Shown: positions 1 through 64,000 of the stretch, one piece after another
Numbering within the stretch: position 1 is the first letter of the stretch
Layout: each line of letters starts with the position of its first letter
Assembly: GCA_013289765.1 (NCBI GenBank)
Contig: JABCZI010000010.1
Coordinates: 124,001 to 188,000, forward strand
Direction of reading: 5' to 3'
DNA length: 64,000 bases
From: Acidobacteriota bacterium
GTDB lineage: Bacteria > Acidobacteriota > Terriglobia > Terriglobales > Acidobacteriaceae
Position numbers and translations under genes: made by a program
Notes under the pieces: generated by a model
Seen by the model: only the letters and a program-made list of their open reading frames with translations
Database searches by the model: none
Told to the model about the DNA's origin: nothing

Positions 1-198
1 CGGCATTTGCACGTCGAGGAAAAGCAGGTCTGGTGCCAAGGCGCGTATCTTTACCAGCGCCTCGGCCCCCGAGCCACATTCGCCCACGATTTCGATCTCG
101 GGATCAAGCCGCAATAGAACCGAAATGTTGCTGCGGGCGAGGGGTTCGTCGTCCACGATGAGGGTGCGAATCTTGGCAGAAAGATCTTGCGGACGCAA
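1..198 (-). CDS. Response regulator receiver domain (LytTR-type partner), truncated by window edge
   Basis: The 66 visible codons encode a CheY-like receiver N-terminus: the acidic pair in IVDDEP (residues 14-19) and the phospho-acceptor Asp62 in LLFLDVQMP. I chose the TTG at 198 because an AAGGAG site (207-212), lying inside the last codons of the upstream kinase gene, is 8 nt away. It starts 5 nt after the stop of the LytS-type kinase, so the two form a translationally linked two-component operon. The output domain lies outside the window; kinases of this type usually pair with LytTR DNA-binding regulators, which is inference here. Confidence 0.85.
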   Translation of the reverse strand, partial: MRPQDLSAKIRTLIVDDEPLARSNISVLLRLDPEIEIVGECGSGAEALVKIRALAPDLLFLDVQMP

Positions 199-203
199 CG
201 ATG

Positions 204-1316
204 CTACTCCTTGGGAACCGCGGCAATGAAGGGTATCGAAACCGAGGCTGTTACGCCACCCGTGCGTTCATTTTGCAGCCTCATCTCGAACTTGTCGCCG
301 TAAAGGCCGCGCAGGCGCGTGCGTACGTTGGAGATCCCTACGCCGGAAGAAGTCTTCTCCCAGTCCGCCGGCAGACTTGGACCTTCGTTATAAACGCTGA
401 GTGTGATGGTGCCGTTGCAGCGCGACGCGGCGATGCGAATGACGCCTCCTTGGACGCGTTGGGCAATGCCATGCTTCACCGCGTTTTCCACCATGGGCTG
501 CAGAATCAAGCTGGGAACCTCAGCTGAAAAGAGTTCGGCGGGGACATCCACGCTTACCTGAAGGTGCTCGGCAAATCTTACCTTCTGGATGTCTAGATAT
601 TTTTGCGCGAACTCCAATTCCTCGATCAGTCGAACCTGCTGCCGATCAGAATCTTGAACGACGCGGCGCAGAAAGTCGCTGAGGCCGGCGATCATGCTGA
701 CCGCCGCATCATTTCTTTTCTCGCGCACCAGTCCGGCAATAGCGTTGAGAGTGTTAAAAAGAAAATGGGGCTCGATTTGCCGGCGGAGGGCATTGAGCTG
801 CGCCTTCGAGAGTTGCTCGCTGAGCTTCGCGGCCTCGGTTCGTTGCATGGCCAGCCGCTCCCTGGAGTCCAACATATAAGCAATCAGCAGAAGGACGCCG
901 TAAAGAATTAGATAAGAGAGAAGTCCGTTATCAAACTTGTGCAACCAGAGATCAATGAACGGATCTGGACCAGGAGGCTTGGCCCACGGGTTGAGTAGTT
1001 TCTCCCAGCCAGCGATCCAGGCGGCGTACACCAGACCGATCGCGGCGCAGGCGGAGATGTGCACGCCCCATGTGGCGAAGCGTCTCCATTGGTCTGGAGG
1101 ATACTGGCGGCTGAGGCGCAGTACCCAGGGCGTGGCCAGTGCCCACGGCAGCCAGGAAAGCAGAAGAGTGACGAACAAGTGGCCCCAGGCGTGGTGCATG
1201 CCTTCGGCCCGCATGACGAAGACTGTCTGCGTCGCATCGAAGAGCCCAACGCCCGACCAAATGGCTGCGATCCAAAACCATCGTGGCGGCTCGGTGCGTG
1301 TGAGCGCGGTCGGCAT
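204..1316 (-). CDS. Sensor histidine kinase, LytS/YehU type (His_kinase family)
   Basis: 370 aa. The N-terminal 150 residues hold about four hydrophobic segments (roughly 13-34, 43-62, 84-103, 130-149), followed by a short coiled linker. The phospho-acceptor motif is RRQIEPHFLFNTLNAI with His184, typical of the LytS/YehU family where the H-box reads PHFLFN. Further on are the ATP-binding N-box (LQPMVENAVKHG, about 273-284) and a glycine box (GVGISNVRTRL, about 327-337). No extracytoplasmic sensor domain is visible, so the signal is probably sensed by the membrane part. It precedes the response regulator by 5 nt and is its likely phospho-donor. The start ATG has no strong ribosome-binding site. 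Confidence 0.9.
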   Translation of the reverse strand: MPTALTRTEPPRWFWIAAIWSGVGLFDATQTVFVMRAEGMHHAWGHLFVTLLLSWLPWALATPWVLRLSRQYPPDQWRRFATWGVHISACAAIGLVYAAWIAGWEKLLNPWAKPPGPDPFIDLWLHKFDNGLLSYLILYGVLLLIAYMLDSRERLAMQRTEAAKLSEQLSKAQLNALRRQIEPHFLFNTLNAIAGLVREKRNDAAVSMIAGLSDFLRRVVQDSDRQQVRLIEELEFAQKYLDIQKVRFAEHLQVSVDVPAELFSAEVPSLILQPMVENAVKHGIAQRVQGGVIRIAASRCNGTITLSVYNEGPSLPADWEKTSSGVGISNVRTRLRGLYGDKFEMRLQNERTGGVTASVSIPFIAAVPKE

Positions 1317-1428
1317 ATCGAGAATCGTACTCTAGAGCATGGCCAGGTGGGCTAACAATGCAGCGAATCGCCGGCACCGTGCAGCGGGACGTCTGGCCGG
1401 CTAACAGCGGTTGAGAGATACTGCCGGC

Positions 1429-2043
1429 ATGATCAGCAAAACGAAACTCCTATTGCTCGTTGCTGCCGTGCTGTTGTTCGCGGCCGCTTTTGGCCCATCG
1501 AGGACTCCATCGAGTTCGAACGTGGAATATAACAGCGACGCTCAACTCAAGTTTCCCGAACACTACCGCGAGTGGGTTTACCTGACCACGGGGTTCGACA
1601 TGAGTTACAGCCCGGCGATGCAAATGGGCCATCACATGTTCGACAACGTGTTTGTGAATCCCGAAGCGTACAAGGCTTTCGTGGAAACAGGCACCTGGCC
1701 CGACAAAACGGTGCTCGTGCTCGAAGGGCGGGGCGCGGAGGGAAAAGGGTCGATCAACAAGAGCGGCAACTATCAAGGAACAGAGACCATGGGGGTAGAG
1801 GTGCACGTAAAGGATGAAGCGCGGTTTCCCGGAAAGTGGGCGTTCTTCGGCTTTGATGATGAAAAGAAGCCCGCGAAGATGATTGCAACAACCGCCAACT
1901 GTTATAGCTGCCACGTTGATCATGCCGCGGTCGACACAACGTTCGTGCAGTTCTATCCCACGCTGTTGCCCATTGCAAAGGCCAAGGGAACGCTATCCGC
2001 TGCGTATCAGAAGGACCTTGAGGAGGGACAAAAGCAAAAATAG
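1429..2043 (+). CDS. Cytochrome P460 family protein, secreted haem protein
   Basis: The frame opens at 1411, but the ATG at 1429 (MISKTKLLLLV) gives a clean signal peptide (hydrophobic about residues 6-20) and follows a GAGAGA stretch. The mature part has the P460 fold signatures: YREWVYLTTGFDM, the long KAYKAFVETGTWPDKTVLVLE region split by short loops, and a single c-type haem site CYSCH near the C-terminus. P460 cytochromes act in the periplasm; characterised members oxidise hydroxylamine or bind NO, but many family members have no known substrate. Whether this one carries the Lys-haem crosslink cannot be told by eye. It is a stand-alone gene, convergent with the dipeptidase (14 bp between stops). 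Confidence 0.85.
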   Translation: MISKTKLLLLVAAVLLFAAAFGPSRTPSSSNVEYNSDAQLKFPEHYREWVYLTTGFDMSYSPAMQMGHHMFDNVFVNPEAYKAFVETGTWPDKTVLVLEGRGAEGKGSINKSGNYQGTETMGVEVHVKDEARFPGKWAFFGFDDEKKPAKMIATTANCYSCHVDHAAVDTTFVQFYPTLLPIAKAKGTLSAAYQKDLEEGQKQK

Positions 2044-2057
2044 TCCGACTCTCTAAG

Positions 2058-3434
2058 CTATTTTCCTCCGAGCTTCTCGAAGAACAGGCAAATCGTTTCA
2101 ATCCCACGGTGGAAGTTTGGAATGTGAAACTTCTCGTTCGGAGCGTGGAGGTTGTCGTCGGGAAGACCGAAGCCCATCATCACGCTGGGGATTTTCAACC
2201 CCTGGTAGAAATCATTAACGATAGGGATCGACCCGCCGCTGCGAATGAAGACGGTTTCTTTCTTAAAGGTGTCGTGCAGCGCTTCGGTGGCCGCCTTGAT
2301 ATAAGGATTGTCGGTTCCGACGACGCAGGCGGGACCTTTGCTATGTACTTTAACTTTCGTCTCGATGCCTTTGGGAGTGAGCTTTTTAACGAAGTTCGTA
2401 TAGCGCTTCAGAATGTCGTCGGGATCCTGGTTGGGCACGAGGCGCATGGAAACTTTGGCCGCTGCCTTCGCAGGGATCACGGTCTTCGCGCCGGCGGCGA
2501 TGAATCCACCGGGCATGCCGTGAACTTCGAGCGTCGGTCGCGCCCAGGTGCGATAAAGAACGGAATAGCCGGGTTCGCCGGTGAGAACTTTCGAGCCGAC
2601 TTCCGTTTTGCGGTAGTGCTCTTCGTTGAAGGGCAGACGCTTCCAGGCTTTCAATTCGTCTTTGCTGGGAGCCTTCACGCCTTTGTAGAAGCCGGGAATC
2701 AGGACTTTGCCTTTCGAGTCTTTCAGCTTGCTGATGATCTCGATGAGGGCGAAGAAGGGATTCGGCGCAGCTCCGCCATAAACGCCAGAGTGCAGATCGA
2801 CCATGGCGCCGACGGCCTCGATTTCGGTGTAGACCAGGCCGCGCAGCCCGACGCACAGCGTGGGAAGGTTGGGAGCGAAAAGTTCGGTGTCGCAGACCAA
2901 GGCAAAATCGGCCTTCAGCTTGGCTTTCTGTTTGCGCACGTATTCCGTGATGGATTCGCCGCCAACTTCTTCTTCTCCCTCAAAAATCACTTTCACGTTG
3001 ATGGGAAGCTTGCCGTTGCCGGACTTCATCAGCGATTCAAGGGCCTTCACTTCCATCCAGAGCTGGCCTTTGTCGTCGACCGCTCCGCGCGCGTAAACGT
3101 TGTTGTTGCGCTCGGTCGGCTCAAAGGGCGGAGTCTTCCATTCGTCGAGGGGATCGGGAGGCTGCACGTCGTAGTGCGCGTAACAAAGAACTGTGGGTTT
3201 GCCCGGCGCGTGCAGCCAGTCGGCATACAGAAGAGGATGGCCTTTGGTAGAAATGACTTCAACATTTTCCATTCCGATGCGGCGCAAGTCGTTGGCGACG
3301 AAGTCGGCGGCTCTTTGCACGTCGGGTTTGTGCTCGTCGAGCGTGCTGACGCTGGGAATGCGAAGGAGATCTTTGAGTTCGTTGAGAAAGCGTTGCTGAT
3401 TATTGCGGGCAAAATCGACTGCGGGAGAAGCCAT
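2058..3434 (-). CDS. M20-family dipeptidase / metallo-hydrolase
   Basis: 458 aa from the ATG at 3434. The frame is open to 3524, but an AAAGGA site 6 nt upstream of 3434 and the start MASPAVDFARNN, typical of the family, support the shorter form. Di-zinc site motifs are visible in order: CYAHYDVQPPDP (His and the following Asp), ARGAVDDKGQLW (bridging Asp), FEGEEEVGG (catalytic Glu pair), CDTELF, and a late HAPNEKF His. There is no signal peptide, so it is cytosolic. Members hydrolyse dipeptides and related amides (carnosinase/Xaa-His dipeptidase-like); the exact substrate is not predictable. It lies 105 bp downstream of the ThiO-like gene on the same strand. Confidence 0.9.
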   Translation of the reverse strand: MASPAVDFARNNQQRFLNELKDLLRIPSVSTLDEHKPDVQRAADFVANDLRRIGMENVEVISTKGHPLLYADWLHAPGKPTVLCYAHYDVQPPDPLDEWKTPPFEPTERNNNVYARGAVDDKGQLWMEVKALESLMKSGNGKLPINVKVIFEGEEEVGGESITEYVRKQKAKLKADFALVCDTELFAPNLPTLCVGLRGLVYTEIEAVGAMVDLHSGVYGGAAPNPFFALIEIISKLKDSKGKVLIPGFYKGVKAPSKDELKAWKRLPFNEEHYRKTEVGSKVLTGEPGYSVLYRTWARPTLEVHGMPGGFIAAGAKTVIPAKAAAKVSMRLVPNQDPDDILKRYTNFVKKLTPKGIETKVKVHSKGPACVVGTDNPYIKAATEALHDTFKKETVFIRSGGSIPIVNDFYQGLKIPSVMMGFGLPDDNLHAPNEKFHIPNFHRGIETICLFFEKLGGK

Positions 3435-3539
3435 AGGAAATCCTTTCGCAATTGCTACCCTGCACGTTCGCTTTATTATTCGGCGTCGCGGAAACGTTCC
3501 AGTATAGCCGATGGAGGCAGGCACCTAGCGTATGGTCGA

Positions 3540-4622
3540 TTACGTTGAAATTGGTGTTTGAGAAAACCGCGAGGGTGAGAAGGCTGCAAGGTCATAGTCC
3601 GGATTTCTTCCTTCGATTACCTGCGCCATTACTTGTGCGGTGATGGGAGCGAGCAGAATGCCATCGCGAAAATGGCCCGTTGCGACGTAGTAGCCGGGCG
3701 TGGCGGTTGCGCCGAGAATGGGCAACCCGTCCGGAGTGCCGGGACGCAGACCCGCCCAGTCTTCAAGAATCCTGGCATCGGCGAGGTTAGGGACCAGCGC
3801 GAGAGCGGCATGGTGCAGGCGTTTGATGGTTACAACGTCGGTCCGCTTGTCGAATCCGGCTTCTTCGACGGTTGCGCCAATGAGAAGGCGTCCATCGCTG
3901 CGGGGAATGAGGTAAACGTCTGGTGAGCGGACGACATGCTTAATCAGGTCGCGCGGGTGCATTGCGATGCATAGCATTTGTCCTTTCACCGGACGCGTTG
4001 GAAAAGTATGCGGACCGATCTGGCCAGCCCACGCGCCTGCGCAGTTCACGACTTTCGGCGCGAGGAATGCAGTTTTGGTTGTGGTCACGCCGGTGACGCG
4101 GTCGTCCGAAAGATTTACTGCGATGACTTCATCACCGGAAGAAAAGTCCACGCCGCGGTTCTTTGCGGTTTTCCATGCTGCGGCGGTAAGCGCCCGCGGG
4201 TCGACACTGCGTTCCTGCAAATAAAATGCTGGACGGTCTCCCGGCATCAAAGACGGCTCCAGCTGCGCTAATTGCGCAGGAGCCAATCTAGAACCGAGTT
4301 CTGAGTTGTCATCGTCTTCATCGGAGGAAGATAGAAAGAGAATGGTCCCATCATCGCGGAGATCGACACTCATTCCGGATTCGACGTGCAATTCGCGGGC
4401 GAACTCCGGATACATGCGTGCACTGGCCATCGCCAGGGGCTGTAAGGGGAGGGGGGTCTCGCGGCCAGAATCTACCAGCATGCCGCCCGCAGCGCGCGAG
4501 GCCTCGTGACCGGGCTCGCCGCGTTCAACCACCAGAACGCTTGCGCCTTTTTTCCGGAGTTCAATCGACAACGACAGCCCCACGATGCCGCCGCCGATCA
4601 CGATTACATCCCAGGTTCTCAT
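3540..4622 (-). CDS. thiO: FAD-dependent amino-acid oxidase, glycine oxidase (ThiO)-like
   Basis: 360 aa from ATG 4622; the open frame extends to 4742, but that would overlap the divergent coiled-coil gene and adds no family sequence. The N-terminus DVIVIGGGIVGLSLSIEL is the Rossmann FAD-binding motif, followed by VVERGEPGHEASRAAGG, where the ASRAAGGM stretch is characteristic of glycine/D-amino-acid oxidases. The C-terminal portion has the typical DWAGLRPGTPDGLPILG and YVATGHFRDGILLAP motifs. Glycine oxidase makes the iminoacetate needed for the thiazole of thiamine in aerobes. No other thi genes are in the window, so the thiamine role is family inference. Confidence 0.85.
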   Translation of the reverse strand: MRTWDVIVIGGGIVGLSLSIELRKKGASVLVVERGEPGHEASRAAGGMLVDSGRETPLPLQPLAMASARMYPEFARELHVESGMSVDLRDDGTILFLSSSDEDDDNSELGSRLAPAQLAQLEPSLMPGDRPAFYLQERSVDPRALTAAAWKTAKNRGVDFSSGDEVIAVNLSDDRVTGVTTTKTAFLAPKVVNCAGAWAGQIGPHTFPTRPVKGQMLCIAMHPRDLIKHVVRSPDVYLIPRSDGRLLIGATVEEAGFDKRTDVVTIKRLHHAALALVPNLADARILEDWAGLRPGTPDGLPILGATATPGYYVATGHFRDGILLAPITAQVMAQVIEGRNPDYDLAAFSPSRFSQTPIST

Positions 4623-4740
4623 GCCAGCATTGTAAAGAAGAATGTAACTGGGCATCCTGGGAGCTAATTGATAATATCTACGTATCACAAAGTACAGAGG
4701 CAAAACTGACAGCGCAAGAAAGCGACTGTCCGGAGGAATC

Positions 4741-5553
4741 ATGTCGGAAGTGGAACAGATACCGGTTGAAAATCAGTCGACAGCAGGGAAATGGATACTG
4801 CTTTTTCTGGCGCTGATCTTTGTGGCGGCGGCAGTCTACGCATATGTGGCCACCCAACATCGTGTTGACAAGCTCACGAAGGATTTGGGGGCCAGCCAGT
4901 CACAGGTCGCGGAATTGCAAAAGCGTATGCAGTCGGACGAAGCGCAGGAAGAGACTCTGGGCCAAAAACTTGGGATGACCAAGAAAGAGTTGGCGCAGCG
5001 TGCCGCCCAGCTGCAAGCGCAGCAGAAGGCTGCCGAGTCCCGCCTGGAGAGAGAACAGAAAGAGCAGATGGGGCAGGTGAGCGGAGAAGTAGCCGGTGTG
5101 AGGACCGACGTGGGCGGAGTGAAGAGCGACGTCGCTGCTACCAGGGCTGATCTTGAAACGACCAAGCAGAAATTGCAAAGTGCGGTGGGCGATCTGGGAA
5201 TGCAAAGTGGCTTGATCGCACATACGCGCGACGATCTGGAGTTGCTGAAGCACAGGGGCGACCGTAACTATTACGAATTCACGCTGCTGAAAGGCGCGAA
5301 GCCGCAGCCGGTGGCGACAGTGAGCCTGCAACTAAGAAAGGCCGATCCCAAGCACGGCAAATACACTCTGAATGTAACCGCCGACGATAAGACGATTGAG
5401 AAAAAGGACCGGACGGTGGCGGAGCCAATCCAATTTTATTCGGGACGGGAACACCTGTTGTTTGAGTTGGTGGTCTGGTCGGTCGATAAGAAGAAGGCGA
5501 ATGGATATTTGAGCACGCCGAAGAATGCGCCCGTCCCGGTGACAGCCAATTGA
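4741..5553 (+). CDS. Membrane-anchored coiled-coil protein of unknown function
   Basis: 270 aa. The ATG is preceded by a good GGAGG site. One membrane segment (about residues 17-38, WILLFLALIFVAAAVYAYVA) is followed by a long heptad-rich, Glu/Gln/Lys-rich region (about 42-165) that should form a coiled coil. A C-terminal, beta-looking domain of about 90 residues (YYEFTLLKGAKPQPVATVSLQLRK onward) contains FYSGREHLLFELVVW. Topology predicts the bulk outside the cytoplasm. No recognised family. The stop overlaps the start of the DUF421 gene by 4 nt, so the two are co-translated. Confidence 0.8.
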   Translation: MSEVEQIPVENQSTAGKWILLFLALIFVAAAVYAYVATQHRVDKLTKDLGASQSQVAELQKRMQSDEAQEETLGQKLGMTKKELAQRAAQLQAQQKAAESRLEREQKEQMGQVSGEVAGVRTDVGGVKSDVAATRADLETTKQKLQSAVGDLGMQSGLIAHTRDDLELLKHRGDRNYYEFTLLKGAKPQPVATVSLQLRKADPKHGKYTLNVTADDKTIEKKDRTVAEPIQFYSGREHLLFELVVWSVDKKKANGYLSTPKNAPVPVTAN

Positions 5554-6089
5554 ACGGGGTCCTCTTTCCTGCGGGCGGACAGGTCGCGCTGCAGATCGCT
5601 TTGCGTACGGGCGTGATCTACCTTGTCGTGCTGATCGGTGTTCGCCTAAGTGGCAAGCGTGAAGTGGGACAGATGACGCCGTTTGATCTAACGCTACTGC
5701 TTCTTCTTTCCAATTCGGTGCAGAATGCGATGACCGGGCCGGATACGTCACTGATCGGCGGCATTGTCGCGGCTTCCACTCTGTTGTTGCTGAACTATGT
5801 GGTGGGAAATCTTTCTGGCGCGAATCGCGCCTTCCGGCGGGTGGTTCAAGGCGAACCGAGCCTTTTGATCCACGACGGAAAAGCAATCGAAACACACATG
5901 GCAAAAGAGCACGTCAGCATGGACGAACTGCACCGCGCTTTGCGGGAGCATGGGATCACCAGCGTGCATGATGTGGCGTTGGCTGTGCTGGAAGTGGATG
6001 GCTCGATCAGTTGCATGAAGTATGACGAGATCAAGCCTGACGCGAACACTCATCTGGTGCGGCGAAGATTTATACAGAAAAAACAGTAA
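5550..6089 (+). CDS. DUF421 / YetF-family membrane protein
   Basis: 179 aa from a TTG start whose codon overlaps the previous stop (TTGA). Three hydrophobic segments occupy about residues 8-85 (ALRTGVIYLVVLIGVRLSGKR, FDLTLLLLLSN, GGIVAASTLLLLNYVV). The cytoplasmic C-terminal YetF-type domain then reads GEPSLLIHDGKAIETHMAKE, ELHRALREHGITSVHDVALA and VLEVDGSISC. The GKREVGQMTPFDL motif after the first helices is typical of the family. YetF proteins are widespread and associated with envelope stress and spore-membrane traits in Bacilli; the function here is unknown. It ends 42 bp before the convergent lactonase. Confidence 0.85.
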   Translation: MNGVLFPAGGQVALQIALRTGVIYLVVLIGVRLSGKREVGQMTPFDLTLLLLLSNSVQNAMTGPDTSLIGGIVAASTLLLLNYVVGNLSGANRAFRRVVQGEPSLLIHDGKAIETHMAKEHVSMDELHRALREHGITSVHDVALAVLEVDGSISCMKYDEIKPDANTHLVRRRFIQKKQ

Positions 6090-6131
6090 AGATTCGAATC
6101 CCATGTCTTGGGGCTTGCCCGTCCCGCCCCC

Positions 6132-7313
6132 CTAGTCGACAGGCACGAATTTGATACAGACGGGTTGGGCCACTTCCAATACTTTGCCTGTGGGGGTCAG
6201 ACGACCGGTCTGCGAGTTGACGTGAAAGACGACGATGTTGTCTGATTTTTCGTTGGCGGCAAACAGCAGGGATCCGGTTGGATCAATCTCGAAATGGCGG
6301 GGATTTGCACCTTTTGTGGAAACGTATTCAATGGGCGTAAGGGTTCCCATATTTTTATCGATGGCGAAGACTACGATACTATCTTGCCCGCGATTCGAAG
6401 CGTAGAGGAACTTGCCGGAAGGATGAACCTGAATTTCGGCGGCTTCGCTATGTCCTGAAAAAGTTTTGGGGAGAGCGGAGATTGTCTGCAGCTTTTTTAA
6501 TTCTCCCGTCGTAGCGTCGTAACGAAAAGCGGAAACGGCGGAGGCCATTTCGTTAATGACGTAAGCAAAGTTGCCGTTGGGGTGGAACGCGAGGTGCCGG
6601 GGACCGGCTCCGGGTTCGGCCTTAGCAGGCGCGGGGTTCGATTGCGGACCGGCAGCCAGCGACCCCTTTGTACTGTCGAAACGATAGATCAGCGTTTCAT
6701 CGAGGCCAAGATCGTCCACCAAAGCGAAGCGATTGTCAGGCGATAGATCAACCGAGTGCGCATGTGGCGCTTCCTGGCGCTGCGGATTCGTGCCATGACC
6801 GCTGTGCTGAATGAACGCGGACGCTTCTCCAAGACGGCCGTCATCCATGACCGGGAAAATTGCGACGCTGCCTCCGGCATAGTTGGCGACAAGAACGTAC
6901 TTTCCAGTCTTGTCGAAGCTGATGTAACAGGGATCGCCGCCTCTGCTTGCGACTTGATTCAACAGCGTTAATTTGCCAGTCGCGCGATCGATGGCGAAGG
7001 CGCTCACCGCTCCACTTTTCTCGCCTTGATAATTGCTGACTTCATTCACCGCGTATAAGAAGCGGTGGTTGGGATGTACCACCAGAAAAGATGGATTGGT
7101 GCTTTCCGCTGCCAAGCCAATGGGGACGAGACGAGCGGTCGCGGAGTCAAAGCGATAAGCGTAGATGCCCTTGCTCTCGCTGCCTTCCTGGGTGTATGTG
7201 CCGACATATACGAAATATTTCGTGTGATGTTTTACGGGTGCTCCAAGGCAAGCAATTGAGAGCAGGAAAAATGTTGCGAGGGACAAAAAACTGCGACGTA
7301 GCGATTTTGTCAT
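6132..7313 (-). CDS. Secreted seven-bladed beta-propeller lactonase family protein (6-phosphogluconolactonase-like)
   Basis: 393 aa with a signal peptide (about residues 8-24, cleaved near CLGAP). The mature protein starts KYFVYVGTYTQEGSESKGIYAYRFD, the hallmark of the Pgl/YbhE (PF10282) propeller family. Repeated propeller blade motifs follow: SFLVVHPNHRFLYAVNE, GDPCYISFDKTGKYVLVANY, PHAHSVDLSPDNRFALVDDLG, RHLAFHPNGNFAYVINE, EIQVHPSGKFLYASNRG and RHFEIDPTGSLLFAANE. Cytosolic relatives hydrolyse 6-phosphogluconolactone; the exported form suggests action on another sugar lactone outside the cytoplasm, which is inference. It ends 28 bp upstream of no obvious partner gene. Confidence 0.88.
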   Translation of the reverse strand: MTKSLRRSFLSLATFFLLSIACLGAPVKHHTKYFVYVGTYTQEGSESKGIYAYRFDSATARLVPIGLAAESTNPSFLVVHPNHRFLYAVNEVSNYQGEKSGAVSAFAIDRATGKLTLLNQVASRGGDPCYISFDKTGKYVLVANYAGGSVAIFPVMDDGRLGEASAFIQHSGHGTNPQRQEAPHAHSVDLSPDNRFALVDDLGLDETLIYRFDSTKGSLAAGPQSNPAPAKAEPGAGPRHLAFHPNGNFAYVINEMASAVSAFRYDATTGELKKLQTISALPKTFSGHSEAAEIQVHPSGKFLYASNRGQDSIVVFAIDKNMGTLTPIEYVSTKGANPRHFEIDPTGSLLFAANEKSDNIVVFHVNSQTGRLTPTGKVLEVAQPVCIKFVPVD

Positions 7314-7341
7314 AGGTCTAGTTGGATGTTTCGGGTAATCA

Positions 7342-7950
7342 CTACTTGGTCAAAACCACCGCTACGGGCTGATCGTAAGGTTTTACGACCACGCTCACGG
7401 AACGGCGCTGGTTGAAGATCTCCAGCGGGACTGGAAAACTGACCATCACGGTGCGCTTGATCTCCTGTCCGGGTTGCAGTTTATCTTCGGGCGAAAGTGC
7501 GCCCTGCGAGTTTTCCTTTAACGAGGGAAAAGCTTGATAGTAACGATCAAAATCCACAGCGGAAACGGCATCGCCAGTTGACTCTCCGCTGGAAGTTACC
7601 AGCTTTCCTTCAATGTTGTGCACCCAGAGGGATTTCTGTCCAGAGTTATGCAGGGTGAAAGTGAGCGCGACCAGAACGGAGTTTTGTCCGGGAAGATCCA
7701 CGGCATTAATAGTATCGAGCGACCCTGCGCCCTGTGGTTTAGCGCGCTGGAAAAACGACGCGATACCCACAATGATAAGTATTGCGGCGGTGACAATTAA
7801 AAGAAGTTTGACTGGGGGAAGATTTCGCTGAGCCGTGCCGAATTCGTCCGCAATATTAATTGTTGGTCCGGATTGCGCGGCGGGCGCTCCGGCCACGGGC
7901 ATCGGGGGAGTTGCAGGATCGGGAACAGGGGGTGGATTTTGATCAGGCAT
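7342..7950 (-). CDS. Small membrane-anchored protein, function unknown
   Basis: 202 aa from the ATG at 7950; the frame is open to 8001 but that would run into the polX stop. The N-terminal 40 residues are Pro-rich (PPPVPDPATPPMPVAG) and probably unstructured in the cytoplasm. One membrane helix (about 50-68, VKLLLIVTAAILIIVGIASFF) is followed by an extracytoplasmic beta-rich domain with VALTFTLHNSGQKSLWVHNI and a C-terminal SVVVKPYDQPVAVVLTK. The layout resembles DUF2393/FxLYD-like membrane proteins in which the outer domain is an immunoglobulin-like fold; this assignment is weak. It follows polX by about 40 bp and may be co-transcribed with it. Confidence 0.7.
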   Translation of the reverse strand: MPDQNPPPVPDPATPPMPVAGAPAAQSGPTINIADEFGTAQRNLPPVKLLLIVTAAILIIVGIASFFQRAKPQGAGSLDTINAVDLPGQNSVLVALTFTLHNSGQKSLWVHNIEGKLVTSSGESTGDAVSAVDFDRYYQAFPSLKENSQGALSPEDKLQPGQEIKRTVMVSFPVPLEIFNQRRSVSVVVKPYDQPVAVVLTK

Positions 7951-7991
7951 AAGGCTCTCGCGCTTTTGGATTGTACTCTGAAGCTGCCCTG

Positions 7992-9737
7992 TTAATTCCA
8001 CTCATGCTTCATCGCCTTTGCGAATCTCGCCGCGGGCAAAGTATTCAGGACGTCATCTTTGGTAAGCCAGGCACGGCGGGCCTGCAAGATGCCGTAACGA
8101 ATTTTCTCCAGGTGCGAGGTGTGATGAGAATCGGTATTGATGACAATCCGCACCCCGCGCAGTTTGGCCTGCCGCAGGTGTATATCGTTCAAGTCCAGAC
8201 GATCGGGGTAGGAATTCAGTTCCATGGCGACTTTATGTTTTGCTGCGGCCGCGAGCACTGTGTCCATGTCGAACTGGTAGGCATCACGGCGAAGCTGAAT
8301 TCGGCCGGTGGGATGACCGATGATCGAGGTATTCGGATTCGCAACGGCTTTGAGCAGGCGCTCCGTCATCTTTAACGGCTCTTGATTGAAAACGGAGTGG
8401 ACGCTGGCAATGACCACATCCATTTGCGCGAGTACGTCGTCAGAAAGATCAAGGTCGCCGTCGGCGAGGATGTCGACTTCTATTCCGGCAAAGATGGTGA
8501 TGCCATCCATCTTTTTGTTCGCTTCGCGAATGCGCTGGATATGCGCCACGGCCCGCGTGTCATCAAGGCCGTTGGCGAAAGCCAGATTTTTGGAGTGGTC
8601 GGTGATGGCCATGTATTTGTAACCGCGAGCCATGGCGGCCTCAGCCATTTCTTCAATCGTATTGCGGCCGTCGGTTTCAACGGTGTGCATGTGCACGTCG
8701 CCTTGAAGGTCTTCGAGAGTGATCAGGTTCGGGAGGGTATGCTTGTCGGCAGCATCAATCTCGCCCAGATTTTCGCGCAGCTCGGGAGCAACATAATCAA
8801 GTTTGAGCTTGGCGTAAATTTCTTCTTCGGTTCTGCCCGCGACCGGCTCGGCGGTTTTTAGGTCGGCAAGGCTATATTCGTTCAAGGTGTAGCCCATTTT
8901 GAGGGCGCGCTGGCGCAGAGCTACATTATGCGATTTCGATCCGGTGAAATACTGCATGGCCGCGCCAAACGATTCAGGAGGAAGTAACCGGACATCCACC
9001 TGCAGGTCGTTTCGCAATCGGAAGCTGATTTTGTTATCGCCCTGGGCGATGATGCTCATCAGCGGCGGATATTTCGCAATGTACTGCACGGCTTGCTGGC
9101 GTTCAACTTCACCGCAGCAGGCTTGGCCGGTCACCAGAATGTCGAGGTCGCCAACGGTTTCGCGGCCCCGGCGCAAAGAACCCGCGGGCGTGATGCGATC
9201 AAGGCCCGGCAACTTCGCAAGATAGTCCGTGAGCTTTTTCGCTTCCAGTTCAGCGGCGTCGATTAAAAATCGTCCGGAGATCCGGCGATAATCTTCAATT
9301 GCCTTCAGCAGCTTTTGTTCGTGCTTCTCGCCCATGCGCGGTAGTTCGCGGATCTTGCCTTCGCGCGCCAGTTTCTCCACGCCATCCACGTCGCAAACCT
9401 GATGGGCGCTCCAGATCAACGCAATCGTTTTCGGTCCCAAGCCCTGGATCTTCAACAACTGCAGCATGGAGGGATGATACTTCTTGAGCAAGTCGGCTTG
9501 GATCGTGAGAGTTCCAGTGTTGAATAATTCCTGCAGGTTGACCAGCATGCCCTTACCGATGCCGGGGATTGCGAGCACTTTCTTGGGTTCGCCGATCAGA
9601 TCTTTGATCTGCTCGCTTAGATTTTCGATGGCCTGGGCGGCGTTACGGTAGGAGCGGATGCGGAAGGAATCGGCCGCATCGATTTCCAGCAGGTCTGCAG
9701 TTTCGTAAAGGATGCCCGCGATTGCCTTATTATCCAC
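7992..9737 (-). CDS. polX: DNA polymerase/3'-5' exonuclease PolX
   Basis: 581 aa, usual length for bacterial PolX. The N-terminal part holds helix-hairpin-helix segments (KVLAIPGIGKGMLVNLQ and LLKIQGLGPKTIALIW). The family-X nucleotidyltransferase centre is GSLRRGRETVGDLDILVTG (about 196-214), with the catalytic Asp pair DLD and a third Asp in LQVDVRLLPP. The C-terminal PHP domain (about 345-580) carries the metal ligands DVHMHTVETDGR, ITDHS, GIEVDIL, SVHS, NSYPDRLDLND and INTDSHH. It acts in DNA repair gap filling with an intrinsic 3'-5' exonuclease. All metal-binding residues that I can read are intact. Confidence 0.95.
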   Translation of the reverse strand: MDNKAIAGILYETADLLEIDAADSFRIRSYRNAAQAIENLSEQIKDLIGEPKKVLAIPGIGKGMLVNLQELFNTGTLTIQADLLKKYHPSMLQLLKIQGLGPKTIALIWSAHQVCDVDGVEKLAREGKIRELPRMGEKHEQKLLKAIEDYRRISGRFLIDAAELEAKKLTDYLAKLPGLDRITPAGSLRRGRETVGDLDILVTGQACCGEVERQQAVQYIAKYPPLMSIIAQGDNKISFRLRNDLQVDVRLLPPESFGAAMQYFTGSKSHNVALRQRALKMGYTLNEYSLADLKTAEPVAGRTEEEIYAKLKLDYVAPELRENLGEIDAADKHTLPNLITLEDLQGDVHMHTVETDGRNTIEEMAEAAMARGYKYMAITDHSKNLAFANGLDDTRAVAHIQRIREANKKMDGITIFAGIEVDILADGDLDLSDDVLAQMDVVIASVHSVFNQEPLKMTERLLKAVANPNTSIIGHPTGRIQLRRDAYQFDMDTVLAAAAKHKVAMELNSYPDRLDLNDIHLRQAKLRGVRIVINTDSHHTSHLEKIRYGILQARRAWLTKDDVLNTLPAARFAKAMKHEWN

Positions 9738-9790
9738 TCAGTAAGATTAAACAAGAATGCAGCAGAGGGCTAGCGGGGCGAGGCCATGGG

Positions 9791-9814
9791 AGAAGAAACC
9801 GCCGCAAACGGCGG
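9791..9814 (-). terminator. Rho-independent terminator downstream of the cold-shock gene
   Basis: On the minus strand a perfect 6-bp stem CCGCCG/CGGCGG with a TTTG loop (9799-9814) is followed by TTTCTTCT. It sits 66 bp past the stop of the cold-shock gene and just before polX begins, so it separates the two. Confidence 0.65.
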
Positions 9815-9879
9815 GAACTCACTCGCCGTGCGTTGCTGAAGAATCAAAACGTGGACATAATTCAGGCGCTCTTCATTAT

Positions 9880-10089
9880 TTAAGCGCTCTTGGCCACGTT
9901 CGCAGCCTGTGGGCCTTTTTGTCCTTCGGTGATTTCAAACTCCACCGGATCACCCTCTTGCAGGCTTTTATAGCCCTCCGATGTGATCGCGCTGTAGTGT
10001 ACAAAAACGTCTGGGCCATCCGCGCGACCGATGAATCCGTAGCCCTTTGCATTATTGAACCACTTCACTGTTCCTTTCAGCCGTTCCAC
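9880..10089 (-). CDS. CspA-family cold-shock protein
   Basis: 69 aa single OB-fold. RNP1 is KGYGFIGR (residues 15-22) and RNP2 is DVFVHYSAI (27-35), with the usual ending [11 protein letters not shown]. It binds single-stranded RNA/DNA and acts as an RNA chaperone. The start is GTG at 10089, placed 6 nt after an AGGGAGGGG ribosome-binding site. A sigma-70-type promoter lies about 70-95 bp upstream (annotated separately), giving a leader of about 58 nt, in line with the long leaders of cold-shock mRNAs. Monocistronic, ended by the terminator at 9791. Confidence 0.95.
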
Positions 10090-10153
10090 GCTTAACCCCT
10101 CCCTTCAGCACGCCTTCAGTTGGGGGGCTTAAAGACGTACCTGCATAACACGC

Positions 10154-10182
10154 ATTTTGTAGCGATTAGGATGGAGAGTCAA
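10154..10182 (-). promoter_or_regulatory. Sigma-70-type promoter of the cold-shock gene
   Basis: On the minus strand TTGACT (10182-10177), a 17-bp spacer and CAAAAT (10159-10154). The -35 matches the consensus at five of six bases. Predicted transcription start near 10147. Confidence 0.55.
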
Positions 10183-10206
10183 GGCTAAATGGTTGGAAGA
10201 AAATCC

Positions 10207-10833
10207 TTAGACTTCTTTACGAGGGCGGGAGGTCTGCTTGCCCTTTCCGTGCATAGCGTGATCGAGCCACAGTACCGAAGAGATGGTTTTTGCGTCGCGA
10301 ATGGCACCCCTCAACACCATGCGAAGGGCAACGGAGAGAGGGACGACCCGTAGCTGGATCATCTCATCGTCCTCGGGCTGCGCCACGCCAGCGCGAAGGC
10401 CGGTGGCCAGGTATACGGACATGGTCTCGGCAACGAAGCCGGGGCTGGCATAGAAATTAAAGATGCGGCGCCAGTGGGCGGCGGTGTATCCGGTTTCCTC
10501 CAGCAGCTCGCGCTTGGCCGCTGGAAGAGGCTTTTCGCCGGGATCGATGCGTCCGGCAGGGAGCTCCCAGAGATAATCATTCGCGGCGTGGCGGTATTGG
10601 CGCTCCAGCAATATGCGCGGCGTCGATTGGGATTCATCGACCGCGAGAACCACGACTGAGCCGGTATGGTGAACAATATCGCGCCGCACCCGAATGCCTC
10701 CGGGTTCCTGGACCTCATCGGTGGTGACCCAAAAGGCCGGTCCGCGATAAACCGTGCGCGAAGAAATTAATCGGGCTTTCGGGCGTGAGCGTTTTGTGGA
10801 TTCAACCGGTTTGGACTTAGGCTTTCGTGGCAT
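10207..10833 (-). CDS. NUDIX hydrolase, ADP-ribose pyrophosphatase type
   Basis: 208 aa from the ATG at 10833 (MPRKPKSK). The same frame stays open to 11448, but that extension is the reverse of the DUF2520 gene and is not protein-like. The NUDIX box is complete: G-x5-E-x7-RELLEE-x-G-Y beginning at GRIDPGEKPLP and ending LLEETGY (about residues 107-129). Preceding it, VVVLAVDESQ and LLERQYRHAANDYLWELPAG match ADP-ribose/NDP-sugar pyrophosphatases, where the upstream Arg and WELPAG contact substrate. It cleaves nucleoside diphosphate sugars in the cytosol. It is divergent from the DUF2520 gene (100 bp between starts). Confidence 0.92.
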   Translation of the reverse strand: MPRKPKSKPVESTKRSRPKARLISSRTVYRGPAFWVTTDEVQEPGGIRVRRDIVHHTGSVVVLAVDESQSTPRILLERQYRHAANDYLWELPAGRIDPGEKPLPAAKRELLEETGYTAAHWRRIFNFYASPGFVAETMSVYLATGLRAGVAQPEDDEMIQLRVVPLSVALRMVLRGAIRDAKTISSVLWLDHAMHGKGKQTSRPRKEV

Positions 10834-10933
10834 CAGAACAATATAAAGCACGGAGGCCGTGATCCGGCGGCCGGAAGGGAACTGAGGTTGCAGACGGCGA
10901 AGCGGCGAATGCGATTCTGCTATCCTGCCGGGC

Positions 10934-11800
10934 ATGGCTGTAAGGATTTCCAAGAAGCCGCGGGTCGCAATCGTGGGCGCAGGGAATCTGGCCGGCGCGC
11001 TGGGGATTTCTTTGCGGAAGGCTGGATATCGGATCGAACTAATTATTTCGCGCCCCGGGGCAGCGTCTGTGCAACGTGCTCGACGGCTGGCGCGAGAGGT
11101 TGGGGCATCGGCAGTTTCGGCGACACACGCGCAAATTCGAGCCGGGCTCGTTTGGTTTTCCGTTCCAGACGCAGCAATTTCCAGCGCTGCACATTCCCTA
11201 TTGAGAGCGGCTGATTGGAAAGGAAAAATCGCGCTGCACTCGAGCGGTGCCTTGACTAGTGACGAACTCCGCGTGCTACAGGAGCGAGGAGCCGCTGTCG
11301 CCTCCGTACATCCTCTGATGACATTCGTGCAAGGTTCGCGTCCAACGCTGGCGGAAGTGCCGTTCGCCATCGAGGGAGACCGGAAAGCGGTACGCGCCGC
11401 ACGAATTATCGTTGAGGATTTGCGCGGCCAGTCATTCCCAATTCGCAAAGAGCGGAAGGACGCTTATCACGCATGGGGAATGTTCGTCTCACCGCTACTT
11501 AGCGCGTTGCTGGCCGCCAGTGAGACGGTGGCTGCCGCTGCCGGAGTCGGCCGGAATGCAGCCCGGCAAAGGATGCTCCCCATTCTCAAGAAAACTTTGG
11601 CAAATTACGCGCGTCTCGGAGCGCCTCGTTCGTTTAGCGGTCCCATCGCACGCGGAGATGTTGGAACCGTTAGGAAGCACCTGAAGGTATTACGAACTGT
11701 TCCGGAAGCCCGGGAAGTGTACCTTGCCTTGGCGCGCATTGCGCTGCGCGAGTTGCCCGCGAAGAATCGGGCGGAGTTAGAAAAGATCCTCAAGCACTGA
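10934..11800 (+). CDS. Rossmann-like and DUF2520 domain protein
   Basis: 288 aa. The N-terminal NAD(P)-binding motif VAIVGAGNLAGALGISLRKAGY (split: VAIVGAGNLAG, residues 11-21) is followed by SVPDAAISSAAHSL and the conserved HSSGAL (about 103-108) and SVHPLMTF (about 125-132) motifs of this family. The C-terminal DUF2520 helical domain includes DAYHAWGMFVSPLLSALL and a late FSGPIARGDVGTVRKHL. The architecture resembles 6-phosphogluconate/ketopantoate reductase-like dehydrogenases, and family members have been linked with pantothenate/CoA metabolism by neighbourhood; no direct support for that here. It ends 21 bp before the convergent ribA. Confidence 0.88.
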   Translation: MAVRISKKPRVAIVGAGNLAGALGISLRKAGYRIELIISRPGAASVQRARRLAREVGASAVSATHAQIRAGLVWFSVPDAAISSAAHSLLRAADWKGKIALHSSGALTSDELRVLQERGAAVASVHPLMTFVQGSRPTLAEVPFAIEGDRKAVRAARIIVEDLRGQSFPIRKERKDAYHAWGMFVSPLLSALLAASETVAAAAGVGRNAARQRMLPILKKTLANYARLGAPRSFSGPIARGDVGTVRKHLKVLRTVPEAREVYLALARIALRELPAKNRAELEKILKH

Positions 11801-11820
11801 GTAAGACTGAACAAGAGTAA

Positions 11821-12435
11821 TCATGTGCTGAAGATGTGGCCGAGCTTTTCTTTCTTGGTCTTGAGGTACTCTTCGGCATGAGGACTGGGCGTGACTTCGC
11901 ACGGCACCCGCTCCACGACTTCGATGCCGGCGCGCTGCAAGGCCTCAACCTTATCGGGATTATTCGAAAGCAGTCGCACCTGGATTACGCCCAGTGCCTT
12001 CAGCATCTGGCCGGGGAGGGCGAAGTCGCGCTGGTCGGCCTTGAAGCCGAGGCGCTCATTGGCTTCGACGGTGTCAAGGCCGGAATCCTGCAACTCATAA
12101 GCTTGCAGCTTCGCCATCAGACCGATACCACGGCCTTCCTGCTGTTCATAAATCAAAATCCCCGCACCTTCATCGCGGATCATACCCAGCGCCAGCTCGA
12201 GCTGCTGGCGGCAATCACAACGCAACGAGTGAAAAACATCGCCAGTTAGGCATTGGGAATGTATGCGCACCAGCGGAGGACTGGAGCGAACATCACCCAT
12301 CACGAGGGCGACGGCTTCTTCGATTTCCTGACTTCCGTCGGCGTCAGACTGGGCGCGGAAGCCGTAGATGCGGAACTTGCCCCAGTGGGTGGGAAAATCC
12401 GCGGAAGCAACGGGCTGAATTGGGTCGGCATTCAC
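11821..12435 (-). CDS. ribA: GTP cyclohydrolase II (stand-alone RibA)
   Basis: 204 aa from GTG 12435; the frame continues to 13071 but that part only mirrors the tonB gene. Catalytic zinc ligands are in HSQCLTGDVFHSLRCDCRQQL (split: CLTGDVFHSLRCDC, three Cys). The arginine/GTP motifs are YEQQEGRGIGLMAKL and the C-terminal VRLLSNNPDKVEAL. It opens GTP to the diaminopyrimidine that starts riboflavin and FAD synthesis. There is no fused RibB domain, unlike the common RibBA form. No Shine-Dalgarno precedes the GTG, but a TATAAT lies 6 nt before it, so the message may be leaderless. ribF at 56.1 kb is the other riboflavin gene in the window. Confidence 0.92.
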   Translation of the reverse strand: MNADPIQPVASADFPTHWGKFRIYGFRAQSDADGSQEIEEAVALVMGDVRSSPPLVRIHSQCLTGDVFHSLRCDCRQQLELALGMIRDEGAGILIYEQQEGRGIGLMAKLQAYELQDSGLDTVEANERLGFKADQRDFALPGQMLKALGVIQVRLLSNNPDKVEALQRAGIEVVERVPCEVTPSPHAEEYLKTKKEKLGHIFST

Positions 12436-12499
12436 ATTTTGATTATAGCGGCTGGGCCGACGGACAAATGCGCCGCGATCATCGGGGTAACCGCGGGGG

Positions 12500-13204
12500 C
12501 TAGCCGCGGGCGTGAAAGTGGAAGATGGCATCCTGCTTGGAGGCAATGGCGACTCCGTTATGCATGGCAGGCTGGAAGCGCCAGTTTTCGAGCGCCGCCA
12601 GAACTTTCTGATCAAGTTTGGGGCCCATACTTTCGAGAACGGTCTTACGCACGATTTCTCCGCGCTCATCGATAGTAATCTCGACCACAACTCTTCCTTC
12701 GGATTCCGGCAGTTCCCACGGGTAAGCGACCGGATCGGCAGTGTTGACGGGGAGGGCAGGGCGAATTTCATCCCCGTAAACCGGGCCTCCGGGCAAGGTG
12801 CCGTAGGGATGCCCCGCAGTGGCTCCGTGACCGAGGTGTGAAAGAGTTGCAGTCTTCGCGGTGTCCTCAACTCCGGATGGAGGCAGGACGGCATTCGGCG
12901 GGGAGAGTTTCGCCGGCTTTGGAGTCCGTTTCCAAAGCAGCTTGTCGTGACCGAGCCGCTGATGACGATAGATCTCGGTCGCGCGGTCGGAGGAACTGGT
13001 CGTACTGTCGTCAGGGGACTGAGTTGGCCAATAGACTCGGGCGAGCACTCTGCCGTTGCGTCCGAGCGCAACAGAAGTTGGGTTGATCAGTTGAGGCTCC
13101 GGAGCATGTAGCAGCCACGCGAACAGCAGACTATGCAGCGCGAGCGATGCCGCCAACACCTTGCGCTGTCTGCTTGCGGTTCGGAGATTTAGCTGCGCAA
13201 ACAT
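12500..13204 (-). CDS. TonB-family energy transducer
   Basis: 234 aa. One N-terminal membrane anchor (about 15-32, VLAASLALHSLLFAWLL) is followed by a Pro/Ser/Thr-rich periplasmic linker, and a C-terminal TonB domain: VVVEITIDERGEIVRKTVLE and VLAALENWRFQPAMHNGVAI, ending IFHFHARG. It should couple the inner-membrane proton gradient to outer-membrane receptors. No exbB/exbD or receptor gene is adjacent, so it is an orphan TonB, a common arrangement in bacteria with many receptors. ribA starts 64 bp downstream. Confidence 0.85.
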   Translation of the reverse strand: MFAQLNLRTASRQRKVLAASLALHSLLFAWLLHAPEPQLINPTSVALGRNGRVLARVYWPTQSPDDSTTSSSDRATEIYRHQRLGHDKLLWKRTPKPAKLSPPNAVLPPSGVEDTAKTATLSHLGHGATAGHPYGTLPGGPVYGDEIRPALPVNTADPVAYPWELPESEGRVVVEITIDERGEIVRKTVLESMGPKLDQKVLAALENWRFQPAMHNGVAIASKQDAIFHFHARG

Positions 13205-13339
13205 GCGGAGTGAACTTTGACCTCACTAACAGGTTAGACGCGCTGCCCAGGTATTCGTCAAGACTCTTTCGACTGGATGCTTCAACTTTAGTGATCGCTG
13301 CAAGTGACCGCTGCAAATAGCGCGCTTGGTCCCGGCATG

Positions 13340-13369
13340 TTGGTTGGAATGAAAGAAGGCTGGTAAAAT
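13340..13369 (+). promoter_or_regulatory. Putative tRNA-Ala promoter
   Basis: TTGGTT (13340-13345), an 18-bp spacer and TAAAAT (13364-13369), 30 bp upstream of the mature tRNA 5' end. Confidence 0.4.
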
Positions 13370-13399
13370 GAAATGGCACAGCAGCAATCCATCCCGCGT

Positions 13400-13475
<76 letters not shown>

Positions 13476-13587
13476 ATCAGATCACATTTCCGATGGCGAA
13501 CAACGAAATCGGCTGTCGGACTAGTCGTTTCAACCCTGGAAGTTAGCGCACCTTTCCGTGATTTCCGTGGATGGGGCAAAATTTTGC

Positions 13588-13614
13588 TTGACGATAACCA
13601 GTTACTTATATAAG
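13588..13614 (+). promoter_or_regulatory. Promoter of the arsR operon, -10 overlapped by a 12-bp palindrome
   Basis: TTGACG (13588-13593) and TATAAG (13609-13614), with a 15-bp spacer. The perfect palindrome ACTTATATAAGT (13604-13615) covers the -10 element and is directly followed by TATAAGTT, a partial copy. This is the expected position for an autoregulatory ArsR operator. The start codon lies only 9 nt beyond the -10 box. Confidence 0.55.
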
Positions 13615-13623
13615 TTATAAGTT

Positions 13624-13962
13624 ATGCACAGTCTCGATGCTGCTTTCTCTGCTTTGGCCGACCCGACGCGTCGTGCGATTCTTGCGCGCCTTGCCACGGG
13701 GGAGGCCACCGTCAATGAATTGGCAGAGCCGTTCGAGATGACGCAACCCGCAATCTCCCAGCACCTGAAGGTGCTCGAAGATGCGGGACTAATCGTTCGC
13801 CGAGTCGAGGGTACCAAGCGCCCTCGTCGGCTCGCGAAAGCGGGTATTGAAGCGATGGACCAATGGCTGGCCATGCTGCGAAAAGCCCTGGAGGCAAACT
13901 ACGACCGGCTAGACCTTGTTCTGGCGGGGATGGAAAAACAAAAGAGAGGGAAAAAACGATGA
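13624..13962 (+). CDS. ArsR-family winged-helix transcriptional repressor
   Basis: 112 aa. The fold reads ALADPTRRAILARLATGEATVNELAEPFEMTQPAISQHLKVLEDAGLIVRRVEG in order; recognisable pieces are DPTRRAIL (residues 12-19) and the recognition helix TQPAISQHLKVLEDAG (about 40-55). No metal-binding ELCVCDL Cys motif is present, so it is not an arsenic sensor; ArsR proteins of this kind are typically paired with an SRPBCC protein, as here. It overlaps the next gene by 4 nt (ATGA). There is no Shine-Dalgarno and the promoter abuts the start, so a leaderless message is likely. Confidence 0.92.
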   Translation: MHSLDAAFSALADPTRRAILARLATGEATVNELAEPFEMTQPAISQHLKVLEDAGLIVRRVEGTKRPRRLAKAGIEAMDQWLAMLRKALEANYDRLDLVLAGMEKQKRGKKR

Positions 13963-14423
13963 GCAAGATGACGCTGAAGACTGAAGGAGATACTCACGTA
14001 CTTGTGACCAGGCGCTTCGCGGCGCCTCCAGAAGCCGTGTACCGCGCCCATACCGATCCGAAATTAATCCAGAAATGGTTGCTTGGTCCGGAAGGTTGGA
14101 CGATGCCGGTCTGCATCACCGAGACGAAGCCGGGCGGCAAGTTCCGATACGAATGGACGAATGGCAAAGGCGGTGGATTTCACATCACTGGCGAATACCT
14201 GGAGTTGGAACCTTATAACAGGATCGTACATGTCGAGCGCATGCACCTGCCGGATCCCACGCCAGACAACCATATTGAAACGCGATTTGAAGCCGACGGC
14301 GCTGGAACGCTGATGACCATGCGAATGACGCTGCCCGATGGTAAGACGCGCGCGGCGATGCTTGCAACAGGTATGGAACATGGAATGGAAGCGAGCTACG
14401 TTCGGCTGGAAGGAATGCTTTAG
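13959..14423 (+). CDS. SRPBCC (AHSA1-like) domain protein
   Basis: 154 aa from the ATG overlapping the arsR stop (the longer frame to 13863 only mirrors arsR). One START/Bet v1-like domain: VTRRFAAPPEAVYRAHTDP, KWLLGPEGWTMPVC, GGKFRYEWTNGKGG, FHITGEYLELEPYNRIVHVE and a helical end GMEHGMEASYVRLEGML. AHSA1-type proteins have a hydrophobic cavity for small ligands; no ligand is known for this one. Its coupling to the ArsR gene suggests the regulator controls it, perhaps by a shared small-molecule signal (inference). Confidence 0.9.
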   Translation: MSKMTLKTEGDTHVLVTRRFAAPPEAVYRAHTDPKLIQKWLLGPEGWTMPVCITETKPGGKFRYEWTNGKGGGFHITGEYLELEPYNRIVHVERMHLPDPTPDNHIETRFEADGAGTLMTMRMTLPDGKTRAAMLATGMEHGMEASYVRLEGML

Positions 14424-14444
14424 TCCTTACCAGCTAAGGCGGGA

Positions 14445-14996
14445 ATGTCGAATACCGGGAGGTTCAGCTTGATTTACAAAATATTGGGCAGTATCACATT
14501 GATGTTGGCTCTGTTGGTCCTCGGTGCATGGAACTTCCACACGACCGTCCGCGCGGAGCGTACCTTCAACGCCCCTGTAGCGGACGTATGGAGAGTTTGG
14601 AACGATACGGACTCTGTTAAGAAGTGGTGGGGGCCCAAGGGCTACACCGCACTCGTCGTCCGGAACGACGTGCGAGAGAGTGGCAGCTATCTTTGGGCGA
14701 TGAAATCTGCGCAAGGAAAGATGTTTTGGAGCACCGGAACCTACAAGGAAGTCGTCGCAAACAAGAAAATCGTGTCAACGATGTCTTTCTCTAACGAGAA
14801 CGGGGAAACAATTCCCGGCTCGCAGGTATCGGTTCCAGGGCAGTGGCCTAACGAGATCACGATTATCGTTGAATTCAGTGAATCTAAGGGGAAGACCAGA
14901 GTCACTGTTGCAGAAGTAGGCATTCCGCTCATCGTGTACGCCCTGTCGAAGATTGGTTGGGCTCAGCAGTTTGACAAGATTCAATTGTTGCTCTGA
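14445..14996 (+). CDS. Membrane-anchored SRPBCC domain protein
   Basis: 183 aa. Residues about 9-29 (LIYKILGSITLMLALLVLGAW) form a signal anchor; the SRPBCC domain follows (VRAERTFNAPVADVWRVWND, KKWWGPKGYTALVV, GSYLWAMKSAQGKMFWSTG, EVGIPLIVYALSKIGWAQQF). This puts an AHSA1-like ligand-binding domain on the outer face of the membrane or, if cleaved, outside the cytoplasm. It lies 21 bp after the first SRPBCC gene, in the same operon. The C-terminus is shorter than usual, ending shortly after the last helix begins. Confidence 0.82.
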   Translation: MSNTGRFSLIYKILGSITLMLALLVLGAWNFHTTVRAERTFNAPVADVWRVWNDTDSVKKWWGPKGYTALVVRNDVRESGSYLWAMKSAQGKMFWSTGTYKEVVANKKIVSTMSFSNENGETIPGSQVSVPGQWPNEITIIVEFSESKGKTRVTVAEVGIPLIVYALSKIGWAQQFDKIQLLL

Positions 14997-15108
14997 AGAA
15001 AGGTGACTCGTCTTTTGCCAACTCCCGGTTAGTCGGCAAACAGGAGCCTGTTCTCGACGGTTACAGGTATGCTGGACGGTAAGATGCCATTGAGAGAGGC
15101 TCCACGAT

Positions 15109-15921
15109 ATGACACGACCAACGACGCAGGCGATTTCACCGTTCTTCATCGTCAGCAACGTCGATCAAGCCATCGCATTTTACCGCGACAAACTTGGCTT
15201 TGAGACGAGATTCCAGCAGCCGGATCAAAACCCTTTTTTCGCCATCGTCGGCCGCGACGGAGCGCAGATCTTCGTCAAATCCGATAAAGACACGGCGCCG
15301 CTGCCGAACCCCAAGCGTAATCCCTCCATGAGGTGGGACGCCTTCGTCTACGCAGCAGACCCGGATGCGCTCGCCGTCGAATTCGCCGATGGTGGTGCAG
15401 CATTCAGCGTGCCGCTTAAGGATACCCACGATGGTCTTCGCGGCTTCGAGATTTGCGACCCTGACGGCTACGTCTTGTTCTTCGGCAGACCGAGGAACAC
15501 GGTCCGTACTATGAACGATGTACCCGCTGAAACTCTCTCCAAACCGACACTTCTTGCCGCCGAACCTCAGCTCTTTGTCAGCGACGTCGCAGCCTCGTGT
15601 GAGTTCTATACGAAAAAGCTAGGGTTCACAGTTGCCTTCATCTATGGCGAGCCGCCATTCTACGGCCAAGTGTTTCGGGATGGAGCCAGGTTGAATATCC
15701 GACATCTGGACGAACCCGCCATCAACCCGGAACTTCTTGACAAAGAACACCTGCTCTCCGCATCCATCACAGTCGATGATGCAGAGCCACTCTTCCTGGA
15801 GTTTCAAACCGCAGGTGTGTTATTTCATCAGACACTCAAGACAGAATCATGGGGCGCTCGTACATTCATCGTTCGTGATCCCGACGGCAATCTCATCCTT
15901 TTTTCAGGTCGAGGGCGCTAG
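15109..15921 (+). CDS. Tandem VOC-domain protein (glyoxalase/bleomycin-resistance fold)
   Basis: 270 aa with an AGAGAGG site upstream. Two complete VOC modules: residues about 7-130 (FFIVSNVDQAIAFYRDKLGF to DPDGYVLFFGRPR) and about 147-268 (QLFVSDVAASCEFYTKKLGF to DPDGNLILFSGRG). A fused pair of VOC modules can form one metal site; the usual His/Glu ligands are partly replaced, so metal binding and enzyme activity are uncertain. Possible roles are small-molecule sequestration or lactoylglutathione-type chemistry. It lies 112 bp after the SRPBCC genes and may belong to the same resistance-like gene group. Confidence 0.85.
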   Translation: MTRPTTQAISPFFIVSNVDQAIAFYRDKLGFETRFQQPDQNPFFAIVGRDGAQIFVKSDKDTAPLPNPKRNPSMRWDAFVYAADPDALAVEFADGGAAFSVPLKDTHDGLRGFEICDPDGYVLFFGRPRNTVRTMNDVPAETLSKPTLLAAEPQLFVSDVAASCEFYTKKLGFTVAFIYGEPPFYGQVFRDGARLNIRHLDEPAINPELLDKEHLLSASITVDDAEPLFLEFQTAGVLFHQTLKTESWGARTFIVRDPDGNLILFSGRGR

Positions 15922-16194
15922 CAAGTGGGCGGGATTGAGGCGAAAATGCAACGACAGTCGTGACTCATAAACATAATTCAAGAACGACCCCGGCATCATT
16001 CGCTGGAATAATGTGCACAAGTGAGAGAGAATAAAAGGCGAGCCTTGCGGAGTGGTGCGGTTCGGCGCTTAGGCGGCAGGTTGACTGAAGGCGCCGGATT
16101 TTTACTGCGCGACTAAACACTGCTGCCTGGTTCGGCTGCTGTATTCAGCGCCGCCGCGACCTGCGATTCGCTCACCGGAGAAATATTCGTCATC

Positions 16195-18027
16195 ATGGCT
16201 ACTACTACCATAGAGGTTGAGACAGCTGCGAGTAATCCGCAACATGCCCGGCTCAGTCGCTGGGTCGAAGAAGTTGCCCAGATGTGCAAACCCGATCGTA
16301 TTCACTGGTGCGACGGCTCGTCCGAAGAATATCAATCGATGCTGCGGCTGTTGGTTCTGACTGGCACCGCGATCCCTTTGGACCAGGCGAAACGCCCGGA
16401 CAGCTACCTTGTGCGATCCGACCCGGCAGATGTGGCGCGAGTTGAGGATCAAACTTTCATTTGTTCAGAAACCAAAGAAGATGCCGGGCCCACCAACAAT
16501 TGGGAAGATCCGGCGAAGATGAAGCGGAAGCTGGCAGGATTATTTGCCGGGTCCATGGTGGGCCGCACCATGTACGTGGTTCCTTACAGCATGGGGCCAA
16601 TCGGTTCGCCGATTTCGAAAATCGGGGTAGAGATCACCGACTCTCCCTACGTCGTGGTGAGCATGCACGTCATGTCGCGAGTGGGAAGCCACGTCCTGGA
16701 GGTTCTGGGCGCCGATGGTGAGTTCGTGCGCGGCGTGCATTCCGTTGGCGCGCCGCTCGGACCTGATCAGCCCAACAGCACATGGCCCTGCAACGCGCAG
16801 CACAAATACATCTGCCATTTTCCCGAGACGCGGGAAATATGGTCGTTCGGTTCCGGTTACGGCGGCAATGCGCTTCTGGGAAAGAAGTGTCACGCGTTGC
16901 GAATCGCTTCGGTTCAGGCGCGCGATGAAGGCTGGATGGCCGAGCATATGCTGATTCTGAAACTGATCAGCCCTTCGGGCCAGGTCAAGTATATGACCGG
17001 GGCATTCCCGTCGGCGTGCGGCAAGACCAATTTGTCGATGCTAATTCCGACACTCCCCGGCTGGAAAGTGGAAACCATTGGCGACGACATCGCGTGGATG
17101 AAGATTGGTGCCGACGGCCGCCTATACGCCATCAATCCCGAGTTTGGATTCTTCGGAGTCGCGCCCGGCACGAGCATGAAATCGAACGCCAACGCCATGC
17201 TCAGTCTGACCAGGAATTCGATATTCACCAACTGCGCGATGACTCTCGATGGTGACGTGTGGTGGGAGAGCATGACCGACAAGAAACCGTCGAAGTTGAT
17301 CGACTGGCTGCGCCGGCCGTGGACTCCGGAATCCGGGCGCAAGGCGGCGCATCCCAATGCGCGGTTTACAGTGGCCGCGACGCAGTGTCCCGTGCTTGCC
17401 CCGGAGTGGGAAGATCCGAACGGTGTGCCGATCGACGCGATTCTTTTCGGTGGGCGGCGCGCGGGAATTGTTCCCTTGGTCACCGAGGCATTTAACTGGC
17501 AGCATGGTACTTTTCTGGGCGCAACGGTAAGCAGCGAGACCACCGCCGCCATTACTGGAAAAGTTGGACAGTTGCGCCGCGATCCGATGGCGATGCTTCC
17601 GTTCTGTGGCTACAATATGGGCGATTATTTTGGGCATTGGCTCAAGATGGGGACACTCGCCGAAGCGTCGAAATTGCCGAAATTGTTTTACGTCAACTGG
17701 TTTCGCCAGGAGAAAGGCAAGTTCCTATGGCCGGGTTATGGCGAAAACAGCCGCGTATTGAAATGGATCTTCGAGCGCTGCGACGGTAAAGTGCATGCGA
17801 AGGAAACTCCCATCGGAAGAATGCCCGAAGTCGCTGATCTTGATACCAGCGGCTTGAACATGTCTCCCGCCGACGTAGAGGAACTTCTTAGCGTCGACAT
17901 TGAAGGATGGCTGGCCGAAGTGCCTTTGATCAAAGAGCACCTCGCGCTCTTCGGGCGTCACCTTCCTGAGGGATTGAATGCTGAGGTGAAGGCGCTGGAG
18001 GGGCGCTTGCTGGCGGCAAAGCGTTAG
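16195..18027 (+). CDS. pckG: Phosphoenolpyruvate carboxykinase (GTP)
   Basis: 610 aa, full length. The catalytic P-loop with the reactive Cys is [13 protein letters not shown] (about 269-281), followed by the Mg/Mn site IGDDIAWMK and by the guanine-binding region near [28 protein letters not shown]-type active-site sequence appears as [20 protein letters not shown]. It converts oxaloacetate and GTP to PEP and CO2, the entry to gluconeogenesis. The 273 bp upstream contain no gene; I see no clear Shine-Dalgarno at normal distance (a GGAG lies 14 nt from the ATG). With malate synthase at 24-26 kb it fits growth on C2 or organic acids. Confidence 0.96.
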
Positions 18028-18168
18028 TCAGCAGGGTACCCTTAAAACTTGGACGCGGGCTCATACTCTCTGGACCAAGTAGTTCAGAGTTTGATCGCCT
18101 TTTGCTGGCGATAACTCCTAATTTTGTTTACGCCACAAGCTGACCTTTTGATATAGTTCCGCACTATC

Positions 18169-19497
18169 ATGGCGCACTCCGCTGCGAACCAGGTTAACTC
18201 TGCCGCACCTGTGCCTTCTTCGGGCGTCTCTGGTTCTCTTACCCGCAATCAGATTCGCGGCTTCTGGGCCTCCTGGGGCGGATGGACGCTCGACGGCATG
18301 GACTCGGTGGTCTACGCACTCGTGCTGGTGCCGGCGTTGCGAGAATTGCTGCCCCATTCCGGTATCGTTGCCAGCAAAGGCAACATCGGCTACTACGGAT
18401 CTTTGTCGTTCGCCCTGTTTCTGGTCGGATGGGGGCTCGCTTTCTTATGGGGCCCCATCGGCGACAGGTTTGGCCGCGTGCGCACGCTCATGCTGACCAT
18501 TGTTTGGTATTCAGTGTTCACATTTTTGAGCGCCTTCGTCACCAACGTTTGGCAGCTTGCGATTCTGCGCCTGCTCGCCGGCATCGGCATCGGCGGAGAA
18601 TGGGCCATGGGGGGAACATTCGTCGCGGAAGAGTGGCCCGAGAGTCGCCGCCGCATGGGTGCAGGCTTCATGCACACCGGCTACTACGTCGGGTTTTTTC
18701 TCGCGGCGCTGGCGAATTACGGCATCGGCAGCCACCACTGGCGGTGGATGTTTGTCGTGGGCGGAGCGCCGGCGCTCTTGCTGGCCTGGATTCGCCACGG
18801 CGTTGTGGAGCCCACAGCCTGGAAAAAGAAGGAGAATATTGTGCGCTCGTGGGCGGTGTGGCGTCCCTTCGCGATTTTATTTTCGCCCACGTGGCGGCGC
18901 CGCACGATTATCAACGCCTTATTGATGCTGGCTTCCATCTGCGGCCTGTGGGCGGGAACGGTTTATGTTCCCGCAGCAATCACCGCGCTCGCCGAAGCCG
19001 GAGGCCACGTCGGCCCGCAAGCCGCGCAGATCGCCTCATGGGGAGTCATGCTCGTTTCTTTCGCCACTATCCTCGGCTGCCTGGCAATGCCGTCAATCGC
19101 TGAACGCTTCGGCCGCCGCGGAGCGCTCGCCGTCTTCTTTACGTTGATGATGGTTTTCATCGCGCTGACCTTCGGCAAAGTTTTCTATCTTGGACCGGGG
19201 GCGCTGCCGTGGTTTTTTGTCTGTTTATTCTTTCTGGGATTTGGCGGCGCGAACTTTGCCGTCTACACGCTTTGGCTTCCGGAACAATATCCAACGGAGT
19301 GCCGGGCCAGCGCTTTCGCTTTTGCCACATCGTTTGCGCGATTCGGCGGCGCAGGAGTCACTTTCCTGGTGGGAAACGGCGTCCGGCATTTCGGATCGCT
19401 GGGAACTCCTGTGGCGATGACGGCGATTGCCTTCGCCATTGGGCTGCTGCTCATTCCATTCGCCGTGGAAACGCGCGGCGAGCACTTACCCGCTTAA
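18169..19497 (+). CDS. MFS transporter, organic-acid/sialate-type
   Basis: 442 aa with about 12 membrane helices. The first helix region reads GGWTLDGMDSVVYALVLVPAL, where the TLDGMD motif is typical of acid:proton symporters (AAHS/SHS/sialate families). Loop 2-3 has the MFS signature GPIGDRFGRVRT (about 95-106), and helices 4-5 contain RLLAGIGIGGEWAMGGTFVAEEWPESRR. The C-terminal half includes LWLPEQYPTECRASAFAFATSF. The substrate is probably a carboxylate; its position beside the glyoxylate cluster makes a C2/C4 acid plausible but unproven. It is convergent with the GntR gene (83 bp between ends). Confidence 0.85.
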   Translation: MAHSAANQVNSAAPVPSSGVSGSLTRNQIRGFWASWGGWTLDGMDSVVYALVLVPALRELLPHSGIVASKGNIGYYGSLSFALFLVGWGLAFLWGPIGDRFGRVRTLMLTIVWYSVFTFLSAFVTNVWQLAILRLLAGIGIGGEWAMGGTFVAEEWPESRRRMGAGFMHTGYYVGFFLAALANYGIGSHHWRWMFVVGGAPALLLAWIRHGVVEPTAWKKKENIVRSWAVWRPFAILFSPTWRRRTIINALLMLASICGLWAGTVYVPAAITALAEAGGHVGPQAAQIASWGVMLVSFATILGCLAMPSIAERFGRRGALAVFFTLMMVFIALTFGKVFYLGPGALPWFFVCLFFLGFGGANFAVYTLWLPEQYPTECRASAFAFATSFARFGGAGVTFLVGNGVRHFGSLGTPVAMTAIAFAIGLLLIPFAVETRGEHLPA

Positions 19498-19580
19498 CCG
19501 TTGGGCTGAGAGCCCTGTGACTTTAAGTTTAGAGCGGGCTTACTGCAGGGCGGCTTCGATCGCGAACGGGAAATCTGGGT

Positions 19581-20297
19581 TCAGCCTTGGTCAGACCCGT
19601 CGAGCAGGATCTCTTCGACATCTTCAATATGTCGGCGCATCGCGGCCTTGGCAGCCTCGCCATCATGGTTTTTGATCGCAGCTAGAATCCGGCGATGGCC
19701 TGCCAGTGATTTTTGCCCGCGCCCTTCCACTTGCAGAGAGCGCTCACGCGTATCGCGCAGCAAATCCATCAGAATGTCGAGCACTTTCAGCACAACACTA
19801 TTATCGGAGGCCAGAGCGACGCTGTAGTGAAATTCCGTATCTTCGGCAATGGCAGCTTCTCCCGCGCGCTGCTTTTCTTCTTGCCGGCGCAGAATTCCTT
19901 CCATTTCGATAATTTCTTCCGGAGAAGCGTGCGTGGCGGCGCGTGCTGCCAACGGGGGTTCGAGCATTTTTCGAAAATCAAGGAGCTCGCTGACCAATTC
20001 CTTCCGCCGTTGCAGGGCATTCACGAAAGGATGGACCACCGATCCGGCGGAAACTTCGCGAACGATAGTCCCCGCGCCCTGACGCGGCTCAACCAGTCCT
20101 GCAAGTTCCAGACCCCGAATCGCGTCGCGGATGGAACTGCGGCTTACGCGAAGCATCTCCGCCAATTCACGCTCGGACGGAAGTTTGTCGCCGGGCTTCA
20201 GCTTTTTCAGAATCAGCCGTTCGATCTGCCGGGCTACTTCCTCGTAGACTTTATTCCTGCGTACAACTTCGAAGTCGGATTTGAGGGTCGAGGGCAG
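19581..20297 (-). CDS. GntR-family regulator with FCD ligand-binding domain, apparent CTG start
   Basis: ATG/GTG/TTG starts only allow a TTG at 20165, which would remove half of the winged helix. Reading upstream in frame recovers the complete GntR DNA-binding domain (RRNKVYEEVARQIERLI, LKPGDKLPSERELAEMLRVS, RSSIRDAIRGLELAGLVEPR). The best start is CTG at 20297, 6 nt after GGAG (20304-20307), giving 238 aa. The C-terminal FCD domain (about 90-230) has FRKMLEPPLAARAA, the metal/ligand residues in DTEFHYSVALAS and AGHRRILAAI. FCD regulators bind carboxylic acids, fitting control of the glyoxylate cluster it follows by 104 bp. Confidence 0.85.
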   Translation of the reverse strand: MPSTLKSDFEVVRRNKVYEEVARQIERLILKKLKPGDKLPSERELAEMLRVSRSSIRDAIRGLELAGLVEPRQGAGTIVREVSAGSVVHPFVNALQRRKELVSELLDFRKMLEPPLAARAATHASPEEIIEMEGILRRQEEKQRAGEAAIAEDTEFHYSVALASDNSVVLKVLDILMDLLRDTRERSLQVEGRGQKSLAGHRRILAAIKNHDGEAAKAAMRRHIEDVEEILLDGSDQG

Positions 20298-20303
20298 AGA
20301 AAT

Positions 20304-20342
20304 CTCCAGTGGTCCGCTAACTGGCCCAGTCGAAGGAGTATA
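20304..20342 (-). promoter_or_regulatory. gntR promoter region with three CCAGT half-sites
   Basis: A -10 element TATACT lies at 20342-20337. Downstream are CCAGT-type half-sites at 20306-20310, 20320-20324 (inverted) and 20326-20330; the latter two form the interrupted palindrome ACTGGCCCAGT. They sit between the -10 and the Shine-Dalgarno, the position of a repressing autoregulatory operator. Confidence 0.45.
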
Positions 20343-20401
20343 CCCCCCTTGGCGGGATTCGAAGCAAATATTTTGCGGATTCCAGACTCGCCGGAGGAGC
20401 G

Positions 20402-21385
20402 TTACTGGGACTGACGCGCCACGCCGCTTCGCTCTAACAGCTTAGCGCAGTTGTATACGGTTCGCGTGCAGGTCATGGGAAGGCCGACACGCTCTCCCAA
20501 TTCCACCACCGCGCCAACCAGCGCTTCCAGTTCCATGGGCCGGCCGGCTTCGAGATCCTGCAACATGGAGGTCTTGTGTTCGCCGACCTTTTCCGCACCG
20601 GCGATTCGCTGGTCGATCGAAACCGGCAACTCCATGCCGAGTTTGTTAGATACCGCTTCCACTTCCTCCATAATGTTTCGGATGACTGAGCAGACTCCTG
20701 GATCGCGCACCATCTGAACGATTGTGGCTCGCGTGAGTGCGCTCACCGGGTTCAGCGAAGCATTGCCCAAAACTTTTACCCAAATCTCGTGTCGCAACCG
20801 CGCACTGATCGGGCAGCGCAGGCCGGAGGCGATGAGAGCCTCGGCAATCCCCCGCACCCGATCGGAGCGCGAACCGTTGGGCTCGCCCAGCGAAATGCGA
20901 TTGCCTTCGATGTGCTGGACCACCCCAGGCGAAGTGATCTCAGTTGAGAAGTAAACAATTGACCCGATCACGCGCCGCGCCTCGATGGCCGATGAGATTA
21001 CTCCGCCGGGATCAACCCGCTCAAGACGAAGCCCATCCCATTCACCGCCGAATCCCTGGAAGTACCACCATGGAATTCCATTCTGCGTGCTGATAACTGT
21101 GGTGTCTGGGCCGAAGACCGAGGTCAAATGAGGCGCCAGTTGGGGCAGGCCATGGGCCTTCACTCCAAGGAAAACAACGTCTACCGGCCCTACTTCTTCA
21201 AGGGATGCTGCGACTGCAGGGTGCGCGACGAAATCTCCCTCAGAGCTTTTAACCTGCACGCCACCTTCTTGCAGGGCACGAAGATGCGGTCCACGCGCGA
21301 ATAGCGTGACATCGAATCCGGCTTGCGCCATGCGCGCGCCAATGTAGGCGCCGATGGCTCCGGCCCCCGCGATCAGGAATTTCAT
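20402..21385 (-). CDS. Ketopantoate reductase (PanE/ApbA) family dehydrogenase
   Basis: 327 aa. The N-terminal NADP motif is GAGAIGAYIGARMAQAG (residues 7-23), followed by FARGPHLRAL. Family landmarks are VFLGVKAHGLPQLAPHL, STQNGIPWW, the catalytic Lys in EIWVKVLGNASLNPVSALT (split KVLGNASLNP), and the C-terminal SMLQDLEAGRPMELEALVG. Family members reduce 2-oxo acids or beta-keto acids; the named role is 2-dehydropantoate to pantoate. Its ATG overlaps the stop of the CoA ligase gene (ATGA), so in this cluster it may act on a different 2-oxo acid. Paralogues outside pantothenate operons often have other substrates. Confidence 0.88.
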   Translation of the reverse strand: MKFLIAGAGAIGAYIGARMAQAGFDVTLFARGPHLRALQEGGVQVKSSEGDFVAHPAVAASLEEVGPVDVVFLGVKAHGLPQLAPHLTSVFGPDTTVISTQNGIPWWYFQGFGGEWDGLRLERVDPGGVISSAIEARRVIGSIVYFSTEITSPGVVQHIEGNRISLGEPNGSRSDRVRGIAEALIASGLRCPISARLRHEIWVKVLGNASLNPVSALTRATIVQMVRDPGVCSVIRNIMEEVEAVSNKLGMELPVSIDQRIAGAEKVGEHKTSMLQDLEAGRPMELEALVGAVVELGERVGLPMTCTRTVYNCAKLLERSGVARQSQ

Positions 21386-22893
21386 TGGTGGGTATCCACC
21401 AGGGTAGAGGCGACAGTGCGACGGCGAATTTTTCCAGTCGCGGTAGTAGGAATGCTATCCACCAAATAAATCTTCGTCGGACACTTGTACTCCGCCATGA
21501 ACTCGCGGCAGTGGCTGATCAGTTCCGCTTCGGTGGCTCCATTGCGTTCGTGTAAAACCACGGCCGCTGCAACTTCCTCTCCCAGGGTCGGGTGCGCGCA
21601 GCCAAATGTGACTGCCGCCGCGACCGCCGGGTGCCTCAGCAAAATCTCATCCACTTCGTGAGGCGCAATATTTTCACCGCCACGAATGATGATGTCTTTA
21701 ATGCGGCCGGTCAAGTGCAGATAACAATCGGAGTCGAGGAATCCTTGATCTCCGGTACGGAACCATCCGTTTACAAAAGCATGAGCATTGGCTTCGGGAT
21801 TGTTTTCGTATCCACGAAATACGTTCGCTCCCTGGATCGCGATCTCCCCCCGCTGGTTGGTTCCGAGGTGATTTCCATCTTTGTCCATGATGCTGATGCG
21901 CAGCCCGGTGCCGACTCCTACCGAACCAGCCTTGCGGTGGCGGGGAGGCAAGGGGTTGGAGGTCATCTGGTGAGCCGCTTCAGTCATGCCGTAAGCTTCA
22001 ACGAATGGCACGCCAAACACGCCTTCGATCTTATCGATGAGTTCCGCCGACAGCGGTGCGCTACATGAGCGTAGAAAGCGTAGAGATTGCGCTTCCACCG
22101 GTTTATGCTTGCTGCGGGCCATAAGAAGTTGATGCATCGTGGGCACTCCCGAATACCAAGTCACGCGATGTTCGCGGACCGTCCGCCAAAAAGATAGCGC
22201 GTTGAATTTGGCGGGGACAACCACAGTTCCTCCGGATAGCAAGGTGGACATGACCGAGCCAATCAGCCCATGAATGTGAAACAGCGGCATGATGCACAGC
22301 GAAACATCGTCTGCCGAAAGAGCGTAGGTATTTGCAATATTCGCGGATGAGACGGCCAGGTTGAAATGCCGCAGTGGCACTCGCTTGGGCCGGCCCGTGC
22401 TTCCGCTGGTGTGGAGGATCAGTGCAATGTCGTCGGCGGTGGGTTCGCTTGCTTTAGTGCCGTTGGGTGCGCCAGCGAGATAAACCTTGCCTTGATCGGT
22501 CATCTCTACGGAGAAAACGGGAATCTTGCGGTCCTTGGCTGCGGTGCGCACGAATTCGGCGCCCACCGGAGGGCAAAGCAAAACCCGGGCGTCGGTGTCT
22601 CCTAGAAAGAAATGGAATTCTTCATAGGGGTACGCTGGATTTAGAGGGGCCGCGGTACCAGCGATCGAGGCCGCCAGAAAGGCGACAATCGCGGGCAAGC
22701 CGTTGGGGAGTGCGATGGCGACGGCGTCTCCCCGGCGAATCCCGGCGGACGCCAAAGCATTAGCCATTTCAAGAACCTGTTGACGAAGCGAATCGTAAGT
22801 AATGCGGATTCCAAGCTCAGGAACGACAATGGCCGTATGGCTGTCGGCGAAATGTAGAACGTCAAGAAGGGTTTGTACCGACTTCAGTGTCAT
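21382..22893 (-). CDS. Oxalate-CoA ligase-like AMP-forming acyl-CoA synthetase (AAE3/Pcs60 type)
   Basis: 503 aa ANL-superfamily enzyme. Motif A3 is LILHTSGSTGRPKRVPLRH (about 165-183), A5 is YGMTEAAHQMTSNPLPP, A7 is WFRTGDQGFLDSDCYLHLTG, A8 GRIKDIIIRGGENIAPHEV and the catalytic Lys near the end is in TTATGKIRRR. The A5 stretch MTEAxHxMTSNPLPP closely matches plant and yeast oxalyl-CoA synthetases from memory, which is why I favour oxalate over fatty acids. It would activate oxalate to oxalyl-CoA with ATP. Neighbours are a glyoxylate aminotransferase and malate synthase; no oxalyl-CoA decarboxylase is in the window. Confidence 0.8.
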   Translation of the reverse strand: MTLKSVQTLLDVLHFADSHTAIVVPELGIRITYDSLRQQVLEMANALASAGIRRGDAVAIALPNGLPAIVAFLAASIAGTAAPLNPAYPYEEFHFFLGDTDARVLLCPPVGAEFVRTAAKDRKIPVFSVEMTDQGKVYLAGAPNGTKASEPTADDIALILHTSGSTGRPKRVPLRHFNLAVSSANIANTYALSADDVSLCIMPLFHIHGLIGSVMSTLLSGGTVVVPAKFNALSFWRTVREHRVTWYSGVPTMHQLLMARSKHKPVEAQSLRFLRSCSAPLSAELIDKIEGVFGVPFVEAYGMTEAAHQMTSNPLPPRHRKAGSVGVGTGLRISIMDKDGNHLGTNQRGEIAIQGANVFRGYENNPEANAHAFVNGWFRTGDQGFLDSDCYLHLTGRIKDIIIRGGENIAPHEVDEILLRHPAVAAAVTFGCAHPTLGEEVAAAVVLHERNGATEAELISHCREFMAEYKCPTKIYLVDSIPTTATGKIRRRTVASTLVDTHQ

Positions 22894-23006
22894 TCGTTCT
22901 CGCCTCTGGCGACGGTCTTAGGTGACGTGCCGACTGTATCTGTTGTATGAAAAATGAAAACAATCGGCCGTGTTCGCCGTCACAACGCAGCGGAGATCGC
23001 GTAACT

Positions 23007-24161
23007 TTAACTCGAATATCCTGCCGCGCTCAGGGCCTTCTTGAATTCCTTCAGGAAGAACTGGACATTCTCTTCCGTTGCCAGCGGTCCCATCACTCCA
23101 ATGCGGAAGACCTTGCCAGCCAGCGGTCCAAAGCCGCCGGCGATTTCAATGCCCGGTCCGTCGATAAGATGTTTGCGCACTTTGGCCTCATCCACTCCTT
23201 CAGGGACGCATACCGTGTTCAAAGTCGCGATCCGGTGTTGCTCCGGAACATGCATGCGCAGACCCATCGCCTCAACACCTTTCACAAATGCCTTGTTGCA
23301 GCGGCGATGCCGTTCCCACCGATTCTCAATTCCTTCATCAGCGACAACGGAGAGCGCCTCGCGCAAGGCATAGAACATGGAAATTGGCGCCGTGTGATGG
23401 TAGCGATGCGACACGGTTGAATAATCGTGAATCAGCTTCAGGTCGAGATACCAACTGCGCGATGGCGTGGTGCGGGCGCGCAAGGACTCCATTGCCCTTT
23501 GCGACATGGCCATGGGAGACAATCCCGGAGGGCAGCTCAGGCCTTTTTGGGTGCAGCTGTAGGCGACGTCGATTCCGGTGCGGTCGAACTCGACCGGAAC
23601 TCCGCCGAGAGAAGTGACGCAGTCTCCAATTACCAAAGCGCCGGCCTCATGAGCGGCCGTGCAAATCGCCCGGCCAGATTGCAATGCCCCCGTCGAAGTC
23701 TCGGCGTGAACATAGCCCACAACTTTCGGCTTTTCCCGCTGAATGAACTCTCCCGCTTCCTCGTCCGTGAAAGTCTCGCCCCATAGCTTTTCAAAGCGCA
23801 CCACGTTCGCGCCCTGCCGCTTGGCCATCTCCGTAAGTCGGTCGGAAAAATATCCATTGGCGAACACTGCGAACTTTGCTCCCGGCTCCACAAAATTAGC
23901 GACGGCGGCTTCCATTCCGGCGCTGCCCGTGCCGGAAATCACCAGCGTAGCGCCATCCTCCGTTCCGTAAGCGATCTTGAGTAACTGCTGAACATCACCC
24001 ATCACCTGGATGAAATAGGGGTCAAGGTGCCCGACAATCGGCTTCGACAGCGCCTCGTATACGCGTGGGTGAACCATGCTGGGGCCAGGACCGAACAAAT
24101 AACGGCGGGGCGGCTGCAAAGCGGGCAACTGAATGGCGGGTGTTTGTTCGGTAGTGCTCAT
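23007..24161 (-). CDS. Alanine/serine-glyoxylate aminotransferase (class V)
   Basis: 384 aa fold-type I PLP enzyme. Landmarks: FGPGPSMVHPRVYEAL (residues 23-38), GTGSAGMEAAVANF (77-90), HAETSTG (152-158), Asp180 that contacts the pyridine nitrogen, and the PLP Lys206 in SCTQKGLSCPPG. The C-terminal KVFRIGVMG is the substrate carboxylate region. It transfers an amino group from alanine or serine to glyoxylate, giving glycine. The 196 bp upstream carry two copies of a 12-bp direct repeat. The next gene upstream is malate synthase, giving two alternative exits from glyoxylate. Confidence 0.9.
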   Translation of the reverse strand: MSTTEQTPAIQLPALQPPRRYLFGPGPSMVHPRVYEALSKPIVGHLDPYFIQVMGDVQQLLKIAYGTEDGATLVISGTGSAGMEAAVANFVEPGAKFAVFANGYFSDRLTEMAKRQGANVVRFEKLWGETFTDEEAGEFIQREKPKVVGYVHAETSTGALQSGRAICTAAHEAGALVIGDCVTSLGGVPVEFDRTGIDVAYSCTQKGLSCPPGLSPMAMSQRAMESLRARTTPSRSWYLDLKLIHDYSTVSHRYHHTAPISMFYALREALSVVADEGIENRWERHRRCNKAFVKGVEAMGLRMHVPEQHRIATLNTVCVPEGVDEAKVRKHLIDGPGIEIAGGFGPLAGKVFRIGVMGPLATEENVQFFLKEFKKALSAAGYSS

Positions 24162-24189
24162 AAGGCCTCGTTTCTGGGTCTAGTATCTC

Positions 24190-24220
24190 TCTAGAATATT
24201 AATGTCTATCTAGAATATTA
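24190..24220. promoter_or_regulatory. Twin 12-bp direct repeat upstream of the glyoxylate aminotransferase
   Basis: TCTAGAATATTA occurs at 24190-24201 and 24209-24220, exactly 19 bp apart, 29-59 bp upstream of the aminotransferase start. Each copy contains the palindromes TCTAGA and AATATT. The AT-rich block stands out in GC-rich surroundings and is a candidate operator. Confidence 0.5.
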
Positions 24221-24357
24221 CGGTACGGAGCGGAGAATCTCCACAATGGCATTTAAGGATTCGACGCAGTTTGATAGTGAGCATCGCCGAGGCAGATGCC
24301 GTCAACTCAATTGTTTCAATCCGCGCGATTTGTTTTCTTGATACCCAAATGTATCTG

Positions 24358-25929
24358 TTAAATCGGAGAGTGATGTCCCTGCACAATCATCTCCTCGGCA
24401 ATTCGGCGCGCTTCGGGAAGAGTCTTAGCCGCGTCACGATCGATCTCGGCCGGCAGATCCTTTTGAATCTTCGCAAGTTCCTCGTCGAAAAGTCGGGTTA
24501 TTAATTCGGGAGAATGTTCGAGAGGCTTGCCATTGTCGCCCTTCACTTTGACCTTGTGCCGTACCCGTTGCGCGATCATCAAGCGATAAATGCGGTCGGT
24601 TGCCAGGTCCTCCATGTAGCCGTCGAGCAAACTGGCTCCTTTCCCGTTGAGAACGCCGTTGCGATAACGGATTACGGTACGCACCGCCGCCCGTGTGCCG
24701 GCAAGCGTGATTTCGCCCACGCCCTTCGGAATCGGGCGCAGATCGGGATGTGAATTCGGCAGCTTGGGCCGCTTCGCAATCTGATTGGGATAGGGAAATT
24801 GGGCCACCGCAATCTCGTTCTGGTCGGGATGACCTGTCCACGCTCCATCCATCAGGCAATGCGCTTCATTTTCCTTGTCTTGCTTCAGAACCTTCATGGC
24901 GCGCTCGTTCAATGCCGGATCAGTGCGGCTGGGGAAGAGCGCGGTCATTCCCCCGATCGCGAGCGCTCCGTGCTTGTGACAAATCTCCGGCATTAAAGTG
25001 CGGAAGTTCTGAAAGAACGCCACATCGTGCGGGATGGTGTTGCGGTCGGGCAGAATCCAATTCGGATCGTCGAGCATGAAATCGATTAGCGACGCCATGT
25101 AATCCCAGCGTCCCAGGTTCAATCCCAGGCAATGGTCGCGCAGATTGAATAGGAATTCCTCCATTTGATAGGCCAGCGGGTGTGCCTCCACCAGCGCCAT
25201 GCACTTGATGTAATTGCGCGGCAGGCCTTTATGTTCGGCGAACGCCTGGAAGAGATCGCGCCACCAGAACGCCTCTTCCGCGGACTCGCTCTTGGGGATG
25301 TAGACGCAAAAATTGTGAGGCAACTTAGCCGGATCGATCTGATACCAGATCAGAGCCAGATCGAAGAGGGAAGCAGACATGATCTCGTTCTTGATAATCC
25401 CGGCCTGGCTGATGTGCAAACCGCGCGGCCGCACCCAGGTAACAAGCTTCGACGGCTGAACCGAAACTTTCTTGTTCCGCTTCTTGTCGTCATAGCTGAG
25501 TTCATATTTGTAGGCCGCGACCGTATTCTTGATCGCCAGCATGGAGTGCTCCCAAATATTCGCGGTGGAATCTTCCAAATCGATCATGACGGCAGGCGAT
25601 CCTGAGTTCAGCAGCTTTACCGTCAACTCGCCGTCATCGGCGGGGCCAGTCATCTGGTTGCGCTGGTCAGCGCACCACTCGGGCACCTCGATCCGCCAGT
25701 TCGATGTGGTCGCCTCGGAAGCGGGCCGATAGGTTGGGGGCTGACCGCGATGCGACGTGCGCAGCACTTCCTCACGTTCGGCGATCAATTTTTGTTGCCG
25801 AGAAGTGAATTGCTTGTGCAGCGGCAGCAGGAAGTCAAAGAATCCGCTGGGAAAATCTTTTTGCGGATTCAAATCTGCGGGCGCGTAATTCATATACTGC
25901 GACGTAGCGTTTTCGGTATGCGATGTCAT
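24358..25929 (-). CDS. aceB: Malate synthase A
   Basis: 523 aa, usual length for the A form. An AAGGAT site lies 7 nt before the ATG. The TIM-barrel carries the catalytic and Mg residues: LVTWVRPRGLHISQ (Arg), CMALVEAHPLAYQMEE, LRDHCLGLNLGRWDYMASLI (Glu/Asp Mg ligands in this region) and the C-terminal catalytic Asp in AHCLMDGAWTGHPD. It condenses glyoxylate with acetyl-CoA to malate. No isocitrate lyase gene is nearby, so here its glyoxylate may come from oxalate, glycolate or purine breakdown rather than the classic bypass; this is inference from context. Confidence 0.95.
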   Translation of the reverse strand: MTSHTENATSQYMNYAPADLNPQKDFPSGFFDFLLPLHKQFTSRQQKLIAEREEVLRTSHRGQPPTYRPASEATTSNWRIEVPEWCADQRNQMTGPADDGELTVKLLNSGSPAVMIDLEDSTANIWEHSMLAIKNTVAAYKYELSYDDKKRNKKVSVQPSKLVTWVRPRGLHISQAGIIKNEIMSASLFDLALIWYQIDPAKLPHNFCVYIPKSESAEEAFWWRDLFQAFAEHKGLPRNYIKCMALVEAHPLAYQMEEFLFNLRDHCLGLNLGRWDYMASLIDFMLDDPNWILPDRNTIPHDVAFFQNFRTLMPEICHKHGALAIGGMTALFPSRTDPALNERAMKVLKQDKENEAHCLMDGAWTGHPDQNEIAVAQFPYPNQIAKRPKLPNSHPDLRPIPKGVGEITLAGTRAAVRTVIRYRNGVLNGKGASLLDGYMEDLATDRIYRLMIAQRVRHKVKVKGDNGKPLEHSPELITRLFDEELAKIQKDLPAEIDRDAAKTLPEARRIAEEMIVQGHHSPI

Positions 25930-26045
25930 GGATGAGATCCTTCAATGAGCCGTAGGCGATGAGTTTGGATGCGGTTCGAGGCACTCAGTGTTTCCAACCA
26001 TTGCTGGAATTATCCTACTGCAAAGCTGGGCAATGTCCTGAGTCC

Positions 26046-26828
26046 TCATGCAGACTTGATAAAGAAGTACAAGCTCATGACAATGCCGACAGCGATCACC
26101 AAAATCCGTACCTTGCGAGGATCGGCTTTCTGGGCGTAATGCGCTCCGAACCAGCCGCCAGTTAGGGCTCCGGCGATCATCACGCCGCATTGTGGCCACA
26201 AGACCGCGCCAGCCAGGATAAAGGTGACCACCGCGGCGGCATTGATGGCAGCGGCGAGCAGCGTCCGAATTGCGCCCATGGCATGGATGTCGCGCATTCC
26301 CAGGGCCGCCAGCATTCCTAGCGTGATGAATCCGATCCCAGCCCCGAAGTATCCGCCGTAAATTGCAACCAGCAGTTCCACGAACGAGCTTATGACGATG
26401 GCTCGCCACGACGTTGCGCTGAGGTCATCCATCACTGAAGTTTTACCCGCGAGGCCGCGAATGGTGTTGCCGAAGGCGAACAGCAGAGTTCCGCTCAGCA
26501 ACAGCCAGGGCACGAGGTGCATAAAAGTGTGTTGCGGAGTCTTCAGCAAGAGCAACGCACCGGCCCAGCCTCCGGCAACGCTGGTCACTAGCAGTGGGAT
26601 CAAGAGACGAAGCGGCACGTTGAGCCGCTTCAGGTATGCGAGCGTACTGGCAGCCAAGCCGGGCCAAAGCGCCACTGTATTGGTGGCATTGGCCTGCACC
26701 GGAGGCACGCGCAGGAGCAAGAGAGCGGGGAACGAAATGAAGCTGCCTCCGCCCGCCAGGGCGTTCAGCGTTCCGGCAATGCACGCGGCGAGAAATAGGA
26801 AGAAGTATTGGCTGAGATGCAATCCCAT
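26046..26828 (-). CDS. TauE/SafE-family sulfite/organosulfonate exporter-like permease
   Basis: 260 aa with about eight membrane helices. The N-terminal motif GTLNALAGGGSFISFPALL (split: NALAGGGSFISFP, about 22-34) is the family signature, repeated in degenerate form in the second half as GGYFGAGIGFITLGMLAALG. Between them lies a short loop with GLAGKTSVMDDLS. Members export or import small anions such as sulfite, sulfoacetate or taurine-derived sulfonates; the substrate here is unknown. It starts 217 bp from malate synthase, in the same orientation, so membership in the glyoxylate operon is doubtful. Confidence 0.87.
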   Translation of the reverse strand: MGLHLSQYFFLFLAACIAGTLNALAGGGSFISFPALLLLRVPPVQANATNTVALWPGLAASTLAYLKRLNVPLRLLIPLLVTSVAGGWAGALLLLKTPQHTFMHLVPWLLLSGTLLFAFGNTIRGLAGKTSVMDDLSATSWRAIVISSFVELLVAIYGGYFGAGIGFITLGMLAALGMRDIHAMGAIRTLLAAAINAAAVVTFILAGAVLWPQCGVMIAGALTGGWFGAHYAQKADPRKVRILVIAVGIVMSLYFFIKSA

Positions 26829-26907
26829 GAAAGGTTAGAGGACCGGAGGCGAAGACGAACTCGCGCAAGCCCTCTCAATTCTGACCGAGAAGCGGAGAAT
26901 TAGCCAG

Positions 26908-27978
26908 CTATTGCAGGTTCTTGACTTTCTTTCGCACGGCGGCAAGCAGCGGCGCAGGCAGTGCGGCATAGCCTTCCTGCAATGCATATTGCTGACCATC
27001 GGTGTATACCCAATCGAGAAGATTGCCTAGAGCGGCCTCACGCGCCGCCTCCGATGGCGTGGTTCGCAAATAAATCCAGGTAAAACTGGTAATAGGAAAT
27101 GATTCCGCACCGGGCGCGTTAGTCAAAGAGGCGGAGAAGTTATTCCATCGCGGCGCCTCTGCCGCCTGGCACGCCGCATCGATGCTCTCAGGGGAAGCTT
27201 TCACGAACTTGCCCGCCGCATTGAGCACCGCTGCTTGAGCAATATTTCCCTTCACCGCATATTGATACTCGACATAGCCGATCGAGCCAGGATTGTGTTT
27301 CACCTTATCTGCCATGTCGGAACTGCGCTCTGCCGGTTCGCCCACCGGCCACTTGGGCGACGGCGTCACTCCCACCTGAGCCCGAAACTTCGAACTTGCT
27401 TTGGAAAGAAACTCAGTCAATACGTAGTTCGATCCCTTTCCTGCGGGACGGTTGACCACTTGAATTGGAAGCGCGGGCAGAGAAACATCTGGATTAAGCT
27501 TCGCAATCTGCGGCGCATTCCACATCTTCACATCGCCGAGGAAGATCTGAGCCAATACTTCTCCTGAAAGGCGAAGTTCCTGGTGAACATCGGGCAGGTT
27601 GTAGATGGGGACGATCCCGATAAGAACGACCGGGAGTTCGATCAGGTCACCTTCTTTTCGCTCTCGATCCGTTAACTGCGATTCGCCCGCGCCGAAATCT
27701 CCGGCGTTATGGGAAATTTGTTTGATGCCTTCGCTGGTGCCGACCGGAAGATAGCGCATTTGTATACTGGCGCTGCGCTTGCCGTACTCCTGCGTCCAGC
27801 GGTTGTACAGGGGCGCCGGAACACTCGAACCGGAACCGACGAGGACAACTGCATTCTGGGCCTTGGCCAAGGTCGCGTTCGGGCCTAGACCAAAAAGAGA
27901 CAGCAGACAAAGATACTGCGAAAAGTTATTGAACAATCTCGCTATGCCTGGCTTCGATCCAGTTGCAGTTGTCTTCAT
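26908..27978 (-). CDS. pstS: Phosphate ABC transporter substrate-binding protein PstS
   Basis: 356 aa with an N-terminal signal segment (about 19-41). Phosphate-binding motifs are GSGSSVPAPLYNRW (about 47-60), VGTSEGIKQI, FGAGESQLTDRE, GKGSNYVLTEFLSKAS and GSIGYVEYQYAV. The binding protein would deliver phosphate to a PstCAB importer, but pstC, pstA, pstB and phoU are absent from this window, so it is an orphan copy. An AAGGAAGG site precedes the ATG. The upstream 100 bp contain imperfect repeated CTGTTNTT elements reminiscent of a Pho box, weakly. Confidence 0.9.
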   Translation of the reverse strand: MKTTATGSKPGIARLFNNFSQYLCLLSLFGLGPNATLAKAQNAVVLVGSGSSVPAPLYNRWTQEYGKRSASIQMRYLPVGTSEGIKQISHNAGDFGAGESQLTDRERKEGDLIELPVVLIGIVPIYNLPDVHQELRLSGEVLAQIFLGDVKMWNAPQIAKLNPDVSLPALPIQVVNRPAGKGSNYVLTEFLSKASSKFRAQVGVTPSPKWPVGEPAERSSDMADKVKHNPGSIGYVEYQYAVKGNIAQAAVLNAAGKFVKASPESIDAACQAAEAPRWNNFSASLTNAPGAESFPITSFTWIYLRTTPSEAAREAALGNLLDWVYTDGQQYALQEGYAALPAPLLAAVRKKVKNLQ

Positions 27979-28199
27979 ATCGCCCTTCCTTGTTCGCTAC
28001 ATTAGTGGTACCCAATAACAGAAGTTAGCAACTAAAAACAGGAAGTAAAGTTACCATCGTTTTTATAGGGGAAGGTCACCTGCGCGGAAGCTTGTCGGAG
28101 CTTTAGCCCTTACGGTATCGCCGAGTTTCCCTTGTACGACAACGGTAAACTGTAAAGTTGGTCGCCTGAAGAAGCGTTAAACGTCTGTCACGTGAGTTT

Positions 28200-29045
28200 A
28201 TGTTGCCCGAAACTATGCCGCCGGAACCATCGACTGACCCCGAAGCAATAGCAAGAGAACTGTTTTCCGCGTACGAGACCGGCCAAATGGTCGAGGCACC
28301 GCCTTCGATTCGCCCTGGCTTTGATCTCAATGCAGCCTACGCGGTTGAAGCGAAGCTCCAGCAGTTTCGCGAGGCTGCCGGACATAAATCCATCGGCTGC
28401 AAAGTTGGCTACGCCAACAAAGCAATGTGGCGGGTTCTCAAACTGGAGACGCTGGTTTGGGGCCACATGTATGACGATACCGTGCATTACGCCAACGGCA
28501 ACTCCGCCGCGCTGACGATTATCCGTCCGCGGTCTTTGAAAATTGAACCTGAGATCGTATTCGGCATAAAACATCCGATCATGAACCAGGTAATCGATGC
28601 CGCCCTGGCGCTAGCATCGGTAGAGTGGCTGGCGCTTGGATTTGAAATCATCGACTGCCCGTTCCCAGCATGGAAGTTTCAGCCGAGTGATTTTGTCGCG
28701 TCCTTTGGGCTTCATGCGGCGCTCGTCATTGGGGAGAAGATACAAATACAGCCAGATCTAATTCCCAAGCTGGTAGACGAGCTGCCACGGTTCAAAGTGC
28801 GAATGTTGAAGAACGGGGAATTTGTGGAAGAAGGATCGGGAAGAAACTCGTTAAAGAGTCCCGCACTGTGCCTGGCGGAACTAGGGGCAGCCATCAACCG
28901 GCGATTTCCGTCCCACCCCTTGGGTGCTGGAGAAATTGTGAGTTCCGGCACTCTTACTGCGGGGCATCCCACCGGTAAAGGCGATCTGTGGACGGCTGTG
29001 GTCGAAGGGGTTTCTCTACCGTCACTAACGCTACGCCTAACCTAG
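28200..29045 (+). CDS. MhpD/DmpE-type hydratase (fumarylacetoacetate-hydrolase superfamily)
   Basis: 281 aa. The fold reads ALFSAYETGQMVEAPPS, AYAVEAKLQQFR, GHKSIGCKVGYANKAMW, the metal-binding IEPEIVFGI (Glu-x-Glu) followed by ASVEWLALGFEIIDCPFPAW with the third acidic ligand, and the late GAGEIVSSGTLTAGHP. This matches 2-hydroxypenta-2,4-dienoate hydratase and 4-oxalocrotonate decarboxylase, enzymes of meta-cleavage pathways. No other aromatic-degradation genes are in the window, so the natural substrate is unknown. It is divergent from pstS (221 bp between starts). Confidence 0.85.
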   Translation: MLPETMPPEPSTDPEAIARELFSAYETGQMVEAPPSIRPGFDLNAAYAVEAKLQQFREAAGHKSIGCKVGYANKAMWRVLKLETLVWGHMYDDTVHYANGNSAALTIIRPRSLKIEPEIVFGIKHPIMNQVIDAALALASVEWLALGFEIIDCPFPAWKFQPSDFVASFGLHAALVIGEKIQIQPDLIPKLVDELPRFKVRMLKNGEFVEEGSGRNSLKSPALCLAELGAAINRRFPSHPLGAGEIVSSGTLTAGHPTGKGDLWTAVVEGVSLPSLTLRLT

Positions 29046-29105
29046 ACAACTGAAGGCCGGCAGTGCGATGTGACGAGTTCCGGATGACGCCAAGGAAATG
29101 ACGCC

Positions 29106-29142
29106 AAAGAAAAAACCGCGCTGCCGGTTAGCAGCGCGGTTT
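29106..29142 (-). terminator. Rho-independent terminator of the PEP-CTERM gene
   Basis: A perfect 12-bp stem (29113-29124 with 29131-29142, AAACCGCGCTGC and its complement) closes a 6-nt loop. On the minus strand it is followed by a T-rich run (29115-29106). It lies 41 bp past the PEP-CTERM stop and can also stop the convergent hydratase transcript. Confidence 0.85.
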
Positions 29143-29182
29143 GAGTGTACTGAGGGGTAACGCTATGCGTTCGTTGCGAACT

Positions 29183-29851
29183 TTAAACCTTGGCGAGTTT
29201 GCGACGAATCACTCCCGCCAAACCAACCAAGCCGGTTCCCATGAACATCAAGCTGCTAGGCTCTGGAACCGCGCTATAGCCGATGAACTCTTGCGGACCG
29301 TGGCCTGCGGCCCCATTCAGCGGAGTGTAGAGGGTCAACCCGTTATAAGCTGAATTCGGGGCCAAGCCTGCCAGCGCCAGATAGGTAGCTTCGGTCGCAG
29401 CGAAATTAGGATTCGCCAGGAAGTACGCGAGAGCCTGTGGGTCCGAGGAAAATGTCGAAAAGAAACCCCAGATTGCCCACTGCGCCGTATTGCTGTTGAG
29501 GGTACCGTTAAGGACGCTCTCGAACATCAATCCGGCAGCTTTGTAATCCAAGGTCATCGAAGGGCCAAACATGCTAGTCGCGATGCCCTGCAGGAAAGGC
29601 GAAGCGGTGGCGTTCCATGTTTCGCTCGGAATGACAGTGTTGTCAAAGGAGTCGCACATCATTGCTGTCGAGGTCGTGCTTCCGTTGAGAGAAATGTAGT
29701 AGGGATAGCCGATATAGGGTGAACCGTTCTGAGCGGTAGCTCCATGATGGCCAGTGTAGGTCATTGAGATCGTATGGGCAAAGGCAGGGCTCGCCAACAA
29801 AAGCGAGAAGACCAAAACCGAGAGAATGAGGTGAATACGGCTTGAACGCAT
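29183..29851 (-). CDS. PEP-CTERM sorting domain protein, secreted
   Basis: 222 aa from the ATG at 29851, which follows GGGAGG by 7 nt (an in-frame start 18 nt earlier lacks one). Signal peptide: IHLILSVLVFSLLLASPAFA. The mature part is rich in Ser/Thr/Asn/Ala, with no enzyme motifs. The C-terminus is a complete exosortase signal: VPEPSS, a hydrophobic helix LMFMGTGLVGLAGVI and a basic tail RRKLAKV. Exosortase (EpsH/XrtA type) would cut at the PEP motif and pass the protein to the surface or matrix. The family of the N-terminal domain was not recognised. Confidence 0.93.
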   Translation of the reverse strand: MRSSRIHLILSVLVFSLLLASPAFAHTISMTYTGHHGATAQNGSPYIGYPYYISLNGSTTSTAMMCDSFDNTVIPSETWNATASPFLQGIATSMFGPSMTLDYKAAGLMFESVLNGTLNSNTAQWAIWGFFSTFSSDPQALAYFLANPNFAATEATYLALAGLAPNSAYNGLTLYTPLNGAAGHGPQEFIGYSAVPEPSSLMFMGTGLVGLAGVIRRKLAKV

Positions 29852-29962
29852 GAGTTTGCCTCCCAGCAAACAGAGGATGCCGTCTTTTGAAGGGCGCGAC
29901 AGCGTATCCTGATCCTTCGTAGGGGAAATCCGGCCAGCAAATCTAGAGGTGAACCCCTGGTC

Positions 29963-29977
29963 GCCTGGCAGGTGCCG
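29963..29977 (-). promoter_or_regulatory. Weak sigma-54-like element upstream of the minus-strand PEP-CTERM gene
   Basis: On the minus strand CGGCAC, five bases, AGGC: the invariant GG and GC are 10 bp apart, as required, but the -12 block matches only at GC. It lies 112 bp upstream of the ATG. Confidence 0.3.
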
Positions 29978-30268
29978 CGAAGGAGCGGCATTAAGTCAAG
30001 GAGTTAAAAACTGACTCCCGTAACTTGACGGAGAGTACCAGAGTATGGGCGACAAGGAAAATGGCCCGTTCGTGGTATTACGAGAGTTACCGCCGGGATT
30101 ATGACCGAACTGCGCGGCAAATCCCAAACAATTCCGGTTCAGGTTTAGGTTGGTGGCGCGAACTGTGAAATCCACAGGTTTTTTTATGCAGACTATTGCA
30201 TCGTCTGCTAACATGGTCGCCAGAAAAGGCGGAACCCCTTTCGATGTGGGATTCGCCAAGCGCGGTCG

Positions 30269-30283
30269 TGGCACTCAAACTGC
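30269..30283 (+). promoter_or_regulatory. Sigma-54 promoter of the plus-strand PEP-CTERM gene
   Basis: TGGCAC, five bases (TCAAA), CTGC: a perfect -24 block and a -12 block with one mismatch to TTGC, with the GG-N10-GC spacing exact. The predicted start near 30295 gives a leader of about 58 nt to the GTG at 30353. Confidence 0.6.
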
Positions 30284-30352
30284 CCTTGGGTTCGGTGGAC
30301 GAGTGCTTTGAGTCCAATCCCCCGGGACAGCCGCCGCAGGTAGGAGTTGTTT

Positions 30353-31324
30353 GTGTCCCATCCCGAAAAGGGGAACGCCGAGTTGAAGGTCAGGCGACGG
30401 CGGACCCACCGTCATCGTCGTAACCGGTTCATTCGGCGCTCACTCACCGCATTCACGGTCGCGATTATCGTTGCGAGTGTGTCGACCTTCGCGTTGCAAT
30501 ACTTCACTCCTTCATTATTCAGTGAGAGACACTCCGCGCCTCCAGCGGCGCGGGACTCCCAACCGAGCCTCAGCCGCACCAGCGCTATCAATCAGATTCT
30601 TTCCGACGCGCCTTCGTCGCGTCCGGTGTATCCCTACTCCGTGGTGGCAGGCGGAGTTGAGGACGCGAAGGAGTTGAAGTGGGTGGCGGAGCACGATCCT
30701 ATCGTGGGGGCTCACTACGCAGGTTTCAATTATGCTCACGCGCAAGTGGTGCGCCTTACCCTGGCGCGTAGCGTCTACTTGTCGTATCGCATCGGGAATC
30801 ACATCTATTGGACCCATCGAAGAGTAACGCTGCATAAAGGCGAGAAGGTGATCACCGATGGCAGCATGACCGCGCGAACGCGCTGCGGAAACCGGGTTGA
30901 AGAATCTCCGCAACAGCAGGCGGTATCGCCGGCCGAACCGCCGGCACAAAAATTCGATGAGCCAATTCGTCCTGGCGAAGGCATTGCCATGCAGTCGCCC
31001 GGAGTTCCTTTTGAATCGGCACTGAACCGGCCCCAAATCCCCGGCACTGAAACAGTCCGGCCGCTTAATTTATACGATCCATTCGTTGGCGGAAGCTTCC
31101 TGTCCCTATCCGCTCCGCCATTGCCGGTCGGCCTCTGCGCACCGGGAGGAAAGACAAAGGCTGCGGCTGCACCTGTGAGCACAGGCGGCAAAAAGAAGAG
31201 TCCAGTCTCCTGCGAGGTAGGCGGAGGAACGGAAACCGTGCCTGAACCCGGAACCTGGCTGCTGTTTGCGTCAGGCTTGGCCGCCATCGGGTGGCAGGCC
31301 CGGCGCAAGTTTTCCCGCGCTTGA
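30353..31324 (+). CDS. PEP-CTERM protein with an Arg-rich N-terminal signal anchor
   Basis: 323 aa from GTG 30353, which has AGGAG 6 nt upstream; an in-frame TTG two codons earlier touches that site and is less likely. The N-terminus is strongly basic (RRRRTHRHRRNRFIRR within residues 15-30) and followed by one helix, LTAFTVAIIVASVSTFALQY. A mid-region domain (about 95-170) reads HYAGFNYAHAQVVRLTLARS and NHIYWTHRRVTLHKGEKVITDG. A Pro/Ala linker leads to VPEPGTWLLFASGLAAIGW and the basic end QARRKFSRA, a full PEP-CTERM signal. The central domain is not one I recognise; the WTHRRVTLHKGE stretch looks like a beta-barrel-like pair of strands. Confidence 0.88.
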   Translation: MSHPEKGNAELKVRRRRTHRHRRNRFIRRSLTAFTVAIIVASVSTFALQYFTPSLFSERHSAPPAARDSQPSLSRTSAINQILSDAPSSRPVYPYSVVAGGVEDAKELKWVAEHDPIVGAHYAGFNYAHAQVVRLTLARSVYLSYRIGNHIYWTHRRVTLHKGEKVITDGSMTARTRCGNRVEESPQQQAVSPAEPPAQKFDEPIRPGEGIAMQSPGVPFESALNRPQIPGTETVRPLNLYDPFVGGSFLSLSAPPLPVGLCAPGGKTKAAAAPVSTGGKKKSPVSCEVGGGTETVPEPGTWLLFASGLAAIGWQARRKFSRA

Positions 31325-31468
31325 TCAGCTTGAAATCGACCTGAGCCGCGGTTCCGTACTTTCAACCCATCTCCTGAGAAACACTGGCGCACGGGCTCTT
31401 GCGGACTCATCTCGTCTTTCGGTAGGCTTCTGTTTCTCAACTTTTGGCTTTTCCAGCGAGGCTCTCGT

Positions 31469-33373
31469 TTGCGCCTATCAAACTTAACTACGGGTCTTCT
31501 GTTTGCGGTGAGTGCGCTCGGAATGGGTGCGCTCGGAATGGGTGCGCTCGGTTCGACGAGCATGTACGGTCAGTCGATCCGTCTACGTGTGGACCTCACT
31601 GACGCTCCTCGTAATCTTTATCATGCCAAGCTGAACATTCCAGCCAGGCCGGGCACAATGACGCTGGTATTTCCGAAATGGATTCCAGGGAATCACCGTC
31701 CCAGCGGCCCGATCGCTGCGCTCACCGGCATCCACATGGAAGCGGCCGGGCAGCCCTTAAAGTGGGAGCGAGACCCGCTCGATATGTACGCCTTCCACGT
31801 TACGGTACCTGATTCGGTGCGCGTGATTGACGTTTCCCTGGACGCGATTACTTCCAACGACAGCGCAGGCGGCGCAGGGCCGGCAGCTTCCAGCAATCTG
31901 CTCGATCTGAACTGGAATGCTGTCGTTCTGTATCCGCAGGGCGTCGAGTCCGACGCGGTCGAGTTTGTTCCGTCGGTCAAACTTCCGGCCGGATGGAAGT
32001 ATGGAACTGCGCTGGTGTCGGCGCACGTGTCCGGCGATGAAGTCGAATTCGCTCCGGTTTCGCTGACTACGCTGGTGGATTCTCCTCTAATCGCGGGTGC
32101 GCATTATCAGCGAATTAATTTAACTGACTCCGCCGATAAGCCCCAACACTTTATGGATGTGGTCGCCGACAATGAAACCGATCTGGCGATGAAGCCGCAA
32201 GAGCTTGCGGCGTACCGGAAGTTGGTGGCGGAAACCGGCGCTCTGTTTGGCGCGCGCCATTACCGGCAGTATCACTTTTTGTACACACTTAGCGATCAAG
32301 TCGGCGGACATGGACTCGAGCACCATGAATCCAATGACAGCGCCGCCGCCGAACGTACGCTGCTCGATCCCAATCTGCACCTGCTCTACGCCGATCTTCT
32401 GCCTCATGAATTTGCGCATTCGTGGAACGGGAAATATCGCCGTCCCGCCGGCCTCGCCACCCGCAATTATCAGGAACCAATGATTGGCGATCTTCTGTGG
32501 GTTTACGAAGGGCTCACTGACTATCTCGGCATTCTCCTCGCGGAACGCAGCGGACTTTTATCGGCCGAACAATATCGCGAAGGCTTGGCCGCAACGGCAG
32601 CCAGCCTCGATCACCGCTCCGGAAGAAGTTGGCGTCCACTCGAAGACACTGCGCGCTCCGTGCAGATCCTGCGATTGATGGGACCGCAGTGGTCGAGCTG
32701 GCGCCGCGGTCTCGATTACTATCCCGAGGGCGAATTGATCTGGCTGGAGGTTGATTCCATCATCCGCGAGCAGACCAAGGGCCAGCGCTCTCTCGACGAT
32801 TTCTGCCGCCGCTTCGAGGGCGGACAGAGTGGATCGCCAATGGTTGTGCCTTACACGCTTGACGATGTGGTCCATGCACTCAATGACGTCGCTCCGTATG
32901 ATTGGGGGAAGCTGCTTGGGGAGCGTGTAAGTTCGACCGTCCCCCACGCGCCGCTGGGCGGGATCGAGCGCGACGGGTGGAAACTCGTATACAACGATCA
33001 GCCAAATGTCTTCAGCAAGGCGATCGAAAAATTGTTCAAGTCCGCTGACTTTTCTTATTCGCTCGGATTCACTCTCGCTGAAGATGGCAAGTTTAATGAT
33101 GTGATTGTGGGCTCTCCCGCCTATCAATCGGGAATCGGCCCAGGCATGACGTTGATTGCAGTGAACGGTCGTAAATGGACCCCCGCAATCATTCGCGCCG
33201 CGCTAAAGGCTGCGCAAGGAACCGTAGCGCCCATTGAACTGCTGGTTGAAAACGCCCAGTTCTATCAAACCTATTCCGTTTCGTACCACGAAGGCGAGCA
33301 GAACCCGCACCTGGAGCCCGTCTCCGGGCAGCCCGACCGCCTCTCCATCCTGCTCACCCCGCTGAGCAAATGA
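31469..33373 (+). CDS. M61-family glycyl-aminopeptidase-like metalloprotease with PDZ domain
   Basis: 634 aa from TTG. The signal peptide (residues about 5-32) contains a repeated ALGMG element caused by two tandem 15-bp DNA repeats. The N-terminal beta domain starts IRLRVDLTDAPRNLYHAKL. The zinc site is LPHEFAHSWNGKYRRP (HEFAH, about 312-316), with the downstream Glu in LLWVYEGLTDYLG, as in M61. A PDZ domain follows (about 525-605, YSLGFTLAEDGKF and SPAYQSGIGPGMTLIAVNG). It is exported and probably clips N-terminal Gly/Ala residues of peptides; the substrate is unknown. Confidence 0.9.
   Translation: MRLSNLTTGLLFAVSALGMGALGMGALGSTSMYGQSIRLRVDLTDAPRNLYHAKLNIPARPGTMTLVFPKWIPGNHRPSGPIAALTGIHMEAAGQPLKWERDPLDMYAFHVTVPDSVRVIDVSLDAITSNDSAGGAGPAASSNLLDLNWNAVVLYPQGVESDAVEFVPSVKLPAGWKYGTALVSAHVSGDEVEFAPVSLTTLVDSPLIAGAHYQRINLTDSADKPQHFMDVVADNETDLAMKPQELAAYRKLVAETGALFGARHYRQYHFLYTLSDQVGGHGLEHHESNDSAAAERTLLDPNLHLLYADLLPHEFAHSWNGKYRRPAGLATRNYQEPMIGDLLWVYEGLTDYLGILLAERSGLLSAEQYREGLAATAASLDHRSGRSWRPLEDTARSVQILRLMGPQWSSWRRGLDYYPEGELIWLEVDSIIREQTKGQRSLDDFCRRFEGGQSGSPMVVPYTLDDVVHALNDVAPYDWGKLLGERVSSTVPHAPLGGIERDGWKLVYNDQPNVFSKAIEKLFKSADFSYSLGFTLAEDGKFNDVIVGSPAYQSGIGPGMTLIAVNGRKWTPAIIRAALKAAQGTVAPIELLVENAQFYQTYSVSYHEGEQNPHLEPVSGQPDRLSILLTPLSK
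31514..31549 (+). repeat. Tandem 15-bp repeat in the M61 signal peptide
   Basis: CTCGGAATGGGTGCG occurs twice in tandem, followed by a partial third copy (CTCGG). It encodes LGMGA units within the hydrophobic core of the signal peptide, so copy number changes the helix length by five residues without breaking the frame. Confidence 0.75.
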
Positions 33374-33477
33374 AGCGTCGGACTTGGGGGTAATCTAAGG
33401 TTGTAATACCTCTGTACGCAGATCCTTTCGCAATCGCTGCTAGAATCGCGCTAGCTCAACTGCACAAATCTAACAGT

Positions 33478-34437
33478 ATGCATTTCTCCCTCAGAGCCGC
33501 TGCCGCTTTGGTGTTTTCGGCTGGATTCTTTTGCCTTTCGTCACTCGCGACTCAGGCTCAATCCGCGCCTTCGATCCGCCGGGTGCAAGTGCTTCGCGCC
33601 GCGGGTCAAGTCGAGATTGAGATTGAAGCCAGCGAGCGCATTGTTCCCCAAACCAATCTCTTGAGCGGTCCCGACCGCCTGGTAGTGGATTTCGTCAACG
33701 CTCGTCCCAGCGCTCAACTCCGCAACCTTTTCGTAAATCGCGCGGAAGTGAAGAACCTGCGAGTGGGTTTGTTCTCCTCGGACCCGCCAGTCACGCGCAT
33801 TGTTTTGGATTTGAACGGCCCGCAACCTTACCAGGTTTTTCCGGCGGGAAACACAATCATGCTGAAGATCGGACGTGCTGGAGCACGATCAGCCGCCGTC
33901 CACTCTCCTTCCGGGCCTGTTCTAGTGAACGCAAATTATTCCACTCAACCCGTGGAGATTTCCGCGCCCCCATCGCGAGCCGTGAATCCGCGGCTGGAAG
34001 TTTCGTTTCATAATGGACTGCTATCAGTCAGTTCCCATAAAGCCAACCTTTCGGAAATTCTTTTTGCAATCCATGAGCGCACTGGAGCGGAAATCGAAAT
34101 TCCCGCTGGCGCGGAGCAAGACCAGGTAGCCGCCGACTTTGGTCCGGGCCCGGCGCCCGAAGTTCTAGCTCATCTGCTGAACGGCACGAAGTTCAATTTC
34201 ATGATTCTAAGTTCGACAACCGATCCTCAGGCTCTGGACCGCGTCATTCTCAGCCCGCGTGCGGACGGAGCAATGTCTGCCGCAATGGCTCAAAATCAGG
34301 CCGTAGTGGACGAAGATGCGGAAGCGTCCCAAGTAATGCCAGTGCGATCCTCGCCGCCGATTCCTTCACCCGATGACCCGAATGGAACAACTGGTTCACC
34401 CGCGCCAAAGCCTTCCGACAGCAACGTTCCGGACTAA
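33478..34437 (+). CDS. AMIN-domain periplasmic protein with STN-like module
   Basis: 319 aa with a signal peptide (about residues 5-28). An AMIN domain (about 33-135) reads IRRVQVLRAAGQVEIEIEAS, PDRLVVDFVNARPSAQ, VKNLRVGLFSSDPPVTRIVLDL and YQVFPAGNTIMLKIG. A second module (about 178-265; LSVSSHKANLSEILFAIHER, VLAHLLNGTKFNFMIL) resembles the short N-terminal domain of secretins and TonB receptors. A Pro/Ser-rich tail ends the protein. AMIN domains bind peptidoglycan or pilus assembly parts, as in PilQ and AmiC; the secretin barrel itself is absent. It sits beside the tad genes in opposite orientation, 30 bp from tadG's end. Confidence 0.83.
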   Translation: MHFSLRAAAALVFSAGFFCLSSLATQAQSAPSIRRVQVLRAAGQVEIEIEASERIVPQTNLLSGPDRLVVDFVNARPSAQLRNLFVNRAEVKNLRVGLFSSDPPVTRIVLDLNGPQPYQVFPAGNTIMLKIGRAGARSAAVHSPSGPVLVNANYSTQPVEISAPPSRAVNPRLEVSFHNGLLSVSSHKANLSEILFAIHERTGAEIEIPAGAEQDQVAADFGPGPAPEVLAHLLNGTKFNFMILSSTTDPQALDRVILSPRADGAMSAAMAQNQAVVDEDAEASQVMPVRSSPPIPSPDDPNGTTGSPAPKPSDSNVPD

Positions 34438-34466
34438 TCCTTAAAGTTTCTGGAGTCTCTTCGAGA

Positions 34467-35906
34467 TTACGGTGGCGTGATCAGCCGCACCGGCACGGGA
34501 GAAGTCCCAAATACGGGCGGATTCGTTGCACTGTTGCTGCATCCGGCGACGTTCATCACGGTTACGGTCACGTTTCCAGTAGTCGTGTCCACGCTATTGA
34601 TGAAGACCTGCAGAAAGCCTGTGATCGTTACTGAGGGTTGGGTGCCCGCCATAGGTCCACTGCTGAAGTCGGCGATCGGCAAGGTCACGATGGAATTGCT
34701 TGAGGTTATGACATCGCCGCTACTTACACCGGCACCGACCAGAGGATTGCCGCTGCCGGCCTGTATCTGAAACGGGAACACGGTACCTTTAGCGTTTGTT
34801 GTCACTAGCGTGTCTGGTCCCGCGGATTGATGGATTAGACATTGCGTCGCTTCAGACGTATCACCTGTACCCGGTGGGTTCACGGGATTCTCGGTCAGGT
34901 CGACGAGCGAGCCGTTCACGGTGCCGCAGGCGTACACCGTGTTCTGATCGCATCCCGCGATCGCTGGCTGGTACCCAGTGGCAGGAATTGCGGGCGAACA
35001 CGAAGGAACCGCCCTGGGGGTACCTGAAACTAATGCCGGGACGTATTCCAAATATGGCACCGGAGGCGACCCGATCGAACGCAACCTAGGTGGGTTGTCG
35101 TAGATGTTTCCAGCGGGAGACGGCGGGAGTTCACAGTTAGCGGCCCCTGGCACACAGTCCGCGACCAAATTGACTGTCTCACCAATCACACCCCCTCCAA
35201 GCTGCAAAACTCCGCCGTTCGAGATCGAGCCGTCTTTGGTGGCGACGAAGCCGCCCCCGTTTGGATCGATATTTGGTATGACCCAGGGCTTCACACATCG
35301 CGGCTGCACAGGGATCATATTGCCCCCCGCGTCGGCCGAGTCGGATGGATTGAAGGCTTCGGCGCTAGCGGTTGCGCTCACTCCGGAATTTGAGGAAGTG
35401 CCTCCGGGTATCAGCGAAAAGACGCGAGCAAAGAAGGTGGGCAGTTTCGCTTGTTGCACATACACCTTGACAATGGGATTTACTCCGAAACTTGGCTTCG
35501 CGCCGGAGCAATCCTCGTTCGTGCCGCCGCCACTATTTGTGCCGTAGTACACCTTGACCGTAGAAGCTGGATTACCGCCGATTAGATTCTGTTGCGCGAT
35601 GTTAAATGCCGCCGTGCTCGCGGGGCTGCTCTCCCCGCCGCAAACCTTCTGCCACGAATCGCGCTTGTTCGTGGGATCGCCGGTGATGCCTGAAATCGAA
35701 ATCACTCGCGCCGCTGTCAAGGCCGCCGCGTCCGCGGCACGCTGAGCTTCGGCCTTGGCCTGGTAAAGGGTTCCGACGTCGATGGAAAGTGCTGCCATAG
35801 CGACGATCGAAAGCAACGCCACCGCAACCAGCGCCATAGTGAAACCGCGCTCATTCGAACTCCGCTCCGTGCCACTTTGATGGCGGTGGATTAGGGGTGG
35901 CAGCAT
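34467..35906 (-). CDS. TadG-like pilus assembly protein
   Basis: 479 aa. The N-terminus ERGFTMALVAVALLSIVAMAALSIDVGTLYQ is a pseudopilin-type helix followed by AEAQRAADAAALTAARV, the TadG/Tad (DUF2134) hallmark. The rest is a large extracytoplasmic, Gly/Ser/Pro-rich beta region with several spaced Cys residues (for example CVKPWVIPNI, CDQNTVYACG) and a C-terminal GFLQVFINSVDTTTGNVTVTVMN. TadG is a minor structural component of Flp pili. It is the last gene of the tadV-tadE-tadE-tadG operon; its start is 10 bp from the tadE stop. Confidence 0.85.
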   Translation of the reverse strand: MLPPLIHRHQSGTERSSNERGFTMALVAVALLSIVAMAALSIDVGTLYQAKAEAQRAADAAALTAARVISISGITGDPTNKRDSWQKVCGGESSPASTAAFNIAQQNLIGGNPASTVKVYYGTNSGGGTNEDCSGAKPSFGVNPIVKVYVQQAKLPTFFARVFSLIPGGTSSNSGVSATASAEAFNPSDSADAGGNMIPVQPRCVKPWVIPNIDPNGGGFVATKDGSISNGGVLQLGGGVIGETVNLVADCVPGAANCELPPSPAGNIYDNPPRLRSIGSPPVPYLEYVPALVSGTPRAVPSCSPAIPATGYQPAIAGCDQNTVYACGTVNGSLVDLTENPVNPPGTGDTSEATQCLIHQSAGPDTLVTTNAKGTVFPFQIQAGSGNPLVGAGVSSGDVITSSNSIVTLPIADFSSGPMAGTQPSVTITGFLQVFINSVDTTTGNVTVTVMNVAGCSNSATNPPVFGTSPVPVRLITPP

Positions 35907-35916
35907 GGGAAGTACC

Positions 35917-36504
35917 TCAGTTTTCGTTGAATGCCATGGCGGTCGTAGTAAGACTGGTTGGACCCGTAAACTTTCCGCCCACCAGACTGCTTACGCTGCC
36001 GAATTGCCACTTGTACGGGTACTGAATGGTGACGCATGTTCCGACCAAATTTACTGCGTTGACTTTCTGGGTGCAGCCCCGATTGATGGTGAGCACCAGC
36101 GCGGCGGTGGCTCCGCAGGGGGAACCCGTGGCAGTAAAAACCCAAGTCAGTCCGGTAGCCGTAAAGGTTCCCACGCTGAGGCCGCAGTCGGAGATATTTT
36201 CCGAGGCAAGATAGTTATCTACCACCTGAAAGGCATCAGCGACCGAATCAGGGGCGATTTTGGCGCTGCCGTTGCCAAGATCGTTGGCTGGATCGGCGGC
36301 CGCCACACGCGCGCCTTCTCGTGCGGCGTTGGTCAGCTTTTGCTTCAAAGAAACCGCTCCACTGAAGTCAAAAATTCCTACGACGAACAACACCAACAAC
36401 GGCAATGAAAGCGCAAACTCAACGATCTGTGAAGCCCGCTCGTCCGTCCAGCCACGCCCCAGAGTAGCCAGCGCGCGAAACCTTGGAATACACATTGGCA
36501 TCAT
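35917..36504 (-). CDS. TadE-family pseudopilin
   Basis: 195 aa. After a short basic leader, ERASQIVEFALSLPLLVLFVVGIFDFSGA carries the TadE signature, with the conserved Glu in the Q-x-VEFAL position and the prepilin helix. Next come KLTNAAREGARVAAAD, a standard TadE sequence. The C-terminal part is beta-rich with Cys pairs (SDCGLS, CGATAALVLTINRGC, GTCVTIQYPYKW). It should be matured by the TadV peptidase. Its ATG overlaps the stop of the upstream tadE by 4 nt. Confidence 0.87.
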   Translation of the reverse strand: MMPMCIPRFRALATLGRGWTDERASQIVEFALSLPLLVLFVVGIFDFSGAVSLKQKLTNAAREGARVAAADPANDLGNGSAKIAPDSVADAFQVVDNYLASENISDCGLSVGTFTATGLTWVFTATGSPCGATAALVLTINRGCTQKVNAVNLVGTCVTIQYPYKWQFGSVSSLVGGKFTGPTSLTTTAMAFNEN

Positions 36505-37082
36505 TGCGTCTCTTGCCTCATTTGCGCTTGCCCTGGCAGAAGCACGTTTCCCAAGTCTAATGTTGTGAGGGGAATGGGAAAATGGTAGGGAAGTTTGTAT
36601 CTGGCGCTAACTGATATACCGCATGTGCCCATGCCGCCTTGGCTGGGAAATGACAGCTGAACGTTTTCCTGAACACAAACATTGGCCACGGAGCCGTCGC
36701 AAGATACCGCGGCCTTGCACGAAGAGGTTGGGCTGCCACAAATGCATAGTGCAGGCGACGTCCACTTGGGGGAAGCGCCTCCCCACGCCACGAGGTCACT
36801 CTTATCCAAATGCGCAGCCGCGAGCGCGTTGTAGACTGCGGCCTGAGCGTTAGCGGCGGCGGTCCCAGCGGCGCACGTCGTGCACGCCGGTGCTACAGCA
36901 GCTTCTGCCCCTAGCCGTGTCGCATGGGTGAGGGTCCCGTAAATACGAAACGCTTGTCCGAACCAAAAGACAGCCATGAATATCATGAAGAACAATGGAA
37001 GTATCATGGCAGTTTCCGCGATCTCCGAGGCCCGCGTGCTGCTGAGTAAATGACGCCACGTTGTATATTCGGACTTTTTCAT
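36501..37082 (-). CDS. Second TadE-family pseudopilin
   Basis: 193 aa. RASEIAETAMILPLFFMIFMAVFWFGQAFRIYG holds a TadE-like helix with the E-x-A-E-x-A motif in place of VEFAL, followed by LTHATRLGAEAAVAPACTTC. The CTTC and several later Cys residues (CICGSPTSSCKAAVSC) are an unusual density for the family and suggest disulfide bonds outside the cell. The end VSARYKLPYHFPIPL is like that of TadE/TadF minor pilins. It overlaps the next tadE by 4 nt and starts 3 bp after tadV. Confidence 0.85.
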   Translation of the reverse strand: MKKSEYTTWRHLLSSTRASEIAETAMILPLFFMIFMAVFWFGQAFRIYGTLTHATRLGAEAAVAPACTTCAAGTAAANAQAAVYNALAAAHLDKSDLVAWGGASPKWTSPALCICGSPTSSCKAAVSCDGSVANVCVQENVQLSFPSQGGMGTCGISVSARYKLPYHFPIPLTTLDLGNVLLPGQAQMRQETQ

Positions 37083-37085
37083 TCG

Positions 37086-37613
37086 CTATCGCGCTCCCCA
37101 GATTTTTCCGGCGCCGAAAAGCAAAGTCGTCAAGGCCAATGCTACGCCATACGGAACCTTCAACGACTGCGGATTATCCAGCGAAACTTCCGCCCCCGGC
37201 CTCCGAAGCATGAACATCGAACCCAGCAGATGTCCAATATTACGCATGGTTTGCTTGAATCTTCGCTTGTAAATCACCAGCACCAAAGCCATAACCCCAG
37301 CGACGAGGACGGATCCCATTAGTAGATTTGCCAATACTTCCCAGCCTACGAATGCACCCAACGCTCCCGCCAGTTTCCAGTCGCCCGCGCCCAGGCTGCG
37401 CAGAAAAACAAAAGGCAGCAGCACGGCCAGCCCAAACGCGGCACCCAGCAGGGAAGTCCTTAATCCTGCCAATCCGTTCATTAAAACATTCGCCGCAATC
37501 CCTACGAAAAACCCCGGAACTGTCAGCCAGTTCGGAATCCTTCGGCTACGCCAATCTGTCCATCCAGCCAGCAGCGCGAGCGCTATCGCTGGTCCCAGGA
37601 TCAGCGGCTTCAA
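37086..37613 (-). CDS. Prepilin peptidase, CpaA/TadV type (A24)
   Basis: 175 aa from TTG 37613, which follows GGAG by 5 nt. A longer frame to 37778 adds 55 residues with no membrane or family character. The two catalytic Asp residues of A24 peptidases are in GWTDWRSRRIPNWL and in SLGAGDWKLAGALG (the GxGD motif). About five membrane helices are visible. It would cleave leader peptides of Flp-type prepilins and of the TadE proteins encoded immediately downstream. It is the first gene of the operon; no flp pilin or CpaF ATPase lies alongside. Confidence 0.87.
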   Translation of the reverse strand: MKPLILGPAIALALLAGWTDWRSRRIPNWLTVPGFFVGIAANVLMNGLAGLRTSLLGAAFGLAVLLPFVFLRSLGAGDWKLAGALGAFVGWEVLANLLMGSVLVAGVMALVLVIYKRRFKQTMRNIGHLLGSMFMLRRPGAEVSLDNPQSLKVPYGVALALTTLLFGAGKIWGAR

Positions 37614-37810
37614 GCCTGCTCCGCTTTGTGGCGGAACTCGTCTTGAAGTTTCTGCCAACACTCCGGATGATGTGTCGCTGAAGCCTGAGGGGAATTGATA
37701 AGTCGCTCCCGGGCGCCCGAAAGGCCTCGCGCCCCATTGGGGCGGATTTTCACATAGCCAGTCCTCGAAGTCAATCAAACGCCCTAAGAACGCTTGCCAC
37801 CTTCAAAACG

Positions 37811-37837
37811 AAAGGCCCGGAATCGCTCCGGGCCTTT
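37811..37837 (-). terminator. Terminator between ctpA and the tad operon
   Basis: An 11-bp perfect stem, AAAGGCCCGGA/TCCGGGCCTTT, with a 5-nt loop, 21 bp beyond the S41 protease stop. On the minus strand the stem ends in CCTTTCGTTTT. Confidence 0.8.
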
Positions 37838-37857
37838 AGAAATTACTCTCATCCTAC

Positions 37858-39459
37858 TTACCGGTTGAAAGCTCCGGCGCTATTGTGCTCAGCGACGATG
37901 CGCTTCGCATTGTCGGCAAGGGCCTTGGCTTGCGGAAGAAGATCCAATCCCTTTACCACTTCCGGGTCAGACTCCGCACGCACTTTCATACCTTCATCCT
38001 GGCCGAAAGCGTCGACAAAGATTTCAGCCTTGATGTTGGACTTGATCCAGTCATTGTTATCGACCAGATCGGCCTGGGTGTATGAGACATTCGCTTCGTC
38101 GAGCGACTTACGGAACTCCTGCAGCAAAGCATCGTCCACTTCCAGGCTCTTCGTCGGATGATGAGTCACGACATAACGCTTGGCGAAATTGAAGAACGCA
38201 TAGTGCTGCAACAGCGTGTCCTGAAAGTGATTGCTCTTCACCGGCGGGATCGCCACGTCGGGAGTGATGCCGCCACCGCCATAAACCGTGCGTCCGCTGT
38301 CCGTCAGTTTCACTTCGCGGTTCGCGTTGCCGGTGGATTCCGAAGCCCGGTTGTAATAATAGTCGTACAGCGAAATGTTGCTGTAATCGCGTTGGATCAG
38401 CCGGCCGCTAGGTGTGTAGTAATGCGCCGTAGTCAACGCAAGTCCCGTGTTCTCCGACAGCGGATACACGGTCTGCACCAGTCCCTTGCCAAACGTAACT
38501 TCGCCCACAATCAGCCCGCGATCGTGATCCTGAATCGCACCGGAAACAATCTCTGCGGCGGATGCGGTCAGCCGGTTTACCAAGACAACTAACGGATAAT
38601 CCCGGTTCCCATTGCCATGCTGCGCCACATAACGCTTCTCCGCTGAAGCGCGGCCGTGATGCGAAACGATCAGTTGTCCCTTCTTCAGGAACTTGTCAGC
38701 GACCCCAACGCCTTCGCTCAACAAGCCGCCAGGATTTCCGCGCAAGTCAAGAATCAAACCCTTCAGATCGCCGAATTCATCGAGCGCCCTGCCCACCTCT
38801 TCCTGCGTGGTCTCGTTAAATCCGGTGACGTGCAAATAGCCGATGCCCGGCCGAATCAGAAAGTGCACATCGACGCTGTAGCGCGGAATCTCGTCGCGAA
38901 TCAGCGTGAACTCCATCGGCTTCTCCACGCCTTCGCGCGAGATGCTGATGTGGACCGTCGTGCCTTTGGGTCCCTTGAGCAGATCGGCTACATCGCCCGT
39001 GCTCATGTTCTCGGTGGACTTTCCATCGACTGCAATAATCACGTCGCCGGGATGAATGCCCGCCTTGTAAGCGGGAGTGCCGGTGAAGGGAAAGATCACA
39101 ATCACTTTATTGTTTCGCGGCCCAACCGTCATACCCACGCCGTAGTACTTGCCGCGCTGGTCCTCGCGCATCAGCGCGTAAGATTTTGGATCAAAGAAAT
39201 TCGAGTGCGGGTCGAGCGCGTGCAGCATTCCTGGAATGGCCCCGTTATAAATAGCCTTATCCGGATTGACCGCCTCCGCGTAGTTATCCTCAATGATGGA
39301 GTAAACGTCAGTGAACTGTTTCAAGCTGTCTTTGACGTCGGAATCGCTTGAGGGCGAAGAAGTCTGTCCCGTGCGCTGGGCGAAAAGAATCCCCAAAAAG
39401 CCGCAAGCAAGCAGGAACAAAACTACCAGGAAGAGTGATCGGCGAGAACTACGTGCCAT
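37858..39459 (-). CDS. S41 C-terminal processing protease (CtpA)
   Basis: 533 aa with an N-terminal membrane anchor (residues 8-27). A short helical region (SLKQFTDVYSIIEDNYAEAV) is followed by a PDZ domain (about 95-180: YYGVGMTVGPRN, AYKAGIHPGDVIIAVDG). The Ser/Lys dyad lies in LTASAAEIVSGAIQD (Ser about 300) and VTFGKGLVQT (Lys about 325). The substrate-binding GLILDLRGNPGGLLSEG is intact. It trims C-termini of periplasmic proteins. The C-terminal 130 residues, with LTDSGRTVYGGGGITPDV, are typical of the family. An AGGA site precedes the ATG by about 10 nt; a TATACT -10-like box lies at 39526-39521. Confidence 0.94.
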   Translation of the reverse strand: MARSSRRSLFLVVLFLLACGFLGILFAQRTGQTSSPSSDSDVKDSLKQFTDVYSIIEDNYAEAVNPDKAIYNGAIPGMLHALDPHSNFFDPKSYALMREDQRGKYYGVGMTVGPRNNKVIVIFPFTGTPAYKAGIHPGDVIIAVDGKSTENMSTGDVADLLKGPKGTTVHISISREGVEKPMEFTLIRDEIPRYSVDVHFLIRPGIGYLHVTGFNETTQEEVGRALDEFGDLKGLILDLRGNPGGLLSEGVGVADKFLKKGQLIVSHHGRASAEKRYVAQHGNGNRDYPLVVLVNRLTASAAEIVSGAIQDHDRGLIVGEVTFGKGLVQTVYPLSENTGLALTTAHYYTPSGRLIQRDYSNISLYDYYYNRASESTGNANREVKLTDSGRTVYGGGGITPDVAIPPVKSNHFQDTLLQHYAFFNFAKRYVVTHHPTKSLEVDDALLQEFRKSLDEANVSYTQADLVDNNDWIKSNIKAEIFVDAFGQDEGMKVRAESDPEVVKGLDLLPQAKALADNAKRIVAEHNSAGAFNR

Positions 39460-39794
39460 CGTGAATTTTCCTTCGATTGAGGGCAGTCGGCCTACCCCGG
39501 CTACCGCGCTGAATACACGCAGTATATCACCAGATTAGACAGTCCCGGACCCGAATGGTCACCATCGGTAACCCGCTCCCGAAACCGCCTCTAGTATGAG
39601 ATGCGCAGGGAAACGCTTAGGGTTCGTGATCGTTGCCGGGCCGCCCCTTCGATCAACCAGGTGCACCTCAGCAGAGTCGCCCACCAGGTTCACCCTAGAA
39701 AAGCTATTGACGGCGAAGAACTCCAGCTATATTGTGGCGGGCACCAAACACGCGGGTTGGTCTGGCCTCTGCAACCCGCCCGGGGAGTTGGAAT
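39460..39794. other. 335-bp intergenic region between divergent ctpA and the HEYTH/TPR gene
   Basis: No gene seen. It contains a likely -10 box for ctpA (TATACT on the minus strand, 39526-39521) and a promoter for the plus-strand gene (TTGACG at 39707-39712, 15-bp spacer, TATATT at 39728-39733). Short open frames here have no family character. Confidence 0.5.
39707..39733 (+). promoter_or_regulatory. Promoter of the HEYTH/TPR protease gene
   Basis: TTGACG, 15-bp spacer, TATATT. The predicted start near 39740 gives a leader of about 55 nt to the GTG at 39795. Confidence 0.45.
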
Positions 39795-41621
39795 GTGCCA
39801 TTTCGTAGCGTAATCAGGATTACCCTTTCTGCCCTACTGATCTTCGTCTTCTTCACCGCTGCCGCCTCAGCCGGCGAAAAACCCTGGACGGAGGTCCGCA
39901 GCCCCAACTTCCGTGTCCTGACCGACGCGGGAGCGGGGGACGCTCGCAAAGTGGCCCACGAGTTTGAGCAAATGCGCAATGTGTTTGCCACTCACCTGCC
40001 TCACGCCCGCTTGGAATCCGGCGCACCGTTACTGATCTTTGCGGTTCGTGACGAAGCAACGGCGACGGCCCTCGAACCGCACATATGGAAAGCAGGAGCG
40101 AATCGGGCGGGAGAATATCACCACGGCTGGGAAAGGCAGTTTGCCATTGTGCGCCTGGATACTTGGGGCCGCGAAGGAGCAAAACAAGTTGTCTACCATG
40201 AATACACTCATTCCATCGAACACATGAATTCGCACTGGCTGCCGGTGTGGTTCGACGAGGGAACTGCTGAAATTTACGGGTTTACCCGGTTCGAGGTACA
40301 TCGCACATACATCGGCGCCCCTACCGAACGCGTCAACTCTTTGCGCGGAAGCACGCCCATCCCGGTTGAGACATTCATCGCCCTGGACCAGCGGTCTCCT
40401 TACTATCTCGACAGCACGAAGAATCAACTGTTCTACGCCGAGGCGTGGGCTTTGGTTCACATGTTGACTTACGAGCCAGGAATGGGAAACGGAAGGCGAC
40501 TCGGTGACTTCCTGGCTCTTTTGGACCAAGGAATGGAGCAGAAGCAGGCCTTTCAAAAAGTCTTCGGTGAATTTAAAGCCGTAGACAAAGCGCTCTCCTC
40601 CTACATGCAGCAGCCGACGTATACCACGACTGTCCTCAAAGATCCCGATCAGATCGACGATAGAACCTTCACTTCCCGGACTTTGACGGCTGCGGAAACG
40701 GAAGCCGAACTCGGTGGCTTTCACTTGTGGACTCACGATTTGGAGGGAGCACGCACGCTCCTCGAACAGGCGCTCAAAGATGATGTGAAACTCGGGCTGG
40801 CGCACGAGAACATGGGCTTCCTCGCTTTTGCCCAAGGGAACGACTCCGTGGCTACAGGAGAGTTTTCTCAGGCCTATTCGTTGGATGGGACCCGATACCT
40901 TTCGCTGTTTGCTAAGACTATGCTCTCCCCGCTTCGCGCTTCGCGCCAAGTCGACGATCTCAATGCTTTTGGAGCGGCGATGGGAAAGGTTTTGCAGCTT
41001 AATCCGCTTTTCGCTCCGGCCTATGTTCAACTCGCGCGCCTGGCCGTCCTTGAAAATGATCTCGATTCTGCTGTCCTAGTTTCGCGGAAGGCCGAAGAGT
41101 TGGAACCCTCTTTAGCCGGGTACCACATTTTAACGGGTCAAATTTTGCGGCGGCTTGGGAAGAACGCGGAAGCGGCAGCCGACGCCAAGTTTGTCGCAGG
41201 TCGCTGGTTTGGTCCGGATCACAACGAGGCAGTGGAACTTTGGAATAGTGTTCCTTCTAGCCAGCGTCCAGAGGGCGAGACGCTTCTTGAAATAATTCCC
41301 GCAGATACCCACACTATCGAAGGGCGGGTACAGTCGGTCACCTGCGCCAGCAAGGACCAACCTTGGGTATTGGTCCTCGATCACGAAGGAAGTGCGGTCG
41401 TTTTTCATCACAAGGGCGGCAGCTTCCCGACCGGCTTCTCCGATACTCTCTGGTATGGCTCAGATCATTTCAGTCTTTGCCATCATCTTGACGGCCTCCG
41501 AGCCGTAGTGCACTACCACCCGCCTGCCGACTCAACCTACGCCGGGGACGTAGCCGAAGTCGAAATTCGCGACGATCTACCTACTCCCCTTAAGGAAGCC
41601 GTTGCTTCTAGCAAACCATAA
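39795..41621 (+). CDS. Secreted gluzincin-like protease with TPR repeats (HEYTH)
   Basis: 608 aa from GTG 39795, chosen because GGGGAG lies 7 nt upstream and the protein then begins with a signal peptide (MPFRSVIRITLSALLIFVFFTAAASA). The catalytic site reads VVYHEYTHSIEHMNSHWLPVWFDEGTAE, with HEYTH and, 20 residues later, the E-x-x-A glutamate of gluzincins. The C-terminal half contains TPR-like helices (ARTLLEQALKDDVKLGLAHENMGFLAFAQGND; AYVQLARLAVLENDLDSAVL), then a beta domain. Similar proteins are common in Acidobacteria with unassigned substrates. Single gene, not in an operon. Confidence 0.85.
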   Translation: MPFRSVIRITLSALLIFVFFTAAASAGEKPWTEVRSPNFRVLTDAGAGDARKVAHEFEQMRNVFATHLPHARLESGAPLLIFAVRDEATATALEPHIWKAGANRAGEYHHGWERQFAIVRLDTWGREGAKQVVYHEYTHSIEHMNSHWLPVWFDEGTAEIYGFTRFEVHRTYIGAPTERVNSLRGSTPIPVETFIALDQRSPYYLDSTKNQLFYAEAWALVHMLTYEPGMGNGRRLGDFLALLDQGMEQKQAFQKVFGEFKAVDKALSSYMQQPTYTTTVLKDPDQIDDRTFTSRTLTAAETEAELGGFHLWTHDLEGARTLLEQALKDDVKLGLAHENMGFLAFAQGNDSVATGEFSQAYSLDGTRYLSLFAKTMLSPLRASRQVDDLNAFGAAMGKVLQLNPLFAPAYVQLARLAVLENDLDSAVLVSRKAEELEPSLAGYHILTGQILRRLGKNAEAAADAKFVAGRWFGPDHNEAVELWNSVPSSQRPEGETLLEIIPADTHTIEGRVQSVTCASKDQPWVLVLDHEGSAVVFHHKGGSFPTGFSDTLWYGSDHFSLCHHLDGLRAVVHYHPPADSTYAGDVAEVEIRDDLPTPLKEAVASSKP

Positions 41622-41705
41622 ACTCACGGCGAAACTCCACGCCGATTTGTCGGACTTTTCCCACCTTGCGTTGCCGCCTCGGCCCCGCCGCATTATGATG
41701 TCGCT

Positions 41706-42116
41706 ATGAGTTTTTCCGACACCATCTTCATTTTCTTCCTGGCCCTGATCGTATTTGGCCCCAAGAAGTTGCCGGAAATGGCTCGCCAAGCCGGGCGCTT
41801 GCTTGCCGAACTTCGCCGCGCCTCGAATGAATTCAAGTCGCAGATCGAAACTGAAATTGCCCATCTGGAAGTCCAGAAAAAGCAGACGGAGACCCCGCCG
41901 ATCGCTGCTTCGCCCACCAATGTCGCAAGCCTGAGCGTGAATCCCGCCGCGGGCGAAACCATCCCTCACACAGCTCAACCGGTTGCGACTCTGGCGGCTT
42001 CCGCAGAAGAAGAGAAAGCACCAAGCGTAATCGCGGCGCCTCCGTCAACTCCGGATTCCCACCCCGAGCCTGTCGCCGAGCCCAGTGATTCCACCTCACA
42101 GGCCTCGCATGTTTGA
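41706..42116 (+). CDS. Sec-independent (Tat) translocase TatA/TatB-family subunit
   Basis: 136 aa. A short outside N-terminus, one membrane helix (DTIFIFFLALIVFGPKKLPEM, about 4-22) containing the FGPKKLPE hinge, and an amphipathic helix (ARQAGRLLAELRRASNEFKSQIETE). The tail is Pro/Ser/Thr-rich and low complexity. The sequence after the hinge is closer to TatB than TatA but the assignment is not certain. The stop overlaps the tatC start, so both are translated together; the pair exports folded proteins with twin-arginine signals. Confidence 0.85.
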   Translation: MSFSDTIFIFFLALIVFGPKKLPEMARQAGRLLAELRRASNEFKSQIETEIAHLEVQKKQTETPPIAASPTNVASLSVNPAAGETIPHTAQPVATLAASAEEEKAPSVIAAPPSTPDSHPEPVAEPSDSTSQASHV

Positions 42117-42912
42117 GACCGCGACGGAGGGTTCCAGCGAAGAAAATCCGCGCGAAGGCATGCCCACCATGGGCTTCCTCGATCACCTCGAGGAATTGCG
42201 TCGCCGCCTGGTCTATTCCATCGCCGCTATCGCGGTGGGATTTTTCATCTGCTGGTGGAAGGTCGAGCGCATATACGATGTCATGCAGCGTCCCATCATT
42301 GACGTGCTGCGCGCCAACGGCTTATCGGAAAAACTCGTCTATCTCAATCCCACCGAGCCCTTCAACCTTTACTTGAAGATTGCCGCGATGGCCGGTCTGT
42401 TTCTTATGTCGCCCTTCGTCCTCTATCAGGTCTGGATGTTCATTTCACCCGGCCTGTACCGCAACGAAAAGAAGTATGTCGTCCCGTTTATGGTTTCCAC
42501 GATCGCCCTGTTCAGTACCGGGGGATACTTCGGTTACAAGGTGGTTTATCCTCAGGCGCTCGGCTTTCTGGTTCATTTCGGCCGGCAATTCCAGCCGATG
42601 ATTACCATTTCGGAATACACATCTCTATTTCTCAGCATCATCCTTGGCATGGGGCTGATCTTCGAAATGCCGATTCTGATTTTCTTCCTCGCATTGATGG
42701 GCATGATCACGGCGCGTTTTATGTTGAAGAATTTTCGCTATGCCATCCTTCTGATTTTCATTGTGGCCGCAATCGTCACCCCGACTCCGGACATCCTTAG
42801 CATGTGCATCTTCGCCGCGCCCATGGTGGCGCTGTATGGAATCAGCATTGGAATCGCCTGGATGGTTCATCCCACGCAACGCCGCGCGCGTGAACAGAAA
42901 AAGGCAGGATGA
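42109..42912 (+). CDS. tatC: Tat translocase TatC subunit
   Basis: 267 aa from the ATG inside the end of the upstream tat gene. The cytosolic N-terminus ends with MGFLDHLEELRRRLVYS, the conserved signal-binding motif with the Glu pair. Six membrane helices follow, with the conserved NPTEPFNLYLKIAAMAG and FLMSPFVLYQVWMFISPGLYRNEK in the first loops. It is the receptor for twin-arginine signal peptides in the Tat complex. It is followed at 42915 by a large hairpin repeat. The gene order tatB-like/tatC without a separate tatA is common in this group. Confidence 0.95.
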   Translation: MFETATEGSSEENPREGMPTMGFLDHLEELRRRLVYSIAAIAVGFFICWWKVERIYDVMQRPIIDVLRANGLSEKLVYLNPTEPFNLYLKIAAMAGLFLMSPFVLYQVWMFISPGLYRNEKKYVVPFMVSTIALFSTGGYFGYKVVYPQALGFLVHFGRQFQPMITISEYTSLFLSIILGMGLIFEMPILIFFLALMGMITARFMLKNFRYAILLIFIVAAIVTPTPDILSMCIFAAPMVALYGISIGIAWMVHPTQRRAREQKKAG

Positions 42913-42914
42913 GA

Positions 42915-42947
42915 TTGTCATCCGGGGCTTGCCCCTCGGGATGACAA
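42915..42947. repeat. Nested palindrome downstream of tatC
   Basis: Outer arms TTGTCATCC (42915-42923) and GGATGACAA (42939-42947) enclose an inner stem GGGGC/GCCCC. The GTCATCC core is familiar from dispersed intergenic repeats of many soil bacteria. It could also end transcription of tatC, though no T-run follows. Confidence 0.65.
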
Positions 42948-43002
42948 ATTGGTTTCAATCTGCGGTACGGGGTACAGTTGATGTGGTTTCGAGGGTTTTG
43001 AG

Positions 43003-44052
43003 TTGATAGGGTTTGAATTGATTAAGATAGTCTTTCTCCCGACATTACTGCTCTCCTTCGCGATGGCCCTCGCTTCCTGCGACCGCGACAACGCCGCTTC
43101 TCCCGCGCGAGCGCAAAGCTCAGCAGCTACACCCAGCGACGCTACCGTCCCCAAGATTTCATTCCCCCCCGACTCCGCTCCCCTGCCTACAGTGGACGGC
43201 GCGCGTGCCATGCAGTATTTGAAAGAGATCGTGGCCTTCGGCCCGCGTCCCTTGGGCAGCCCTAGTCACAAAAAAGTCGAGGATTACATCACCGCCCATC
43301 TTAAAAGCGACACGGTGGAGAACGATATTTTTACCGCCGACACCCCCGAGGGCAAGCTTCCCGTTCACAACATCATCGCCAAGTTTCCCGGGACCAAAGA
43401 CGGCATCATCGTCATCGCCAGTCACTACGATACGAATTACCCCTTGCGCAATACATCTTTCGTAGGCGCCAATGACGGCGGCTCATCCAGCGCGCTGCTG
43501 CTGGAATTCGCCAATCAACTTCACGGCAAGCCTCGCGAAGGCTACAGCATCTGGCTGGTATGGGACGACGCCGAAGAGGCGATCAAACCCGACGGCTCAG
43601 GGGGTCTTCCGCAGGAAATGCCTTTCGAGAAAGACAGCCTTTACGGCATCACTCACCTGGCGCAAAAATGGGAAGCCGATGGAACACTAAGAAAGATCAA
43701 GGCGTTCCTTCTGGCAGACATGGTCGGAGATGCCGACCTTAATATCGAGCGTGATACATATTCAACTCCGTGGCTTGAAGATGTGGTTTACGAAGCCGCT
43801 ACGCGCCTGGGCTATCAGTCGCATTTCTTCGGTCGCACCCTGGCGGTGGATGACGATCACATTCCCTTCGTAAAGCGAGGCGTGGCGAGCGCCGACTTCA
43901 TCGATTTCAACTACGGCTATCACGACGTTTTCTGGCACACCACGCAAGACACCGTCGACAAGCTCAGCCCGAAGAGCCTCGAAATCGTCGGCGCGACCAT
44001 GCTGGAAACAATTCGCATTCTCGACAAAATGGACTCCCTGCCGCCGAAATAA
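43003..44052 (+). CDS. M28-family zinc peptidase, lipoprotein
   Basis: 349 aa from TTG 43003 (GAGGG 8 nt upstream); a second TTG at 43018 is nearly as good. The N-terminus is a lipoprotein signal ending in ALASC (Cys about 26). The mature domain follows the M28/glutaminyl-cyclase fold: RPLGSPSHKKVEDYI, VIASHYDTNY (His and Asp ligands), FVGANDGGSSSALLLEF (bridging Asp), WDDAEEAI (Glu-Glu) and late DDDHIPFVKRG (His). All five zinc-site positions are present. The presence of DDDHIPF and the GSPS stretch suggests a glutaminyl-peptide cyclotransferase or aminopeptidase. It is likely anchored to an envelope membrane. Confidence 0.88.
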   Translation: MIGFELIKIVFLPTLLLSFAMALASCDRDNAASPARAQSSAATPSDATVPKISFPPDSAPLPTVDGARAMQYLKEIVAFGPRPLGSPSHKKVEDYITAHLKSDTVENDIFTADTPEGKLPVHNIIAKFPGTKDGIIVIASHYDTNYPLRNTSFVGANDGGSSSALLLEFANQLHGKPREGYSIWLVWDDAEEAIKPDGSGGLPQEMPFEKDSLYGITHLAQKWEADGTLRKIKAFLLADMVGDADLNIERDTYSTPWLEDVVYEAATRLGYQSHFFGRTLAVDDDHIPFVKRGVASADFIDFNYGYHDVFWHTTQDTVDKLSPKSLEIVGATMLETIRILDKMDSLPPK

Positions 44053-44120
44053 ATTCTCTGCGCGCCCTCCGCGCAATTTTCTCCGCGACTCCGCGATGAG
44101 TCCTTTGCTCTTTTCCAGCA

Positions 44121-44146
44121 TTTAATTTCTAATCAGCAATCGATTC
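44121..44146. repeat. Possible remnant of the TTGNTGA heptad repeat
   Basis: AATCAGCAATCGATT matches one unit plus flanks of the heptad arrays at 47.8 and 54.4 kb (shared core AATCAGCAAT). Only one heptad is clear, so this is a weak case. Confidence 0.3.
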
Positions 44147-44163
44147 CCGCAAACGGCGCTTAC

Positions 44164-45081
44164 TTGCTCTATTTCTGGATACTCTTCAACGTTTTCGCGC
44201 TCGGCATGCTGGTGCTCGACCTTCTGGTCTTTCACCGCCGCGCTCGCGTCGTGCGTTCGCGCGAAGCCCTCGCCTGGAGCGCCATGTGGATCGCCCTCGC
44301 AGCCACTTTCGCCGGCATTTTGTTTTACTGGCAGGGCCGCCAGATCGCGCTTGAATTCGTCACCGGCTACGTCCTCGAGCTTTCCCTCAGCGTGGATAAT
44401 CTGTTCCTTTTCCTCGTCATCTTCCGCTACTTTTCCGTGCCCGAACAGCATCAGCGCAAGGTGCTTTTTTGGGGAATCCTCGGTGCGCTTCTGATGCGCG
44501 GCATTTTTATCTTTGCCGGAGTTGGCCTGATCACGCGCTTCCACTGGATTCTTTATCTGCTCGGCGCGCTTCTGATCTATAGCGGAATTCGCCTGGGATT
44601 TTCGGGCGAGCATCAGGTCGATCCCGCGAAAAATCCAGCTGTGCGAACTCTGCGCCGCTTGATGCCGGTGACTGACGACTTTCAGGGTGGTCGTTTCTTC
44701 GTGCGCGGCTGGAAAGGCAATCCCGGACTCTACGCCACGCCCTTGCTGGTGGTCCTCGCAGTCATCGAAACCACCGATCTGCTTTTCGCCCTCGACTCCA
44801 TCCCCGCCGTCCTCGCCGTCACGCTCAACGCATTCATCGTTTATACCGCGAACGTGTTCGCCATTTTAGGCCTGCGTTCGATGTATTTCGCTGTGTCCAG
44901 GCTAATGAAAATCTTTCGCTTCCTGCACACAGGCCTGGCGCTGATATTGGTTCTGGTTGGACTGAAGATGATCCTCGCGAATTACGTCCACGTTCCGACT
45001 ATGCTGACTCTGAGTGTCATAGCTCTGGTGTTACTGATCTCCGTCGCGGCATCGCTGGCATTTCGCGAGAAAGCTGCTTAG
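44164..45081 (+). CDS. TerC/Alx-family membrane protein
   Basis: 305 aa with about nine membrane helices. Signatures are WILFNVFALGMLVLDLLVFHRR, EFVTGYVLELSLSVDNLFLFLVIF (conserved Glu/Asp), FFVRGWKGNPGLYATPLLVVLAVIETTDLLFALDSIPAVLAVT (second conserved Asp pair), and VFAILGLRSMYFAV. The family is linked to Mn2+ export and to metal supply for exported proteins in E. coli and B. subtilis. The start is TTG without a clear Shine-Dalgarno. Its TAG stop overlaps the nadB stop on the other strand (both ends within 45078-45081). Confidence 0.9.
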   Translation: MLYFWILFNVFALGMLVLDLLVFHRRARVVRSREALAWSAMWIALAATFAGILFYWQGRQIALEFVTGYVLELSLSVDNLFLFLVIFRYFSVPEQHQRKVLFWGILGALLMRGIFIFAGVGLITRFHWILYLLGALLIYSGIRLGFSGEHQVDPAKNPAVRTLRRLMPVTDDFQGGRFFVRGWKGNPGLYATPLLVVLAVIETTDLLFALDSIPAVLAVTLNAFIVYTANVFAILGLRSMYFAVSRLMKIFRFLHTGLALILVLVGLKMILANYVHVPTMLTLSVIALVLLISVAASLAFREKAA

Positions 45082-46640
45082 ACAAATTTCACGCCGTCTT
45101 TCTTTACAACCGAGTGCTTCAGGAACTTTTTGTCATCGTGGCCGGGATTGTCGATACGATAGTGCGCACCTCGGCTTTCTTCCCGTGCGAGCGCCGAACG
45201 CAGCACTAGCATTCCGGCCACATACAGGTTAGCGGCTTCCTGCTGCCGCCGTGTTCGCGGATGTGCCACCCGGGGCGAAAGTCCTTCCAGCACTTTGCTT
45301 CCCTCCACCATTCCAATCCGGGTGCGCACAACGCCGGCATGCTTCCACATGACATCCTGGATCTGGCCAATTAGCTCTTCAATTCCCGCGTCCACCGGCC
45401 CATTCTGCGATGCAGCCTTTCTCTCTTTTCTTTCTGCCTTGGGTGCGTGCTTCAGCTCCCTCCGCATCGCCTTTCCCGCGCGCGAGCCGTATACCAGCGC
45501 CTCCAGCAGGGAATTGCTGGGAAACCGGTTGGCTCCATGCACGCCGGTAGACGCCGCTTCCCCGGCGGCATAAAGGCCTGCCAGGCTGGTGTTGCCCTCC
45601 AGATCGGTGCGGACTCCTCCAATGGAACAGTGCGCCGCCGGGCGAATAGGAATCACGTCCTCCGTAATGTCGATGTTGTGCTTCATGAACGTGGAGTAGA
45701 TACGCGGAAAACGTTTCTGCACTCGTGTGGCATTCATGTGCGTGAGATCGAGATACACGAACGGATCCTTGGCCCGGCTCACTTCCATCTCATGAATAAT
45801 GGCTCGGGCCACGACGTCACCCGGCGCCATTTCCGCCAAAGGATGGTACTTGTGCATAAAACGATCCATCTCGATATTTCGCAGATATCCACCTTCGCTT
45901 CGCAGCCCCTCGGACAGCAGAAAGTGTGGGACCTTTTTCATGTACAGCGTGGTGGGATGAAACTGAATGAATTCCATATCACTGACTTCCGCACCCGCGC
46001 GAAACGCCATGGCCAAGCCATCTCCGGTGGCCGCCGGGGAATTAGTCGTGCTGCGAAACAGTTGCCCCAACCCGCCGGTTGCCAACAACACCGCCGAACA
46101 GGCCACCTCTTCGGGCAGTCCCTTCTCGCTGATCAGTGAAACTCCGGAAACCCGCTGGCCATCGCTCTGTAGTTCCGTACAGAATTCGGGCCCGAGCACG
46201 GAAATATTCTTGCAGCTGCGAACCTTGGCCTGAAGCACGCGCATGATTTCACTTCCCACCGAATCTCCCGGCGCGCGAAAAACATGGCTATGGCTGTACG
46301 AGGGTTCGCTTTCGAATACCAATTTGCTGGCATGCCGTTCCAACTGCTTCTCCCACGCAATCAGTTCCTCGATGCGCTCCGGAGCTTCGTCAATCAGAGT
46401 CTTCACTGCTTCGGGACGGCAAAGGCCATCGCCTGCGATCAAAGTATCTTTCAAGTGGAGAATCAGTTCATCTTCGTCGCTGAGAGAAGCGCTAATCCCA
46501 TCGGCGGGATCGGGACGAAGAGAATCATTTTTCGCCAGCACCAGCACCCGCCCGGCGTCCGCGAGCTCGATCGCGGCCCGCAACCCGGCAACCCCGGCGC
46601 CAATCACAACGAAATCGGTCTCGGCTGGAAGACCTTTCAT
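45078..46640 (-). CDS. nadB: L-aspartate oxidase
   Basis: 520 aa. FAD motif VIGAGVAGLRAAIELADAG (residues 12-30). The active-site region includes EMDRFMHKYHPLAEMAPGDVVARAI (split RFMHKYHPLAE), HPTTLYMKK and the substrate Arg in VIPIRPAAHCSIGG, plus YAAGEAASTGVHGANRFPSNSLLEAL. It oxidises L-aspartate to iminoaspartate, the first step of de novo NAD synthesis. No nadA or nadC is adjacent. Divergent from aroB (74 bp between starts). Confidence 0.95.
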   Translation of the reverse strand: MKGLPAETDFVVIGAGVAGLRAAIELADAGRVLVLAKNDSLRPDPADGISASLSDEDELILHLKDTLIAGDGLCRPEAVKTLIDEAPERIEELIAWEKQLERHASKLVFESEPSYSHSHVFRAPGDSVGSEIMRVLQAKVRSCKNISVLGPEFCTELQSDGQRVSGVSLISEKGLPEEVACSAVLLATGGLGQLFRSTTNSPAATGDGLAMAFRAGAEVSDMEFIQFHPTTLYMKKVPHFLLSEGLRSEGGYLRNIEMDRFMHKYHPLAEMAPGDVVARAIIHEMEVSRAKDPFVYLDLTHMNATRVQKRFPRIYSTFMKHNIDITEDVIPIRPAAHCSIGGVRTDLEGNTSLAGLYAAGEAASTGVHGANRFPSNSLLEALVYGSRAGKAMRRELKHAPKAERKERKAASQNGPVDAGIEELIGQIQDVMWKHAGVVRTRIGMVEGSKVLEGLSPRVAHPRTRRQQEAANLYVAGMLVLRSALAREESRGAHYRIDNPGHDDKKFLKHSVVKKDGVKFV

Positions 46641-46714
46641 AAACGGCCAAATGTTATCACTTCCTGAGCTCGCCCGATCAAAGTCGCGGCGCGCTAGGCT
46701 ATGATGGAATTCCC

Positions 46715-47830
46715 ATGGCGCAAGTTACCATCCATGTCCCGCCACGTCCCTACCAGGCCAGGATCGAAAATGGCTTATTGGCGCGGTCCGGCGCGTTGCT
46801 CGCAGAACTGTTGCCCCAAGCCAGCAAAGTTTTCGTCGTAACCGTTCCGCCGGTCAGAAAACGCTGGGGCGCAAAGCTCGTGCGGTCATTGGTCTCCGCG
46901 GGCTTCAAGCCCCAGGTCATTCAGATGCCCAACGGGGAGCCCGCCAAGAAGCTCAAGACGATCGAAACTTTGGCGGAACGCTTGTCCCGCCTGGGCGCGG
47001 ATCGCAGAGCGGTTCTAATCGCGCTTGGCGGCGGCGTGGTCGGAGACGTTACCGGGCTGCTTGCCTCCCTCTACATGCGCGGCGTTGAACTGGTGCAGGT
47101 TCCCACCACCGTCCTGGCGCAAGTCGATGCCTCGGTCGGCGGCAAGACCGGCGTAAACCTTGGAGCAGGGAAGAACTTGCTGGGAACGTTTCATCATCCT
47201 CGCGTTGTTCTTATTGATCCGGAAGTTTTGCGTACGCTTCCCGACCGCGACTTTCGCGCTGGGCTCTACGAGGCCCTCAAGTGCGGCATCATCGGAGACC
47301 TCGATCTTTTTCTGCGTTTCGAACAGAAGCGGGCCCAGATTCTAAAACGCGATCCGGTGGAACTGGAAGGCGTGATCGCCCAATCGGTAAAGTTAAAAGC
47401 GGAAGTCGTCTCGGCCGACGAACATGAAGGCGGACTTCGCCGCGTTCTCAACCTGGGCCATACTATCGGTCATGCTCTTGAGGTTGAGACCGGTTACGGC
47501 ACTCTGCTTCACGGAGAGGCCGTTGCCTGGGGCATGATTGCCGCCACCAACATCGCTCTCACCGTGGGCCGTACAGATAGCGTGACCGCGGGCCGCATCG
47601 CCGACGCGGTCTTAAGCCTGGGCCGTCTGCCCGAGCTCAAGGTCAGCGCCCGCAAGATTCTCGCTCGCCTGCAGGCCGACAAGAAAACCCAAAATGGCGT
47701 GGTGCATTTTGTTTTGCCCCGGGAGATTGGAAAAGTTGAGATCGCCTCCGATGTGCCGGACAGCGTGGTGATCGGCGCCGTGGAAGAGTTGCGGCGATTG
47801 TCTCGCGGAGGATGGGGAAAGAGTAAATAA
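46715..47830 (+). CDS. aroB: 3-dehydroquinate synthase
   Basis: 371 aa. NAD-binding LIALGGGVVGDVTGLLASLY (split GGGVVGDVTG, about 109-118), DASVGGKTGVN, the zinc/active-site Glu in PDRDFRAGLYEALKCG (Glu), Lys-rich AQSVKLKAEVV, and the zinc His residues in NLGHTIGHALE and LHGEAVAWGM. It converts DAHP to 3-dehydroquinate in the shikimate pathway for aromatic amino acids, folate and menaquinone. Its stop lies 1 bp from the start of a heptad repeat array. Confidence 0.96.
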   Translation: MAQVTIHVPPRPYQARIENGLLARSGALLAELLPQASKVFVVTVPPVRKRWGAKLVRSLVSAGFKPQVIQMPNGEPAKKLKTIETLAERLSRLGADRRAVLIALGGGVVGDVTGLLASLYMRGVELVQVPTTVLAQVDASVGGKTGVNLGAGKNLLGTFHHPRVVLIDPEVLRTLPDRDFRAGLYEALKCGIIGDLDLFLRFEQKRAQILKRDPVELEGVIAQSVKLKAEVVSADEHEGGLRRVLNLGHTIGHALEVETGYGTLLHGEAVAWGMIAATNIALTVGRTDSVTAGRIADAVLSLGRLPELKVSARKILARLQADKKTQNGVVHFVLPREIGKVEIASDVPDSVVIGAVEELRRLSRGGWGKSK

Positions 47831-47936
47831 ATTGTTGATTCTTGATTGTTGATTGCTGATTTGAGGAGCGCTTCCAACCCTGATGCGTTAGATCTTCAAT
47901 CAACAATCGCTGAATCACCAATCAACAATTTCTTTT
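47829..47936. repeat. Paired inverted heptad arrays (TTGNTGA), ORF-less, between aroB and ubiE
   Basis: Left array 47832-47866: five consecutive 7-bp units beginning TTGTTGA, TTCTTGA. Right array 47896-47931, inverted: units of the same consensus, one of 8 bp. The outermost 12 bp (AAATTGTTGATT, 47829-47840, and its complement 47920-47931) are perfect inverted repeats. The interior is 29 bp. The ensemble has the same architecture as the arrays around the S23 ORF at 54.0-54.5 kb. Confidence 0.8.
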
Positions 47937-47938
47937 CA

Positions 47939-48715
47939 ATGCCCGAAACCAGCAAACTCGTAGTCGGCGCTGCCCCGCAAGGCGCTCGCGATACTTCCTC
48001 AGCGGCGCTGGCCGTCCGCGAGATGTTCACCTCCATCGCCCCGCGCTACGATCTGCTCAACCATGTACTGTCATTCAATATCGATCGCCTGTGGTGGAGA
48101 CGCACCGCGCGCACTTTCGCGTCGATTCTTACCCAGCCTGACGCCAGAATTCTGGATCTCTGTTGCGGCACCGGAGACATGGCCTTCGCGCTGCGTAAAC
48201 AGGCAGGGAAGTCCCGTCCCCAGATTTTAGGTGCAGACTTTTCCCACGCCATGTTGCAACGCGCCCGATCGAAATCGCTTGAGAAAAGTTCGCCGGACAG
48301 CCGCCGCGCAATCCCTCGCTGGATCGAAGCCGACGCTCTGTCTCTTCCGTTTCCCGATCAGCACTTCAACCTCGTCACCTCCGCATTCGGCTTTCGCAAT
48401 CTCGCCGATTACGATGCCGGCCTGCGCGAGATTGCCCGCGTGCTGCGGCCCGGAGGAGAGTGCGGCATCCTCGACTTCAGCGAGCCCGAAGGACTCATCG
48501 GCCATTTGTACCGCATCTACTTCAAGCATATTCTGCCGCGGGTTGGGACCATCCTCTCCGGCGTTCGCGGACCTTACGACTATCTCCCAAATTCCGTCGA
48601 ACGTTTTCCACCGCCCCAGGAAATGCTCGATCGTATGCGACGCGCCGGCTTCCGCGAAGCGAGTTGGACGCCGTATACCTTCGGCATCGCCGGACTCTAC
48701 CGCGGAATTAAATAA
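47939..48715 (+). CDS. ubiE: Demethylmenaquinone/ubiquinone methyltransferase UbiE (MenG)
   Basis: 258 aa from ATG 47939. The frame is open to 47846, but that leader is only the translated heptad repeat. The protein starts VREMFTSIAPRYDLLNHVLS, the UbiE signature, then SAM motif ILDLCCGTGDMAFAL (about 65-79), ADALSLPFPDQHFNLVTSAFGFRNLADY and EIARVLRPGGECGILDFSEPEG. It methylates demethylmenaquinone in the last step of menaquinone synthesis. There is no Shine-Dalgarno: the repeat array ends 3-8 nt from the ATG and has displaced the normal leader. Confidence 0.94.
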   Translation: MPETSKLVVGAAPQGARDTSSAALAVREMFTSIAPRYDLLNHVLSFNIDRLWWRRTARTFASILTQPDARILDLCCGTGDMAFALRKQAGKSRPQILGADFSHAMLQRARSKSLEKSSPDSRRAIPRWIEADALSLPFPDQHFNLVTSAFGFRNLADYDAGLREIARVLRPGGECGILDFSEPEGLIGHLYRIYFKHILPRVGTILSGVRGPYDYLPNSVERFPPPQEMLDRMRRAGFREASWTPYTFGIAGLYRGIK

Positions 48716-48725
48716 TGCGACTCTC

Positions 48726-49880
48726 TCACCGCGGCGGCAGGCCCGCGGTCACCTTGAAAAGCGTGCCGAGCGGATTGCGGTTGGGTGCGTTGCCGCCCGT
48801 AGCCGCGTTTCCGTAAAAGTTGCCGTCTCTTCCTTCCACCAAGCCGACCGGATTGCAACCCTTGGTTGCGCAGTTGAATTGCAAGCTGCCCAGGAGTGTT
48901 CCCGCTGTAGTCAGATGGAACAGAGTGCCCGGACGGTTTGGTGCAGTTCCACCGTTCGTCGAGATCCCCCACAAATTGCCGTCGGAAGCCTGTAGCAAGA
49001 GCGTTGGCGGTTGACCCTGCGCCTGCGTCATCTGGTGGATAATCTTGAACCCGCCCGCCGGCGTAAGCCTAAAAATGCCAGGCTCGGCGCCGCCGTAGAA
49101 GTTGCCGTCGGAGGCCTGAATCATGTTGCTTGTAACCTTCTCAAGCTCAGGGAAACGGTACAGAACGGTGAACTGCCCGTTGGGAGTCAGGCGAAAGAGA
49201 AGATCGGCACATATCCCGGTGGCGGATCTGGCGGGGCCATAGAAATTTCCGTCTGATCCCTGAACCAGCTGTCCCACAAAGCTTCCAATCGACGAACTCA
49301 GCGAATAGATCTGAGTCCAACTGCCTTGTGGAGTGAGTTGAAATACTGTCTGAGACTGGGCGCCATAAAAATTTCCATCCTTACCCAGAATGATCGGCGC
49401 GGCGGCATCCTGACAGCCATTCACCGTGCAGAAGTTGTGCAGAACCTCGAAGCTGCCGCTGGGCGTGAGTCTATACATCACTCCGGCGTTGGCCGATCCG
49501 CCCGATTCGGTGGTGCCGTAAAGATTTCCGTCCGCCCCGGCGGCGAAGCCAATCACCGGATTCTCGCCGTTCGGAAACTTACCCGAGGAATCGAATGCAA
49601 ACGTGCGTAGCGCCGTCACCAACCCTGCCGGGGTCGCCTTCCAAACCGTTCCCCCGTTGTTGGAACTGCCCTGTCCTGCCCACCAGGTGACGCCGTAGAA
49701 ATTGCCGTCGGCAAGCTCGATCGGGCTGAGTGTTGGATCAAAACCCTCGGGACACGAGGAGAAGTTGCTGTTGCAGGAAAAAGCGAAAAGTTGCGAAATG
49801 GTGGGTGTGGTCGGCGCGCTCTGGGCCAGAAGAAGTACCGCAAGGGAAATACTGGCGATAAAACCGAGGAGAACTTTCAT
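48726..49880 (-). CDS. Secreted GloVer-repeat protein
   Basis: 384 aa from ATG 49880, which has GGGAG about 7 nt upstream; the frame is open 180 nt further without protein character. Signal peptide: VLLGFIASISLAVLLLAQSA. The mature chain consists of a repeat of about 45-50 residues with the core DGNFYG(V/T/A)...GG...G.(V/L)(F/Y)(K/R)(A/L)TP.G, seen at least seven times (for example ADGNFYGVTWWAGQ, ADGNLYGTTESGGS, KDGNFYGAQSQ, SDGNFYGGAEPG, RDGNFYGNAATGGN). These are the GloVer repeats, a likely beta-propeller of unknown function, abundant in Verrucomicrobia and Acidobacteria. Confidence 0.88.
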   Translation of the reverse strand: MKVLLGFIASISLAVLLLAQSAPTTPTISQLFAFSCNSNFSSCPEGFDPTLSPIELADGNFYGVTWWAGQGSSNNGGTVWKATPAGLVTALRTFAFDSSGKFPNGENPVIGFAAGADGNLYGTTESGGSANAGVMYRLTPSGSFEVLHNFCTVNGCQDAAAPIILGKDGNFYGAQSQTVFQLTPQGSWTQIYSLSSSIGSFVGQLVQGSDGNFYGPARSATGICADLLFRLTPNGQFTVLYRFPELEKVTSNMIQASDGNFYGGAEPGIFRLTPAGGFKIIHQMTQAQGQPPTLLLQASDGNLWGISTNGGTAPNRPGTLFHLTTAGTLLGSLQFNCATKGCNPVGLVEGRDGNFYGNAATGGNAPNRNPLGTLFKVTAGLPPR

Positions 49881-49992
49881 GGTCGGCTCCCGCAGCGAAG
49901 AGTCCTGCCCAGGGAAACAGGTGCCATGAAAATATTCGACCAGCCCGGCCGCACTTGTCACGAATCCGTAAAAGATTTGTAAAACGACTCGC

Positions 49993-51078
49993 TCACGCCC
50001 GGGCGTCGGGAACCGGCGCAGTGGGACTCCGCTTGAAACTATCCGCGAACGCGTCCGCAATGGTGTAGCGGATTACGCTCTCGTATTCGCCGCCAAGAAA
50101 AGCTCGCAGCCGGTCCGTGTTCATGATGTATTCGCCGCTCATATAAGGCAGCGCTTCCGGAGGAATGGCTGAAATCTGCCGCTTCCACAGAAATTTCAGC
50201 ACTTGCCCCATGGCCCATCTTCCCGGAACGCGCAGCAGTTTCGCTTGCGCGATCTCGATGCAGCGGCCGAAGGTGAGCGGCTCCCCGCGTCCCGCCACAT
50301 TCAGAATGGTCAGCCTCCGGGCCTCGGGATCGCGACGCAGAATGTGTGCAATCAACCGCGCCATATCGTCCACGTGTACAAACTGAATCTTGTTATCCAG
50401 ATATTGTTGTCCGCGGGGCAGCAGGCACGGCAGGCGTCTGCCCTCGCGACGCATTTTTTCCGCCCGCGCGCTCTTGCCGTTGGGCGTGCCGCGAAACGCC
50501 CCTAACAGATAATTCTCCACACTCGCCCCGGCAAAAATATGCGGACGCAAAATATAAACGCTGCAGCCTCGCAGAGCCGGGGCGCGCTGCTGCACTACTT
50601 CGTCGGACTGCTTTTTATGAATGGCGTAAGGCAGGGTGTGCGCCGCCAGCACAGACTCTTCCGTTGCCGGCCCCGGCAAGTGCGGGCCATAAGCAGAAAC
50701 GCTGCTGGGAAAAATAAATTGCTGGATCGGCGCCTCCGCCGTGCGGTTCGCCTCAGTGACCGCTTCCATTACACGCGCCGTGCCGGCAACGTTAATTTGC
50801 CACATCCGCTCGATATCGAGCACGCCCGTGCGTACCGGGTCAATCACGAACGCAAGATGAATCACCGCAACCGGACAGGTGTCGCGCAGAAGTTCGAAAA
50901 GCGTGCGGGTGCAGGACTCCTCACCCAGATCCAGACGCTCAAATTGCAGCGGAAGATCAGTTTGGGGTGGATTCAAGTCCACCCCAATCACTGAAAAATC
51001 GCCCAGCAGCGGAAGCAACCTTGTTCCCAGGTTTCCGGCAATGCCCGTGACCACGACGACAGGTTTCTCACTCGGCAT
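49993..51078 (-). CDS. NAD-dependent epimerase/dehydratase (extended SDR)
   Basis: 361 aa. The N-terminal NAD motif is VVVTGIAGNLGTRLLPLLG (the TGxxGxxG pattern; residues 8-26). The catalytic region has FPSSVSAYGPH (Ser) and YAIHKKQSDEVV (Tyr-x3-Lys). The C-terminal part contains IQFVHVDDMARLIAHIL and LNVAGRGEPLTFGRCIEIA, typical of nucleotide-sugar epimerases and related reductases. Substrate unknown. Its ATG shares one base with the stop of the peptidyl-prolyl isomerase gene (TGATG), so the two are coupled, which is an odd pairing. Confidence 0.88.
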   Translation of the reverse strand: MPSEKPVVVVTGIAGNLGTRLLPLLGDFSVIGVDLNPPQTDLPLQFERLDLGEESCTRTLFELLRDTCPVAVIHLAFVIDPVRTGVLDIERMWQINVAGTARVMEAVTEANRTAEAPIQQFIFPSSVSAYGPHLPGPATEESVLAAHTLPYAIHKKQSDEVVQQRAPALRGCSVYILRPHIFAGASVENYLLGAFRGTPNGKSARAEKMRREGRRLPCLLPRGQQYLDNKIQFVHVDDMARLIAHILRRDPEARRLTILNVAGRGEPLTFGRCIEIAQAKLLRVPGRWAMGQVLKFLWKRQISAIPPEALPYMSGEYIMNTDRLRAFLGGEYESVIRYTIADAFADSFKRSPTAPVPDARA

Positions 51079-52310
51079 CAGTTCGGCTTCGACGGAGGCG
51101 CTTGTCCCGCCGGAGGCTGCTGCGCCGGGCTTGCGGCTGGTGCAGCACTTTGCGGTTGCGCTTGCGGCGGCGGTGCCATCTGCGGATGCGGCATGCGTGC
51201 CGGCGGCCCCTGCCGCATTCCTCCCGGCCCACCCGGACCGGCCGGCCCAGCTGGACCAAAGTACGCCTCGTTCGGCACTGCCTGGAATGAGTTCGTGTAC
51301 TTGTCCATCATTTCCTTCATATGCTCGCTCTTCAGCTTGGCATGGATTTCAGTCTTCACCTTGTCGTCCAGCGGAAGCACTTCTTTGCTCACTACTTTGT
51401 AGATGTAGTGCCCGCCATTGTCGCTGATCACTTGGGAAACTTCGCCCACTTTCAGTTCAAACACTGCGGCGTGCGCAGGCGGCAATCCCGTCCGCCTTAC
51501 CGTCGGCAGATTCACCGTCGGGTTCTCTACCTTTGTGCCAGCCGCTTCGAAAGCCTCCTTCTGAAGCTTCGCGAAATCCTCTCCCGCCACAGCCCGGGCC
51601 CGCAGCGTGTCCGCCAGCTTATTCATATCCTGTTCGCCCTGCTCTTGTTTCGCTTTATCGGCAGCTTCCTTGGCTTTCTGCTGCTCGTCCGTCAGCTTTT
51701 CGGGTTCCTTACCGGCATCTTTTTCGTCCGTCTCTACCTGCTTGTAGCGTGGCAGGTATAGACGGTCGAGAGAGTATTGTTCGTACGCCTCCGGATTTCT
51801 CTTGTAGTACTCCGCAATTTCTGTCTCTGGAACTTTATCCGCATCTTCCTGCACTTGCCGCTGCAATTCCGTGGTCAGAATCTGCATTTTCGCAATCTTC
51901 AACATCTCCTGAAACTGCGGACGCTTATCCAGTCCCTTCGCCTTCGCCGCTTCCGACATCGCCATAAACCGCGGAAGCGCCTGCTCCAGTTGCCGTTTCA
52001 ATTGCGGAGTGACCGTGGGCGAGATCCCGTTGGCAATTTTCTCGAACTGCGCCCGCGTAATCTCGGTCTTGCAGTCCGCCGGTTTCTTCGCTGGCGTGGC
52101 AGCCGCTTTGCTGGCGCCAGTCTTCGCCGCCGCAGCCGGAGCCGGACACACGCCCTTGATCGTCAATACCACCGCACTCTCCGGAACTTCCGCAGCGGGC
52201 TCTGGCGCTTTCGTGGCAGCACTCGGAGCGGGAGCGGACGTCATTCCCGGCTGTGCCTGTCCCCAGGCCAGCGTTCCCATAAGCACACACAGCAACCAAC
52301 TCTTACGCAT
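51078..52310 (-). CDS. PpiC/SurA-type periplasmic peptidyl-prolyl isomerase
   Basis: 410 aa from ATG 52310 with GGAGGA upstream; the longer frame (to 52514) lacks protein character. Signal peptide MRKSWLLCVLMGTLAWGQA. A helical region (about 95-190) is followed by a parvulin-type domain split by Lys/Glu-rich inserts; the diagnostic end is VGEVSQVISDNGGHYIYKVVSKEVLPL. The last 65 residues are low-complexity Gly/Pro/Ala/Gln (GPAGPAGPGGPGGMRQGPP and more), an unusual tail. It would help fold exported or outer-membrane proteins. Confidence 0.85.
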   Translation of the reverse strand: MRKSWLLCVLMGTLAWGQAQPGMTSAPAPSAATKAPEPAAEVPESAVVLTIKGVCPAPAAAAKTGASKAAATPAKKPADCKTEITRAQFEKIANGISPTVTPQLKRQLEQALPRFMAMSEAAKAKGLDKRPQFQEMLKIAKMQILTTELQRQVQEDADKVPETEIAEYYKRNPEAYEQYSLDRLYLPRYKQVETDEKDAGKEPEKLTDEQQKAKEAADKAKQEQGEQDMNKLADTLRARAVAGEDFAKLQKEAFEAAGTKVENPTVNLPTVRRTGLPPAHAAVFELKVGEVSQVISDNGGHYIYKVVSKEVLPLDDKVKTEIHAKLKSEHMKEMMDKYTNSFQAVPNEAYFGPAGPAGPGGPGGMRQGPPARMPHPQMAPPPQAQPQSAAPAASPAQQPPAGQAPPSKPN

Positions 52311-52437
52311 ACAAGATTCCTCCAGGATTGGTACATCAGGAAGTTGGACTACCAAACCTAGCATCCTAGCATGAGAATCGGCCCTTCGTGTGACTTCGTG
52401 TCGGGAGCCTTTGTTAGAGGAACACACACCTGTGGGA

Positions 52438-52473
52438 ACAGCCGCCCTCGGCTGTTTGGTCGAGCGAAGCTCG
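52438..52473. repeat. Twin-hairpin intergenic repeat upstream of the CDF gene
   Basis: Hairpin 1: ACAGCCG/CGGCTGT (52438-52444, 52449-52455) with a 4-nt loop. Hairpin 2: CGAGC/GCTCG (52461-52465, 52469-52473) with a GAA loop. The 231-bp gap between the isomerase and CDF starts contains no gene. The pattern is that of dispersed palindromic (REP-like) elements. Confidence 0.65.
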
Positions 52474-52541
52474 GCAGTTGCTCTTCGCACGGGCCCTGAT
52501 TCCCGTTGGCGCAATTCTTACTAACCAGCGATAATCCCAAG

Positions 52542-53972
52542 ATGTCCGGGACGCCGGTCCTTTACTCGCCTCACGCCATGCGCGCCGAGAAGCGCGCGGT
52601 CGCCGGAAATTCCGTGGTGGCAGCCTTTCTTATCACGGGCGCAAAAATCGCCGTTGGCATAACCACCGGCAGCCTCGGAATCCTTACAGAAGCGGCGCAC
52701 TCGGCACTTGATCTGATTGCGGCCATGCTGACTTATTTCTCGGTCGGAGTCTCCGACAAGCCCGCCGATGCCGACCATCAATACGGCCACGGCAAAGTTG
52801 AAAACTTCTCCGCCTTCGTCGAAACCGGACTGCTTCTCCTCACCTGCGCCTGGGTCGTTTACGAAGCCATCGTGCGCCTGTTCTTCCGCCGGGTTGAGGT
52901 CGAACCTTCGGTATGGGCCTTCGCCGTCATGCTGATCTCCATGGCCGTGGACTACTGGCGCTCGCGCGCGCTGGCCCGCATCGCGACCAAATATGACAGT
53001 CAGGCCCTCGAAGCCGACGCGCTGCACTTCTCTACCGACGTCTGGTCCGCGGGCGTCGTCGTGCTGGGTTTGCTGCTGATCCTGCTGGGACGTATTTATC
53101 ATCTGGACCGCCTCCGCCTGGCCGATCCCGTCGCCGCCCTTTTTGTCGCAGGCGTGATCGTTTCCGTGAGCTGGCGGCTGGCGCGCCGCACCGTCGACGC
53201 TTTGCTGGATGCCGCTCCCGCCGGCGTCCGCGTTCAGATCATCGACGCGGTCTCGCGGGTCGACGGCGTCCTTGAAATCGGGCGTGTACGAATTCGCCGC
53301 GCCGGCAACCGCTATTTCGCTGATCTCGCCGTCGGCCTGGCTCGCACCGTAACTTTCCAGCGCTCCGAACAGTTGGTGGAAGCGGTGACCGCCGCGGTGC
53401 ACAGTATTCTTCCCGACGCCGACGTCACCGTGCAGCCGCTACCGCGCGCCGAGCGTTCGGAAAATATCTTCGATCGGATTCGCGCCGTTGCGACTCGACA
53501 CAACCTGAACGTCCACGATATCAGCGTGCAAGACCTTGCCGGACAGCTGCACGTCGAACAGCATGTGGAACTCGACGAACGCATGACCCTCAAGAAGGCG
53601 CACGACCAGGTCACCGACCTCGAAGCTGATATGCGCCGTGACGTTCCTGAGATCGCCGACATCCTTACTCATATCGAAAGCGAGCCCGCCACCATCGAAA
53701 CCGGCGACGAACTAGTCCGCGACGCCAGCCTCGAGCGCCAACTTAAAGAGGCTGCCGGGCAGTTTCCCGAAATAATCGACACCCACGATATTCAGATCAA
53801 GAAAGTTCGCGGCCGCCTCTACGTCTCCTGCCACTGCACGCTCTCGGACGATATGCCCCTCGCCCGCGTTCACGATATCCAGACCGAACTTGAAATCCAT
53901 TTCAAACAGGCCGCGCCGGAACTTTTCCGTGTATTGATTCATCCCGAGCCCAGCACGGACAACCGCAGGTAA
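52542..53972 (+). CDS. Cation diffusion facilitator (CDF) transporter with three C-terminal modules
   Basis: 476 aa from ATG 52542; TTG 52506 and ATG 52578 are alternatives and none has a clear Shine-Dalgarno. Six membrane helices hold the metal-site motifs EAAHSALDLIAA (H/D) and ALEADALHFSTDVWS (D/H/D). The cytosolic part contains three successive modules of about 75 residues, each of the ferredoxin-like dimerisation type: about 235-305, 318-392 and 398-470. Usual CDF proteins have one. It exports Zn2+, Fe2+, Co2+ or Ni2+ in exchange for protons. Confidence 0.9.
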   Translation: MSGTPVLYSPHAMRAEKRAVAGNSVVAAFLITGAKIAVGITTGSLGILTEAAHSALDLIAAMLTYFSVGVSDKPADADHQYGHGKVENFSAFVETGLLLLTCAWVVYEAIVRLFFRRVEVEPSVWAFAVMLISMAVDYWRSRALARIATKYDSQALEADALHFSTDVWSAGVVVLGLLLILLGRIYHLDRLRLADPVAALFVAGVIVSVSWRLARRTVDALLDAAPAGVRVQIIDAVSRVDGVLEIGRVRIRRAGNRYFADLAVGLARTVTFQRSEQLVEAVTAAVHSILPDADVTVQPLPRAERSENIFDRIRAVATRHNLNVHDISVQDLAGQLHVEQHVELDERMTLKKAHDQVTDLEADMRRDVPEIADILTHIESEPATIETGDELVRDASLERQLKEAAGQFPEIIDTHDIQIKKVRGRLYVSCHCTLSDDMPLARVHDIQTELEIHFKQAAPELFRVLIHPEPSTDNRR

Positions 53973-54019
53973 TGACGTTGTGACATCCGTCACAGACAAT
54001 CACCGGCTCTAACCCGAAG

Positions 54020-54054
54020 ATTGATGATTGTTGATTGGTGACTGCTGATTTCGG
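54020..54054 (+). repeat. Left heptad array (TTGNTGA) of the S23 element
   Basis: Five 7-bp units (54020-54054) beginning TTGATGA, TTGTTGA, then a G-variant, a CTGCTGA and a degenerate TTTCGGA. The order of variants mirrors the array at 47832-47866. The last unit supplies the GGAG that serves as ribosome-binding site for the S23 ORF. Confidence 0.8.
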
Positions 54055-54065
54055 AGAAACAAACG

Positions 54066-54476
54066 GTGGATCATAAGGCTGAGGTCCTGAAGGATCGAAG
54101 CAAGAAGTTTGCACTGCGGATTATCCAGGTGATTCGCTCCTTGCCACCTGGGATTGAAGGACGGACTATCGGTCATCAACTACTGCGCTCAGGCATCTCT
54201 GTCGCCGCCAATTATCGCGCCGTGTGCCGTGCTCGGTCGCGAGCGGAATTTCTGGCGAAGCTATCAATCGTAATAGAAGAAGCCGACGAATCTGCTTTTT
54301 GGCTGGAACTACTAGTTGACGCCGGGCTGATATCGGAGTCTAAACTCAAGGATCTCAAATCCGAAGCCAATCAATTGGTTGCGATCTTCAACGCGTCAAG
54401 AATTACCGCCAGAAAAGGTTCTCAATCAGTAATCTGCAATCAAAAATCAGCAATTCCGCAGAAGAGGGCAGGATGA
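54066..54476 (+). CDS. S23-family four-helix-bundle protein (23S rRNA intervening-protein type), repeat-bracketed
   Basis: 136 aa from GTG 54066 (GGAG 9 nt upstream). The S23/IVP pattern is clear: KKFALRIIQVIRSLPPGIEGRTIGHQLLRSGISVAANYRAVCRARSRAEFLAKLSIVIEEADESAFWLELL, read in pieces as helices at about 8-24, 31-52, 57-75 and 78-100. It is the family of the avd-like and 23S rRNA intervening-sequence proteins, whose function is unsettled. The last 20 residues (from GSQSVICNQKSAIPQ) are the translated right repeat array. The stop overlaps the osmC start by 4 nt. It sits between inverted heptad arrays. Confidence 0.85.
   Translation: MDHKAEVLKDRSKKFALRIIQVIRSLPPGIEGRTIGHQLLRSGISVAANYRAVCRARSRAEFLAKLSIVIEEADESAFWLELLVDAGLISESKLKDLKSEANQLVAIFNASRITARKGSQSVICNQKSAIPQKRAG
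54421..54457 (-). repeat. Right heptad array of the S23 element, inverted
   Basis: Read on the minus strand: TTGCTGA, TTTTTGA, TTGCAGA, TTACTGA, TTGAGAA. It lies inside the 3' end of the S23 reading frame and closely follows the right array between aroB and ubiE (shared framework TCAATCA..AATC....AATCA..AATCA.CAATT). Confidence 0.78.
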
Positions 54477-54874
54477 CCGAAGCTAAAACAACCTGGATAG
54501 AAAAACAGCGCTTCAACGGCATCGCCACCAGCGGCCATTCGATCGTGGTCGACGGCGATAAAGCTGCCGGCAATAGCCCGATGGAACTGGTTCTCATCGG
54601 CCTCTGCGGCTGCACTGGCTACGATGTCGTCTCCATTTTGCAGAAGAAGCGTGAGCCCTTTGCCAGCCTCGAAGTTCGCGCTGAGGCCGAGCGCGCCGCC
54701 GAGCCACCAACCGTCTACACGGAAATCAAGCTGATCTACCGCGTCGGCGGGAAAGTATCGCGAAAGGCTGTCGAAGACGCGGTCCGCCTGTCGAAAGAAA
54801 AATATTGCTCCGTCTCCGCCATGCTCGCCAAGACCGCAAAGATCACTTTTGAAATCGAATACGTGGATCAGTAG
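54473..54874 (+). CDS. OsmC-family protein
   Basis: 133 aa. Landmarks are FNGIATSGHSIVVDG, the N-terminal strand pair, and MELVLIGLCGCTGYDVVSIL with the first redox Cys, LEVRAEAERAAEPPTVYTEI, and KEKYCSVSAMLAKTAKITFE with the second Cys. OsmC/Ohr proteins reduce organic peroxides with a Cys pair. Its ATG overlaps the S23 stop (ATGA), so its translation now depends on the repeat-borne ORF. Length and fold are typical. Confidence 0.92.
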   Translation: MTEAKTTWIEKQRFNGIATSGHSIVVDGDKAAGNSPMELVLIGLCGCTGYDVVSILQKKREPFASLEVRAEAERAAEPPTVYTEIKLIYRVGGKVSRKAVEDAVRLSKEKYCSVSAMLAKTAKITFEIEYVDQ

Positions 54875-54915
54875 ACCACTACATTAGCTCGAAAAAAGCG
54901 ACTTGGCTTTGAAGG

Positions 54916-54970
54916 GGCGCGACTTTAGTCGCGCCGTAAAGCCCACAGTTTGAACTGCGGCTTCAGCCGC
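54916..54970. repeat. Triple-hairpin palindromic repeat between osmC and the EamA gene
   Basis: Three consecutive stems: GGCGCGACT/AGTCGCGCC (54916-54924 and 54927-54935, 2-nt loop), CAGTT/AACTG (54946-54957) and GCGGCT/AGCCGC (54957-54962 and 54965-54970). Typical of REP-like intergenic elements; there is no T-run for termination. Confidence 0.7.
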
Positions 54971-55149
54971 TGCATTTATACGAACCAACCTCACGGCGCC
55001 GCCTTGACCACTTCCGCCCCGCTGCCTGATTATCGAAACGATCCCCGAGGCTCAACATCACTAACACAAATCATGAAAGTTCCACTCCACATCCGCTGCG
55101 CGGATATTTCTTCATCGCCTCCGCCGCCCTTCTCTGGGGAGTTTCCGCC

Positions 55150-56037
55150 GTGCTGGGACGCGCCGTCTTCACCGGCAAACTGCCGCTCAGTTCGTCTGTG
55201 CTGCGCCCCATCGACCCGCTCATTCTCTCGCAGACGCGCACCACATTCTCTCTACTTGTCCTGCTTTCGCTACTGGTAGGTTCCAAAGGCTGGCAGCGTA
55301 TTAAGATGCCGGCCCGCGACCTCGCATACTGCGCCCTGCTTGGCATGCTCGGCGTGGCTATCTCGAATTATTTTTATTACGTTGCGATCCAGAGAACCAG
55401 CGTCGCCATCGCCATCATCGTGCAATACACTGCCCCGGTGTGGGTTCTGCTCTATGTGGTGGCCCGCCGCCAGCAAAAACTTTCGGCGCAAAAAGTTGCC
55501 GCTGTCGTTCTTGCCGTCACCGGAATCGCCCTCGTCATCAATCTTTTCAGTCGCACATCGATGCTTCGCCTGGATGCCTACGGCATCTTCGCAGCGCTCA
55601 TCGCCTCATTCTCGTTCGCGTTTTACAACGTTGCCGGACATGGCATCCTGGCCCGTTACGACCACTGGCGAGTCCTGGTCTGGACGCTCGCCTCCGCCGC
55701 CGCCTTCTGGCTCGTCATCAATCCTCCATGGAAAATCGTCGCCTCCCATTACGTGCCCGCGCAATGGCTGTTCCTTTTCGTTTTCTCGATGCTCTCTGTG
55801 CTCTGCGCCTTCTCTCTCTACTTCCTCGGCCTGCAGCATCTCGAGCCGACACGCGCCATCATTGCCAGCTGCCTCGAGCCGGTATTCTCCATTCTTCTGG
55901 CCGCAATGCTGTTAGGAGAGGTGCTCCGCCCGATCCAGACCGTCGGAATCGTCTTTGTGCTCGCCGCCATCGTGATCGTGCAGCGACCCACTCGCAGCTC
56001 ACTCGAAAAGCCCGTCACGGTTCAACCTATGGACTAA
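55150..56037 (+). CDS. EamA-family (DMT) transporter, apparent 5' frameshift
   Basis: The frame gives 295 aa from GTG 55150, but the first helix is cut. The same frame stays open upstream and encodes FFIASAALLWGVSAVLGRAV, a complete EamA first helix, without an ATG/GTG/TTG. An ATG at 55073 (MKVPLH) lies in the next frame; one missing base around 55090 (CACAT for CACCAT) would join it to PLRGYFFIAS. Two EamA halves of five helices each are visible, with repeat signature ILLAAMLLGEVLRPIQTVGIVFVL. Likely a drug/metabolite exporter. Either a frameshifted gene or a sequencing error. Confidence 0.82.
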   Translation: MLGRAVFTGKLPLSSSVLRPIDPLILSQTRTTFSLLVLLSLLVGSKGWQRIKMPARDLAYCALLGMLGVAISNYFYYVAIQRTSVAIAIIVQYTAPVWVLLYVVARRQQKLSAQKVAAVVLAVTGIALVINLFSRTSMLRLDAYGIFAALIASFSFAFYNVAGHGILARYDHWRVLVWTLASAAAFWLVINPPWKIVASHYVPAQWLFLFVFSMLSVLCAFSLYFLGLQHLEPTRAIIASCLEPVFSILLAAMLLGEVLRPIQTVGIVFVLAAIVIVQRPTRSSLEKPVTVQPMD

Positions 56038-56066
56038 TAAGCCCGCCTTCGCCAGACGATCAATTT

Positions 56067-57020
56067 TCATTCGGGGCTTGATCGCAGCCGCAGCAGATGA
56101 AAATATCTTCTCGCCTTCTTCACATCGCGCGCAATTTGCTCGCGCAACGCCTCCACTGACGGAAATTTGATCTCATCGCGCACTCGATCGAGAAAACAAA
56201 TTTCAACTTCGCTCTCCGGCGTCAGTTCAATCGTATGAAAGTTCAGCAAGTGCGTTTCAACGGCAAACGAATCGGCGCCAAACGTTGGACGATTCCCAAT
56301 ATTCGTTACGGAATCAAAGCGCTCGGTTCCCACCCGCGTCCACGTGATGTAGACGCCATCTTTGGGCACAAGTTCCTCGTAGCGCGCGAGATTAATGGTT
56401 GGAACGGTGTACTTTGAACCATAGCCGCGCCCGCGCCCTGGCGTACCCAAAATGGCGAAGGGACGCGTCAGTAGATGTCGCGCCCGGCTTACTCGTCCCT
56501 CGCCGACAAGTTTCCGGATGTGGCTGCTCGATACCGGCTCGCCCCGCAGTTTCTGCTCCGGGTAGACCTTCACTTCAAAGCCCATCTCCTGCCCAACCTG
56601 GGTCAATAGATTTACGTCGCCCGCGGCTTTGTGTCCGAAGCGAAAGTTGTAGCCTTCGTGCACTTCGCGCGCATGCAACTTCTTTTTCAGGATGCGTTCG
56701 ATAAACTGCCGCGGCGTCATAAGCGACAGATCTCGCCCGAAGGGCAGCACCAGAACCGCATCAATTCCAGTGCCTTCGAGCAAGCGCAATTTTTCCGCCA
56801 GCGGAGTCAGCAGCTTGAGTCCTGAATCCGGACGCAAGATGCGCGCCGGATGCGGCTCAAAAATAACCGCCACCGCCTTGCCTCCACATTTCCGCGCCCG
56901 CCGCACAATTTCGCCAAGCACATGCGCGTGCGCCCGATGCACTCCGTCAAAATTCCCCACACTCACGAGCGATGGGCCGAAGTCCCCCGGAACATCTTCG
57001 AGTTTGTGAAAAACCTGCAT
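56067..57020 (-). CDS. ribF: Bifunctional riboflavin kinase / FAD synthetase
   Basis: 317 aa. The N-terminal adenylyltransferase has VSVGNFDGVHRAHAHVLGEI (GNFDGVH, residues 23-29), KLRLLEGTGIDAVLVLPFG and VHEGYNFRFGHKAAGDV. The kinase domain has GTPGRGRGYGSKYTVPTINL (about 192-211; PTINL binds Mg-ATP), GVYITW and ETHLLNF. It makes FMN and FAD from riboflavin. It is followed by the MBL-fold gene on the same strand, 58 bp away across a TCCGTG microrepeat. Confidence 0.95.
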   Translation of the reverse strand: MQVFHKLEDVPGDFGPSLVSVGNFDGVHRAHAHVLGEIVRRARKCGGKAVAVIFEPHPARILRPDSGLKLLTPLAEKLRLLEGTGIDAVLVLPFGRDLSLMTPRQFIERILKKKLHAREVHEGYNFRFGHKAAGDVNLLTQVGQEMGFEVKVYPEQKLRGEPVSSSHIRKLVGEGRVSRARHLLTRPFAILGTPGRGRGYGSKYTVPTINLARYEELVPKDGVYITWTRVGTERFDSVTNIGNRPTFGADSFAVETHLLNFHTIELTPESEVEICFLDRVRDEIKFPSVEALREQIARDVKKARRYFHLLRLRSSPE

Positions 57021-57046
57021 GAGTCAGGAAAAGAATGAAGCGGTAC

Positions 57047-57072
57047 TATCCGTGTTAATCCGTGAGATCCGT
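57047..57072. repeat. TCCGTG microrepeat between ribF and the MBL gene
   Basis: Three copies of TCCGTG within 26 bp at about 10-bp spacing. Two further copies occur at 13556-13571, just before arsR. Similar runs are seen in many soil-bacterial intergenic regions. Confidence 0.5.
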
Positions 57073-57078
57073 GGCCAA

Positions 57079-57894
57079 CTAGATTTCAAACTCCAGCTTC
57101 AGCCCGTCGTACGAAAGCCGCACATGCGGCGGCAGCGTTGCATTGGTCTCCTCATGCCCAAGATCGTGGCAGATGTGGGTGAAGAATGCCCGCTTCGCTT
57201 TCACCCGCTCGACAATGCGAAGCGAATTTTCGACAGTCGAATGCGTGGGATGCGGCTTATGCCGCAGCGCATCCAGAAAAAGAATATCCAGCCCTTCCAG
57301 TTGATGGAATGACGCTTCCGGAATCTCGCTGTGGTCGGTGAGGTAGGCCGCCGATCCAAAGCGGTATCCGTAAATTTCCGCTTCGCCATGGATAATCCTC
57401 ACCGGTTCAAAGCGCGCGCCAAAAACTTCGACCGGCCCGTCGATCGGCCGCAACTCCAGCCGCGGCAAGCCGCCAAATTTGTAATCCGCGTCGAAAATGT
57501 AACTGAACATCCTGCGCAGAAAAGCCGCGGCATCCGGACGCGCGTAAAGCGGCAGCTTCCCCGGTCTGTGGCAATAACTCAGAGGGCGCAGATCGTCGAT
57601 GCCAAGAATGTGATCGGCATGGGTGTGCGTGTAAAAAACCGCGTCCACGCGGGTGATGCGCTCGCGAATCGCCTGCGCGTAAAAATCAGGCGTGGTGTCG
57701 ATGAGCACCACTTTGCCCGCATACTCGATCATGATTGAGGGCCGGGTGCGGCGGTCATGGGGATCGCTGGAGTGGCAGACGGCGCAATCGCATCCCAGCG
57801 TAGGCACGCCCATTGACGTGCCGCTGCCCAGCACCGTCAGCGTAGCCTTCACGGCCGGGCCTGCTTCCTCATCGTCCTTTGGTTCCCGTGGCAA
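57079..57894 (-). CDS. MBL-fold metallo-hydrolase (PhnP-like)
   Basis: 271 aa from TTG 57894, overlapping the upstream DUF1844 gene by 26 nt; GTG at 57852 is an alternative. The metal-binding signature is FYTHTHADHILGIDDLR (HxHxDH, about 88-95), with later His in RIIHGEAE, YLTDHSEIPE and FFTHICHDLGH. The Cys cluster LGCDCAVCHSSDPHDRR near the N-terminus matches the PhnP-type phosphodiesterase/DNA-repair-like subgroup. A cytosolic hydrolase; the substrate may be a cyclic phosphodiester. The overlap suggests co-translation with the DUF1844 gene. Confidence 0.88.
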   Translation of the reverse strand: MPREPKDDEEAGPAVKATLTVLGSGTSMGVPTLGCDCAVCHSSDPHDRRTRPSIMIEYAGKVVLIDTTPDFYAQAIRERITRVDAVFYTHTHADHILGIDDLRPLSYCHRPGKLPLYARPDAAAFLRRMFSYIFDADYKFGGLPRLELRPIDGPVEVFGARFEPVRIIHGEAEIYGYRFGSAAYLTDHSEIPEASFHQLEGLDILFLDALRHKPHPTHSTVENSLRIVERVKAKRAFFTHICHDLGHEETNATLPPHVRLSYDGLKLEFEI

Positions 57895-58480
57895 CTCCGG
57901 GCTGCGGCGGACGCGACAGCGCGTTAGTCACCTCCACGTAGGCCATGCGCACTTCGTAGAGGCTGTTCTGCAGGAATGTTTCTTCCGTGGAAGTCAGGTT
58001 GCCCTTGGTTTTTTCCGCGAGCAGTGAGAGCGTGTCGATGGTCTGCCGCGCACCTATGATGTCCACGCGAGGCTGTTCCCCCTGCTGATGCATCAATCCC
58101 AACTGCAGCATCGCTGTCATATAGAGCGACGCCAGGAAGCGCTCGAATGTCATTTCAAATTCTTTTGCGGAACGGCCGCTCAGTTCTACGCGCGAATCCA
58201 ATTCTTTCGACGACTCGCGATAGGCGTCAGCCTGAGCCCTTTGCTCGGCTGCCGTCGGGGGAGGCGGCATGGTTTCCGTCGTTGTGGTTGCGGTGTCTTG
58301 AGCGGGAAATTCTGCAACCGATTTGGCGGCGGACACAGTTTCCTTAGGTGCGGCTGGAGTCGGCGCCGGTGCCCTCGGGATCTCTACTTCTTCGCGAGCT
58401 TCGCTGCGTAACTCGCCATCCTCCGTAAATAAACGACGGTCAGTTACGGTGAAACCAGAATCCTGTCTCTTTTCAGCCAT
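57869..58480 (-). CDS. DUF1844 domain protein
   Basis: 203 aa. The first 100 residues are a Pro/Ala/Thr-rich, probably disordered arm. The C-terminal DUF1844 domain reads FEMTFERFLASLYMTAMLQLGLM, ARQTIDTLSLLAEKTKGNLTSTEETFLQNSLYEVRMAYVEV. The family is an all-helical module found widely in Acidobacteria and Planctomycetes; function unknown. It overlaps the MBL gene by 26 nt and lies 80 bp after ygfZ's end. Confidence 0.85.
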   Translation of the reverse strand: MAEKRQDSGFTVTDRRLFTEDGELRSEAREEVEIPRAPAPTPAAPKETVSAAKSVAEFPAQDTATTTTETMPPPPTAAEQRAQADAYRESSKELDSRVELSGRSAKEFEMTFERFLASLYMTAMLQLGLMHQQGEQPRVDIIGARQTIDTLSLLAEKTKGNLTSTEETFLQNSLYEVRMAYVEVTNALSRPPQPGVATGTKGR

Positions 58481-58560
58481 GGCATCTGTCCTTGTAGATC
58501 GCGGTTCGAGATCTTGATGAATCTCTTGCGATGGAAAACTAATTCGGTGAAAACTAATTC

Positions 58561-59691
58561 TTAGACTTTGTGCAGCACAGCGTCGTCTACCAGCCGCGAC
58601 GCGCTGCTCTCAAGCGGCAATTGAATCACGGTCGCGCTGGATGTTCCAATTGTTACCTGGCGCCCTGGGATTCCAACCTCGCGTCGTATATATCCCAGCG
58701 CAATCCTTCGCTCGTCAGGGCCCGTTCGCAGCGCCGCGACGCTGGTGATCTCGCCAACTTCTTTTTCTGCGGCGACAATCTTTGCTCCCGCCGAAATCTC
58801 CGCCGCACCTTCTATCAGGAAGCCAGTGAATTTGCGGTGCACGTTGCCGCGCGAGCGGATGCGCTCCACAATCTCCTGCCCCACGTAACAGCCCTTGTTA
58901 AAGTTGAGGGCGCGCATCTGTTCGGTTTCCTGGGGCAGGTCGCGTTCGCGAATGTCTGTGCCGTAGAGAGGAATGCCGGCTGTGATGCGCTGCATTTCCA
59001 ACGCCTCGCTGCCCACTGGCGTGGCACCCGCGGAAATTAATGCCTGCCAGGTTTTATAAACGTCTTTGGGATCGAGCCAAATTTCGTAGGACTCTCGCGG
59101 CGCATCTTCGCCACGGATCACTGTGCACTCCAGGCAATCGCACTCGCACGCGCATTGCGGCGTCATCACCTGCGACGGCTCCATTTCCGGAACCGCGATC
59201 CCCACGGCATTCAACAGCTCTCGCGACCGCGGACCCGCCAAGCCGAGTGCGGTTTGGTTCTCGCTGATATTCACCAGCTCCACGTCGTCCATGATGATGA
59301 AATGATCAAAGGTCGCGATAACCTTCTCCACCTGGCTGCGATCGGTTTCCACCAGAAGCGATTCTCCCCGGTTGTAAACCTGCATGTCGCCGAGTATGCG
59401 GCCCTGCGGGTTCAGCAGGAAAGCATAGACGCCGTGTCCCACAGCGAGGTCGCGAATGTTGTTGGTGACCATGCCATTCATCCAGCGCACGCGGTCGCCG
59501 CCGGAAAGTGAAATCCTGGCGCGAAAGCCCAGGTCGTATATCCCGCAACCATTCAGCAGGGCAGAGAACTCCTGCTGGGGATCCGCAAAACGCGTGGCGG
59601 TAATGGCGCCGCGATAGCCGCTCACATCGCGCGGCCGCGCTACATTCACCGTCTGCGGGCCAAGTGCGTCTTGGAGGGGGGTGGGCACCAT
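58561..59691 (-). CDS. ygfZ: Folate-binding YgfZ/GcvT-family protein
   Basis: 376 aa. The hallmark is NFKGCYVGQEI-type sequence, here FNKGCYVGQEIVERIRSRG (about 240-258), with the YgfZ Cys that takes part in Fe-S repair. Earlier motifs include SGGDRVRWMNGMVTNNI and VHxVLLNPQGRILGDMQVYN-like sequence (YAFLLNPQGRILGDMQ). The C-terminal beta part (GFLIEGAAEISAGAKIV, GYIRREVG) is normal. YgfZ uses tetrahydrofolate to maintain Fe-S cluster proteins. An unusual cluster CACECDCLEC (about 168-177) lies in the middle. Confidence 0.9.
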   Translation of the reverse strand: MVPTPLQDALGPQTVNVARPRDVSGYRGAITATRFADPQQEFSALLNGCGIYDLGFRARISLSGGDRVRWMNGMVTNNIRDLAVGHGVYAFLLNPQGRILGDMQVYNRGESLLVETDRSQVEKVIATFDHFIIMDDVELVNISENQTALGLAGPRSRELLNAVGIAVPEMEPSQVMTPQCACECDCLECTVIRGEDAPRESYEIWLDPKDVYKTWQALISAGATPVGSEALEMQRITAGIPLYGTDIRERDLPQETEQMRALNFNKGCYVGQEIVERIRSRGNVHRKFTGFLIEGAAEISAGAKIVAAEKEVGEITSVAALRTGPDERRIALGYIRREVGIPGRQVTIGTSSATVIQLPLESSASRLVDDAVLHKV

Positions 59692-60082
59692 TTCGAATTC
59701 AATTATAAGCGAAGCGGAAGGCGAAACTCTCTCAACTCGGTCGATGAATCGGCCTCAGACGATTTCGCCGCTCTTATGTAGAATCAGCTACTTCCACCAG
59801 GATTCGACGACTTCCACCGGAAATCAATAACTTAGCCAGAAGTTAACACAAGGAGGCTTTCCCGGCGATCTCAGAGCCTTCTCGCGATGAAGGCCGCCAA
59901 GTGCCGTCGCAGGATTAAACGCCGCCGTGCGAGCTTCCTAGGTGCCCTAGCGTCGATTTCACGCTTGGTCGCCTCGGTGCGTGGAGTGGACTTGGAACTC
60001 TCCGCGATTCCCTGACCTATAGCTGGCAGCAAATCACAAGTCTAACCTACTCATTCCGCTTGCCTTGTGTTACTTTTCTGCC
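59692..60082. other. 391-bp region upstream of the LeuB-like gene, no recognised gene
   Basis: Contains two adjacent 20-bp direct repeats (59781-59820, shared core ACTTCCACC), an orphan perfect Shine-Dalgarno (AAGGAGG, 59850-59856) with no ATG/GTG/TTG within reach, a hairpin GCCTTC/GAAGGC just after it, and a 42-codon open frame (59887-60015) with a basic N-terminus. No tRNA or known riboswitch fold was recognised. Confidence 0.5.
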
Positions 60083-61168
60083 GTGGACCCGCAAATCAGT
60101 GCCAGGAAGCGCATAGCCGTTATCCCGGGCGATGGGATCGGCCGGGAAGTAGTTCCGCAAGCTCTCAAAGCTATCCAAGCCTCGGGCGCCAAGGTTGAGT
60201 TCAGCGAATTCGACTGGGGCGCCGACCGCTATCTTCGCGATGGCGTGACCGTCCCACGTGATGGCTTCGCCATGCTGGCGCGTGACTTTGACGCGATTTT
60301 CGCCGGCGCCTTTGGCGATCCGCGAGTCAAAACAAATATCCATGCCAAAGAGATTCTTCTCGGCATGCGCTTTCAGATGGATCTTTACGCCAACGTGCGG
60401 CCCGTGCGTTTGCTCGATGCGGCGTTGTGTCCGTTGAAAGGCGTCGAACCGAAGGATGTGGATTTTGTTGTAATTCGCGAAAATACGGAAGGCGTCTACA
60501 CCGATGCCGGCGGCGTATTCAAGCAGGGCACGGCGGACGAGGTCGCGATTCAGGAGGACATCAACACGCGCAAAGGTGTGGAGCGCATCATCCGCTTCGC
60601 CTTCGAATACTGCGAGCGTCACAAAAAGCTGGACGGCTCGCCGCGCCAACGTGTCCTGATGTGCGATAAGTCGAACGCCATGACTCACGCCGGCGGTTTA
60701 TGGCAGCGCGTGTTCAAGGAAGTCGCCGCCGAGTTTCCCCAGATCGCAACCCAGCACATGTATGTGGACGCGCTCTGCATGCAGATGGTTCACGATCCGC
60801 GGCCGTTCGACGTGATCGTCACCAACAATATGTTTGGCGACATCATCACCGACCTCGCCGCAGGACTGCAGGGCGGCCTCGGCATGGCGGCCAGCGGAAA
60901 TATCCATCCCGGAAAAACTTCGATGTTCGAGCCAGTGCATGGCTCCGCCCCGCCCATCGCCGGAAAAAATGTGGCGAACCCCTTCGGCGCGATTCTGACT
61001 GCGGCCATGATGCTGGGCCATTTAGGATTGACGCATGAAGCCGAAAAGATTGATGCCGCCGTTTTGGAAGCAGTACGGCAGAACAAAACCACGCAGGATG
61101 TCGGCGGAACGTTAGGCACGCGCGAAGCCGGAGAGTCGGTGGCTACCTTCGTCGCCGGACGTCATTAG
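60083..61168 (+). CDS. leuB: Isopropylmalate/isocitrate dehydrogenase-family enzyme, probable LeuB
   Basis: 361 aa from GTG 60083; TTG 60065 is possible and neither has a Shine-Dalgarno. Fold: KRIAVIPGDGIGREVVPQALKA (split VIPGDGIGREV, about 13-23), ENTEGVYTDAGG (about 136-147, where LeuB and tartrate-type dehydrogenases share this loop), VYTDAGGVFKQGTADEVA, the metal Asp in TNNMFGDIITDLAAGLQGG and EPVHGSAPPIAGKNVANP. All catalytic positions are present. It oxidises 3-isopropylmalate, or possibly tartrate/related diacid, with NAD. No other leucine genes are nearby. Confidence 0.85.
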   Translation: MDPQISARKRIAVIPGDGIGREVVPQALKAIQASGAKVEFSEFDWGADRYLRDGVTVPRDGFAMLARDFDAIFAGAFGDPRVKTNIHAKEILLGMRFQMDLYANVRPVRLLDAALCPLKGVEPKDVDFVVIRENTEGVYTDAGGVFKQGTADEVAIQEDINTRKGVERIIRFAFEYCERHKKLDGSPRQRVLMCDKSNAMTHAGGLWQRVFKEVAAEFPQIATQHMYVDALCMQMVHDPRPFDVIVTNNMFGDIITDLAAGLQGGLGMAASGNIHPGKTSMFEPVHGSAPPIAGKNVANPFGAILTAAMMLGHLGLTHEAEKIDAAVLEAVRQNKTTQDVGGTLGTREAGESVATFVAGRH

Positions 61169-61180
61169 GACGCACTGGTC

Positions 61181-61858
61181 TTAGGACGCACCGACCCGGC
61201 CCGCCAGCAAAGCGAACTCTCTCCACTTCCAGTGGCAGTCCACATCGGCAAACCCAATTTCCTGCAGCCATTGCAGCTGCGTTTCGACGTCCAACAATTT
61301 ATTGGACGGGTCTTCCGTCTCCGGCGTCTTGTCGAGGTGAGATAACATTTCGTCATGCAGTCGCTCCGTGGGCGATGCGACATGCTCGAGGTTGCAGAAG
61401 ACTCCGCCGGGGTTCAGCAAACTATAGATCTCCGCATAAAGCGCTCGTTTGCGTTCGTGAGTCACATGATGAATCGCGAAGCAGGAAACGACAGCGTCGA
61501 ACTTTCCCAGATCGGGGAGCGGATAATCGAGATTATGAATCTTGATCGTAACGGAAGGATCGCCAGCAAAGCGCCTGGCGGCGGCTTCGAGCATTGCCGG
61601 CGAGAAGTCGACGGCTACAGCTTCAACCCTTGGTGAAGTTCCTTCGCTCCTCAGCCGTTCCGACAACTCACCCTTCACCAGAGCCAGCAGCCGGCCATCG
61701 CCGGTGCCGAGGTCGAGAATTCGCCGCGTGCTCGGGGGAATAAATTCAAGAAGCGCAGACTCGCCTTCGGTGCGGTGTGGAACAGATTCGGCGCGGCTCA
61801 AATACTCCGCCGCATGATCGGATGAACTCCAGAGGTTAATCGCAGGTTTCGTCGTCAT
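61181..61858 (-). CDS. Class I SAM-dependent methyltransferase
   Basis: 225 aa. Motif I is ILDLGTGDGRLLALVKGEL (about 49-67), motif II VDFSPAMLEAAARRF, motif III FDAVVSCFAIHHVTHE, and the acceptor side GGVFCNLEHV. The pattern FAIHHVTHERKRALYAEIYSLLNPGG resembles trans-aconitate/tRNA-type methyltransferases, without a decisive motif. Substrate unknown. It is convergent with leuB (12 bp between ends). Confidence 0.85.
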   Translation of the reverse strand: MTTKPAINLWSSSDHAAEYLSRAESVPHRTEGESALLEFIPPSTRRILDLGTGDGRLLALVKGELSERLRSEGTSPRVEAVAVDFSPAMLEAAARRFAGDPSVTIKIHNLDYPLPDLGKFDAVVSCFAIHHVTHERKRALYAEIYSLLNPGGVFCNLEHVASPTERLHDEMLSHLDKTPETEDPSNKLLDVETQLQWLQEIGFADVDCHWKWREFALLAGRVGAS

Positions 61859-61939
61859 ATTAGTCCTTGAAGCAGGTTTGTCCTTGAAGCATGCTTGCTC
61901 TTGAAGAAAGTATAGCCATACAGGGTAGACTCGTTGCTA

Positions 61940-63490
61940 ATGAATACCGTTAAGTTGCTCTGCCGAAGACTTCAAACCGCGTTCGTGCCGGTTGTGCTGC
62001 TTGGACTGCTAAGCGTGGCCGAAGGACAGCGGCAGCAAGATCAAACTCAGCCCTTGGATCAAAGTCAAAAGCAGGCGGACAAGAGTGTCGGCTCCACTCA
62101 AGATAACAAATCTGCTGGAGGGGACGCCGGCGCTGCAAAGACCTCCCAACAGAAACCGGAGGTTAAGATCACGCCGCGCGAGGCGGAGGAACTGTTTCAC
62201 TCCATCGATGAGATTCTGGCTTTTGACAGCAAGCACAGCGGCCTGCCGATCAAGAAAGAAGTGAAGCGCCGGCTGACCAGCCGCGACGAAGTGGTCTCGT
62301 ACCTGACCAAGCACATGAAAGACGAAGATGTGAAACGGCTGCAGCGATCGGAGTTGGTGTTGAAAAAGTTTGGGCTGCTGCCACGCGATTTCGACTTGGA
62401 AAAGCTGTTGGTGTCGTTGCTGCGCGAGCAGGTCGCCGGTTATTACGATCCCAAGACAAAGACAGTCAACCTGCTGGACTGGGTTCCGATCGAACAGCAG
62501 GAACCGGTGATGGCGCATGAATTGACCCATGCCCTGCAGGATCAGTCGATCAACCTCAACCGGTTTATGAAGAAGGGCGAGAAGGATCTGGGCGAGATGA
62601 AAAAAGATCCCACGCCTGCCGACATCGAAAATGACGAGATCGATAGTGCGCGCGAGGCTGTGGTTGAGGGACAGGCGGAAGCAATGATGCTGGAGTACGA
62701 ACTGGCGCCCGTGGGCCGTTCGATTTCCGACTCGCCGGACCTGGTGGAGACCATGGAATCTCAAATGGCCAACGGGACCGACGACTCAACCGTATTCAAA
62801 GACGCTCCCATCTTTCTAAGAGAATCGCTGACATTTCCGTACAGTTACGGTTTGAACTTCGTTGTAAAGCTGATGCAAAAGGGTGGAAAGCAGAAAGCGT
62901 TCGCGGCAGTGCTGGCGAAGCCTCCGCACACGACGCGGCAGATCATGCAGCCGGAGACATACCTTTCCGATGAAAAGATTGAGCCCATGCGCGTGCCGGA
63001 CTTCAAGCACGACTTCAAGGACTACGTGAAGTTCGATATTGGCGCCATGGGAGAGTTCGATGTTGCGGTGCTCGTTGAGCAATATGCGGGCAAAAAGCTG
63101 TCGGACGAAATGTATCCGGAGTGGCGCGGAGGGTACTACTATGCGTCGCGTCCCAAGGGCGACCTTGCGGCGCCGCTGGGTCTGATGTACGCATCGCGCT
63201 GGTCGAGCGCCGCAAAGGCCTCGGAGTTTGCGGAGATTTATGCGCGAGCGCTTCAACAGCGGTATAAGAAGGTGGAAGAAGTTTCAGAACCTTCATGGCG
63301 AAAGACCGCTAAAGATAAAGATCAGGATGGCAAAATTAAGATTGAAGCCCTAAACGGCCGGCACGCATGGACCACGGAAGAAGGTGCGGTGGTGATCGAA
63401 GAACATGGCGACACGGTGTTGGTGTGTGAGAGCTTGGACGCGTCGACTACAGAGGCGTTGGAGCGTGAAGTTTTTGCGGCAGCGAAATAG
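61940..63490 (+). CDS. Putative secreted HELTH metalloprotease, no recognised family
   Basis: 516 aa from ATG 61940 (the frame opens two codons earlier). N-terminal hydrophobic segment (about 6-25, likely a signal), then a Gln/Lys/Asp-rich low-complexity stretch. The zinc-like site is QEPVMAHELTHALQDQSI (HELTH about 192-196), followed by DSAREAVVEGQAEAMMLEYEL, where the E-G-Q-A-E segment may give the third ligand. The C-terminus has GRHAWTTEEGAVVIEEHGDTVLVCESLD. Single gene. Similar proteins occur in Acidobacteria as hypothetical proteins, from memory. Confidence 0.8.
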   Translation: MNTVKLLCRRLQTAFVPVVLLGLLSVAEGQRQQDQTQPLDQSQKQADKSVGSTQDNKSAGGDAGAAKTSQQKPEVKITPREAEELFHSIDEILAFDSKHSGLPIKKEVKRRLTSRDEVVSYLTKHMKDEDVKRLQRSELVLKKFGLLPRDFDLEKLLVSLLREQVAGYYDPKTKTVNLLDWVPIEQQEPVMAHELTHALQDQSINLNRFMKKGEKDLGEMKKDPTPADIENDEIDSAREAVVEGQAEAMMLEYELAPVGRSISDSPDLVETMESQMANGTDDSTVFKDAPIFLRESLTFPYSYGLNFVVKLMQKGGKQKAFAAVLAKPPHTTRQIMQPETYLSDEKIEPMRVPDFKHDFKDYVKFDIGAMGEFDVAVLVEQYAGKKLSDEMYPEWRGGYYYASRPKGDLAAPLGLMYASRWSSAAKASEFAEIYARALQQRYKKVEEVSEPSWRKTAKDKDQDGKIKIEALNGRHAWTTEEGAVVIEEHGDTVLVCESLDASTTEALEREVFAAAK

Positions 63491-63510
63491 TGTATCGCTG
63501 ATGTTTATCG

Positions 63511-64000
63511 CTAAGGTGTTTCTCCCAAAAAGTGCAGCACTTTGGCCGCAACAATGAATTGCTTGCCTGCATGCTCCGCTGTGAGGCTGCGTTCTTTTCC
63601 GGGCTCGCCTCCCAGCATCAACAAAACCTGCCCGAGCGTGGAGCCGCGAACCGGGATGCCGTCCACGGCGATGAGCTGATCTCCCGCTTGAACTTCAGGC
63701 ACGGAAGGTTTTCCGTCGTAGTCGGCGACCGCGAGAATGGTGAAGCACCCGTCATCCTCGGGACGAAGGATGAGACCGATGACATCGAAGTCGGGAAAAT
63801 TGAAAGTGCGGCCGATGTCAAAATAAACCGCGGAATGCGCATAGTCTAGGCCGATGCGGTAATTCATCAAAGCCTCCGAGCCGAGCAATCCAGCGGCTGG
63901 AATGCCGCCGCTCTTTTTCGCTTCGAAAAACGGCAGACCAGCTTCCGGCAGGTCGACGGCAACGACATTGGTGAGAAAGAGCGGGCCGTACTGCACGCGA
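63511..64000 (-). CDS. Retropepsin-like/PDZ protein, C-terminal part only (truncated by window)
   Basis: The frame continues beyond 64000. The visible 163 codons contain AAGLLGSEALMNYRIGLDYAHSAVYFDIG, the second-half signature of clan AA (retropepsin-like) aspartyl proteases (LLGSEAL), then a PDZ domain: VPEVQAGDQLIAVDGIPVRGSTLGQVLLMLGGEPG. The aspartyl catalytic DTG lies upstream, outside the window. Such proteins with retropepsin plus PDZ halves are common secreted proteins in Acidobacteria. Confidence 0.8.
   Translation of the reverse strand, partial: RVQYGPLFLTNVVAVDLPEAGLPFFEAKKSGGIPAAGLLGSEALMNYRIGLDYAHSAVYFDIGRTFNFPDFDVIGLILRPEDDGCFTILAVADYDGKPSVPEVQAGDQLIAVDGIPVRGSTLGQVLLMLGGEPGKERSLTAEHAGKQFIVAAKVLHFLGETP

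Follow-up and report, generated by a model that had tools for sequence, protein, structure and literature searches.

Why should a short S23-family gene that stands between a CDF cation efflux gene and an OsmC gene be enclosed by two arrays of 7-bp repeats, one the inverted complement of the other? The locus lies in the window, the whole 64,000-nucleotide stretch analysed here (C10:124001-188000 of a 4.8-Mb genome), which a first-pass annotation had described as carrying an S23-type ORF within inverted period-7 arrays, a candidate minimal mobile or repeat-propagating element. Arrays and ORF were borne out by TRF and by the TIGR02436 and PF05635 profiles, and the parts of the locus are as follows.

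52506..53972, + strand: CDF cation efflux gene, upstream neighbour outside the element (profile search)
53979..53994, no strand: TGTGACATCCGTCACA, CRP-box-like palindrome 5' of the left array (read by eye)
54020..54054, + strand: left heptad array of ATTGNTG units, about 4.6 copies (sequence and TRF)
54053..54056, + strand: GGAG bordering the left array, likely ribosome-binding site (by eye)
54066..54476, + strand: S23 / four-helix-bundle ORF with GTG start, 136 aa (TIGR02436, PF05635, structure model)
54421..54457, - strand: right heptad array, inverted, within the last codons of the ORF (sequence and TRF)
54473..54874, + strand: OsmC gene, downstream neighbour outside the element (profile search)
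47831..47931, no strand: ORF-less palindromic array with the heptad of the window element, between aroB and ubiE; candidate non-autonomous derivative

We consider it probable that the window element belongs to a widespread kind of minimal mobile element whose S23 protein guides host enzymes, and that this element has array-only derivatives and includes the intervening sequences (IVSs) of rRNA.

Anatomy of the window element

TRF places the period-7 arrays at 54019-54050 (4.6 copies) and 54423-54454. The left array reads ATTGATG, ATTGTTG, ATTGGTG and ACTGCTG, followed by ATT, and the right array is its inverted complement but more degenerate. The ORF runs through the right array, and its stop codon overlaps the ATG of OsmC. 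The GGAG site, which had been attributed to the left array, does abut it by eye. With at most one mismatch, TTGNTGATTGNTGA occurs 10 times in the window, against 0.27 expected. The array near 47.83 kb had been described as lacking the ORF and as sharing with the window element the order of its unit variants; we likewise find no S23 gene there, but by eye the two have in common just the final unit ahead of the GGAG-like motif. This ORF-less array (47.83-47.93 kb) is predicted to form a strong RNA hairpin (z -5.67); the minimum-energy RNA fold of the whole window element is unexceptional (z -0.09). We also note a perfect 15-bp tandem repeat, GTGCGCTCGGAATGG, present in 2.7 copies at window positions 31512-31551 and unrelated to the heptads.

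The encoded protein matches both family profiles well above their cut-offs (TIGR02436, E 5.6e-25 and 87.7 bits vs 24; PF05635, E 1.5e-16 and 60.9 bits vs 33.8) and falls in a divergent subfamily without the NIAEG motif. Its structure model has four helices (pLDDT 92.8), with best PDB matches to the S23 proteins 2rld (TM 0.88) and 2gsc, each of five chains. The next matches, among other four-helix proteins, include Avd, the accessory protein of diversity-generating retroelements (DGRs), which has its fold in common with S23 (8ub7, TM 0.81; 4dwl, TM 0.80) at about 10% identity and a Foldseek E of 0.016-0.03; a resemblance of PF05635 to Avd is also reported (PMC10053308). Pfam and NCBIfam searches of the ORF revealed no catalytic or transposase domain, and there was no Y1 (HuH) match at E 0.001.

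Inverted heptad flanks across S23 genes

Flanks were scored by aligning the left 250 bp of a locus to the reverse complement of its right 250 bp, and a locus was called positive at a score of at least 15. PF05635 is present in 33 of 41 genomes of the window genome's relatives, and once partial and contig-edge matches were excluded, 30 of these 33 S23-bearing genomes supplied an acidobacterial set of 88 S23 loci. Inverted matching flanks occur at 83 of the 88, compared with 0.9% of 340 controls shifted by 850-1000 bp and 7.4% of up to 2000 draws that paired left and right flanks of different loci. Among the best 80 of at least 569 S23 loci in a scan of GTDB contigs, 79 had enough flank (L207, with a short flank, was left out), and 65 of these are positive, vs 4.3% of 279 shifted positions; L234, which is the same locus as L070, is counted in the 65 of 79 and left out of the period-7 array test and later tests. 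This more demanding test found period-7 arrays in both flanks at 67/88 acidobacterial and 56/79 GTDB loci (the latter again from the best 80 of at least 569), or 123/167 pooled, against 1/308 shifted controls, and of the periods from 4 to 14 compared at the acidobacterial loci only 7 and its double stand out.

S23 genes with array-less flanks in relatives had been named as the observation that would count against the mobile reading, and such genes are few: five of the 88 acidobacterial loci score below 15, as do 14 of the 79 from the best 80 of at least 569 GTDB loci, and even the stricter array test is passed by 67 of the 88. Some passing loci align without clean heptads (for example L085, L261 and L267). 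At least one positive S23 locus was found under 19 of 22 taxon labels in the GTDB best 80 of at least 569, including one of two Methanophagales archaea; these labels come from record titles and do not all denote phyla. An S23 gene set in inverted heptad arrays is thus a real and general observation, and our search of the literature, which covered titles and abstract openings with subscription papers mostly outside its scope, found no description of S23 genes as being generally flanked by inverted heptad arrays.

Enclosure of this kind is rare among other genes. In 464 kb of the window genome, six of 376 score at least 15 and three have period-7 arrays in both flanks. The highest-scoring control gene (score 37), at L299:11546-12034, is Y1-transposase-like (RAYT-like), although its 22.2 bits fall slightly short of the Pfam cut-off of 23. 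Its inverted flanks match over 57 bp, which makes it a positive control for the flank test, and it is possibly a resident REP system in the window genome. The second (score 24) encodes a molybdopterin-binding oxidoreductase and has no heptads.

Heptads are private to each element and change in concert

Eight S23 matches in the window genome fall into six genes, of which two are broken. Flanks that match in inverted orientation enclose every one of the six (scores 17-29), and five pass the two-sided array test. Read by eye, their heptads are CTTCCGG, AGCTGTC, CTTCGGG, GTCGTTG, ATTGNTG and AATTAGC. What recurs is therefore a rule and not a single repeat, namely an S23 gene within inverted heptads, with each heptad private. 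The TTGNTGA heptad on which the first-pass annotation had centred is not the general unit: other S23 genes, in this genome and elsewhere, use other heptads.

With heptads read separately from each flank at the 123 loci, the two flanks agree at 6.06 of 7 positions in inverted orientation, against 3.47 in direct orientation and 3.65 between loci, and they match at 6 or 7 of 7 positions in 80% of loci vs 2.8% between loci. The left-hand unit contains AG at 92 and CT at 42 of the 123 loci, so the arms have polarity, and the commonest form of the heptad is AG-K-N-N-Y-Y. Arms are mostly of four to five units, although the count was made in a search window of four units, which favours four; some arrays contain octads (by eye). 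The element has a median length of 471 bp, with the middle 80% at 431-609 bp (145 loci measured). Arrays far beyond five units, up to 26-27, occur at L066, L212, L307 and L310, and that of L307 alternates AGGTGAC and AGGGAAC units.

Among 188 pairs of loci that share flanks, which are not independent of one another, an arm resembles the opposite arm of its own locus more closely than its counterpart at the other locus in 134 and less closely in 11; the unit is common to both arms even where loci at a shared site have come to differ in it. The units therefore change in concert. S23 protein identity tracks heptad similarity, also among loci with unrelated flanks; the correlation is small (rho 0.13), and none of 500 permutations reaches it. 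The order of units agrees between the two arms of one element at 0.861, vs 0.841 when shuffled, with 59 of 90 loci above and 30 below. We rejected strict selection for RNA pairing between the arms, given this weak agreement in unit order and the ordinary minimum-energy fold of the window element.

Gene and arrays insert as one unit

S23 genes were found on 22 plasmid records; a search of a phage collection gave no match. Plasmids of Trichormus variabilis and Scytonema carry S23 with its arrays where plasmids of Aulosira, Nostoc carneum and Microchaete that are about 97% alike have neither, and a Nostoc plasmid (C052) keeps a decayed remnant at this site. Three plasmid sites are clean. At the first, L309 and L317 are occupied (the left array of L309 has two units more) and L313-L315 are empty; at the second, L325 and L330 are occupied and L323 is empty; at the third, further on, L323 is occupied and L325, L327 and L330 are empty. 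None of the empty sites has an array, which makes the arrays part of the insert and not its target, and we regard insertion of S23 gene and arrays as one unit as well supported. Nostoc ATCC 53789 has two paralogous plasmid operons in which S23 elements differ both in heptad and in position, so that each operon serves as the other's empty site, and elements 78-81% alike are found at different places in L325, L321 and L309. The empty partner is also without arrays in the more diverged pairs L308/L319 and L305/L320. The pairs L324/L328 and L321/L329 are not clean, and L307/L318 has another insert at the same place. Inverted runs and an S23 gene that arrive together on some plasmids point to a very simple jumping gene.

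The target overlap at the three clean sites, read by eye, is 5 bp, 3 bp and none, and a test for target duplication at 133 loci was positive in 17% vs a null of 13% (p 0.078). Target duplication is thus not consistent, and the claim of a fixed length, considered at 8 bp and then at 5 bp for two plasmid sites and 4/5 for the third, was withdrawn. One of these candidate duplications, TTCTA, looks element-derived, since L321 ends in those letters.

Chromosomal sites tell more of residence. The annotation had proposed a comparison of occupied with empty loci; at the clean plasmid sites this supports insertion as a unit, and within the genus it meets mostly old residents. Of 37 pairs of S23 copies at least 80% identical within the genus, 36 have flanking DNA in common on one side or both, which indicates that most copies are old residents and not recent jumpers. 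At the CDF/OsmC site we took 40 regions, 36 of which show both genes; 26 of these have 6-59 bp between the matches, seven have S23 (one degraded) and three have another ORF. These three small ORFs (L143, L145 and L156), at the position of the window's S23 gene, look related to each other by eye. At this site the similarity of S23 copies is out of step with that of their flanks: G048 has flanks of 78-86% and an S23 of 54%, and G020 flanks of 65-80% and an S23 of 83%. Among 20 relatives viewed by eye at the aroB/ubiE site, eight have a heptad array (apparently a single arm in L201), two an eroded one and 10 none. Site components built by single linkage proved too loose and were excluded from our claims.

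Where sites are shared, fourfold positions have diverged further in S23 than in the neighbouring genes in 209 of 223 pairs, and at the CDF/OsmC site those of S23 approach saturation between clades. On these two grounds recent homing between species found no support. S23 evolves faster than its neighbours (identity 67% vs 86%), so recent homing does not account for the shared sites. The same intergenic site holds S23 elements in opposite orientation at L081/L082 and L039/L041 (both flanks in each pair) and at L103/L109 (one flank only); either inversion across the arms or independent insertion would account for these cases.

Such residence speaks for a reading in which S23 is not mobile but a gene of the cell that regulates itself through its arrays, as binding site or hairpin, and owes its spread to horizontal transfer and recombination of the ordinary kind. 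Sites within the genus are mostly shared, the protein is conserved in the window's lineage with fourfold sites near saturation, and a CRP-like box lies upstream at 19 of 87 loci (see below). We nevertheless hold this explanation to be improbable given the occupied and empty sites in near-identical plasmids, the S23 genes found inside unrelated gene clusters (e.g., cas10/cmr3, nrdB/nrdA and TraM) and the ORF-less palindromes elsewhere in the genome.

ORF-less arrays tend to match resident S23 genes

A double TTGNTGA pattern occurs 22 times in the window genome, vs nine for a reversed-pattern control, and by eye many of these occurrences are palindromes with a short middle, several of which begin with a GGAG-like motif. 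A de novo scan of 464 kb of the genome recovered six ORF-less palindromes, with none in shuffled sequence and one direct pair at that setting; the scan is small and threshold dependent, and at the loosest setting direct pairs (8-12) outnumber inverted ones (3-5). Five of the six palindromes have a heptad that matches the unit of one of the genome's six S23 genes (null 0.22, p 0.0055). Array counts in genomes with and without the matching S23 have medians of 42 vs 7 for one heptad (5 vs 40 genomes, p 0.0013) and of 44 vs 6 for GTCGTTR (8 vs 17 genomes, p 0.0003), the latter in the 25 of 45 genomes whose S23 units were inspected; the S23 locus is itself part of the counts. Cross-matched controls are also mildly positive (p 0.036 and 0.025), and the genomes are not phylogenetically independent. 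The match among protein type, array type and array number is thus supported statistically, and array-only palindromes with the heptad of an S23 element may be non-autonomous derivatives used in trans. Arrays that existed independently of the ORF and in random number had been named as a contrary outcome; arrays without the ORF do exist, but as palindromes, six in all, that tend to match the S23 types of the genome.

The numbers of arrays without S23, seen both as patterns and as palindromes, could also mean that the inverted arrays are true mobile repeats moved by another enzyme, such as a Y1/RAYT transposase, with S23 as a passenger or an array-binding regulator. Y1 transposases are common (33/41 relatives and 29/33 of those bearing S23), and the S23 ORF has no catalytic domain that we could find. 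Even so, we think it quite unlikely that another enzyme is the mover: with inverted flanks under 19 of the 22 taxon labels in the GTDB best 80 of at least 569, the passenger would be nearly universal, while other genes are rarely enclosed (6/376), protein type and heptad type co-vary, though weakly, and G025 has four S23 matches and no Y1 match.

Relation to known repeats and rRNA insertions

In the REP/RAYT system, a gene is flanked by inverted repeats, and dispersed array-only palindromes are matched to the resident gene. The S23 system resembles REP/REPIN with RAYT in both respects, since the S23 gene lies in inverted repeats and dispersed array-only copies tend to match the resident S23 (six palindromes, two heptads), but S23 has no Y1 domain match, and its repeat, a heptad array, varies between elements. 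The earlier suggestion that the ORF drives the spread of arrays by REP/RAYT logic accordingly stands in part: gene and arrays do insert as one unit at occupied plasmid sites, and array-only palindromes do accompany a matching S23 gene, but a role of the S23 protein itself as the mover would be hypothetical, and Pfam and NCBIfam detect no transposase domain in it.

Intergenic arrays of the heptad TAACTGA have been described from Beggiatoaceae, cyanobacteria and Bacteroidetes, with possible horizontal spread by a mechanism that was not evident (PMC4679880). They resemble the S23 arrays in being intergenic 7-bp direct-repeat arrays; they differ in that 169 sets are direct and one is indirect, and neither "s23" nor "four helix" appears anywhere in the main text of that report (PMC4679880). 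S23 elements may offer an origin for orphan heptad repeats.

There is also a close likeness in anatomy to the 23S rRNA IVS. That of Coxiella burnetii has an S23-family ORF, 428 nt and 28-bp terminal inverted repeats, with two or three GACAGAT heptamers and a degenerate one upstream of the ORF in strain-dependent number; older ideas of the IVS as a mobile element are cited there, and S23 is probably not made in Coxiella (PMC4990558). Like the window element, it thus combines terminal inverted repeats around an S23 ORF with heptamers; it differs in lying within 23S rRNA and in its decaying ORF, and the available part of that report describes heptamers upstream only and not for S23 genes elsewhere (PMC4990558). 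The S23 family is also reported from 16S and 23S insertions of CPR bacteria (PMC11270868). The window element is not in 23S rRNA but between CDF and OsmC genes, and none of 60 GTDB S23 loci scanned, from the best 80 of at least 569, has an rRNA match. Since the anatomy of the IVS recurs at most of the 167 S23 loci, the IVS is likely one landing of a general element: an S23-bearing IVS would be an S23 element that landed in rRNA, and rRNA intervening sequences would be one landing site among others rather than a curiosity.

How a single small protein may sustain the element

We hypothesize an element of ~430-610 bp, made up of a left heptad array, an S23 gene and an inverted right heptad array, in which S23, a four-helix bundle of the Avd fold, probably binds its own heptad array in RNA or single-stranded DNA. 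The protein would then guide host enzymes that copy or insert the element, for the most part between genes of one direction and in the sense of their transcription. That S23 recognizes its own heptads is likely on indirect evidence, because protein and heptad co-vary and the related Avd is part of a ribonucleoprotein. Each S23 subunit may take about one heptad unit; the numerical fit of five-chain S23 structures to arms of four to five units is no more than suggestive. TRAP proteins bind spaced NAG triplets, an arrangement that resembles the proposed fit of S23 to its array. A common protein family of unknown function thereby gains a testable partner in its own heptad array, and S23 suggests that a protein without a known catalytic domain can sustain a mobile element.

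We found no support for the idea that S23 requires a reverse transcriptase or a Y1 enzyme encoded in its own genome, as 13 of the 33 S23-bearing genomes have no RVT_1 match and four (G022, G025, G031 and G034) no Y1 match. The first of these counts, which includes the near-complete G019, G011, G025 and G039, also bears on a route at the RNA level, in which the arrays would pair in the transcript, RNase III would free the element, S23 would pack the RNA and a reverse transcriptase would restore DNA. RNase III does excise the Coxiella IVS (PMC4990558), the Avd fold occurs in DGR reverse-transcriptase complexes, the ORF-less palindrome is predicted to form a hairpin, and S23 has a strong sense bias, being co-directional with both neighbours at 92 of 138 loci and opposed to both at six (neighbours taken as the longest open frames). 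Moreover, all 20 relatives with RVT_1 have S23, and RVT_1 is found in 0 of 8 without S23, a pattern confounded by family and genome size. We still find the RNA route unlikely given the genomes without RVT_1, and the sense bias may mean no more than that S23 depends on read-through for its expression. No reverse transcriptase was found among the scanned neighbours of the window S23 gene, and the one RVT_1 match of the genome is on another contig, C2.

A wider generalization from S23-guided movement by host enzymes is one that we offer tentatively, as possible rather than probable. S23 elements may form their own class of autonomous mobile element across bacteria and an archaeon, whose sole protein, a small pentamer of the Avd fold, would read AG-containing heptads at about one unit per subunit while host enzymes do the copying; a lineage would maintain its private heptad through concerted change of the two arms, and rRNA IVSs and at least some orphan heptad repeats would be landings or relics of the class.

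Regulation and CRISPR neighbours

The palindrome upstream of the window element has counterparts at other loci. TGTGAN6TCACA with at most one mismatch, a CRP-box-like sequence, lies within 250 bp upstream in the acidobacterial set at 19 of 87 S23 loci, in most cases at a distance of 80-115 bp from the S23 domain; there are 0 within 250 bp downstream and 0 in 171 shifted controls, and 0 at 76 GTDB loci (best 80 of at least 569) under the same mismatch limit. S23 copies with this palindrome may be under a CRP/FNR-type regulator.

On cyanobacterial plasmids, S23 elements also lie within CRISPR gene clusters (cas6/cas4 and cas10/cmr3, in L307, L308 and L310), where they could give false gene-to-CRISPR associations. 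A screen for genes in the vicinity of CRISPR systems names the S23 family in one of its figure legends (PMC10910872), and S23 elements in cas clusters may explain its appearance there.
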